Part shown: piece by piece, positions 1-35,845 of the stretch | How positions within the stretch are numbered: position 1 is the stretch's first letter | Layout of the letters: each line of letters opens with the position of its first letter | NCBI GenBank assembly: GCA_029879645.1 | Contig: JAOUPX010000019.1 | Coordinates: forward strand, 1-35,845 | Length of the DNA: 35,845 nucleotides | DNA from: Nitrospinota bacterium | GTDB taxonomy: Bacteria; Nitrospinota; Nitrospinia; Nitrospinales; Nitrospinaceae | Direction of reading: 5' to 3' | Made by a program: the position numbers and the translations under genes | Notes under the pieces: model-generated | The model's input: the letters and a program-made list of their open reading frames with translations, nothing else | Databases searched by the model: none | Told to the model about the DNA's origin: nothing

Positions 1-1
1 T

Positions 2-184
2 TTCCCGGTGTTCGTGCTGGCTTCGCTGATCAGCCGGTCGGCGCGGTTTTTCATTGTCGCCGGACTGATTTACAAATTCGGCGCCCCGATCAAAGTATTC
101 ATTGAAAAATATTTCAACATCCTCAGTATTGTTTTTCTCGTCCTCTTGTTCGCGGGATTCATGCTGATCAAATACATTTTTTGA
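2..184 (+). CDS. C-terminal fragment of a VTT/DedA (YqaA-like) membrane protein
   Basis: An open frame enters from the left edge and ends in TGA at 182-184, leaving about 60 residues. The visible part has an S-R-S-A-R-F-F segment, a short amphipathic stretch with F-G-A-P-I, and a final hydrophobic helix ending K-Y-I-F. This resembles the C-terminus of YqaA/DedA-type VTT-domain inner-membrane proteins, in which an arginine-containing loop precedes the last transmembrane segment. DedA-family proteins act in membrane lipid or proton-motive-force homeostasis. The start lies outside the window, so neither full length nor subfamily can be judged. cutA begins 12 bases downstream on the same strand, so the two may be cotranscribed. 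Confidence 0.6.
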   Translation, partial: FPVFVLASLISRSARFFIVAGLIYKFGAPIKVFIEKYFNILSIVFLVLLFAGFMLIKYIF

Positions 185-196
185 TTTTGGTATTCT

Positions 197-520
197 ATGG
201 ATTCGCACATCGTCGTTCTCATCACTGCCTCTTCACAGGAAGAAGCCGACACATTGAGCCGCGGACTGGTGGAAGCCAAACTCGCATTCTGCGTCAACAG
301 CGTGCCGGGGGTAAAGTCGACCTACTATTGGGAAAACCAGTTGTGCGTCGATACCGAGTTTCTGTTGATCGCCAAAACCCGCGGTGACCGGTTCGACGAA
401 CTGGAGGAGTGGGTGGTGGAGCACCACAGTTACGACGTGCCGGAGGTGATCGCCCTGCCCGTGGTGAAAGGTTCCAAACCGTACCTGAAAGGCATCGACG
501 ACTGGGTGGGCGAGAAATAA
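197..520 (+). CDS. cutA: CutA1-family divalent cation tolerance protein
   Basis: The 107-residue product is the usual CutA length. It shows the family pattern: a hydrophobic first strand (I-V-V-L-I-T-A) followed by a helix, a central K-S-T-Y-Y-W-E-N segment with acidic and aromatic residues, and the conserved C-terminal P-E-V-I-A-L-P-V with Y-L-K-G-I-D-D-W. CutA1 proteins are small cytoplasmic trimers with a ferredoxin-like fold, genetically linked in E. coli to copper tolerance; the biochemical role is unsettled. The ATG at 197 has no clear Shine-Dalgarno. The gene lies 12 bases after the upstream membrane gene, so translation may depend on that transcript. Confidence 0.93.
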   Translation: MDSHIVVLITASSQEEADTLSRGLVEAKLAFCVNSVPGVKSTYYWENQLCVDTEFLLIAKTRGDRFDELEEWVVEHHSYDVPEVIALPVVKGSKPYLKGIDDWVGEK

Positions 521-527
521 TTTAATT

Positions 528-561
528 AATCACAGATGAACACCGATAAACACGAATAAAA
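528..561. repeat. AT-rich 'cacagatgaacaccgataaacacg' dispersed-repeat-like sequence
   Basis: Between cutA and msrP lies AT-rich non-coding DNA containing CACAGATGAACACCGATAAA and its continuation. I recognise similar intergenic sequences from several unrelated bacterial genomes, but only one copy occurs here, so repeat status rests on recollection. Confidence 0.35.
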
Positions 562-590
562 AAGTAGTTTTCCTTTTATGGGGAAAAATA

Positions 591-678
591 AAACATAGAT
601 CCTTCGTCGCCGTTGGCTCCTCAGGATGACAGTACATATTTCTCTGTCATTCTGAGCGTTAGCGAAGAATCTATGTTT
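591..678. repeat. Long imperfect palindrome (MITE/REP-like element)
   Basis: The left arm begins AAACATAGATCCTTCG at 591 and ends GGATGACAG. The right arm begins CTGTCATTCTGAGCG and ends GAATCTATGTTT at 678. Reverse-complementing the right arm reproduces the left arm with only a few differences, so the region can fold into one long hairpin. The GTCATTCTGAGCG...GAAGAATCT core resembles a palindromic intergenic sequence seen in many bacterial genomes. It contains no gene and ends 16 bases before the msrP start, so it would form part of the msrP leader. Confidence 0.65.
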
Positions 679-694
679 AAATTTTTTTAATACT

Positions 695-1672
695 ATGACT
701 CATCACATTAAAATTCCAAAAGGCTGGGAACTGCCGGAGCATGAGCTTACCCCGGAATCCATTTTCATGAACCGGCGCGAGGTTCTGCAGGCGATGGGCT
801 GGGTCGGCGCGTTTTCGGCCAGTATGCTGTTCGGATGCGCTCCAGGTTCGGCGGAAGTCACCAATGCCCATCCGGAAACGAACCTCACCCCGCTCGAAAA
901 GAAACTGTACCCCGCCACGCGCGTGACTCGCTTCAAGCTGGATCGGCGGATTACCGAAGAAGCGGTGGCCGCCAGTTACAACAATTACTACGAGTTCAGC
1001 GAGGTCAAGGAAGATGTGGACCATCACGCCCAGAAACTGAAAACGAGGCCGTGGCAGGTAGAGGTAACGGGACTGGTTGAAAATCCGAAAACCTACGATC
1101 TGGATGATTTACTTAAACAGTTTTCACTGGAAGAACGGTTTTACCGCCACCGGTGCGTGGAGGCGTGGGCGATGGCGGTGCCTTGGACGGGATTTCCGTT
1201 GAAGGCGCTTCTCGATGACGTACGACCCAAATCGCAGGCAAAATACGTCCGCCTGGTTTCGTTTCATGAACCGTTCACCGCGCAGGGGCAGATCGCGTTC
1301 TGGCAGCCCTGGCCCTACTCCGAAGCGCTTACGGTGAAGGAAGCCATGAATGAATTGACGATTCTTGCAACGGGGGTTTACGGCCACCCCCTTCCGAAAC
1401 AACACGGCGCGCCGGTGCGGCTGGTGGTGCCTTGGAAATACGGGTTCAAAAGCATCAAGGCGATCCAGCGCATCGAGTTGGTCGATTATAAACCCAAAAC
1501 ATTCTGGAACACCGTGCAACCGCAGGAATACGGATTCACCGCCAATGTCGACCCTGGCGTGCCGCATCCCCGCTGGCCACAAACCAAAGAGGAAATGATC
1601 GGCACCAAAGAAATCCGCCTCACCCAGCTCTATAACGGCTATGGCGATTTCGTCGCGGATATGTATAGTTAA
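695..1672 (+). CDS. msrP: MsrP (YedY) molybdopterin catalytic subunit, periplasmic methionine sulfoxide reductase
   Basis: The 325-residue product matches the molybdenum-dependent MsrP family, which repairs oxidised methionines in periplasmic proteins. The N-terminus has the family layout: L-T-P-E-S-I-F, then a twin-arginine motif (N-R-R-E-V-L-Q-A-M-G, residues 26-35) and a hydrophobic stretch, so export by Tat is expected. Because the pre-Tat extension is conserved in the family, the ATG at 695 is preferred over the internal ATG before the twin arginines. The Y-R-H-R-C-V-E-A-W segment holds the likely molybdenum-ligating cysteine, Cys154. The oxidoreductase fold continues to the conserved V-P-W-K-Y-G-F-K-S motif. 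The usual membrane haem partner gene msrQ is not adjacent, so electrons must come from a distant MsrQ or another donor. No clear ribosome binding site is visible. Confidence 0.93.
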   Translation: MTHHIKIPKGWELPEHELTPESIFMNRREVLQAMGWVGAFSASMLFGCAPGSAEVTNAHPETNLTPLEKKLYPATRVTRFKLDRRITEEAVAASYNNYYEFSEVKEDVDHHAQKLKTRPWQVEVTGLVENPKTYDLDDLLKQFSLEERFYRHRCVEAWAMAVPWTGFPLKALLDDVRPKSQAKYVRLVSFHEPFTAQGQIAFWQPWPYSEALTVKEAMNELTILATGVYGHPLPKQHGAPVRLVVPWKYGFKSIKAIQRIELVDYKPKTFWNTVQPQEYGFTANVDPGVPHPRWPQTKEEMIGTKEIRLTQLYNGYGDFVADMYS

Positions 1673-1681
1673 TCCAACCAA

Positions 1682-1987
1682 TTACGCAGAAAGCACCTTA
1701 ACTTCCCGCAAGAGCCTAGTTTTCAATTTTTGTTTTTCACATTGAAGATCATAGCGCGATTGAAGATTAGCCCAAAAGCTTTCCGAGGTCCCGAAGTATC
1801 GCGATAACCTCAGAGCCGTGTCGGGACTGACCCCCCGCTTTTCATGAATAATCTCGTTAATCCGGCGTGGAGGAACACTGATATCCTTCGCCAAACGGTA
1901 CTGGCTGATTTCCATCGGCTTCAAAAACTCTTCCAGCAGAATTTCCCCTGGATGAATTGGACTTAACAGTTTCTTTGTTTTACTCAT
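1682..1987 (-). CDS. higA: HigA-type antitoxin (XRE-family helix-turn-helix)
   Basis: The 101-residue protein begins with the HigA/VapI signature: I-H-P-G-E-I-L-L-E-E-F-L, then S-Q-Y-R-L-A-K-D-I and a recognition-helix region P-P-R-R-I-N-E-I-I. The helix-turn-helix spans about residues 25-65, and R-L-S-R-Y-F-G-T-S-E-S-F-W follows as in other HigA proteins. HigA binds and neutralises HigB and represses the operon. It is the second gene of the pair, 8 bases after higB, with an AGGA-type Shine-Dalgarno before the ATG. The toxin-first order is typical of higBA. It is convergent with msrP, with 9 bases between the stop codons. Confidence 0.92.
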   Translation of the reverse strand: MSKTKKLLSPIHPGEILLEEFLKPMEISQYRLAKDISVPPRRINEIIHEKRGVSPDTALRLSRYFGTSESFWANLQSRYDLQCEKQKLKTRLLREVKVLSA

Positions 1988-1995
1988 GATTTATC

Positions 1996-2277
1996 CTAAT
2001 GATAATCCACAATCTCCACATCAAACGCATCTCCATTGTTCCAGATAAAACAGATGCGCCACTGCAAATTTATACGTATGCTGTACTGACCCTCTCGGTC
2101 GCCCTTCAGTTTTTCCAAATGATTGGATTGAGGAATCCTTAAATCGATCAAGGCCGATGCCGCTTCCAATATTTCCAATTTTCGACGGGCTGATCGGATT
2201 ATTTCAGAGGGAAACTTCCTGGATCCTATCAGGTTAAATAACTTTTCGGTTTCCTTACATTTAAACGACTTAATCAT
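1996..2277 (-). CDS. higB: HigB-type mRNA-interferase toxin (RelE/ParE superfamily)
   Basis: The 93-residue product has the HigB/RelE-superfamily pattern: an N-terminal M-I-K-S-F-K-C-K-E-T strand, a basic helix (I-I-R-S-A-R-R-K-L), P-Q-S-N-H-L-E-K-L-K-G-D-R, then Q-Y-S-I-R-I-N-L-Q-W-R-I-C-F-I-W and a final V-E-I-V-D-Y-H. HigB cleaves mRNA on the ribosome and is held inactive by HigA. The W-R-I-C-F strand and C-terminal His are where family members carry catalytic residues. The ATG at 2277 overlaps the last codons of a relic SUMF1-fold reading frame and has no strong Shine-Dalgarno. A good promoter lies about 50 bases upstream. Confidence 0.92.
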   Translation of the reverse strand: MIKSFKCKETEKLFNLIGSRKFPSEIIRSARRKLEILEAASALIDLRIPQSNHLEKLKGDREGQYSIRINLQWRICFIWNNGDAFDVEIVDYH

Positions 2278-2317
2278 GCACGGTGTCTTTGGCGCACCAA
2301 AAATCGGTGTCGTTGAA
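2270..2317 (-). pseudogene. Relic C-terminus of a SUMF1/FGE-sulfatase-fold gene
   Basis: Reading minus from 2317, sixteen codons give F-N-D-T-D-F-W-C-A-K-D-T-V-H-D-stop. The intact SUMF1-fold gene at 10.2-11.1 kb ends F-N-D-T-G-F-R-C-A-K-D-P-V-D-E. Over 46 aligned bases I count 37 identities, including an uninterrupted GGTGCGCCAAAGA. The two key replacements (Gly to Asp, Arg to Trp) are single-base changes. Nothing upstream continues the SUMF1 fold; a promoter occupies that place. I infer a truncated gene copy left after recombination. It overlaps the higB start codon. Confidence 0.7.
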
Positions 2318-2325
2318 TTGAATAA

Positions 2326-2354
2326 ATGATAACGCGCGACATTAATAACGTCAA
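2326..2354 (-). promoter_or_regulatory. Sigma70-type promoter of higBA
   Basis: On the minus strand TTGACG (2349-2354) and TATCAT (2326-2331) are separated by exactly 17 bases, close to the consensus TTGACA-N17-TATAAT. It points at higB, giving a leader of roughly 40-45 bases that covers the SUMF1 relic. Confidence 0.6.
2338..2352. promoter_or_regulatory. Candidate HigA operator (imperfect palindrome)
   Basis: GACATTAATAACGTC (plus strand) is a near-perfect 15-base palindrome with one mismatched pair around its centre. It lies between the -10 and -35 of the higBA promoter and overlaps the -35, a suitable place for autorepression by HigA. This assignment is from position and symmetry only. 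Confidence 0.4.
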
Positions 2355-2388
2355 CCGGTATTATTCTTCTAAAAATTCTCCTTTTACT

Positions 2389-3129
2389 TTATTGTTTCTC
2401 AACCGATTGAGCGCAACGGAAGCCGATGTGGTTGAAACGGCCGGCGGGGAGGTCGTAGTTGCGCCTTGTGGTGCGGAGGAAATCCGGCAGGTCGCGCCAT
2501 GACCCGCCGCGAATGACGCGGTACTTGCTGGTGAAGGGACCCTGGGGATTCTCCTTCGGGCTTGCGGGGTAGTAACCATCATCATAATAATCCGCCACCC
2601 ATTCCCAGACGTTGCCGGACATATCGCGCACGCCCAAGGCGTTGGGCTTTGTTCCACCGACGGGATGGGTTGTGCGTTGCGAGTTGTCCCAGTACCAGGC
2701 GTAATCGCCGTCAATCTCATCTCCCCAGTAATAAACGGTGTCGGATCCGGCACGCGCGGCTTTTTCCCATTCCGCTTCGGTGGGCAGACGCTTGCCGATT
2801 TTATGGCAATAGTCCCGCGCCTCGTACCAGGTGACCTGTTCGACCGGCAGGTTGTTGCCGTGGAAGTCGGACGGATTGTTTCCCATCACTTTCTCAAACT
2901 GTTCTTGGGTGACTTCGTGTTTGTCGATGAAGAAAGCAGAGAGGTGAGCTATATGAGGCGTTTCGTCTTCCGCCGCTTTCGATCCCATCTCAAATTCCCC
3001 TGCGGGAATGAGAACCATAGATTCATTCTTGGAGGAGGCTTGTGAAACCATCATAAAAATAAATAAGGGAATGACAGCCCAAATCATTCCCCTCCTTACC
3101 AAGGAGGGGATACAGGGGAGGTTATTCAT
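2389..3129 (-). CDS. Exported SUMF1/FGE-sulfatase-fold protein
   Basis: The 246-residue product has a hydrophobic N-terminal export signal (about residues 15-33) followed by a full SUMF1-type domain: M-V-L-I-P-A-G-E-F-E-M-G-S, the P-V-E-Q-V-T-W-Y-E-A segment, R-L-P-T-E-A-E-W-E-K-A-A-R, M-S-G-N-V-W-E-W-V and R-G-G-S-W, ending I-G-F-R-C-A. Family members include formylglycine-generating enzyme, EgtB and PvdO. The cysteine pair used by formylglycine-generating enzyme after R-G-G-S is absent (R-D-L-P-D-F-L-R instead), so sulfatase activation is unlikely. The substrate is unknown. The start is ambiguous: ATG 3129 follows GAGGAGGGG and keeps two arginines ahead of the hydrophobic core, while ATG 3087 follows AAGGAGGGG but lacks a basic n-region. 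Both sites lie in an inverted repeat. Confidence 0.85.
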   Translation of the reverse strand: MNNLPCIPSLVRRGMIWAVIPLFIFMMVSQASSKNESMVLIPAGEFEMGSKAAEDETPHIAHLSAFFIDKHEVTQEQFEKVMGNNPSDFHGNNLPVEQVTWYEARDYCHKIGKRLPTEAEWEKAARAGSDTVYYWGDEIDGDYAWYWDNSQRTTHPVGGTKPNALGVRDMSGNVWEWVADYYDDGYYPASPKENPQGPFTSKYRVIRGGSWRDLPDFLRTTRRNYDLPAGRFNHIGFRCAQSVEKQ

Positions 3130-3166
3130 AACCCCTCCTCAGTCCTCCCCTTGGTAAGGGGAGGAG
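3088..3166. repeat. Inverted pair of 'CCCTCCTTACCAAGGAGGG' repeats
   Basis: Two roughly 36-base copies in opposite orientation meet near 3126. Each has a self-complementary CCTCCTTACCAAGGAGG-type core plus an AGGGGAGGTTAT/ATAACCCCTCC end. The whole can form a large cruciform or hairpin. It covers the start region of the SUMF1-fold gene and encodes its first residues (N-L-P-C-I-P-S-L-V-R-R-G). Confidence 0.7.
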
Positions 3167-3196
3167 AAAAAAGGCTGGGGATCCATCGCATGCCAC

Positions 3197-3505
3197 TCAT
3201 TTTTTTCTCCGAAACAACTCTGCGAAGTTGGCGAGGAATCCGGATATGGCGGCACCGGACCCGGCGGCCATGATCAGGATATCCTTATCTCCCGCCTGAT
3301 ATCCCAGGGCCCCGCCAATCACCGCGCCCAGGCAGATGATGACCAGATAGCGCCGTCCGCCAAGCCATCCGACGAACCCGCCGATGATCGTCCCCAGCGC
3401 TCCCGCTACCAGCGAAGCCGCGAGGCTTTCCAGGACGACACCGATCAGGACACCGGTCACCCCCAACAGGAACATCCCCAGATAAATGTTATTTTTGTTT
3501 TTCAT
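3197..3505 (-). CDS. Small glycine-rich membrane protein, unknown function
   Basis: The 102-residue product is nearly all hydrophobic with three to four glycine-rich membrane segments: G-M-F-L-L-G-V-T-G-V-L-I-G-V-V-L, L-G-T-I-I-G-G-F-V-G-W-L-G-G, and V-I-I-C-L-G-A-V-I-G-G-A-L-G. It begins M-K-N-K-N-N and ends in a basic tail, R-R-K-K. The spaced glycines resemble glycine-zipper helices that pack tightly in membranes. I do not recognise a family. It is the first gene of the minus-strand run leading into the SUMF1-fold gene, from which it is separated by the inverted repeats. Coding status is supported by consistent hydrophobicity and an ordinary ATG. Confidence 0.65.
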   Translation of the reverse strand: MKNKNNIYLGMFLLGVTGVLIGVVLESLAASLVAGALGTIIGGFVGWLGGRRYLVIICLGAVIGGALGYQAGDKDILIMAAGSGAAISGFLANFAELFRRKK

Positions 3506-3568
3506 TCTCTGGGCATGATACTACACATTTCAGGAATTAGGCTAAGCGAGGATATAGATGCATAACGC

Positions 3569-3606
3569 AAAAAGCCACCCTGACGTAACTCAGGGTGGCT
3601 TTTATT
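3569..3606 (-). terminator. Rho-independent terminator after pntAB
   Basis: AGCCACCCTG (3573-3582) pairs perfectly with CAGGGTGGCT (3591-3600) around an 8-base loop. Runs of A on the left and T on the right make it usable in both directions. On the minus strand it lies about 30 bases after the pntB stop and is followed by a U-tract. Confidence 0.9.
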
Positions 3607-3633
3607 ATTTACCTTTATAGATGCTTTGGAGAC

Positions 3634-5025
3634 TTACAGGGCTTTGAACACCTCATCGAGGCTCTTGCCTGCGTCGCCGAACAGCATGCGTGTGTTCTCT
3701 TTAAAGAACAGCGGATTTTGCACCCCGGCGTAACCGGTGGCCATGCCGCGCTTCAGAACGATAGTGGTCTGGCCCTTCCAGCACTCCATCACCGGCATGC
3801 CTGCGATCGGGCTGTTGGGATCCGTCTGCGCCGAAGGGTTGACGATATCGTTAGCGCCGATGACGATGGACACGTCTATATTAGGAAAGTCGTCATTGAT
3901 CTCATCCATTTCATACACGATGTCGTAGGGAACCCGCGCCTCAGCCAGCAGAACGTTCATATGGCCCGGCATACGACCGGCCACGGGATGAATCCCGAAG
4001 CGCACGTTTATTTTTTTGGCACGGAGCGCTTTGGTAATCTCATAAACAATATGCTGGGCCTGGGCGACGGCCATGCCGTAACCCGGGATAATCATGACTT
4101 CCTTGGAATCTTTCAGCAATTGCGCCACCTCATGAGGCTCCATCGCCACCACTTCGCCCTGTTCGCCTTCTGCCGCCGCTGAAGCACCCGAGGTGGTCCC
4201 GAAGCCACCGGCGATTACCGACAAAAATTTGCGGTTCATCGCTCGACACATGATGTAACTCAGGATGGCGCCGCTGCTTCCAACCAGCGCGCCGGTCACG
4301 ATCAGGAGATCGTTGCTCAGCATGAACCCGGTCGCCGATGCCGCCCAACCGGAATAACTGTTGAGCATGGATACCACCACCGGCATATCCGCGCCGCCGA
4401 TGGCCATGACCATATGAATACCGAACAGCAAGGCGATACCGGTCATTATCAGCAAGGGAACCAGTCCGCCACCATGACCCGCTGCTGATTGGTCGACGAA
4501 CATTTTACAGATATAAACGGAAGCGGCGAGCAAGCCCAAATTAAACCAGTGCCGGCCCGGGATCAACATCGGGTTACCGGTAATCTTGCCGCTGAGCTTT
4601 CCGAAGGCAATGATGGAACCCGAAAAAGTGACCGCACCAATAAGGATTCCCAAGTAGGTTTCAATATCGTGAATGGTCAGCTCGACACCGGTGTGGTGCG
4701 CAGGCCCCAAGAAGTTGGCGAAACCAACCAGAACCGCCGCCAGACCCACGAGACTGTGGAGGATGGCTACCAGTTCCGGCATTTCGGTCATTTGGACACG
4801 TTTCGCCAGAATAAAACCAATGGCGCCGCCAATGGCCAACCCGCCAATTAAAATTCCATAATTACCGGTGACACCCGATATGGTCGCCAGCAGGGCGATG
4901 GTCATACCGATGATGCCGTAAATATTTCCACGCCGTGCGGTCTCCTGGTTACTGAGTCCCCCCAGCGCCAGAATAAAAAGAATGGTCGCCCCTATATAAG
5001 AGACGGTTACGATTCCTGGATTCAT
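3634..5025 (-). CDS. pntB: NAD(P) transhydrogenase subunit beta
   Basis: The 463-residue product matches PntB, the beta subunit of proton-translocating transhydrogenase, in length and layout. The N-terminal half (about residues 1-260) is a bundle of membrane helices including the conserved [16 protein letters not shown] loop and G-K-L-S-G-K. The C-terminal half is the NADP(H)-binding domain dIII with [14 protein letters not shown] and the late [12 protein letters not shown] motif. The complex uses proton influx to reduce NADP+ with NADH at the inner membrane. The gene starts 11 bases after pntA, with GGAGGCGAGGAG directly before the ATG, and ends at the strong terminator, making a two-gene operon. 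Confidence 0.97.
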
Positions 5026-5036
5026 CTCCTCGCCTC

Positions 5037-6593
5037 CTATTTGCGAAACATTTCAAGCATGCGGCGCGTCACTGCGAATCCGCCTGCAATATTAATAGCG
5101 GTGATCAGCACGGCCAACCCGGCCAACAACATGATCAATTTTTCTCCCGAACCAATCTGAAGTATTGCTCCGATGACAATGATGCTACTAACCGCATTGG
5201 TCACACTCATGAGCGGTGTATGCAAGGCCGGCGAAACATTCCAGATCACCATGTACCCCACAAAGCAGGCCAGCACAAACACGGTGAAGTGCGCCATGAA
5301 GGATGCCGGAGCCACAGCACCCAGCCCGAACAAAGCCAACCCGCCAATCCCGAATGTCATCGCCGGTCCCATCCAGGACGGCTTTGCCTCTTGCGGTTTG
5401 GGCGCGACTTTGGCGTCTTCCTTGGCTTGCGCCGGAGCGGCGGACAACTTGGGTACCGGCGGCGGCCAGGTGATTTCGCCACTCATGACCACGGTAGCGC
5501 CGCGAACCACTTCATCCTCAAAATTCACCACCACCTTGCCGTCTTTCTCCGGACACATGTCCGTCAGCAGGTGACGTAAGTTGGTGCCATACAACTGGCT
5601 GGATTGAGTGGCCAGGCGGCTTGGCAGATCGGTATAGCCGATCAGGGAAACCCCGTGAATCTGCACCACCTTTCCTGCCTGGGTCAGTTTGCAGTTGCCA
5701 CCCTGCTCCGCGGCGAGGTCGACAATCACGCTCCCGTTTTTCATTGACTTGACCATATCTTCGGTAATCAATTCCGGAGCCGGCTTGCCGGGAATCAGTG
5801 CGGTGGTGATGATGATGTCTACTTCTTTCGCCTGTTCCGCGAACAGGGCCATTTCCGCTTCGATAAATTCTTTACTCATTACCTTGGCGTAACCGCCGGC
5901 ACCCGAGCCTTCTTCTTCAAAGTCGAGCTCCAGAAATTCGGCGTCCATACTTTCGACCTGTTCTTTAACTTCAGGCCGGGTGTCGAACGCTCTGACGATC
6001 GCACCCATGCTGACTGCAGTGCCAATTGCCGAAAGCCCCGCAACGCCTGCGCCGATCACCATCACTTTTGCCGGAGGGATTTTACCTGCGGCGGTAATCT
6101 GACCGGTAAAAAAGCGTCCGAAATGCTGGGCGGCTTCGACCATGGCGCGGTAACCGGCAATGTTAGCCATGGAGCTGAGGGCGTCCATCTTTTGTGCCCG
6201 GGAAATACGGGGGACGCTGTCCATCGCCAACGCGGTAACTTCTTTTTCCGCCAGTTTTTTCAGTAATTCCGGATTTTGCGCGGGCCACAGGAAGGTAATC
6301 AGGATCTGATTCTTGTGCAGCAAATCCACTTCTTCTTTTTTCAAATCGGGATTATATTCCGGCGCACGAACCTTTAAAATAATGTCACTGCTGTCCCAGA
6401 GGGATTTAACGTCCTGCACCACCGTCACTCCCACCTCGGCATACGCAGAGTCGGAGAAATTAGCCTCCGCGCCAGCACCAGCCTGGATGGCGACTTCAAA
6501 TCCCAGTTTATTGATGAGCTGGCTGGCAACTTCCGGAGTGGTGGCCACCCGTCTTTCACCCGCATGAACTTCTTTTGGAATTCCTATTTTCAT
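5037..6593 (-). CDS. pntA: NAD(P) transhydrogenase subunit alpha, full-length type
   Basis: The 518-residue product is an unsplit PntA like the 510-residue E. coli protein. It starts [17 protein letters not shown], typical of the alanine dehydrogenase/PntA fold. The NAD(H)-binding Rossmann motif [14 protein letters not shown] lies near residues 176-190. A Pro/Ala/Lys-rich linker (about 385-405) joins domain dI to four C-terminal membrane helices, including [16 protein letters not shown]. Many bacteria split this region into a separate small subunit; here it is one chain. An AAGGGG Shine-Dalgarno precedes the ATG. It is first in the operon with pntB. Confidence 0.97.
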
Positions 6594-7137
6594 TGTATTA
6601 CCCCTTGCATGGAATAAATTCTCAGGAATGCAAACGAATCATAAAGACAAATACCAAGTCAAAAATAATTGACCTTGGACAAATAAGCCACAAAGATTAG
6701 CATATAATCGGATTGAAGACCATTTTTCAATTTGATTTTTTGTAAATTTTACAGTTTCAAACCCCGTCTTTCTTCTGCCAGCCCAGGTTTGCCCTCTTCC
6801 GATGAACCAAGCTACCCGCCCTAAACGTTTCTTTCCTGTTCATCCGGCGTCCTCCTCCACCTGAACCCATGATAACTGGCGACTAGGGGTTCGACTGCAT
6901 CCCCCCCATCGCTCTATCGTTAAACAACTTTAACCTATTGGTTTTACAAAATAAATATCTCAGAAGTTGACCTTGCATGGAGCCCGAATCTCCCCAAAAT
7001 CATTGAAAATAAGGATATTGGAGGTTAGAATGATTCTATGAAAATACCTGAAAAACCTTCCGCCTCCTGTTTCGCCACATTTGTTAAAATGGCGCAAATA
7101 TTTGCTTTGAATAATTCCGCTCCAGGATTAAACAATT
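6594..7137. other. 544-base divergent intergenic region, no gene found
   Basis: This AT-rich gap separates the divergent pntA and diguanylate cyclase genes and presumably holds both promoters. I see no credible ORF or RNA gene. It contains a repeated CCTTGCATGG (6603-6612 and 6971-6980), a repeated TTGACCTTG (6669-6677 and 6967-6975), and a run of seven C near 6900. The direct repeats could be regulator sites but may be chance. Confidence 0.5.
6701..6730 (-). promoter_or_regulatory. Possible pntA promoter
   Basis: On the minus strand TTGAAA (6725-6730) is followed after 17 bases by TTATAT (6702-6707), or after 18 by TATATG. This is a moderate sigma70-like match about 105 bases upstream of the pntA ATG. 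The region is AT-rich, so chance matches are likely. Confidence 0.25.
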
Positions 7138-8490
7138 ATGCGGCCTGAAGAATTCAATTTTGACATTCAGGAAACAGAACTCCTGGCCGAGGATTTTTCT
7201 CAATTTTTCAATATCTTTGAGAAAGTCTTCAAATTCTATTTTTTTGCCCGTAATGCGGAGGGCGCGCTGACTTACATCAGCCCGAAAATCATCCAGGTTC
7301 TGGGTTACGAACCGGCAGAGTTCAAGAAAAACTGGAAAAAATACCTGACGGAACATTTGACCAACAAGGAAATGATATTACGGTCCGAGTTCCCCCAGTA
7401 CAGTGGCAATCATATAAAACCCTACAGCGTGGAAATCAAAAGTAAAAGCGGCGAGAAGGTATGGCTGGATGTTCACGAAACCCCGGTTCTGGACGCGGCG
7501 GGGAAGGTAACGAGATATCACGGACTGGCGATCGATTACACCGCTCGTAAAACCCAGGAGAATCAACTCCGCATGCGGGAAAAACGGTTCCGGGAAATCA
7601 GTCAGTCCTCGCCCATCGGAATCTTTCACGCCGATCCCAACGACCTGATGACCTATGTCAACCCGGCCTGGCAGATCATCACCGGACGCCCCATGGCCGA
7701 AACTCTGGGGAACCCCTGGTGGCAACCCATTCACCCGGACGACAAAGAGGAGGTGTTCCGTACCTGGGAACTGGCCGCCAGTGAGGAAAGGGAAATTTCG
7801 ATTGAATGCCGCATCATCCGGCCCGACCAGAAGTCGGTCTGGGTGCAATTGCGATCCCGCTTTCTATTTGACGATAATGGGAAAATTACTTTCGGTACTC
7901 TGGAAAACATCACCGAACGAAAAGTCGCCCAGGAAAAGCAGGAGTTGTTGATCCATGAATTGCTGGACCTCAAAAAGAAACTGGAAGTTTCAGTCCGTAC
8001 CGACCCCCTAACCGATCTCCCCAACCGCCGGGGTCTGGCGGAAAAACTGGAATACGAGAAAATCCGGTACGACCGGAATCAAAAACCTTTTACCCTGATC
8101 ATTGGGGACATCGACCATTTTAAAAATATCAACGATACCTTCGGCCACGATGCCGGCGATCATATTCTGACCAGCATCGCCCGGATATTAAAAGAAAGCT
8201 CGCGAAAGCAGGATGTGGTATCGCGCTGGGGAGGCGAGGAATTTATCATCCTGCTCCCAGAAACCGATCTGGAGAACGGGGCGATTCTGGCCGAAAAATT
8301 AAGACTCAAAATTGAAAACGAATCCTTTACCCACGACGGCAAACCCATTCCTGTCACCATCAGCTTCGGCCTGAGCGTCTACAACAAAAAAGGACTGAAA
8401 ATCGACGAGGTCGTCAAAAAGGCCGACCAATGCCTCTATGAAGCCAAGAATGGCGGCCGAAATCAAGTGGTCTATAAAAAGCACACTTGA
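7138..8490 (+). CDS. Diguanylate cyclase with two PAS domains (PAS-PAS-GGDEF)
   Basis: The 450-residue protein lacks membrane helices, so it is probably cytoplasmic. Two PAS/PAC modules cover about residues 30-140 (L-T-Y-I-S-P-K-I-I-Q-V-L-G-Y) and 150-265 (M-T-Y-V-N-P-A-W-Q-I-I-T-G, ending G-T-L-E-N-I-T-E-R-K). A short coiled coil leads to the GGDEF domain (about 285-448). The active site is G-G-E-E-F at 365-369. An RxxD inhibitory site, R-K-Q-D at 356-359, lies exactly five residues before it, so product inhibition by c-di-GMP is expected. D-P-L-T-D-L-P-N-R-R and G-D-I-D-H-F-K-N-I-N-D are canonical. It should convert two GTP to c-di-GMP in response to an unknown PAS signal. The ATG at 7138 follows CCAGGATTAAACAATT, a modest ribosome site. 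Confidence 0.95.
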   Translation: MRPEEFNFDIQETELLAEDFSQFFNIFEKVFKFYFFARNAEGALTYISPKIIQVLGYEPAEFKKNWKKYLTEHLTNKEMILRSEFPQYSGNHIKPYSVEIKSKSGEKVWLDVHETPVLDAAGKVTRYHGLAIDYTARKTQENQLRMREKRFREISQSSPIGIFHADPNDLMTYVNPAWQIITGRPMAETLGNPWWQPIHPDDKEEVFRTWELAASEEREISIECRIIRPDQKSVWVQLRSRFLFDDNGKITFGTLENITERKVAQEKQELLIHELLDLKKKLEVSVRTDPLTDLPNRRGLAEKLEYEKIRYDRNQKPFTLIIGDIDHFKNINDTFGHDAGDHILTSIARILKESSRKQDVVSRWGGEEFIILLPETDLENGAILAEKLRLKIENESFTHDGKPIPVTISFGLSVYNKKGLKIDEVVKKADQCLYEAKNGGRNQVVYKKHT

Positions 8491-8530
8491 AAAATTCTAC
8501 ACGGACATTTCATTCTGTTCGGGATAAAAA

Positions 8531-10195
8531 TCACTCGTCCATGTCGTCAAAAACACCTGAGGCGAGGCTTTTGCGGGCGGTGCGGGCTTCCTGTTCAGCG
8601 CGGGTGATTCCCTGATCGTAATCGTTGTGATCGACAAATTTCAATGCCGGTTCCATTTCCGGATGTTTCTTCAAGTACAGTTTGGTCATGGTCTGGCAAA
8701 CCCTGCGGTATTTGGGATGTCCCGCCTTCTGCGTACGCAATTCCGTAAAATGCCCCAGCTCCCTCAGGTTCATTCCCATGTTCCACCGAATGAAATGATT
8801 GAACAGGGAAGCATATTGCGCTTCGGCACGCATACCCGCTCGAATCAAATCATGATATAAACTCTCTGCCCTCTCAAAACATTCCTGCGCCATCTCTCCC
8901 TGTCCGATTTCCTGTATCTCTTCGGGTATCGAGTAGCCAAGCAAAACCCCCATGTCCTGTCTTTGCTGGGTCAGCATTCGGTGTCTCTGCAGATCGCGGT
9001 ATTCGGCAAACCCGGCCACGATATCGAAGTTGATGGGATAGCCGTATTCCAGCGCACGACCGGGGCGGTCGCGTTTCGATTGCCGTTCTCCGATATAAAC
9101 CGTAAAAATTTCATTACGCTTTGTTTCCGGCAAAGTGCGGACAATCCTGCGAATCTGTTCGGTGGGGTGCTGAACGTATGGAAAGATCATCGAGGCCAGA
9201 AGATTGACCGGATAATCCTCATTTTTGTCTTCCAGCAGAACCACCTCGGGCGAAGACTCAATGGCGACCCCCTGGAATAAATCATCGCATAACGTACGCA
9301 TGGCGCGGTCGATGCTTATTCGGTACTCTCTTTTTGCGGCACGCTTAATGAATGTCGGAATTTGCGAGTCGAGCGCTTCCTTTATTCTCCCGGCCAGTTC
9401 CTGCGCCTCGCTCAAGTCCTGACTGAGCAGTTTGGAAATGAGTCCGGAAAAAAATCGTCCGTTCCCGACCAATCCCAGATTCGCCTGTGTTGCGGCGGGC
9501 AGGATGCACCGGATCACATCGCAAGCGGCGCTTCGGATGGTGAAGTTGTAAGCAATGCGGTGCGCACGCTGTTCGTTATCATCCGCCAGGTCCTTCGAAC
9601 CTGCTTTACGGGTTTCTCCGTTGCGTTCCACTTCGATCTGAAACTGTTCCGCCGGAAGACGCTTGCGGAATAATTCCTGCATCGGTTCGACCATGCCGGC
9701 GTAGGTCTCGAAAATGAATTCCATCGTCCGCACATATGTATCCTTTAAACCTGAGGCCATGATATTGGCGGGACACACGTAGCGCCACCGCCCTTCCCTC
9801 TGCTGGTCGTACAATACGTAACGTGTGGATTCTTCGATGGGCGAACCGCCGATGCGACAATCCTCAATAATCTTGGTCATGAGGTTGGAGGTTTCCTCGA
9901 TGCACAGCGGAGCGACCGCCAGCTCTGCCACCGATTCGTCGCCGAACTTGTTAACGACGCGATCGATCATCTCACTACCCTTAACGTCGTTGGGAGAACC
10001 GTCGGAATTGAGGAACTCGCGCGCTACGGTTTCCTTGAATCCGGTGGGAGCACGGCTGTATCTGGCAAGCGCCGCACCAATCACCTCCGGATTGAGGTTT
10101 TTCAGGGAAAACACCTTGGCTTCCACATCCGTCAGATAGGGTACCAGGATGGCTTTCTCGTGGTCGGTCAGCTCATCACTTCGTTTGGGTTTCAT
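8531..10195 (-). CDS. Long ThyX (Thy1)-like protein with two ThyX-type halves
   Basis: This product of about 554 residues is over twice the usual FAD-dependent thymidylate synthase ThyX (about 220-250). It appears to hold two ThyX-like halves. The ThyX signature is R-H-R-x2-S-x-N-E-x-S-x-R-Y. The N-terminal half (about residues 113-126) reads C-R-I-G-G-S-P-I-E-E-S-T-R-Y, keeping the S..E.S.RY part but not RHR. The C-terminal half keeps R-H-R (404-406) but continues M-L-T-Q-Q-R-Q-D-M-G. Whether it methylates dUMP is unknown. The frame is open back to 10288, but ATG 10195 (M-K-P-K-R-S-D-E-L-T) is favoured because the longer form would run 113 bases into the upstream SUMF1-fold gene. The chosen start still overlaps that gene by 20 bases, suggesting coupled translation. 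Confidence 0.75.
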   Translation of the reverse strand: MKPKRSDELTDHEKAILVPYLTDVEAKVFSLKNLNPEVIGAALARYSRAPTGFKETVAREFLNSDGSPNDVKGSEMIDRVVNKFGDESVAELAVAPLCIEETSNLMTKIIEDCRIGGSPIEESTRYVLYDQQREGRWRYVCPANIMASGLKDTYVRTMEFIFETYAGMVEPMQELFRKRLPAEQFQIEVERNGETRKAGSKDLADDNEQRAHRIAYNFTIRSAACDVIRCILPAATQANLGLVGNGRFFSGLISKLLSQDLSEAQELAGRIKEALDSQIPTFIKRAAKREYRISIDRAMRTLCDDLFQGVAIESSPEVVLLEDKNEDYPVNLLASMIFPYVQHPTEQIRRIVRTLPETKRNEIFTVYIGERQSKRDRPGRALEYGYPINFDIVAGFAEYRDLQRHRMLTQQRQDMGVLLGYSIPEEIQEIGQGEMAQECFERAESLYHDLIRAGMRAEAQYASLFNHFIRWNMGMNLRELGHFTELRTQKAGHPKYRRVCQTMTKLYLKKHPEMEPALKFVDHNDYDQGITRAEQEARTARKSLASGVFDDMDE

Positions 10196-11096
10196 CGACG
10201 GGATCTTTGGCGCACCGAAAACCGGTGTCATTGAAAAGGACTTCTGGACGACTCCATCGGCGGAACGCGCTGTGCAGGGTATCTTCAAAATTTACCCACG
10301 ATCCGCCACGCACTACTTTGAATCTACCGGTCTTTGGTCCCTTAGGGTTATAGTTAACCTTCTTTTTGTAATAATTCCGGTCGTACCAGTCTGATACCCA
10401 TTCCCAGACGTTACCAGCCATATCGTGCACCCCGTAAACCGAAATACCTGTGGGATAGCTTCCGACATTTGTCATGGTTTCTAACCCCCGCCACTTTCTG
10501 CGGTAGGTCGCCTTGCCGGGCGGAGAACTGTTCCCCCATGGATACAGGTTTCCTGAGGGGCCGCGGGCGGCTTTCTCCCATTCCGCCTCAGTGGGCAAGC
10601 GTTTTCCCCGCCATTGACAATAAGCCACCGCATCGTGCCAGTTCACCTGAGTCACCGGCTGATTGCGGATTTTATCGGGAAAACCGGTTCCCGTCCATAA
10701 ATTCCCCTGTCGGCAGGCCTTTGTCTCACAGGTATCATCCAGTGCCGGACGATGCCCCGTCGCCTTGACAAACTCAAGATAATTTTCGTTGGTGACCTCG
10801 TAAATATCTATCCAGAACATGTTTAAATCAACCAGGCGGCCGGGCAATTCATCCTTAAACCACCAACGGGTACAGGACTTGTCCACGTTGGTACACATAT
10901 CCAGTATCTGATCAGTCTGGTTGAAGGTCAAACCCATCCGGAAACGGCCCGCCGGAATCAAAACCATATCTGAGTAATCGTCTTTAAATTCGTCAGGTGC
11001 ATCCACGGTATCCGCCCAAAGAACGGACGGCGCTTCTGAAACAAGGAAAGAAGCAAGGAGAAGACAAAGAACTACGAACTGGGCGCGGCTGAACAT
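10176..11096 (-). CDS. Exported SUMF1/FGE-sulfatase-fold protein, second copy
   Basis: A signal peptide (M-F-S-R-A-Q-F-V-V-L-C-L-L-L-A-S-F) precedes a complete SUMF1 domain: M-V-L-I-P-A-G-R-F-R-M-G, Y-E-V-T-N-E-N-Y, P-V-T-Q-V-N-W-H-D-A-V-A-Y-C, R-L-P-T-E-A-E-W-E-K-A-A-R, M-A-G-N-V-W-E-W-V-S-D-W-Y, R-G-G-S-W and T-G-F-R-C-A. As in the copy at 2.4-3.1 kb, the catalytic cysteines of formylglycine-generating enzyme are missing after R-G-G-S. A cysteine-containing insert (D-M-C-T-N-V-D-K-S-C-T and D-D-T-C-E-T-K-A-C) could form periplasmic disulfides. ATG 11096 is chosen; three TTG codons lie just before it. Its last codons overlap the start of the thyX-like gene. The substrate is unknown. Confidence 0.87.
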   Translation of the reverse strand: MFSRAQFVVLCLLLASFLVSEAPSVLWADTVDAPDEFKDDYSDMVLIPAGRFRMGLTFNQTDQILDMCTNVDKSCTRWWFKDELPGRLVDLNMFWIDIYEVTNENYLEFVKATGHRPALDDTCETKACRQGNLWTGTGFPDKIRNQPVTQVNWHDAVAYCQWRGKRLPTEAEWEKAARGPSGNLYPWGNSSPPGKATYRRKWRGLETMTNVGSYPTGISVYGVHDMAGNVWEWVSDWYDRNYYKKKVNYNPKGPKTGRFKVVRGGSWVNFEDTLHSAFRRWSRPEVLFNDTGFRCAKDPVDETQTK

Positions 11097-11147
11097 CAAC
11101 AACAATCAAATCTTCCAGAGGTAAGTTGAATAATTAAGGAAAGAACT

Positions 11148-11690
11148 TTATTCAGCGCCGGTTTCACCGGGGCCTTCTTTAAATCGGGACATCTCCTTGC
11201 CATGTATATAGAACAGGATTAACCCAAGTATCATATTAACGGTGTATAGCATTTCCACCCGCATATGGTAACGATCAAATTGAACCTGCAGGCGTTGATC
11301 AGCCGGATTGGCCTGCTTGAGTTTATCCACCGCATGCATTTGCGGACTCAGAATACTGCCGATATACAAGGCCACAACCATCATAATGACAAACAGAATC
11401 TGCTTGGTGTACCTTTTTTTCGTAACTCTATTGTCTGTGTAACCCGCCCAACCCTTTTTCTCGGCCAACAATTGGATTATCACTGCAAAAAGCATAAAAC
11501 CCAGACACCAGTAAATAATCTGGGTATTAAAAAAGTCCATGATACGGTTCATCACCTGGCTTTTAAGAGGTTGCTCCACCATTCTGCGAACAACGCTTTC
11601 CACCAAAATCCCCAGCAAGAACATCCCGCCAACCCACAGGGACAGGGAAAACAGATAAAGCCAGTTGGTAAAATGAATGAGACGCTTCAT
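11148..11690 (-). CDS. DUF4149-like integral membrane protein
   Basis: The product of about 180 residues has four predicted membrane helices: L-Y-L-F-S-L-S-L-W-V-G-G-M-F-L-L-G-I-L near the N-terminus, W-C-L-G-F-M-L-F-A-V-I-I-Q-L-L, I-L-F-V-I-M-M-V-V-A-L-Y-I-G, and V-N-M-I-L-G-L-I-L-F-Y-I. The W-V-G-G-M-F start and the I-L-S-P-Q-M-H loop resemble DUF4149/TMEM205-type proteins, whose function is unknown. ATG 11690 is used; an upstream in-frame TTG at 11711 has a better-spaced AGGTGG and may be the true start. It lies between a small membrane protein gene (37 to 57 bases away, depending on the start) and the second SUMF1-fold gene (about 50 bases), so all probably share a transcript. Confidence 0.72.
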   Translation of the reverse strand: MKRLIHFTNWLYLFSLSLWVGGMFLLGILVESVVRRMVEQPLKSQVMNRIMDFFNTQIIYWCLGFMLFAVIIQLLAEKKGWAGYTDNRVTKKRYTKQILFVIMMVVALYIGSILSPQMHAVDKLKQANPADQRLQVQFDRYHMRVEMLYTVNMILGLILFYIHGKEMSRFKEGPGETGAE

Positions 11691-11747
11691 CTTGCTATGG
11701 ATACTCCCCAATCGAATCCACCTATAATATTGGGCGCCCTCAGGCGC

Positions 11748-12044
11748 TCACCGGTTGCCGGAAACCCGCTTGCGCAGTTCCTTGAAGCTTTCCTCAATTT
11801 CTTTGGCTTGCTTCATTTTCATATGTTCGATTTCCGGCAAGTCCCCTCCGAACCAGCTTTTAACAGTCGTTCCGGTCTTATACCGGTTGACCGAATTGAG
11901 AATGGACAAGTAAACCACCCCGTACAGGACGGCAAAAGCATACAGGGCCCACGGTATAAACGATTTGAGCCGCCTTTGTTCCTGAAGTGGTTTGGCCTCC
12001 CACCAGGCGACCAAATCATGCCATTTGGATATCAGTTTACGCAT
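11748..12044 (-). CDS. Small single-pass membrane protein, unknown function
   Basis: About 98 residues from ATG 12044, which follows GGGGA at good spacing; the frame extends to 12077 but without a comparable site. A basic N-terminus (M-R-K-L-I-S-K-W) and W-W-E-A-K-P-L-Q-E-Q-R-R-L-K precede one hydrophobic helix (F-I-P-W-A-L-Y-A-F-A-V-L-Y-G-V-V-Y-L-S-I-L). The C-terminal third is charged and probably helical (H-M-K-M-K-Q-A-K-E-I-E-E-S-F-K-E-L-R-K-R). I do not recognise the family. It appears to lead the minus-strand cluster with the DUF4149-like gene, the second SUMF1-fold gene and the thyX-like gene. Confidence 0.6.
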   Translation of the reverse strand: MRKLISKWHDLVAWWEAKPLQEQRRLKSFIPWALYAFAVLYGVVYLSILNSVNRYKTGTTVKSWFGGDLPEIEHMKMKQAKEIEESFKELRKRVSGNR

Positions 12045-12233
12045 GACAATTCCCCGACAACCGGGATTTCCGGTCATTTAACAGAAATCTACATCCTCTA
12101 CCGCTTATCGGGGCCATCATAGCAAAACCCATATGGCGATACAAGCTGACGCCTCCCGAAGGCCGGAAGATTATGCTATAGTTGGCCCGTTTACCCTTTA
12201 GCCCTAATTTTTAACGATTGCACGAGGTTTCCC

Positions 12234-13493
12234 TTGATCGAAATTCAGCCGGTTTCGGCCCTCCGCGCCACGGTAGCCGCGCCGCCCTCTAAAAGCTATA
12301 CCAACCGCGCCTATATCGTAGCGGCGCTGGCGGACGGTGAAGTCCGCCTGGAAAACCCTTTATTCAGCGACGATACCCGATATATGCGGGAAGCCCTGAT
12401 CCAATTCGGGATACCGGTGGAGGAAGAAAAGAAAGCGGCGGTGGTAAGGGGTCGGGGAGGAAACCTGAAGCTTCCGGACCGGGAAATCTTTATCGGCAAC
12501 GCCGGCACCACCATGCGGTTTCTCACCACCTTCACCACCCTCGCGCCGGGCGTAACGCGCCTGACGGGAGACGAACGCATGCAGGAACGGCCGATCGAGG
12601 ACCTGTTGATGTGCCTGCGGCAGATGGGCCTCAAGGCTGAATCGCTCCAGGGAAACGGATGCCCCCCCATTGAAATTCACGGCGGCAACCCTCCCGGCGG
12701 ACCGGTCAGCCTGGCCGGGGATAAAAGCAGTCAATACCTCACCTCCCTGCTCCTGTCCGCTCCCTATTTTCAAAATGACACTGTCATCAATATTGAAGGC
12801 GACCTGACCTCCAAGTCCTATGTCGACATCACCCTCGACATCATGCAGACCTTCGGCGTGGCTGTAAAAAATGAGTTCTACCAAAAGTTTACCGTGCCCG
12901 CAGGACAACGCTACCAGGCACGAACCTACGAGGTGGAGGGCGATGCCTCCAGCGCGTCCTATTTCTTTGCGGCAGCGGCCGTTACCGGCGGCGAAGTATC
13001 GGTCACCAATCTCAACCCGGACAGCGTTCAGGGGGATATCCATTTCCCGGACGCGCTGGAGCAAATGGGGTGCGAAGTGAAACGCTCCGGTGAAAAAATC
13101 ACCGTTTTTGGAAATCCTTTGCGCGGCATAACCATCAATATGAACAACATGCCGGACGTGGCACAGACTTTGGCGGTGGTGGCGCTGTTTGCCGAAGGGA
13201 AAACCACAATGACCGGGATCGGCAATCTGAGAATCAAGGAAACAGACCGGATCGCCGCGCTGGCGAACGAACTGACCCGGCTGGGTGCATCTGTCGAAGC
13301 GGGAGAGGATTATTTAATCATCGAGCCGGGCACGCACCGGCCCGCCGAGATCGAAACCTATGACGACCATCGCATGGCGATGAGTTTCGCGGTAGCCGGC
13401 CTCGGCATTCCGGGCGTGAAGATCAAAAATCCCCGGTGCGTCGACAAATCGTTTCCCGATTTTTTTCAGCGCTTTCAGGAACTCTATGGGTGA
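12234..13493 (+). CDS. aroA: 3-phosphoshikimate 1-carboxyvinyltransferase (EPSP synthase)
   Basis: The 419-residue product transfers enolpyruvate from PEP to shikimate-3-phosphate, the sixth step of the shikimate pathway. Family motifs are clear: P-P-S-K-S-Y-T-N-R (residues 17-25, shikimate-3-phosphate and PEP contacts), G-N-A-G-T-T-M-R (88-95), [28 protein letters not shown] and D-D-H-R-M-A-M. Length is normal for AroA. The start codon is TTG at 12234, preceded by GAGG; an ATG-only search would miss it. The stop lies inside the next gene (8-base overlap), so the two are translationally coupled. The enzyme is cytoplasmic. Confidence 0.97.
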
Positions 13494-15579
13494 CCCCAAA
13501 TATACCAATCAACTGATTCACGAAAAAAGTCCCTATCTACTGCAACACGCCCACAACCCCGTCAACTGGCTCCCCTGGGGCGATGAGGCCTTTGCCCTCG
13601 CCAAAAAAGAAAACAAACCGGTGCTGGTCAGTATCGGCTACGCCACCTGCCACTGGTGCCACGTCATGGAACGTGAATCGTTTGAAGACCCGGAACTGGC
13701 CGAATTCTTGAATGCACGTTTTTACGCCATCAAGGTTGATCGGGAAGAACGGCCCGATGTTGACGGCATTTACATGAAAGCCATTCAGGCGCTGGGACAA
13801 CAGGGCGGCTGGCCGCTGAACGTGTTCGTCACCCCCGACGGCGTACCGTTTTACGGCGGCACTTATTTTCCGCCTGTGAAAAAGTTCAACCTGCCGTCTT
13901 TCGCCGATGTCCTGCGTTTCCTCGATGACATCTGGCAGAACGATCAGGCAAAAATCACCAAACAAACCGACGCGCTGATCAACTACCTCAAAAACTCAGC
14001 CACCCAGGAACCCGGCGGCGAATTGGATTCGCTGGGCTTTCACGGCGAAGACAAGGCCCGCAAACTGTACGGCGACCAGTACGATACCCTGCATCATGGT
14101 TTTCGATTTCAGCCGCAGAACAAGTTTCCGCCGTCGATGGCGCTCTCCCAGCTGTTGCGGCACCATCATCGTACCGGCGACACCCTCAGCCTGGAAATAC
14201 CGGAAAACACATTGAGAGCCATGAAGCACGGCGGTATCTACGACCAGATCGGCGGCGGTCTCTCCCGCTACAGCACCGACTACCGCTGGCTGGTGCCACA
14301 CTTCGAAAAAATGCTGTACGACAATTCACTATTTGTCACCGCCCTGGCCGAAACGTACCAGGTTACCGGAAATTCAGAATATGCGGATTACGCCAACGAC
14401 GTGCTGGAATACATCGACCGCGACATGACCCATCCCGACGGCGCATTTTACTGCGCCGAAGACGCCGACAGCGAAGGCGTGGAGGGAAAGTTTTACGTCT
14501 GGTCACAAAGCGAAATTGAAGACCTGCTGGACCGCCAGACCGCGAGCATCGTCATCCCCTTTTACAATGTCACCGAATCCGGCAACTGGGAGCATAAAAA
14601 TATCCTGAACGTCACGCGGTCACCTGATCAACTGGCGAAAGAACAGGGCCTGGATGTCACGGTGGTGAGAGAGGAAATCGCCAAAGGCAGAAGCATCCTG
14701 CTGGAGGCGCGGAGCAAACGCATCCGGCCCCTGCTGGACGACAAGGTTCTGACCTCGTGGAACGGCCTGATGATCACCGCCATGGCCCGTACCGGACGCG
14801 TGTTGGGAGACGATGAACGCATCGTTAAAGCGGAAAAGGCACTGGCGTTTATCTGGAAACACCTGCGAACCGAAGAGGGCAAACTGATGAGACGGTGGCG
14901 GGAAGGCCAGGCGCGGTACGATGGCTATCTGTTCGACTACACGTCTATCGCTGTGGCCTGCCTGGAACTGTACGAGGCAACCTACAATCCAGACTATATC
15001 GACAAGGCGGCGGAACTGATGCAGGTGGTTGAAGAAAAATTTAAAGCGCCGCATGCCTATTACGAAACCGCCGTAGACGGCGAAGACTTGATCGTACGGC
15101 AAATTTCCGGTTACGACGGGGTGGAGCCCTCCGGTAACAGCAACGCGGCCCTGGCCTTTTTAAAATTATCGGCATACCGGCTGGACATGGACCTGGAGAA
15201 AAGGGCGGAGGACATCTTTGTGGCATTTCATAGCAACATGATGGAATACGGCCTCAACTCGCCGTTCATGATGCAGGCTCTGCATCTGTACCTGTCAGGC
15301 AAGAAAGAAGTGGCTATCGTCGCACCCCGCGGCCACGCTTCCGCCGACGAAATCCTGAAACTCATCCGCACCGGGTTCTTCCCGAATGCTGTGTTTGCCT
15401 TCGCCTGGGAGGACGCCCCTGAGAAACAACGGGTTCCCCTGCTGGCCGACAAAATGGCGGTGGACGGCAAAGCCACGGCATATGTCTGCGAACACGGCAC
15501 CTGCCGGGCCCCGGTGACTTCCGCCGCAGAATTAAAAGCCCTGCTGGACGCCCCGTACCCGGGGGCGGGAGCTGGCTGA
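13486..15579 (+). CDS. DUF255 thioredoxin-fold / six-hairpin glycosidase-like protein (YyaL/SSP411 family)
   Basis: The 697-residue product begins with the family hallmark [14 protein letters not shown] and a thioredoxin-like motif [10 protein letters not shown] (cysteines at 55 and 58), followed by [11 protein letters not shown] and the G-G-W-P-L-N-V-F segment. The rest is the long helical region resembling (alpha/alpha)6 glycosidases, with [20 protein letters not shown] and [12 protein letters not shown]. Proteins of this family (YyaL, human SPATA20) are widespread but without an agreed reaction. The ATG overlaps the aroA stop by 8 bases and follows AGGA. No signal peptide is seen, so it should be cytoplasmic. 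Confidence 0.93.
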
Positions 15580-15646
15580 CGGTCAACGGTAGGCGATGAT
15601 TGTGGAGCGCAATTCACGGCTTTAAAATTATCAGCGGCGATTTGCC

Positions 15647-15665
15647 GCCTCCTCCGGCAGGAGGC
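15647..15665 (+). terminator. GC-rich hairpin after the aroA-DUF255 pair
   Basis: GCCTCCT (15647-15653) pairs with AGGAGGC (15659-15665) around a 5-base loop, about 70 bases after the DUF255 stop. It is followed by ATTTGGTTTT, a weak U-tract, so it may be a poor terminator. Confidence 0.35.
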
Positions 15666-15775
15666 ATTTGGTTTTGGCGTTCAATCAAGGGGTATGCTAG
15701 ACTTTTGCATTCCGGCCCGGGGAGCCCGGTGTCCACGGATGATTCCATATAACACACACTTAATGAGTTTTGAAT

Positions 15776-16777
15776 ATGCGTAAAGAATTGATCGAATCAA
15801 TGATACAGGCTGGTCTTGACGGCCAGGGGATTTCACGCGAGCAGGCGTTGCAACTCGGCACCCTGAACCATGAGGAATTGGACGCCCTGTTCGAGGGCAC
15901 CAACCGGGTGCGTGACCGGTTTATGGGAAATGCAGTCAAAATCTGCTCGATCGTCAATGCCAAGTCCGGCAAATGCCCGGAGGATTGCGGATTCTGCGCC
16001 CAGTCGTCGAAATTCGAAACCGACTCGCCGGAATACGGATTGATGAATCCCCAGGAAATCCTTGCCGCCGCGAAGGAAGCCGAGGCGTTCGGCTCCAACG
16101 AATTTTCCATCGTCACCTCCGGTACCGCTATTACAGACCGCAAAGAACTGGACACGCTGATCGAAGCCATCAAGTTGATCAAGGCGGAAACCAAAATCGA
16201 GGTGTGCTGTTCCCTGGGGCTGATGAGCACAGATCACCTGAAAGAACTGAAGGGGGCGGGACTCGACCGGTTCCATCACAACGTGGAAACTGCGGCCAGC
16301 CATTTCGAAAATATTGTCTCCACCCATTCATACCAGGATGAAGTACAGGCCATTCATAATGCGAAGGAAGCGGGATTGCAGGTCTGTGTCGGCGGAATTT
16401 TCGGGATGGGAGAAACCTACGAGCAGAGAGTGGAAATGGTGTTTGACGTAAAGGACCTGGAAACCGATTCCTATCCCATCAATTTTCTGAAGCCCCTTAA
16501 AGGCACCGCAACAGAAAACATGGAGTCTATTGAACTGTATGAGGCTTTAAGAACCATCGCCCTGCACCGGCTGGCGATGCCGCGTATCGACCTGTTCGTG
16601 TGCGGCGGGCGGGAGGAAGTGTTCGCCGACCAGCAGGAAAAATTATTTGCGGCGGGCGCCAATGGCATTCTGGGCGGTAATTACCTGACCACCAAAGGAC
16701 AGGATCCCAAACGCGACATTGAAATGATCGAAAACCTCGGTCTGGTTCCTGTTCTGGAATCAGCCTCCCCCGCCTGA
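15776..16777 (+). CDS. bioB: Biotin synthase (radical SAM)
   Basis: The 333-residue product inserts sulfur into dethiobiotin, the last step of biotin synthesis. The radical-SAM motif C-P-E-D-C-G-F-C has cysteines at 67, 71 and 74 and binds the 4Fe-4S cluster. BioB-specific segments include I-C-S-I-V-N-A-K-S-G-K before it, F-S-I-V-T-S-G-T, H-H-N-V-E-T-A, C-V-G-G-I-F-G-M-G-E and N-F-L-K-P-L-K-G-T, with C-terminal G-A-N-G-I-L-G-G-N-Y-L-T-T-K-G. ATG 15776 is used; a TTG six bases upstream is in frame. No other bio gene and no clear BirA-type operator is visible upstream, so the gene appears isolated from its pathway partners. Confidence 0.97.
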   Translation: MRKELIESMIQAGLDGQGISREQALQLGTLNHEELDALFEGTNRVRDRFMGNAVKICSIVNAKSGKCPEDCGFCAQSSKFETDSPEYGLMNPQEILAAAKEAEAFGSNEFSIVTSGTAITDRKELDTLIEAIKLIKAETKIEVCCSLGLMSTDHLKELKGAGLDRFHHNVETAASHFENIVSTHSYQDEVQAIHNAKEAGLQVCVGGIFGMGETYEQRVEMVFDVKDLETDSYPINFLKPLKGTATENMESIELYEALRTIALHRLAMPRIDLFVCGGREEVFADQQEKLFAAGANGILGGNYLTTKGQDPKRDIEMIENLGLVPVLESASPA

Positions 16778-16794
16778 TTTCTAACCATTCCAAA

Positions 16795-16831
16795 TAAAAA
16801 AACGCCCCCGGGTTTATGAAACCCGGGGGCG
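16795..16831 (-). terminator. Strong rho-independent terminator of trxA
   Basis: CGCCCCCGGGTTT (16803-16815) pairs perfectly with AAACCCGGGGGCG (16819-16831) around a 3-base loop. The adjacent A-run at 16795-16802 becomes a U-tract in minus-strand transcripts, so it ends trxA. It may also block bioB readthrough, although the plus side lacks a T-tract. Confidence 0.92.
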
Positions 16832-16847
16832 GAGCAATGCAAAATAA

Positions 16848-17174
16848 TTATATGTTTTCGTCGATGATCTTTTTAATCTCGGCCTTGGATTTCACACCAA
16901 CGAGTTGTTGAACCACCTGTCCGTCCTTGAACAACAGCAAAGTGGGAATACCTCGAATACCGTACTTGGTGGCGGTCGCCGGGTTGTCATCCACATTCAG
17001 CTTGCCTACCAGAACCTGGCCTTCGTACTCACCAGCTATTTCTTCCACCGTGGGAGCCAGCATTTTACAGGGCTGACACCATTCTGCCCAAAAATCGATG
17101 AGGGCCGGCTTATCGCCCTGGAGAACAGAAGATTCAAATTCAGCGTCAGATACGGTGACGATTTTTCCCGACAT
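16848..17174 (-). CDS. trxA: Thioredoxin with variant WCQPC active site
   Basis: The 108-residue product has the full thioredoxin fold: A-L-I-D-F-W-A-E-W-C, the active-site cysteines at 33 and 36, K-L-N-V-D-D-N-P, and the cis-proline segment G-I-R-G-I-P-T-L-L-L-F-K-D-G (Pro77). Thioredoxins reduce cytoplasmic protein disulfides using thioredoxin reductase. The motif reads W-C-Q-P-C, not the near-universal W-C-G-P-C; I checked this against the DNA (TGG TGT CAG CCC TGT). The change should alter redox potential or partner choice, but the rest looks like an ordinary TrxA. AAAGGAG precedes the ATG. It is convergent with bioB, with the terminator between. Confidence 0.95.
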   Translation of the reverse strand: MSGKIVTVSDAEFESSVLQGDKPALIDFWAEWCQPCKMLAPTVEEIAGEYEGQVLVGKLNVDDNPATATKYGIRGIPTLLLFKDGQVVQQLVGVKSKAEIKKIIDENI

Positions 17175-17203
17175 GGACCACTCCTTTAAAAAGATGTTCC
17201 TGG

Positions 17204-17223
17204 ACCCGAAGCAACCTTCGGGT
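17204..17223 (-). promoter_or_regulatory. Hairpin in the trxA leader
   Basis: ACCCGAAG (17204-17211) pairs perfectly with CTTCGGGT (17216-17223) around CAAC, about 30 bases upstream of the trxA ATG. There is no U-tract, so it is not a terminator. It could stabilise the mRNA or be part of an upstream control element. Confidence 0.35.
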
Positions 17224-17427
17224 AAAGGTTAGAAAAATACCGGGGAAATTTCCCAGAAAAGACTTTAATGCATCAAGCTACTCAATTTAACTGTTTTTTT
17301 CAAGGATGTTTTTGACGCTTTTTGATATTATCATTACCATTCACCGTCAATTCCCGATTCCAAAGGATTATTGGGTTTTTATCAATTTTAGATGATAGTT
17401 TTGTGTCAAAGATTCAGGAGTCTTTAA

Positions 17428-17901
17428 ATGCCCAATTTAATCAATTGGTTCGCTTATGATGAAATGATGAATCCCGATGTGATCAAAGAAACGGGATTGG
17501 AGTATGAGGCGGCTTTCAGTGTGTCCCTTTCAGCCTTTAAACTGGTGTTCAATAAAATTCCGCTGGATAACGGCGGTCGGGAAAAACTGGGTCTGGCCAA
17601 CATCGTGCCTACCACCGACAATCTCGGAATGCTCGAAGGGGTCCTGTACGAAATGCCGGAAGAAAATCTTAAAAAGCTCGATGAGATTTATCATTATCCG
17701 GAAGAGTATCAGCGCAAAAAAATGCGCTTTACCAAGCACGATTTTGCCTTCGTGGACGGTATTGTCTATCTTGCGCAGAAGGACCGGACCCAGAGCGGCT
17801 TGATGCCCAGCAAGGACATGCTGAAAACATACAAGGGATGCCGGAAGATTCTGACCAAACTCTATCTATCCAAACTGCTGATCCGTCCCGCCCTGGATTA
17901 A
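17428..17901 (+). CDS. Gamma-glutamylcyclotransferase-like (GGCT/AIG2 fold) protein
   Basis: The 157-residue product resembles GGCT-fold proteins. It opens W-F-A-Y-D-E-M-M-N-P, comparable to the Y-G-S-N-M substrate loop. It continues F-S-V-S-L-S-A-F-K-L-V-F-N-K and A-N-I-V-P-T-T-D-N-L-G-M-L-E-G-V-L-Y-E-M, and has L-D-E-I-Y-H-Y-P-E-E-Y containing the acidic residues expected at the active site. Known members cyclise gamma-glutamyl amines to 5-oxoproline, for example in glutathione turnover; the substrate here cannot be told. It has an AGGAG Shine-Dalgarno and lies 89 bases before a DDAH-like gene on the same strand. Confidence 0.78.
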   Translation: MPNLINWFAYDEMMNPDVIKETGLEYEAAFSVSLSAFKLVFNKIPLDNGGREKLGLANIVPTTDNLGMLEGVLYEMPEENLKKLDEIYHYPEEYQRKKMRFTKHDFAFVDGIVYLAQKDRTQSGLMPSKDMLKTYKGCRKILTKLYLSKLLIRPALD

Positions 17902-17990
17902 GAAACCGGGCAAGTCCCGGGCGGCGAATCGCCGCAGATAATCTTCAAACCCCGGGTGGATAACTGCACAGCTTTCGTCCGGTACTATCC

Positions 17991-18755
17991 ATGAATGCCT
18001 CTATGCAAATGCTGGTCCGCCCGCCTTCCATTGATTTTGCCAACGCCCTCTCCGAACACCCGGAGGCATCATCCCTCAATTTAGAAATCGCCCGGCAACA
18101 ACACGCCGCCTATTGCCAGGCACTGCAAACCGCCGGGGCAGTGTTGGAAGCTTTGGATCCGCTGGATGATTTCCCCGACAGTGTGTTTATTGAAGACAAC
18201 GCGGTTATTCTGGAAGGCCGCGTCATACTCTGCTCGATGAAAGAACCCAGCCGCCGGGAGGAGGTCTCATTCCTGGCGGAGACCCTTCAATCGCGCCTTC
18301 CTGTCCTGCGCCTCCAACCGCCGGTGTTCATCGACGGCGGCGACGTCCTGCAAACCGACGACGCCATTTTCGTCGGCCAGTCCCAACGCACCAATCAGAA
18401 GGCTGTGGAAGCCCTGCAATCCCTGACCTCCAAACCGGTGATTCCGATTGCGGTGAAACAAGGACTTCATTTAAAAACCTCGGTCAGCTTTCTGGGAAAC
18501 AACCTTTTGGTCATCAACCCGTCATTTATCGATGCTGAACCGTTTCGCAAATATGAATGGATTGAAGTCGAAGAGGAGGAGGCATATGCGGCGAATTGCC
18601 TGGCAGTGAGGGACCATGTGATCCTGCCCGCCGGATTCCCCAACCTGGTGCAAAGGATTCAGGAGCACGGCTTTGTCACCTTACCGGTGGAAATGAGCGA
18701 ATTCCAGAAAGCCGACGGCGGCGTGACGTGCCTGAGTCTTTTAATGACTCTTTAA
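17991..18755 (+). CDS. Dimethylargininase (DDAH)-like amidinotransferase-superfamily hydrolase
   Basis: The 254-residue product is DDAH-length. It contains the superfamily residues: F-P-D-S-V-F-I-E-D-N-A-V (61-72, guanidinium-binding acidic residues), F-I-D-G-G-D-V-L (113-120), catalytic His160 in G-L-H-L-K-T-S-V-S-F-L-G, and nucleophile Cys247 in A-D-G-G-V-T-C-L-S-L. DDAH hydrolyses N-omega-methylated arginines to citrulline and methylamines. Related fold members include arginine deiminase and agmatine deiminase, but the short length and C-terminal G-G-V-T-C-L-S-L favour DDAH. The ATG has no clear ribosome site; a second ATG lies four codons in. It is convergent with the epimerase gene, with a 13-base gap. 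Confidence 0.88.
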   Translation: MNASMQMLVRPPSIDFANALSEHPEASSLNLEIARQQHAAYCQALQTAGAVLEALDPLDDFPDSVFIEDNAVILEGRVILCSMKEPSRREEVSFLAETLQSRLPVLRLQPPVFIDGGDVLQTDDAIFVGQSQRTNQKAVEALQSLTSKPVIPIAVKQGLHLKTSVSFLGNNLLVINPSFIDAEPFRKYEWIEVEEEEAYAANCLAVRDHVILPAGFPNLVQRIQEHGFVTLPVEMSEFQKADGGVTCLSLLMTL

Positions 18756-18768
18756 ATATTTCCCAGTT

Positions 18769-20130
18769 CTATTCCCCAAACAATTCACGGACCCTGGCAT
18801 AACGGTAGGAGAAAATTTTCTCCAGATCTTTCTTGACGAAGGGATACGCCACCGCGTCGCCGGGAACGCCGAAGGGAATCCGATACAGGGCATGATCGCG
18901 TATCAGGGTGCCGCCGTCCTGTTCGATAAAGGTGTGGGTGTGGTGCCACTTCTTGTAAGGACCGCGCATCTGACTGTCGCTGAAACTCGTCACTGGATGC
19001 CAGTCGTGGATCAACGATTGCCAGCGAAACGGAATGCCGTGCAGTTGCAGTTTGTAATTAATGAGCGTTCCTTCCTGCAATGCTTCCGTCGATTGACCCA
19101 GCACTTTAAATTTTAAATGCGGTGGCGTTATCTGTTCCAGATTGTATGCGTCGGAAAAAAAAGAAAACACTTCATCCACCGGACGCGGCACCCATTGCTC
19201 CATCAAAAGGACGTGATCCTCCTGTTCACAAACATCCGCCAACGCCTCCTGCAGATCGGGAAACTTAAATTCGTATCCGGCATCAATTGCCTTCCGGCAA
19301 ACCACGCGCTGGCTGTCGAGCGCCACCCGCCCCGCTTCTCCCAAGAGGAGACTCAACACCAAGCCGGGAACGGGAAACACAGTGGGACGTTTCAGAACTT
19401 TGCCCAGGGTTCGCGTGAAATCCGCATTGGTCACCGGGTGCGGGCTGACGGCGTTGACCGGTCCGGCGATCGACTCATTTTCGATGGCATGAAGCATCAA
19501 GCCCGCCAGATCGCGCACATGAATCCAACTCATCCATTGCCGGCCGGAACCGATCCGGCCGCCCAATCCCATGCGAAACGGTGGAAGCATGGCGCGCATC
19601 GCACCACCATCGTGACCCAGCACCATTCCCGTGCGTAACTGAACGGTGCGGATTCCCAGTTTTTCGGCCCCTCGTCCTGCCTGTTCCCACTGCTGGCACA
19701 ACTCCGTGAAGAATCCTTTACCCGGCGCGGCGGATTCGTCGAGCATTCCTTCTCCCCGGTCACCGTAAAAACCGGTGCCGGACATGGAAATCATCACGGC
19801 GGGTTTCTGCGGCAGATCCCGCATGGCCGCAATCAGTTGAAGGGTGGATTCCACCCGGGACCGGACGATTTCCTGTTTCACTTTCGCGGTCCACCGACCT
19901 AGAATATTTTTACCCGCGAGGTGGATTACCGCATCGACGCCGGCAAACGCCTCACCCGGCGGCGGCTGACTTGCATCTGGCCAGGAAAACACCGGACAAG
20001 CGACCGGCAGACGCACCGGCGCGGTTTCAGAATCGCGGGTCAGCGCCACGATATTGTGTCCCTGTTCTCTTAAATAAAGAATTAAATGCCGCCCGATAAA
20101 CCCGGTGGCGCCCGTGATTAAAATTTTCAT
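18769..20130 (-). CDS. TIGR01777-type NAD-dependent epimerase fused to an SRPBCC domain
   Basis: The 453-residue protein has two parts. Residues 1-300 are an extended short-chain dehydrogenase of the TIGR01777/YfcH/SDR39U1 group: nucleotide motif G-A-T-G-F-I-G (7-13), V-I-H-L-A-G-K-N-I-L-G-R-W, S-M-S-G-T-G-F-Y-G-D and the M-S-W-I-H-V-R-D-L-A segment. Residues about 306-450 resemble SRPBCC (START/polyketide cyclase-like) ligand-binding domains: Q-W-V-P-R-P-V-D-E-V-F-S-F-F-S-D, P-P-H-L-K-F-K-V, and a late H-T-H-T-F-I-E-Q-D-G-G-T-L-I-R-D-H. YfcH-type proteins alone are about 300 residues, so this is a fusion. The substrate is unknown. AAAGGGA precedes the ATG. Confidence 0.9.
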   Translation of the reverse strand: MKILITGATGFIGRHLILYLREQGHNIVALTRDSETAPVRLPVACPVFSWPDASQPPPGEAFAGVDAVIHLAGKNILGRWTAKVKQEIVRSRVESTLQLIAAMRDLPQKPAVMISMSGTGFYGDRGEGMLDESAAPGKGFFTELCQQWEQAGRGAEKLGIRTVQLRTGMVLGHDGGAMRAMLPPFRMGLGGRIGSGRQWMSWIHVRDLAGLMLHAIENESIAGPVNAVSPHPVTNADFTRTLGKVLKRPTVFPVPGLVLSLLLGEAGRVALDSQRVVCRKAIDAGYEFKFPDLQEALADVCEQEDHVLLMEQWVPRPVDEVFSFFSDAYNLEQITPPHLKFKVLGQSTEALQEGTLINYKLQLHGIPFRWQSLIHDWHPVTSFSDSQMRGPYKKWHHTHTFIEQDGGTLIRDHALYRIPFGVPGDAVAYPFVKKDLEKIFSYRYARVRELFGE

Positions 20131-20263
20131 CCAATCCCTTTCGTAATAATTTTGAAGGGCCTTGTTTTAAGATTGGAAAGACCTCATAATAAATATTCCT
20201 GCTTCTGTTTCTACATTCACTGCGCAGGAAATTAAATACTCATTTTTTCTACAAGGAGATTCC

Positions 20264-20488
20264 ATGCCGTATCAGGACAGTCCCCATTATGTCGATGAAA
20301 CTCCCGGAACCAAATACTATTGTACCTGTGGCGAATCCTCAAATAAACCCTACTGTGACGGTTCGCACGAAACCAAAAACACCGGTAAACTGCCCAAGGA
20401 GTTCGAAGTGGAAAAGGCCTGCCGCATGGCCATCTGTGATTGCGGCAAGACCCAGACTTCGCCACGGTGCGACGGTTCCCATATGTAG
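20264..20488 (+). CDS. Twin CDGSH iron-sulfur domain protein
   Basis: The 74-residue product consists of two CDGSH motifs, each matching C-x-C-x2-S/T-x3-P-x-C-D-G-S-H. The first has Cys20, Cys22, Cys31 and His35; the second has Cys58, Cys60, Cys69 and His73. Each should bind a 2Fe-2S cluster with three Cys and one His ligand, typical of mitoNEET-like proteins that sense redox state or transfer clusters. Tandem-motif bacterial forms are known. There is no membrane anchor. A good AAGGAG precedes the ATG. It stands alone between the divergent epimerase gene and the ligase gene. Confidence 0.93.
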   Translation: MPYQDSPHYVDETPGTKYYCTCGESSNKPYCDGSHETKNTGKLPKEFEVEKACRMAICDCGKTQTSPRCDGSHM

Positions 20489-20582
20489 CGAAAGCAGTCG
20501 GTGTCAATCAACGGTTGACCTGCCTCGCATATAGCAATCCCTCAGCCCGCCTGACCCCAGGTCCCTGGCATTCCAGGTAACC

Positions 20583-21896
20583 GTGCATCCCTTTATGGAA
20601 CGACGCATTGAGAATCTAACCCGCGCCCAATTGATTGTTCTGACCGTATTTACGGGGGCGGGGCAATTCTCGATCAGCATCACACAAATTTGCGGGTTTC
20701 TGTCCTGCGCAATATGGTTATACAAAACCCACGTCACCCGTTCCTGGAACCACCTGCGCTGGCCGCTGTGGATTCCTTTTGCTGGCTTTTCGATAGCTTG
20801 CATCCTGGCTGTTATCACCGCCCTCGATCCTCCAAGGAGTTTCGAACATTTAAAACGTCTGCTGGAGATGGGAATCTTCTTCATGATTCTCAATTCTCTT
20901 TCGGATCCCGGACTTAAGCAAAGCCTGCACTCCATGTTCAACCAACTGAAACAAACCCGGCCGGGGCAACTCCTCTTTGGACAACAAGCGACGGCGGCGG
21001 CCCCCTCGCCCCGGGATTATTTGATCGGGTTGATTATCCTCAGCGCTTCAATATCGGCCGTGATCGGTATCATTCAGGTGGCAATACACGGGCTTTCCAT
21101 TCATCATCGCATTTCGGGAACCCTGAGCATTTACATGACCTTCGCTGGACTGCTGATGCAGGCCGTCCTGGTCGCCGCTGCGTACCTGTTGTTTCGCAAT
21201 GGAAAAAATAAATGGGTATGGATCGCTCTTCTGTTGATGCTCAGCGCCCTGGCATTGACACTGACCCGGCAGGCCTGGCTGGGTTTCGGCGTGGGACTTT
21301 TAATTCTGCTGGCGTTCCGCAAACCGGCCTGGGTAACCTTGCTGCCCGTTTTCGCAACTCTGGTATTCTGGTTATCCCCGGCCCCCATCAAGGAGCGAAT
21401 GGAAAGTATTGCCAACCTGGGTGACATAACCTTCCAGCAGAGGCTTTCCATGTGGCGGCTGGGTTGGAATATTTACCGGGATTATCCGGTAAGCGGGTGC
21501 GGGTTTCACTGTTTGATGAAAGTGCGCACGGATTATCCCGAACATAAAGAAATCACAAGAGCCTACCGCACGCTCCACAATAACATCGTACAATTGGCTG
21601 TCGACACCGGAACGATCGGTGTGCTGGCGTGGCTTTCCCTGTGGTTGAGTTTTTTGGCGCGAGTTTACTTTATGGCGCTGGGACGGGTGTCTCACTCGGG
21701 CAACGACCCTCCGGACCGCTGGGTGGCACTGGCCAGTCTCAGCGCAGTGACGGCCTTTCTGACGGGTGGCTTGTTTGAAACGAACTCTTACGATTCGGAA
21801 GTCATAATGCTGACTTATTTCCTCATGGCACTTCCATTTGTTTATAATGATAGTCGTGCCCCTAACGCTACCCTTTCAAAGTTGGAACGCTCATGA
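20583..21896 (+). CDS. O-antigen ligase/polymerase-like membrane protein (Wzy_C type)
   Basis: The 437-residue protein has about ten membrane helices. A G-T-L-S-I-Y-M-T-F-A-G-L-L-M-Q segment near residue 180 and a hydrophobic core with L-T-L-T-R-Q-A-W-L-G are typical of WaaL/O-antigen ligase proteins. The large periplasmic loop with R-M-W/R-L-G-W-N-I-Y-R-D-Y-P-V-S-G-C-G and H-N-N-I-V-Q-L-A-V-D-T-G-T-I-G is the conserved ligase region, including the likely catalytic H-N. Such enzymes join O-antigen or other glycans to lipid A-core. The start is GTG 20583 or ATG 20595. The stop overlaps the FkbM gene in an ATGA junction. Confidence 0.87.
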   Translation: MHPFMERRIENLTRAQLIVLTVFTGAGQFSISITQICGFLSCAIWLYKTHVTRSWNHLRWPLWIPFAGFSIACILAVITALDPPRSFEHLKRLLEMGIFFMILNSLSDPGLKQSLHSMFNQLKQTRPGQLLFGQQATAAAPSPRDYLIGLIILSASISAVIGIIQVAIHGLSIHHRISGTLSIYMTFAGLLMQAVLVAAAYLLFRNGKNKWVWIALLLMLSALALTLTRQAWLGFGVGLLILLAFRKPAWVTLLPVFATLVFWLSPAPIKERMESIANLGDITFQQRLSMWRLGWNIYRDYPVSGCGFHCLMKVRTDYPEHKEITRAYRTLHNNIVQLAVDTGTIGVLAWLSLWLSFLARVYFMALGRVSHSGNDPPDRWVALASLSAVTAFLTGGLFETNSYDSEVIMLTYFLMALPFVYNDSRAPNATLSKLERS

Positions 21897-22663
21897 GCTT
21901 TTCATTAAAATCTTTCATCCGCTATTTTCAGAAAAAAGTATCCGAAGATCGTTCCAGCATCTGGACGTGGTTGTTTCTTTTCAGAAAAATTTATATCACT
22001 AAAATATTCAGGATTTATTATTCGCAGTTTGGTGAGGATATCGTTCTTAAGGGTTTTATTCTAAGAAACATCAATGATGGTTTTTATGTGGACGTCGGGT
22101 GTTACCATCCCAAAAAATATTCCAACACTTATCAACTGCATAAAAGAGGCTGGCGGGGAATCAATATTGATCTGGACCGGTTGAAGATCAAAGCGTTTAA
22201 TTGGGTACGACCTGAGGATCATAATGTTACCGCCGCCATTTCTGACCGGAAAACCAGGGTCAAAGTTTATAATTTCGGCCATTACAGCCTGGACTCGACC
22301 CTGGATGAACATACTGCCCTTAAAAACAGCGATAAAATTGAGGGGGTGCGGGAGGTTGAAACGCGGACTCTATCTGAGGTGATTGAAGGCTCTCCCTTTA
22401 CCGGAAGGCAGATTGACCTTTTGTCGATCGATACAGAAGGTCACGATCTGAACGTTTTAAAATCGCTCGATTTCGAAAAATACAGGCCGCGGCTGGTGAT
22501 TATTGAATCTCACCTTATGAACATGGACCAAATCAAGGAATCGGAGTTGTATCAGTTTCTTAAGGAAAACGGTTACTATCTGATCAACTGGGTGGGGTTC
22601 ACTCTCTTTTTCACGTATCCCAACAACGAGCTCCTTTTACCCGACATCCCATTTAGACGGTAA
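21893..22663 (+). CDS. FkbM-family SAM-dependent methyltransferase
   Basis: The 256-residue product has an FkbM-type core: S-Q-F-G-E-D-I-V-L, then D-G-F-Y-V-D-V-G-C-Y-H-P as the SAM-binding glycine motif, R-G-W-R-G-I-N-I-D-L-D, and D-L-L-S-I-D-T-E-G-H-D-L-N-V-L-K-S-L, as in methyltransferases acting on sugars or polyketides. Next to the ligase-like gene, O-methylation of a surface sugar is a reasonable inference. It shares four bases with the upstream stop (ATGA), so translation is coupled. By eye it is more AT-rich than its neighbours, which may hint at transfer. Confidence 0.88.
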   Translation: MSFSLKSFIRYFQKKVSEDRSSIWTWLFLFRKIYITKIFRIYYSQFGEDIVLKGFILRNINDGFYVDVGCYHPKKYSNTYQLHKRGWRGINIDLDRLKIKAFNWVRPEDHNVTAAISDRKTRVKVYNFGHYSLDSTLDEHTALKNSDKIEGVREVETRTLSEVIEGSPFTGRQIDLLSIDTEGHDLNVLKSLDFEKYRPRLVIIESHLMNMDQIKESELYQFLKENGYYLINWVGFTLFFTYPNNELLLPDIPFRR

Positions 22664-22709
22664 TATTGGAATCGAAAAAAGAAACTTCTCTTGCTAGCGA
22701 CAGGGAAAG

Positions 22710-23462
22710 TTAGCGAGTCGGAGTTTTGCGGTTGGCTTCGTACAGCTTGAGGTATTTCAGGTAAGCGGCGAGTCCCTGGCACAACGCGATGTGGAATCCT
22801 TCGTACCCGTCCAAAAATCCTTTACGGATCACGTACCCTTTCAGGAAGGCACCCACGCCGTGGGAAACCGCTTTCATGGGGGAAGAGGCTCGCTTTCCCG
22901 CGTTCTGTTCGGCAAACAGCGTGGAATAAAACTGCAGTTTGGCCACCAGGCTGCCGGCGCTGTCGTACGGATAATGTTTAAGAGCGCCTTTTAAATCGGT
23001 GATCCCCATGCCCTCCTTCACCATCACGCTTTCATGGACCTGGTTGTCGTTGAAGCCGGTCCGCTGTTTGTTGTAGAGACGCAAAATTTTATCCGGATAC
23101 CAGCCGCATCCCTTGATGAATTTGCCCCGGTAATAAGAATGCCGGGAAAACCGGTACACCTGCGTTGCATCCAGGGCCAGTGATTGGATTTCCCGGAACA
23201 ACTCGGGAGTAACGACCTCATCGGAATCAATGGAAAGAATCCAGTCGTGTTTCGCCAAACCCGCGGCCAGGTTCTTGGTAGGGCCGAATCCCGCGAACTC
23301 CCGCTCTTCAACACGAACGTTCTGAAACCCGCGCGCGATTTCCATGGTCCGGTCGGTGGAACCGGTATCCATAAGGAGCACTTCGTCAAACGACTCCAGA
23401 GATTTCAGACACTCTCCAATATATGGTTCACCGTCTTTAACGATGATGGCAACGCTGATCAT
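22710..23462 (-). CDS. GT2 glycosyltransferase, WaaE/KdtX-like
   Basis: The 250-residue protein has a GT-A fold: M-I-S-V-A-I-I-V-K-D-G-E-P-Y-I-G at the N-terminus, L-L-M-D-T-G-S-T-D-R-T, and the metal-binding S-I-D-S-D-E motif. G-F-G-P-T-K-N and the C-terminal L-K-G-Y-V-I-R-K-G-F-L-D-G-Y-E-G-F match the WaaE/LgtF group of LPS-core beta-1,4-glucosyltransferases, cytoplasmic enzymes at the inner membrane. It is the last gene of the minus-strand glycosyltransferase group and convergent with the FkbM gene. An AGG at six bases precedes the ATG. The acceptor sugar is not known. Confidence 0.9.
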   Translation of the reverse strand: MISVAIIVKDGEPYIGECLKSLESFDEVLLMDTGSTDRTMEIARGFQNVRVEEREFAGFGPTKNLAAGLAKHDWILSIDSDEVVTPELFREIQSLALDATQVYRFSRHSYYRGKFIKGCGWYPDKILRLYNKQRTGFNDNQVHESVMVKEGMGITDLKGALKHYPYDSAGSLVAKLQFYSTLFAEQNAGKRASSPMKAVSHGVGAFLKGYVIRKGFLDGYEGFHIALCQGLAAYLKYLKLYEANRKTPTR

Positions 23463-23526
23463 AAAAACCTATCAAATGGATTCTAGTTAACAGAATAACG
23501 GTTCCTGCTCTCTTAACAAAAAAATG

Positions 23527-24402
23527 TTAAAAGGGAAGACGTGCCCTCAGCCTAGCCCATTTCAGCGCCAGGGTTTCCTCCGGTTCCGTAAGCGGACCAT
23601 CGAAAGAACTTCCGATATGAAGATAGTATTTGGTGAATTTCGAGCTGGGGATTCCCCACTTTTCCCGGAACTGACGGCGTCCGTCATTTTTGACAACGCG
23701 TCCGGTGGATTTACACATAAAATGAAACACTCGACTCTTTCCGCAACCTTTGAACAGACGCACACCCGCTTCCCACAACTTTCTTGAGAAATCCGGATCG
23801 GAATACATCCCCGGGGAAAACTCGACGCTGTAACCACCGACCAGGTCCCACAACTTTTTGGGAATGATGTTGGGCGGCCAGGTACCTCCCTGCCAGTCTT
23901 CTTTAGTGAAATCTATAAACCGGTTTTTTAGATCATCTTCCCGGAAATTTTCAATGGAATCCCCGAAGGCGTCGGAGACGATCACGCACGGGTTGCCGGT
24001 ATCCTTCGGTTCTATAATGGTGCTGGAGATGAAAAACTGAGAGTGACCCAACGCCTCAATCTCCTGCCACAAGTAATGATCCCAGTCGGGGCAGACATAC
24101 ATATCGTCATTCATATAAACCATATAATCCGTCTTGACCAGCGTGGCGGCGGCATTAACCGCATAACAAACACCCACGTTCTTTGCCGAATGCGAATGAG
24201 CCAGCTTCTGCTCATCCGCCCAGGCCCGTGTTCCGTCTGACCCCTCGTTCACATGCAGGATGATTTGATGCGGATACCGGGAATTCTTTCGAATGCTGTC
24301 GACACACAACTGAACGTAAGGCAGATTATTCCACGTAGGGATGACGATGGAGAAACGGGCGCCGGTAGCCGGCTCATATTCTTTAAACTCGATGCGTTCC
24401 AA
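23527..24402 (-). CDS. GT2 glycosyltransferase (paralogue A)
   Basis: The 291-residue GT2 enzyme has F-S-I-V-I-P-T-W-N-N-L, H-V-N-E-G-S-D-G-T-R and the metal-binding Y-M-N-D-D-M-Y-V. It continues D-L-V-G-G-Y-S-V-E-F-S-P-G-M-Y-S-D-P-D-F-S and a basic C-terminus. It is closely related along its whole length to the gene at 26.0-26.9 kb, sharing long blocks such as K-S-T-G-R and E-P-E-E-T-L. The start is TTG 24402 with AAGGAA six bases upstream; no ATG is near. It probably adds a sugar to LPS or another surface glycan, but donor and acceptor are unknown. Confidence 0.88.
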   Translation of the reverse strand: MERIEFKEYEPATGARFSIVIPTWNNLPYVQLCVDSIRKNSRYPHQIILHVNEGSDGTRAWADEQKLAHSHSAKNVGVCYAVNAAATLVKTDYMVYMNDDMYVCPDWDHYLWQEIEALGHSQFFISSTIIEPKDTGNPCVIVSDAFGDSIENFREDDLKNRFIDFTKEDWQGGTWPPNIIPKKLWDLVGGYSVEFSPGMYSDPDFSRKLWEAGVRLFKGCGKSRVFHFMCKSTGRVVKNDGRRQFREKWGIPSSKFTKYYLHIGSSFDGPLTEPEETLALKWARLRARLPF

Positions 24403-24435
24403 ATAATATTCCTTTTTAAAAACGTTCGGGAAGGA

Positions 24436-25947
24436 TCAGCGAATCTGTTTATTATTTTCCCCGGAGAAATCGTATCGAATCTGATCGCGAACCTTTACCG
24501 AAGTGAAATAAGCATAAGGCCCCTGGGACTGGATCAAATAAAGTTGTCCCGGGAATTGTTTCTCCAGTTCCCTGAATTCTCCAATCCAGCTCAACCAGGT
24601 GCTCCGGGGATTCTTATCAAACGATGCCATGACTTTTTCCGGTTCGCCGACCGGGTCGGCCAACCAACGGTCCGAATAAAACAGAATTGAGTTTCTGGGA
24701 TTCCAAAGCGGCAACCGGTAATTTCCGAGGGCCATTTCATCCGGCGTGTTCAATCGAATCGACGGGGCCAGCAGACGCACCTCCCAACTGTTGCGCCGCA
24801 GGCTGGCGGCCTGCTTCAATTCGATGGGCGTAACGTTGATGAGCAGCGTCGTGAACATCACCACCCCCACCAGCCAGGGCATTAATTTGTCCTTCCAGTC
24901 CTGGAGCATCCAGTTGCCGAGAGTCTTCGACACGATAATGGCCAGGGCCGGAAACACCGGAAGCATGTAGCGAAAGTACTGGGCGTTACCGAGACTCAAC
25001 ACCACAAGAATGATCCCCACCCAAAGCAGGACCAGCAGGTAACGGTCTTTGTTATCCTCTGTTTCCGTCGCCGCCTGTTTACCAAACTGCCAGCAACCGG
25101 CCACCGCAAAGGGAAGCCAGGGCCAGTAGTTTCCAAAAAAACCTTTCAGGTATCCCAAAAAATAAAATGGGCTGGCATTCGGCGTGGCGGGATCTCCCTG
25201 GATAAATCGCTCCCAGATGATCCATCCAAAATGCTGATGGACAAACCGGTCGCCGTACTCCATCCAGTTAATGATATGCCAGGTGCTTCCCAGTCCGAGA
25301 GCGATTGCCATACCGGCAACAAAATTCGGGTTGACCATCGTTCTCCATCGCCGGGTCATCACCAACACCCCCAGTGCGATCAACAACGGAAACAACCCCA
25401 GGACACTTTTGGTGAGAATGGCGCCGACGGTGCTGAATCCAAACGCCAGGTACCAGCGCGGATTCTCCCGTGCCAGGAAAAAACAATACAGCGCCAGAGT
25501 CACAAAAAACGTCAGAACGATATCCGTCATTCCGCGGCGGGAGTAATCCAGAAAGTAACCCGGAAAAATCAGCACGATCCCCGCTATAAAAGCGACCCAG
25601 GAATCCTTGAACAGTTTCTCCGATAAGCGGTAGGTGACATACACCGCCCCAACTCCAAAAAGACCGGTCACCATGACCGTCGCATATCCTGACACTCCGA
25701 ACATTTTGAAAGCGAGGCTGGTCAACCATAAAGGAAGGGGGGGTTTGTCAAAATCCGGCTGGCCGTTAAAGGTATTGAGCCAGAGACTTCCCCCGGTGAG
25801 CAGCTCCTTCGCTTTTTGAGCGTAAAAACTGTCGTCAAAATTGAGGAGCCCCACGTCGGTCTGCCGCCCCAGAAAAATGAGAAGCGCCGAATACAGCAGA
25901 AAGACGATTTGGAACGTTCTGTTATTTAAAACCGAAACCGCATTCAT
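24436..25947 (-). CDS. ArnT/PMT-like membrane glycosyltransferase (GT39/GT83 type)
   Basis: The 503-residue integral membrane protein has about eleven or twelve helices. The first periplasmic loop, L-N-F-D-D-S-F-Y-A-Q-K-A-K-E-L-L, holds the acidic pair typical of C-type glycosyltransferases. The D-K-P-P-L-P-L-W-L-T-S segment is a strong ArnT/PMT_2 hallmark. Such enzymes use undecaprenyl-linked sugars to modify lipid A, core or proteins on the periplasmic face. The C-terminal 110 residues form a soluble domain. The gene sits between two paralogous GT2 genes with short gaps (33 and 59 bases), suggesting one operon. The donor could be aminoarabinose or a plain hexose. Confidence 0.9.
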   Translation of the reverse strand: MNAVSVLNNRTFQIVFLLYSALLIFLGRQTDVGLLNFDDSFYAQKAKELLTGGSLWLNTFNGQPDFDKPPLPLWLTSLAFKMFGVSGYATVMVTGLFGVGAVYVTYRLSEKLFKDSWVAFIAGIVLIFPGYFLDYSRRGMTDIVLTFFVTLALYCFFLARENPRWYLAFGFSTVGAILTKSVLGLFPLLIALGVLVMTRRWRTMVNPNFVAGMAIALGLGSTWHIINWMEYGDRFVHQHFGWIIWERFIQGDPATPNASPFYFLGYLKGFFGNYWPWLPFAVAGCWQFGKQAATETEDNKDRYLLVLLWVGIILVVLSLGNAQYFRYMLPVFPALAIIVSKTLGNWMLQDWKDKLMPWLVGVVMFTTLLINVTPIELKQAASLRRNSWEVRLLAPSIRLNTPDEMALGNYRLPLWNPRNSILFYSDRWLADPVGEPEKVMASFDKNPRSTWLSWIGEFRELEKQFPGQLYLIQSQGPYAYFTSVKVRDQIRYDFSGENNKQIR

Positions 25948-26006
25948 GGCAGGACCGTCATTTCCGGAACCAATTGATCACCCATTTCTTCTTCCGGGTG
26001 CACGCA

Positions 26007-26885
26007 TCATAGCCAACGGGAACGCCATCTGGCAAACATTAAATCCAGAGTCTCCTCCGGTTCTTTCAGCGGTCCTTCAAACGGCGACGTCAACCGGAGA
26101 TAGTCCTGCACAAACCGGGAGCTGGGTACTTTCCATTTACGGGCGAACTGTTTCCGGCCATCGTTACGCTTGACAATTCTTCCGGTGCTTTTGGCCTGAA
26201 AATGGAAAATACGGCTTTGGGCGATCCCCTTGAAATAACGGACCCCGGCCTGCCACAGCTTCATTGAAAAATCCGGATCGGAATACAAACCGGGAGTGAA
26301 TTCCACACTGTAGCCACCCACCAGGTCCCATAAGTTTTTATGCACCAGAACCCCCGCACCGCCAGCACCGTTCCAGTCCGGCCGGGACAGCAATTGCGGA
26401 CTTTGGGCCAGGAAAGCGTCTTCCTGAAAAGTTTCCGGGCTGTCCCCGAAATCCGCGCAGACGGTGACATTGGGATTGGTGCCTCCCCGAGGTTCGATCA
26501 ATGCGGAGCCCAGCAAAAAATAAATGTGATCCAGCCGCTCGATTTCCTCCCACAAATACCGGTCCCAATCGGGGGCCACATACATATCGTCATTGATGTA
26601 AACCAGGTACTCGGTCCGCGCCAGCGATGCGGCGGCATTCATGGCAAAACAGATGCCCGCATTTTCTTTCGAATAGGAATAGTCCAGCCGTTCTTTTTCC
26701 ACCCATTCGCGGGTACCGTCCGATCCCTCATTCACATGCAGAACCACCTGGTGCGGAAACGTTGAATTCTTTCGAATACTCCGCAGGCAATACTGGAGAT
26801 ATTCCAGGTTGTTCCAGGTCGGGATGAGAATGGTAAACCGGGCTTCTGGGACAGGATCAAAAGTTTTATAGTCTATGATTTGCAT
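26007..26885 (-). CDS. GT2 glycosyltransferase (paralogue B)
   Basis: This product of about 292 residues is the sister of the 23.5-24.4 kb enzyme: F-T-I-L-I-P-T-W-N-N-L, H-V-N-E-G-S-D-G-T-R, Y-I-N-D-D-M-Y-V-A-P-D-W-D and L-W-D-L-V-G-G-Y-S-V-E-F-T-P-G all align. It has a slightly longer middle region with G-G-A-G-G where paralogue A has G-G-T-W-P-P. ATG 26885 is preferred over the in-frame TTG at 26894 because it gives an N-terminus matching paralogue A in length. The pair flanks the ArnT-like gene, as expected from duplication followed by divergence. Specificity is unknown. Confidence 0.88.
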   Translation of the reverse strand: MQIIDYKTFDPVPEARFTILIPTWNNLEYLQYCLRSIRKNSTFPHQVVLHVNEGSDGTREWVEKERLDYSYSKENAGICFAMNAAASLARTEYLVYINDDMYVAPDWDRYLWEEIERLDHIYFLLGSALIEPRGGTNPNVTVCADFGDSPETFQEDAFLAQSPQLLSRPDWNGAGGAGVLVHKNLWDLVGGYSVEFTPGLYSDPDFSMKLWQAGVRYFKGIAQSRIFHFQAKSTGRIVKRNDGRKQFARKWKVPSSRFVQDYLRLTSPFEGPLKEPEETLDLMFARWRSRWL

Positions 26886-26954
26886 GGCAGGCAACGGCGG
26901 ACGTATTGCTCCTGTGTGTCAGGAAATTGGAAGATTTAACAGGTGGATATAAAT

Positions 26955-27233
26955 TCAGGATTCGAGATACCGGTTCAGGCGGGCGCGTTGTTCGTCGGTA
27001 GCGCCCGGCTGGTACAGAAAACCAAAGGTCTCCAAACGCCAGACCAGCATATCCAGCCCCTTCAATACGCCAAACCAGTACCAAAGGGCTGAAACAGGAT
27101 TTTTACGATTGATGTCGTTTCTGCAAAACAGGATATCCAGCACCTGCTTGCGGGATCGGCGAAACAGCTGAGTGTTGCCGCGTTCCCTGACAATTTCGAT
27201 TAATCGAAATAGATTTATGATTGACCGAATCAA
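26955..27233 (-). CDS. Small protein of unknown function
   Basis: A 92-residue frame opens at TTG 27233 (AAAGG eight bases upstream); no earlier start is possible because a stop lies five codons before. Codon choice looks like that of neighbouring real genes. The product is basic at the start (E-R-G-N-T-Q-L-F-R-R-S-R-K-Q-V-L-D), has a hydrophobic, tryptophan-rich middle (S-A-L-W-Y-W-F-G-V-L-K-G-L-D-M-L-V-W) and ends R-A-R-L-N-R-Y-L-E-S. I recognise no family. It is the most upstream gene of the minus-strand glycosyltransferase group, about 70 bases before paralogue B. Confidence 0.42.
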   Translation of the reverse strand: MIRSIINLFRLIEIVRERGNTQLFRRSRKQVLDILFCRNDINRKNPVSALWYWFGVLKGLDMLVWRLETFGFLYQPGATDEQRARLNRYLES

Positions 27234-27378
27234 TACCGATACCTTTCAACGTTCGACAGGGCCCGACTGCCCCGCCCGGCAAGTCTCTTTACGAACGGCT
27301 TCCTTATGTTATATGATGAATCCCCATTGGTAAAGCAAACATTCCCTTTCCGGGCAACTCTTAGAAAGAGCAACCATA

Positions 27379-29238
27379 ATGAATCCAAGCGCGTGGGACG
27401 AAAACGCCCGCCAATCCATTCAAGCAGGGTCCGACCTGGTGCAGTGGCACATGGATATCATGAAAGAGATGGTGCGCATCGACAGCCGAAGTTTTAACGT
27501 GAATGAATTCGAAGGCGATCGTACCACCCCGACGGACATGCAGGAAATTCTGGCGGTAGCGGAAAAATACCTTCGCGACATAGGGTTTCCATACGTCCAC
27601 ATCAACGTCCCCCCGCCCGGCCCGGATCGGTCCACTCCCATTCTGATGGCGGAAATCAAATCCGGTAAAAACAAACCGACGATCCTCATGTACGCGCATC
27701 TCGATAAACAACCCTACATGGACGACCAGAATTTCGAAAAATGGGGTGGGCATCCACCGACGGAACTCCGATGGAATGAGGACGGCACCCGGGCTTACGG
27801 CCGGGGCGCCGCCGACGACTTGAGCGGAGTGGTGGCCATCGGCATGGCCGTTGACGCGCTGTTACGACCCATCGGGTTTGATGCCAACCATCCCGATCCG
27901 GAACTTCTTGAACAACTGCCCTGCAATATCAAAGTCATTTTTGAAACCGAAGAAGAGTCCGGCTCGCATACCCTGATTCCACAGATTTTACAAAACCGCG
28001 ATTTCTTTGCGTCGTCGGATTGCGTGATCATCACCGACGTCACCAACCCGGATACCGGCATACCCGGCCTGACCACCTCACTGCGGGGTATTGTGCAATT
28101 TAAGGTTCATATGCTCGCTACCGACCCCCATCCTGCCGTTGACGAGCAAACCGCCCTCTACAAAGTTCTGTCCACACTGATTAACGAGGATCATTCACTG
28201 GCGGTAAAGGAAATCTCCCATGCGGATGTCCCCGTCACCGAAGAAGAACGCAACGGTTATGAAAAAATTCCCACGACTCTGGAAGCCCTGCGGGAACAGG
28301 CCGGTTTATTGCCCGAAACCCATTTGACCGTTCCCGCCGACAAAGTGGACGTCATCTCCGCACAATTGCGAACCTCCTACGCCAACGTGCGACCGGGCCA
28401 CCGGGTGGCGGGAGGGGTCGTCTTTGGCAGTGCCGGCGTCCATATCCATTTTCAGACTGAAGGGTTAGAGGATCGGCCGGGATTTTTAAGATGGCTGGAT
28501 ACTGCGATCAGATCATGCAACCGTTTCGGATTAAAAATCACATTCCGGGAATTGCCAAAAACGGAATCACTGACGGTGGAACTCATTCTGCAATCTGCAG
28601 TCAAGGATCCGCATTCGGGTATCACCGGCGGCCCCTTTCCCATTCCCGAACTTCAGTTGGCTCAAATGGTGGATGGCCTCCTAGGATGGAACGGCCAGAT
28701 GATCCCGGAGGGCTGGCAGAAGTATTTTGAGTCGGACGGGGGAATCCGGAATATCTCCGTCCATGCCCTGCATGTGGAACACGACGGAACCGCCCGCAGA
28801 TTCGAAGTTCCATCAGCCAAAGCCCAGGTGGAAATCCGCCTGGCCCCCGGTCACAATGAAACTGCCGCCGCCGGCCATTTGAAGGAACATCTTCTAAAAA
28901 AGGTCCCCCCCGGCTTTTCCATTCAGCTTGAGGAAGACAAGGGAGGTCCTCCCTGGATGACCGGGATTGAACATCCGGCTTTTCCGTTGATGCTGGAATC
29001 GCTGAAAACCGGATACGGTCACGATCCCTGCCTGTACGGTTGCGGAGGATCCATCCCGTTTGTCGCCAAACTGATGGACGCCCTGGGGAGCATTCCTCCG
29101 CTTTGCCTCGGTGCTTACGATCCCGATTGCCGCATGCATGAGCCGGGAGAAAGCCTCTCCATGGCGGACCTGCTGGGATGCACCCGATCCATTGTTCACT
29201 TTATGTTAGCGTCTCCCAGCGCCTTTCCCCGACGCTGA
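27379..29238 (+). CDS. M20-family zinc metallopeptidase (dipeptidase-like)
   Basis: The 619-residue product carries the M20 zinc site: His107 and Asp109 in M-Y-A-H-L-D-K-Q-P, Asp146 in G-R-G-A-A-D-D-L-S-G, the general base and ligand pair in F-E-T-E-E-E-S-G-S (Glu191-Glu192), and His587 in R-M-H-E-P-G-E-S. D-K-Q-P and W-x6-P-P-x-E after the first motif resemble carnosinase/CNDP-like dipeptidases. At 619 residues it is longer than most M20 enzymes (about 380-480), with extra sequence in the dimerisation-domain region. No signal peptide is seen. The substrate, probably a short peptide or acyl-amino acid, is not known. The ATG has only a weak ribosome site. Confidence 0.92.
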   Translation: MNPSAWDENARQSIQAGSDLVQWHMDIMKEMVRIDSRSFNVNEFEGDRTTPTDMQEILAVAEKYLRDIGFPYVHINVPPPGPDRSTPILMAEIKSGKNKPTILMYAHLDKQPYMDDQNFEKWGGHPPTELRWNEDGTRAYGRGAADDLSGVVAIGMAVDALLRPIGFDANHPDPELLEQLPCNIKVIFETEEESGSHTLIPQILQNRDFFASSDCVIITDVTNPDTGIPGLTTSLRGIVQFKVHMLATDPHPAVDEQTALYKVLSTLINEDHSLAVKEISHADVPVTEEERNGYEKIPTTLEALREQAGLLPETHLTVPADKVDVISAQLRTSYANVRPGHRVAGGVVFGSAGVHIHFQTEGLEDRPGFLRWLDTAIRSCNRFGLKITFRELPKTESLTVELILQSAVKDPHSGITGGPFPIPELQLAQMVDGLLGWNGQMIPEGWQKYFESDGGIRNISVHALHVEHDGTARRFEVPSAKAQVEIRLAPGHNETAAAGHLKEHLLKKVPPGFSIQLEEDKGGPPWMTGIEHPAFPLMLESLKTGYGHDPCLYGCGGSIPFVAKLMDALGSIPPLCLGAYDPDCRMHEPGESLSMADLLGCTRSIVHFMLASPSAFPRR

Positions 29239-29356
29239 ACCCGGCTGCTTGTCCTCGCTAAAAATACCCTTTTTAGGGGGGTTTCGTAATACCTCGATTT
29301 CCTTTAGACTATTAATTCCTAATGAATTAGCCAGTTATAACGCCTGAAACTCGACT

Positions 29357-30331
29357 ATGGCCCGGATGACGACAGAAGCCAGCTATCGGAAAATCAACCT
29401 CGAGTTCCTCAATGCAAGCGGGGACGAACCTTTCGATATTTTTTACAGAACCCGCAGTTACGGGACTATCAAATACGTCCGCTTTGCCACCTCGAAACCT
29501 GAACATCATGAAAAAGTAGTCCGCCTGCTGGAATCGGGCGATCCGCTGGAAGATTTCTTTATTCTGGAAGACGACCTGTTCAAGTACTACCGCCATGCGA
29601 CCACCACCCTCCGGAAAATAGTGGCGAATCCGAACATTTCATTCGAGAAAAAAGCTAAAAAAGTTTACGAAGTTTCCAAGAATATCATGAAGGAGTTTTT
29701 TGAAAACAACGCCTCGGAGAAAGTTCTTCGCAGTTCGGATGAAGTCATGGAAATTATGGAGGAGTGCTTTCGAGACTATGATATCGGTTTTTACGGCATC
29801 TCCAAAATCACCAATAAGGATTATTACACCTATACGCATAGCGTCAACGTCGGGCTGTACTGCATGACCTACGGCGTCAAAATCCAAATGAATCATGACG
29901 AAATCCGCACGCTGGGATTGGGAGGGATGCTTCATGACGTGGGCAAATCCAAAATCTCCACCAATATCCTCAACAAAAAAGGCCTGCTCACCCCGCAGGA
30001 GTTTCAAATCATCAAAGACCATGCGCCTCTGGGCGGAGAAATTCTCAACGAAATGAATTGTTACGCGCATTCGGTGATCGACATGGCGAACCAGCACCAT
30101 GAAAAATTTAAGGGCGGCGGCTATCCCCTGGGTATTGCCGGCAATGAAATTTCATACTTTGCCCGCATCTGCAAGGTTATGGATGTCTATGACGCCCTCA
30201 CCACCCGGCGCTCTTATAAAAAAGCCATGAACCCCTTCGACACTCTGACCCTCATGAAAAAACAGATGTCCGACGAATTCGACACAAAAATCCTCGATAG
30301 CTTCATCCGTTATATGGGACCGGAACTCTAA
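29357..30331 (+). CDS. HD-GYP domain protein (probable c-di-GMP phosphodiesterase)
   Basis: The 324-residue protein has an N-terminal region of about 130 residues of uncertain type and an HD-GYP domain. Key residues are T-H-S-V-N-V-G (His161), H-D at 193-194 in G-G-M-L-H-D-V-G-K, H-H-E at 247-249 and G-Y-P at 255-257 in H-H-E-K-F-K-G-G-G-Y-P. The full HHE-x3-G-x-GYP signature is kept, so hydrolysis of c-di-GMP is likely. No membrane segment or receiver domain is visible; the N-terminus probably senses a ligand or partner. It could oppose the diguanylate cyclase at 7.1-8.5 kb. The ATG follows without a clear Shine-Dalgarno. Confidence 0.92.
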   Translation: MARMTTEASYRKINLEFLNASGDEPFDIFYRTRSYGTIKYVRFATSKPEHHEKVVRLLESGDPLEDFFILEDDLFKYYRHATTTLRKIVANPNISFEKKAKKVYEVSKNIMKEFFENNASEKVLRSSDEVMEIMEECFRDYDIGFYGISKITNKDYYTYTHSVNVGLYCMTYGVKIQMNHDEIRTLGLGGMLHDVGKSKISTNILNKKGLLTPQEFQIIKDHAPLGGEILNEMNCYAHSVIDMANQHHEKFKGGGYPLGIAGNEISYFARICKVMDVYDALTTRRSYKKAMNPFDTLTLMKKQMSDEFDTKILDSFIRYMGPEL

Positions 30332-30408
30332 ACTCAGGGTATAATACGACCGGTAGTCCTTCACACTTTCCGAGAGCCTCCAATCTCCCAGGGAACGCGG
30401 GCAAGCCC

Positions 30409-32343
30409 ATGATCACTGCAGGAACAGATGATTGCATTCCCGGTCCGGGCGACGCCTTATTGATCGTCGATGTGCAAAACGATTTTTTGCCCGGCGGCAG
30501 TCTGGCGGTCCCCAAGGGTGATGATGTGGTTCCCGCGCTGAACGGATACTCCTCTGCATTCCGTTCGCGCCACCTGCCGATTTTTGCCAGCCGCGACTGG
30601 CATCCCGCCCATCATTGTTCCTTTGCAAAACAGGGAGGCCCGTGGCCGCCGCATTGCGTGGCCGAAACACCGGGTGCACAATTCGCCGCTGGCCTGGATT
30701 TGACGGGTGCGGTCATCATCAGCAAAGCCACTGCCCCGGAAACTGATGCGTACTCTGCCTTTGAAAGCACCGATCTCGATTCGCGTTTAAAACAGGCGGG
30801 CATCAAGCGCCTTTTTGTCGGCGGACTGGCAACCGATTACTGCGTGCTGAATTCGGTGCGCGATGCGATTCGGCTCAATTATCAGGTGATCCTGCTGGAG
30901 GACGCCATCCGCGCGGTCAACGTCCACCCCGAAGACGGAGCTAAAGCCATCCACGAAATGCTGGAGTTGGGCAGTCGGCCCGCCACTCTTGAATCCGTAA
31001 GCCTTGCTCCACCTGCAACTCCGTCGATCTTAACGGACCTGTACCAACTGACCATGCTCAAGGCATATCACGACCGCGGTATGAACCGGACCGCCGTCTT
31101 TGAGTTTTATATCCGCAACCTGCCGCCGCAACGCAATTTCCTGATGGCCGCCGGGTTGGAACAGGTTCTCCAATACCTGGAAAATCTCCGATTCACCCCA
31201 CAGGAGAGGGATTGGATGAAAAGTTCCGGCCGGTTCCCCGCGGACTTTGTCGATGCCCTGGAGGATTTTCGATTCACGGGCGAGGTTCATGCTTTGCCGG
31301 AAGGCACAATCTTCTTCGGCAACGAGCCGGTGTTGAGAATTGCCGCACCCCTGCCGCAGGCGCAACTGGCCGAAACCCGCGTCATCAACATTCTGCAAAT
31401 GCAGATCATGGCGGCCTCGAAAGCGGCGCGGATGGTGCTGACCGCTCCCGATAAAATACTTTTGGATTTCGGCCTGCGCCGTGCGCATGGTGCAGAGGCA
31501 GGATTGTTCGTGGCGCGCGCCAGTTATATCGCTGGTTTTACCGGATCGGCGACGGTACCGGCGGAACCCTGTTACGGCATCCCGGTATTCGGCACCATGG
31601 CGCATTCCTACATTCAGGCGCACGAAGATGAAACCACCGCCTTCCGGGACTTCGCCCACTCCTGGCCGGACAATACCATTTTACTTCTGGATACCTACGA
31701 TACCGAACAGGCCGCGCATAAGGTGGTGGCGCTGGCCCGCGAACTTCAGAAGGAGGGCATCTCCATCAAGGGAGTGCGATTGGACAGCGGGGACGTGGAT
31801 CAGCATTCAAAAAAAGTCAGAACCATTCTGGATCAAGGGGGATTGCAAAATACACTGATCTTCGCCAGCGGCAATCTCGATGAATACGCCCTCGCACAAT
31901 TGATGGCCAAGCAGGCGCCGATCGATGGTTTCGGCATCGGTACCCGACTGGCAGTATCCGAAGACGCGCCCACTCTGGAATGCGTGTACAAAATTCAGGA
32001 ATATGACGGGCAACCGCGGCGCAAACGTTCCGAAGGCAAATCCACCTGGCCCGGCAGAAAGCAAATTTACAGAACCTTCGACACACACGGTAAAATGCAG
32101 GAAGATTATATTGCGCTGGAAGACGAATCACTCACAGGAGAATCCCTATTGAAACCCTGCATGAGGAATGGGAAACGATTGAGTCCTCCAGTCCCTCTGG
32201 AGCAATGTCGCAAACATGCCGTCCGGCAGCTGGATCAACTTCCCGATAAGCTCCGCTCTTTGCAGGCGGCACCCCCCTACCCCATCCACATTTCACAAAA
32301 AATACGAGACCTGGCCAACCGCCTGGACCGCGATTCAGCATGA
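30409..32343 (+). CDS. pncA-pncB: Nicotinamidase - nicotinate phosphoribosyltransferase fusion
   Basis: The 644-residue chain joins two consecutive enzymes of NAD salvage. Residues about 10-195 are a nicotinamidase: D-V-Q-N-D-F (catalytic Asp21), metal site D-W-H (Asp63, His65) with His82, Lys106 in I-S-K-A-T, and nucleophile Cys145 in G-L-A-T-D-Y-C-V. Residues about 206-640 are nicotinate phosphoribosyltransferase: L-T-D-L-Y-Q-L-T-M, F-E-F-Y-I-R-N-L-P, D-F-G-L-R-R-A-H-G, F-G-T-M-A-H-S, G-V-R-L-D-S-G-D and G-F-G-I-G-T-R-L. Together they convert nicotinamide to nicotinate and then to nicotinate mononucleotide. There is no internal stop or frameshift, and a linker of only about ten residues separates the domains. 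All key residues I can check are present, so both halves are probably active. Confidence 0.93.
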   Translation: MITAGTDDCIPGPGDALLIVDVQNDFLPGGSLAVPKGDDVVPALNGYSSAFRSRHLPIFASRDWHPAHHCSFAKQGGPWPPHCVAETPGAQFAAGLDLTGAVIISKATAPETDAYSAFESTDLDSRLKQAGIKRLFVGGLATDYCVLNSVRDAIRLNYQVILLEDAIRAVNVHPEDGAKAIHEMLELGSRPATLESVSLAPPATPSILTDLYQLTMLKAYHDRGMNRTAVFEFYIRNLPPQRNFLMAAGLEQVLQYLENLRFTPQERDWMKSSGRFPADFVDALEDFRFTGEVHALPEGTIFFGNEPVLRIAAPLPQAQLAETRVINILQMQIMAASKAARMVLTAPDKILLDFGLRRAHGAEAGLFVARASYIAGFTGSATVPAEPCYGIPVFGTMAHSYIQAHEDETTAFRDFAHSWPDNTILLLDTYDTEQAAHKVVALARELQKEGISIKGVRLDSGDVDQHSKKVRTILDQGGLQNTLIFASGNLDEYALAQLMAKQAPIDGFGIGTRLAVSEDAPTLECVYKIQEYDGQPRRKRSEGKSTWPGRKQIYRTFDTHGKMQEDYIALEDESLTGESLLKPCMRNGKRLSPPVPLEQCRKHAVRQLDQLPDKLRSLQAAPPYPIHISQKIRDLANRLDRDSA

Positions 32344-32348
32344 ATAAA

Positions 32349-32379
32349 CAATCCGGCATCGGATTGTCAATTCATTGAC
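32349..32379. repeat. Two abutting perfect inverted repeats
   Basis: CAATCCG-GCAT-CGGATTG (32349-32366) runs directly into GTCAAT-TC-ATTGAC (32366-32379), just after the pncA-pncB stop. There is no U-tract, so termination would be inefficient. The second palindrome looks more like a protein-binding site. The following 200 bases to 32578 hold no convincing gene. Confidence 0.4.
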
Positions 32380-32578
32380 AAAGACCACACAGGTGTCTGG
32401 TTAAGAGAACGAGACGCCCCTTCAAACTGTGGATTCCAAGAGTTGGATTTTGGCTTGAACCTCAATCAAACAAAGGGTTTTCATGCTATCCCGTTTTCCT
32501 CCACCGCACCCTGTCCGCCGGATTGGTATCAAATTTGCTATTCTATAAACAAATTAACCCAGCCACAGGTTTATCCTG

Positions 32579-35092
32579 ATGATGTATCGATACGTCTTTC
32601 AATCCATACTTTGGCCGGCCCTGCTGGGTCTGGTGATTCTGGTCGCTTCCCCACCGGCGGTGGAAAGCCGGGAAGCAACCACTCAGGTGGAAAATTACCG
32701 CCTGGGCAGTCATCCGCAATCCACCCGGATTATCATCCAGCTGAATCAGGATACTCCCTACCGGGTGTTGACAAATTACGCCGCTCAAAAAGTGGTGATC
32801 TGGATCCGCCATGCTCAATTGAATCCCAAAGTCCAATCCAACGCTTTCAAGGACAGGCATCTCAGCCAGGTTCAGGCGGCCCAGATTCAAGACAACGTGA
32901 AGCTCACGCTCCGGCTGGCCCACCCCGACATACAACTGGTGCATTATGTGAAGCACCGGCCGGAACAAATTGTGATCGACCTGAAGCCAAAAGGCTCGTC
33001 AGTCCGGGAAGCCGCTTTAAAGCAGAATTTGCAAAAAGGGGATTTAAAACAGTCCGCCTCCAAACCGGTGGCCCGCAAAACTTCCACCACAAACGACAAG
33101 GCCCGGCTGTCCCCCCAAAAAACTGACCGCCTTCCCTTGACCGACCCGGAAGAAAAACTTAAAAGCGGACAAAAAGAATATGAGAAGGCTTTGAAACTTT
33201 TTCAAAATAAAAATTATGGGGAAGCACTCACCGCTCTCCGGCTGTTTCAACAGAAATACCGGGAAAGCCGGTTCCTTGCCAACGCGGCGTATATGATCGC
33301 CGAGTCGGAATACAACCTGACCAAGCAGGATCAATATCCCAATTATGAAAAAGCCCTGACCGCTTATCAATACGCCATGCGGACTTACCCCGATTCGCAG
33401 TTTTACGATCACGCCCTGTTCAAGGCCGCCTCTATTTATGAAGACCTGAATTACACCCTGGAAGCCCGGACCCTTTACGAAAAAGGGATCCACGAGGACA
33501 AGGCCAGCCGTTACAACGCCGCGCGGGAAACCGGAATGGGTCTCATGCTCATTGAAGAAGATCAGCTGAATGAAGCCTACAAAACGTTTCAAATACTGCT
33601 GCGGAAATTCCCGCAAAACCCGGAGGCCAAACAGGGGCTTTTCAAAATCGCACAGCGCTATTACGAGGCGCGGGACTTTCCAAAGGCGTTGAAGATTTAT
33701 GAGGACGTTGTGAAACGCTGGCCGGACGAATTGAAGGAACAGCCTGAGGTTAATTTCTACATTGGAGAGATTTATTTCAATCGAAAACAATACGCGCAGG
33801 CGCGGCAGTATTATTTCAATCTGGTCAACCTGGCTCCGGAATCGCCCAATGCGCACCGGGGGCTGAACCGGATTGGCGACACTTATCTTCAGGATAAAAA
33901 CGGCCTGGCCGCGCTGACGGTATTCAACAAATCGTACAGCATCGATCCCGACAGCGAAGCATCACAATACGCCCAAATCCGTCTGGCGGATGTCGGCATC
34001 CGGTTCCCCGGCCTGCCGGTCAAGGACCTCATATTCGACGTGTCACCCTATTATCAACCCTACCGCACTTTCAAAGAGGTTACCGCCCATCCCGTATCGC
34101 GGGACAATCTTGCGGAAGCCACCTTCAGCCGGGGTTCGGCCTATTACCGGGAACAGCGTTACCTGGAAGCTATCGAAGAATTCAAACGACTGCTTCCGTT
34201 CGAGGCCGATTCCAAATTTCATCTCTGGGCGAAAAATTACCTGCAACTATCCATGGTGCAGTTGATCGATCAATATGCCAAACAAGAGGGGTACCTGCCG
34301 GTTCTCTACGCTTATGCCGATTACCTGAATCTCGGTATCGGAGAATTGAACCGCGTCCAAACGCAGTTACAGATCGGTGAAAGCTACAAGGCCATCGGCC
34401 TGAACTCGGAAGCGCTCAAGTTTTTTGAAAAGGTCAAGTTCGCCGATGTCAACGGCGCCTACACCGACCGCCTGTTCCTGGACCTCGGGGAAATCCACCT
34501 CAACGAGAACCAGTTCAAGGATGCCGAGCGGGTGGCTCGAACCTTCATCAATGCCTACGGCAACAGTCCGCGCCTGCCGGAAGCCAAAATCATTCTGGCG
34601 CGCGCTCATCAGGGACAAAAGCAATTCGACCGATCCATCGAGATTTATAACGAATTGCTGGAATCTCCCAATACAGATATCCCGAGAATTCATTACCTGA
34701 TGGCCGAAACCTGGTTCGCCCGGGAAGATTTACGCAACGCCGCCCGCGCCTACCGGAAAACCCTCGACAGCTACGACCGGACCATCCACAATCCCCCGGA
34801 CTATGTGCAAACCGCCTATTACAAACTTGGCATGACGCTGTACATGCAGGGCCAAACCGCCCCGTCGCTGGACGCCCTCATGGCAGGAAGAAAATTATTC
34901 CCCGATCACCGTCTCAGAAACTGGGCGGATTACCTGATCATCGACAATCTCGACCGGCTCCAAAAAAAGGAACAGGCCGAGTCCGAACTCAAAACCCTGG
35001 TGGCGGAAAGCCGGGACGATCTTCTGCAAAAAGCCGCTCAATCGCACCTGAAAGTGATCGATTGGGAAAAACGGTTAAAAGAACTTCTTTAA
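32579..35092 (+). CDS. Exported AMIN-domain plus TPR-repeat protein
   Basis: The 837-residue protein starts with a signal peptide (about residues 1-30, hydrophobic, ending P-P-A-V-E-S-R). Residues about 38-118 look like an AMIN domain (R-I-I-I-Q-L-N, V-V-I-W-I-R-H-A, K-L-T-L-R-L, Q-I-V-I-D-L), a periplasmic module that in amidases and PilQ secretins binds septal or peptidoglycan sites. A basic, Ser/Thr/Lys-rich linker (about 120-175) leads to a long tetratricopeptide array to the C-terminus, with units such as A-L-K-L-F-Q-N-K-N-Y-G-E-A-L and A-L-K-I-Y-E-D-V-V-K-R-W-P. The tail L-Q-K-K-E-Q-A-E-S-E-L is helical. It is probably a periplasmic scaffold. The histidine kinase gene begins 57 bases downstream, so the two may be cotranscribed. 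Confidence 0.85.
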   Translation: MMYRYVFQSILWPALLGLVILVASPPAVESREATTQVENYRLGSHPQSTRIIIQLNQDTPYRVLTNYAAQKVVIWIRHAQLNPKVQSNAFKDRHLSQVQAAQIQDNVKLTLRLAHPDIQLVHYVKHRPEQIVIDLKPKGSSVREAALKQNLQKGDLKQSASKPVARKTSTTNDKARLSPQKTDRLPLTDPEEKLKSGQKEYEKALKLFQNKNYGEALTALRLFQQKYRESRFLANAAYMIAESEYNLTKQDQYPNYEKALTAYQYAMRTYPDSQFYDHALFKAASIYEDLNYTLEARTLYEKGIHEDKASRYNAARETGMGLMLIEEDQLNEAYKTFQILLRKFPQNPEAKQGLFKIAQRYYEARDFPKALKIYEDVVKRWPDELKEQPEVNFYIGEIYFNRKQYAQARQYYFNLVNLAPESPNAHRGLNRIGDTYLQDKNGLAALTVFNKSYSIDPDSEASQYAQIRLADVGIRFPGLPVKDLIFDVSPYYQPYRTFKEVTAHPVSRDNLAEATFSRGSAYYREQRYLEAIEEFKRLLPFEADSKFHLWAKNYLQLSMVQLIDQYAKQEGYLPVLYAYADYLNLGIGELNRVQTQLQIGESYKAIGLNSEALKFFEKVKFADVNGAYTDRLFLDLGEIHLNENQFKDAERVARTFINAYGNSPRLPEAKIILARAHQGQKQFDRSIEIYNELLESPNTDIPRIHYLMAETWFAREDLRNAARAYRKTLDSYDRTIHNPPDYVQTAYYKLGMTLYMQGQTAPSLDALMAGRKLFPDHRLRNWADYLIIDNLDRLQKKEQAESELKTLVAESRDDLLQKAAQSHLKVIDWEKRLKELL

Positions 35093-35149
35093 TCTTCTAT
35101 AATGAAAACAGGCACAAAATTTACGCTAACCCGTGCACGTGGTGGATTT

Positions 35150-35845
35150 ATGGAAGACCCGACTCAGGAAGAGAAAAAACAGAAGGAACTGGAAGTCCTG
35201 AGGGCCGCGTTCCAATCCTTCAACGAAACCACACAGCACCTGCAGAAATCCTACGAGACTCTTCAGGAACGCATCAAGGACCTCAACCTGGAGTTAGAAC
35301 AGAAAAATCTGGAACTGGAAAAAAATCTTCATGAAAAGGAAAAGGTCAAAAACTATCTCCACAACATTCTCGAAAGTTTGACGAGCGGCGTTATCGTGGT
35401 CGACGAGCATCAAACCATCACCACCTTCAGCCAGACCGCCGGGGCCATCCTCAACCTGGCGCCGGAACAATGTCTCAACCGGCCGCTGGCGCAAGCGGTG
35501 CCGCACCCCATTTTCTCGACACTGGTGGAGCGCCTGCAGGAATCACAGAAAAGCAACCTGATCCAGGATGAGGAGCTGAAAAACGCTGAGGACCGCCGGA
35601 TCAAGGTGCGCGTATCCGCATCGCCGGTTTACAATCCCTCCGGCATCCAATTGGGCACCGTGCTGATTGTGCAGGACATCACCGAACTCAAGCAACTCGA
35701 AGAAGAAGCCGAGCGCAATGACCGCCTGCGCGCCATGGGCGAAATGGCCGCCGGCATCGCCCACGAAATCCGCAACCCGCTGGCAAGCATCGAACTGTTC
35801 GCCTCGATTATGAAAAAGGACTCCCAGGGCGATACCGAAAAAATG
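35150..35845 (+). CDS. PAS sensor histidine kinase, N-terminal part (runs off the window)
   Basis: The frame stays open to the right edge, giving 232 residues. Residues about 5-65 are a heptad-rich coiled coil (L-Q-E-R-I-K-D-L-N-L-E-L-E-Q-K). A PAS domain follows (about 70-185: L-T-S-G-V-I-V-V-D-E-H-Q, ending G-T-V-L-I-V-Q-D-I-T-E-L-K). The HisKA dimerisation region then shows M-G-E-M-A-A-G-I-A-H-E-I-R-N-P-L, with the phosphorylatable His. No membrane helix is present, so it is a cytoplasmic kinase of the NtrB/FlrB-like kind. The ATP-binding domain must lie beyond 35845. ATG 35150 follows GGTGGA; an in-frame ATG at 35102 would add 16 residues but lacks a ribosome site. Confidence 0.9.
   Translation, partial: MEDPTQEEKKQKELEVLRAAFQSFNETTQHLQKSYETLQERIKDLNLELEQKNLELEKNLHEKEKVKNYLHNILESLTSGVIVVDEHQTITTFSQTAGAILNLAPEQCLNRPLAQAVPHPIFSTLVERLQESQKSNLIQDEELKNAEDRRIKVRVSASPVYNPSGIQLGTVLIVQDITELKQLEEEAERNDRLRAMGEMAAGIAHEIRNPLASIELFASIMKKDSQGDTEKM

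Follow-up and report, generated by a model that had tools for sequence, protein, structure and literature searches.

The flavin-dependent thymidylate synthase (FDTS) ThyX is a target for antibacterials, and studies of its inhibitors regard it as an enzyme with four identical sites. The single-domain proteins of this family (PF02511, TIGR02170; T. maritima TM0449, 1kq4) are about 220 aa long and carry one complete motif per chain, with four such sites in each tetramer. In PolB, the substrate is contacted by Phe79, Arg82, His83, Arg86, and Arg193 from one monomer and by Glu94', Ser96', Ala97', Arg98', and Arg166' from its neighbor (PMC5003785). The published account of M. tuberculosis (Mtb) ThyX assigns the RHR (95-97) and Arg199 to subunit A, Arg87, Ser105, Arg107, and Tyr108 to subunit C, and Ser71 and Arg190, which contact FAD, to subunit B (PMC6514825). 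When we convert the PolB and Mtb residues to T. maritima (Tm) numbering through the motifs, the tetramer dUMP site consists of the RHR and Arg174 from one subunit and Glu86, Ser88, Arg90, and Arg147 from another.

The window examined here, by which we mean the whole stretch of 35,845 nucleotides, comes from a Nitrospinota genome of 3.2 Mb that is 94% complete, and it encodes a ThyX of 554 aa rather than about 220. The gene occupies positions 8531-10195 on the minus strand, counted from an ATG and with the stop included; a longer frame started by TTG reaches 10288, and relatives align from MKPKR. Pfam Thy1 (PF02511) matches the protein in two stretches (E 7.9e-31; 107.8 bits against a gathering score of 24.8) and was the only domain found in it, the ThyA domain (PF00303, Thymidylat_synt) being absent from the same search, while the equivalog cut-off of the NCBIfam thyX model TIGR02170 is missed (48.5 vs. 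87.9 bits). The Pfam matches and profile-profile alignment resolve this ORF into two ThyX domains fused in tandem, an N-terminal one at residues 20-292 (9320-10138, minus strand) and a C-terminal one at residues 300-545 (8561-9298, minus strand), which hhalign aligns to single-domain ThyX with local E values of 3e-12 and 8e-16, respectively. The start of the ThyX gene shares 20 bases with an FGE-sulfatase-domain gene (10176-11711, minus strand), and a DUF4149 gene precedes the latter. Both neighbors recur beside tandem ThyX, the FGE gene at 27 and the DUF4149 gene at 26 of 30 loci (L002-L031). Elsewhere in the window are an HTH and HigB-like gene pair that is likely a type II toxin-antitoxin module (1682-2277, minus strand) and a 644-aa ORF in which an isochorismatase (nicotinamidase-like) domain is fused to a nicotinate phosphoribosyltransferase (30409-32343, plus strand).

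Structure prediction of the monomer, proposed in an earlier sequence-only reading of this gene, gave a confident AlphaFold2 model of the whole chain (pLDDT 93.8, pTM 0.91, 81 sequences). Because a fold search with this model reached no further than the N-half, we folded the C-half separately as well (pLDDT 92.5, pTM 0.85); the alignments held 80 relatives each. The N-half model matches M. tuberculosis ThyX 3gwc_C with Z 12.6 and 4.2 Å over 211 residues, and the C-half model matches ThyX 3fnn with Z 12.4 and 3.9 Å over 151 residues; unrelated chains in the search reach Z 3-4. Both pairs of values are from VIA-align, which we quote for the C-half because its Foldseek rmsd is high (11-18 Å). As modeled, both halves have the ThyX fold.

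The two halves differ in which parts of the ThyX site they retain. As the sequence-only reading had noticed, the N-half carries the substrate-recognition motif SPIEESTRY (S118-Y126; 9818-9844, minus strand). It contains the equivalents of Tm E86, S88, R90, and Y91. Across 98 non-redundant homologues, which come from numerous phyla and also from phages, Glu121, Ser123, and Arg125 of this motif are present in all 98 and Tyr126 in 97, and Arg229 (Tm Arg147, a dUMP phosphate ligand; 9509-9511, minus strand) is again found in 98/98. The RHR position of this half is degenerate (9854-9862, minus strand). That reading had correctly seen that the RHR is gone, since 0/98 N-halves have it intact, but had taken the replacement to be C-R-I; the triplet is D112-C113-R114, in which Arg114 is the old Arg80, kept in 78/98, and the loss amounts to Arg78 and His79. 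A further N-half element is GDES, residues 85-88 (9932-9943, minus strand), in which Ser88 corresponds to the FAD-clamp residue Thr55 (Tm) or Ser71 (Mtb) and Asp86 replaces His53.

The C-half presents the complement. Its flavin motif R404-H405-R406 (8978-8986, minus strand) reads RHR in 96 and RHN in 2 of the 98 homologues, and profile-profile alignment with single-domain ThyX sets it on Tm 78-80 (E 8e-16), which answers the earlier concern that this second RHR might lie outside the ThyX position. The dUMP-base loop E485-R497 (8705-8743, minus strand) includes Arg487 (Tm Arg174) and has G-H-x-x-Y-R in place of AQWEIR. Arg404, His405, Arg487, and Arg497 are invariant (98/98), with Arg406 and His493 at 96/98 each. 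At the substrate-recognition position (SRP) of this half, Q410-G416 (QQRQDMG; 8948-8968, minus strand), the E-x-S-x-R pattern has been lost, as had been read from the letters, and E.S.RY occurs in none of the 98 C-halves.

These counts draw on relatives (58 of 61 genomes matched), 10 plasmid records, 6 phage records, 19 IMG/VR loci, and 80 GTDB contig loci kept of at least 578. Five partial homologues (L048, L050, L065, L133, L134) and, by clustering at 85% identity, 34 of the 132 full-length ones were left out before the 98-row counts were made. Among all 132 full-length homologues, redundant ones included, RH (404-405) and ESxR (121-125) are each present in 132, far more than chance would give, and since the layout is the same in every one of these rows, we reject a frameshift or an assembly fusion as the origin of the long frame. 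No domain carries a complete RHR..S motif, and the full set of both residue groups is found in neither half of any of the 98 homologues, so that the family-wide alignment of both motifs that the sequence-only reading had called for returns an invariant split. Aligning the halves jointly with 22 single-domain ThyX gives the same division position by position: R78, H79, and R174 stand at 1.00 each in C-halves and at 0.03, 0.02, and 0.19 in N-halves, while Thr/Ser55, S88, R90, Y91, and R147 stand at 1.00, 1.00, 1.00, 0.99, and 1.00 in N-halves and at 0.02, 0.68 (counting both Ser and Thr; Ser alone in 19/98), 0.15, 0.18, and 0.00 in C-halves. Pooled over one chain, the dUMP and FAD contact residues are all present, Glu121, Ser123, Arg125, Tyr126, and Arg229 from the N-half and Arg404, His405, Arg406, and Arg487 from the C-half, with the exception of His53. 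Gln180 and Glu144 occur as such in neither half, Gln180 having become His in 96/98 C-halves.

Set against the published tetramers, the subunit-A residues sit in the tandem C-half, the subunit-C residues in the N-half, and the subunit-B residue Ser71 (Tm Thr55) in the N-half as well. By this residue-level comparison, the tandem halves divide the active site along the same line as the subunits of ordinary ThyX. Duplicated enzymes often contain a pseudo-enzyme half, and one could therefore imagine that catalysis belongs to the N-half alone, with the C-half a relic serving structure or regulation, or that these roles are swapped. Such an arrangement is highly improbable given that both halves hold invariant catalytic residues and that the ones missing from each are exactly those that a neighboring subunit supplies in ThyX. 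The halves very probably must join to make thymidylate. The idea of one composite site built from both, raised from the sequence alone, is thus supported by the invariance of the complementary residues, their match to the published subunit split, the ThyX folds of the models, and the lack of another synthase described below.

We envisage that an ancient duplication and fusion of thyX gave a flavin-dependent thymidylate synthase in which two chains would assemble as a pseudo-tetramer, a predicted homodimer imitating the four-subunit enzyme. In each live site, a C-half would supply the flavin-binding RHR and the dUMP-activating Arg487, and an N-half would supply Arg229 and the recognition peptide with Glu121, Ser123, Arg125, and Tyr126. 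Ser88, which clamps the FAD phosphates, belongs to an N-half too, so the third contributor is presumably the N-half of the second chain, and a live site would then combine one C-half with the N-halves of both chains. If the assembly has 222-type symmetry, each dimer would hold two complete sites and two empty ones; one face of each abandoned site would lack the RHR and the opposite face the recognition peptide. The model predicts that each 554-aa chain binds one FAD and that a dimer has two sites, not four. We regard this duplicated and fused ThyX, forming a two-chain pseudo-tetramer with two live composite sites and two abandoned ones, as a well-supported model, with the dimer, its geometry, the two live sites out of four, and dTMP synthesis as its predicted elements.

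An alternative within this model concerns the source of the FAD clamp. Arg165, the other clamp residue, is kept about equally in the two halves (74/98 N-halves, 82/98 C-halves), so the choice of an N-half as third contributor rests on Ser88. If the conserved C-half Arg478 (Tm Arg165, the 82/98 above) and the conserved basic stretch R..RR.KPGR at the C-half clamp position together formed the clamp, then the enzyme would still be composite, but its two live flavins would face each other over a C:C interface, and the recognition peptide would be all that the N-halves contribute. We consider this geometry unlikely, since the clamp position Ser/Thr55 is Ser in 98/98 N-halves and is Ser or Thr in just 2% of C-halves.

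The one contact residue lost from the pooled set, His53, is the folate-stacking residue of ThyX. It is conserved in 22/22 single-domain ThyX and is replaced by Asp in 74/74 cellular tandem N-halves (Asp86 at 9938-9940, minus strand, in the window protein), while 20 of 24 viral or plasmid tandem rows keep it. We take cellular tandem ThyX to be a natural H53D form; structures of the T. maritima H53D mutant (4kar, 4kas) were among the fold-search matches, and a literature search on H53D found nothing on the mutant enzyme. The changes from His53 to Asp and from Gln180 to His may alter folate binding or chemistry.

With His53 replaced by Asp in cellular copies and a complete ThyX motif in neither half, one could suppose that the fusion no longer makes thymidylate and instead carries out another flavin or nucleotide reaction, an alternative that the sequence-only reading had offered. 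The genomes argue strongly against it. Tandem ThyX is matched in 60/64 genomes of the window's order, some of these matches being cut by contig ends. The search for a normal thyX or thyA suggested earlier found ThyA in 0/77 Nitrospinota genomes (PF00303 is also absent from the genome of the window) and single-domain ThyX only outside this order, where 9 of 13 other Nitrospinota genomes of the class have a match of 208-250 aa. Thymidine kinase, which could offer a bypass, was likewise found in 0/77, and DHFR in 5/77, four of them above the cut-off; controls for these enzyme searches were positive in 9, 8, and 9 of 14 genomes. Four genomes of the window's order (G033, G039, G052, G064), one of which (G033) is 92% complete, have no thymidylate synthase of either kind, which may reflect assembly loss or another enzyme.

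In 43 other tandem genomes from many phyla, neither a second ThyX nor ThyA was found, and all Thy1 matches fell in one long frame per genome. These 43 were picked for spread from the 80 GTDB loci; since each was included for its tandem form, the informative result there is only that they lack both ThyA and a second ThyX. Tandem ThyX is matched in 110/116 Chlamydiota genomes, and among the matches listed the best one of each genome falls within a 531-738 aa frame, with one exception of 341 aa (G189); 30 Chlamydiota copies, read individually, show the same split, with nine split-site residues invariant. From these matches, the ThyX of C. trachomatis is very probably of the tandem type, and isolated C. 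trachomatis ThyX served as an active enzyme in a published study (PMC3498832). The lost-function alternative is thus rejected, with a very small probability left to it: searches of the lineage found neither another thymidylate synthase nor a thymidine kinase, the tandem protein is likewise sole in 43/43 other genomes, and with the halves taken together almost every catalytic residue is invariant. Since ThyA and thymidine kinase are missing and DHFR is nearly so in the 77 Nitrospinota genomes, and since the 43 others lack ThyA and a second ThyX, we conclude that the protein is almost certainly the working thymidylate synthase, with composite sites.

In several respects, then, tandem ThyX resembles its single-domain relatives, which share the fold of each half and the pooled FAD and dUMP residues and which likewise serve as sole thymidylate synthase where ThyA is lacking and DHFR mostly absent. 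It departs from them in its 554-aa length, its split motif, its two predicted sites per dimer, the change of His53 to Asp, and GHxxYR for AQWEIR. The tandem form is the sole thymidylate synthase of many bacteria and archaea, chlamydiae probably among them. A fuller statement seems to us likely: labor is divided between an N-half handling the substrate phosphate and FAD clamp and a C-half handling the flavin and base activation, half of the sites have been given up, jumbo phages carry this form, and nearly all Chlamydiota, as well as many Nitrospinota, Binatota, Chloroflexota, CPR bacteria, and DPANN archaea, have no other thymidylate synthase.

We built a quick tree from 17 tandem and 22 single-domain proteins; in it one branch sets apart the N-halves, another the C-halves, and another single-domain ThyX (SH-aLRT 98, 96, and 86). 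One fusion followed by spread is therefore the simplest reading, and several independent fusions are not favored, with the caution that the tree is rough owing to some long branches. In both half-clades, the Bacillus plasmid type is the first to branch off, and it retains the SQRY and AQWDIR of ordinary ThyX. Two such genes (L035, L038), with RHN for RHR and with SQRY and AQWDIR kept, lie on Bacillus and Paenibacillus plasmids of about 210 kb. Phage and plasmid proteins more generally (Tunturi_5, MaMV, the 212-kb plasmid of Bacillus licheniformis) have the same two-domain layout and split motif at about 22-33% identity to the window protein. No split-gene intermediate was found among the homologues; in one 408-aa copy (L134) the N-part is shortened and both halves lie in one frame. 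Short pieces of a tandem-ThyX C-terminus stand downstream of an intact gene in two genomes (G038:C148:2463-2696 and G025:C8:23514-23654), one of them with a stop, and are possible remnants of further duplication.

Public records already give long ThyX proteins the name FAD-dependent thymidylate synthase, and Griffin et al. reportedly studied the C. trachomatis enzyme in 2005, so what is new here is the divided site and not the existence of the enzyme; the open papers searched gave no account of tandem or long ThyX, nor of a split site. If the ThyX of chlamydiae and other lineages is a two-domain enzyme with a pair of composite sites and Asp for His53, then inhibitor and kinetic models of it would need revision. 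Tandem ThyX would also be a clean natural example of duplicated halves sharing out an active site along an ancestral subunit line, and it offers a way to ask whether half of the sites suffice for ThyX to function.
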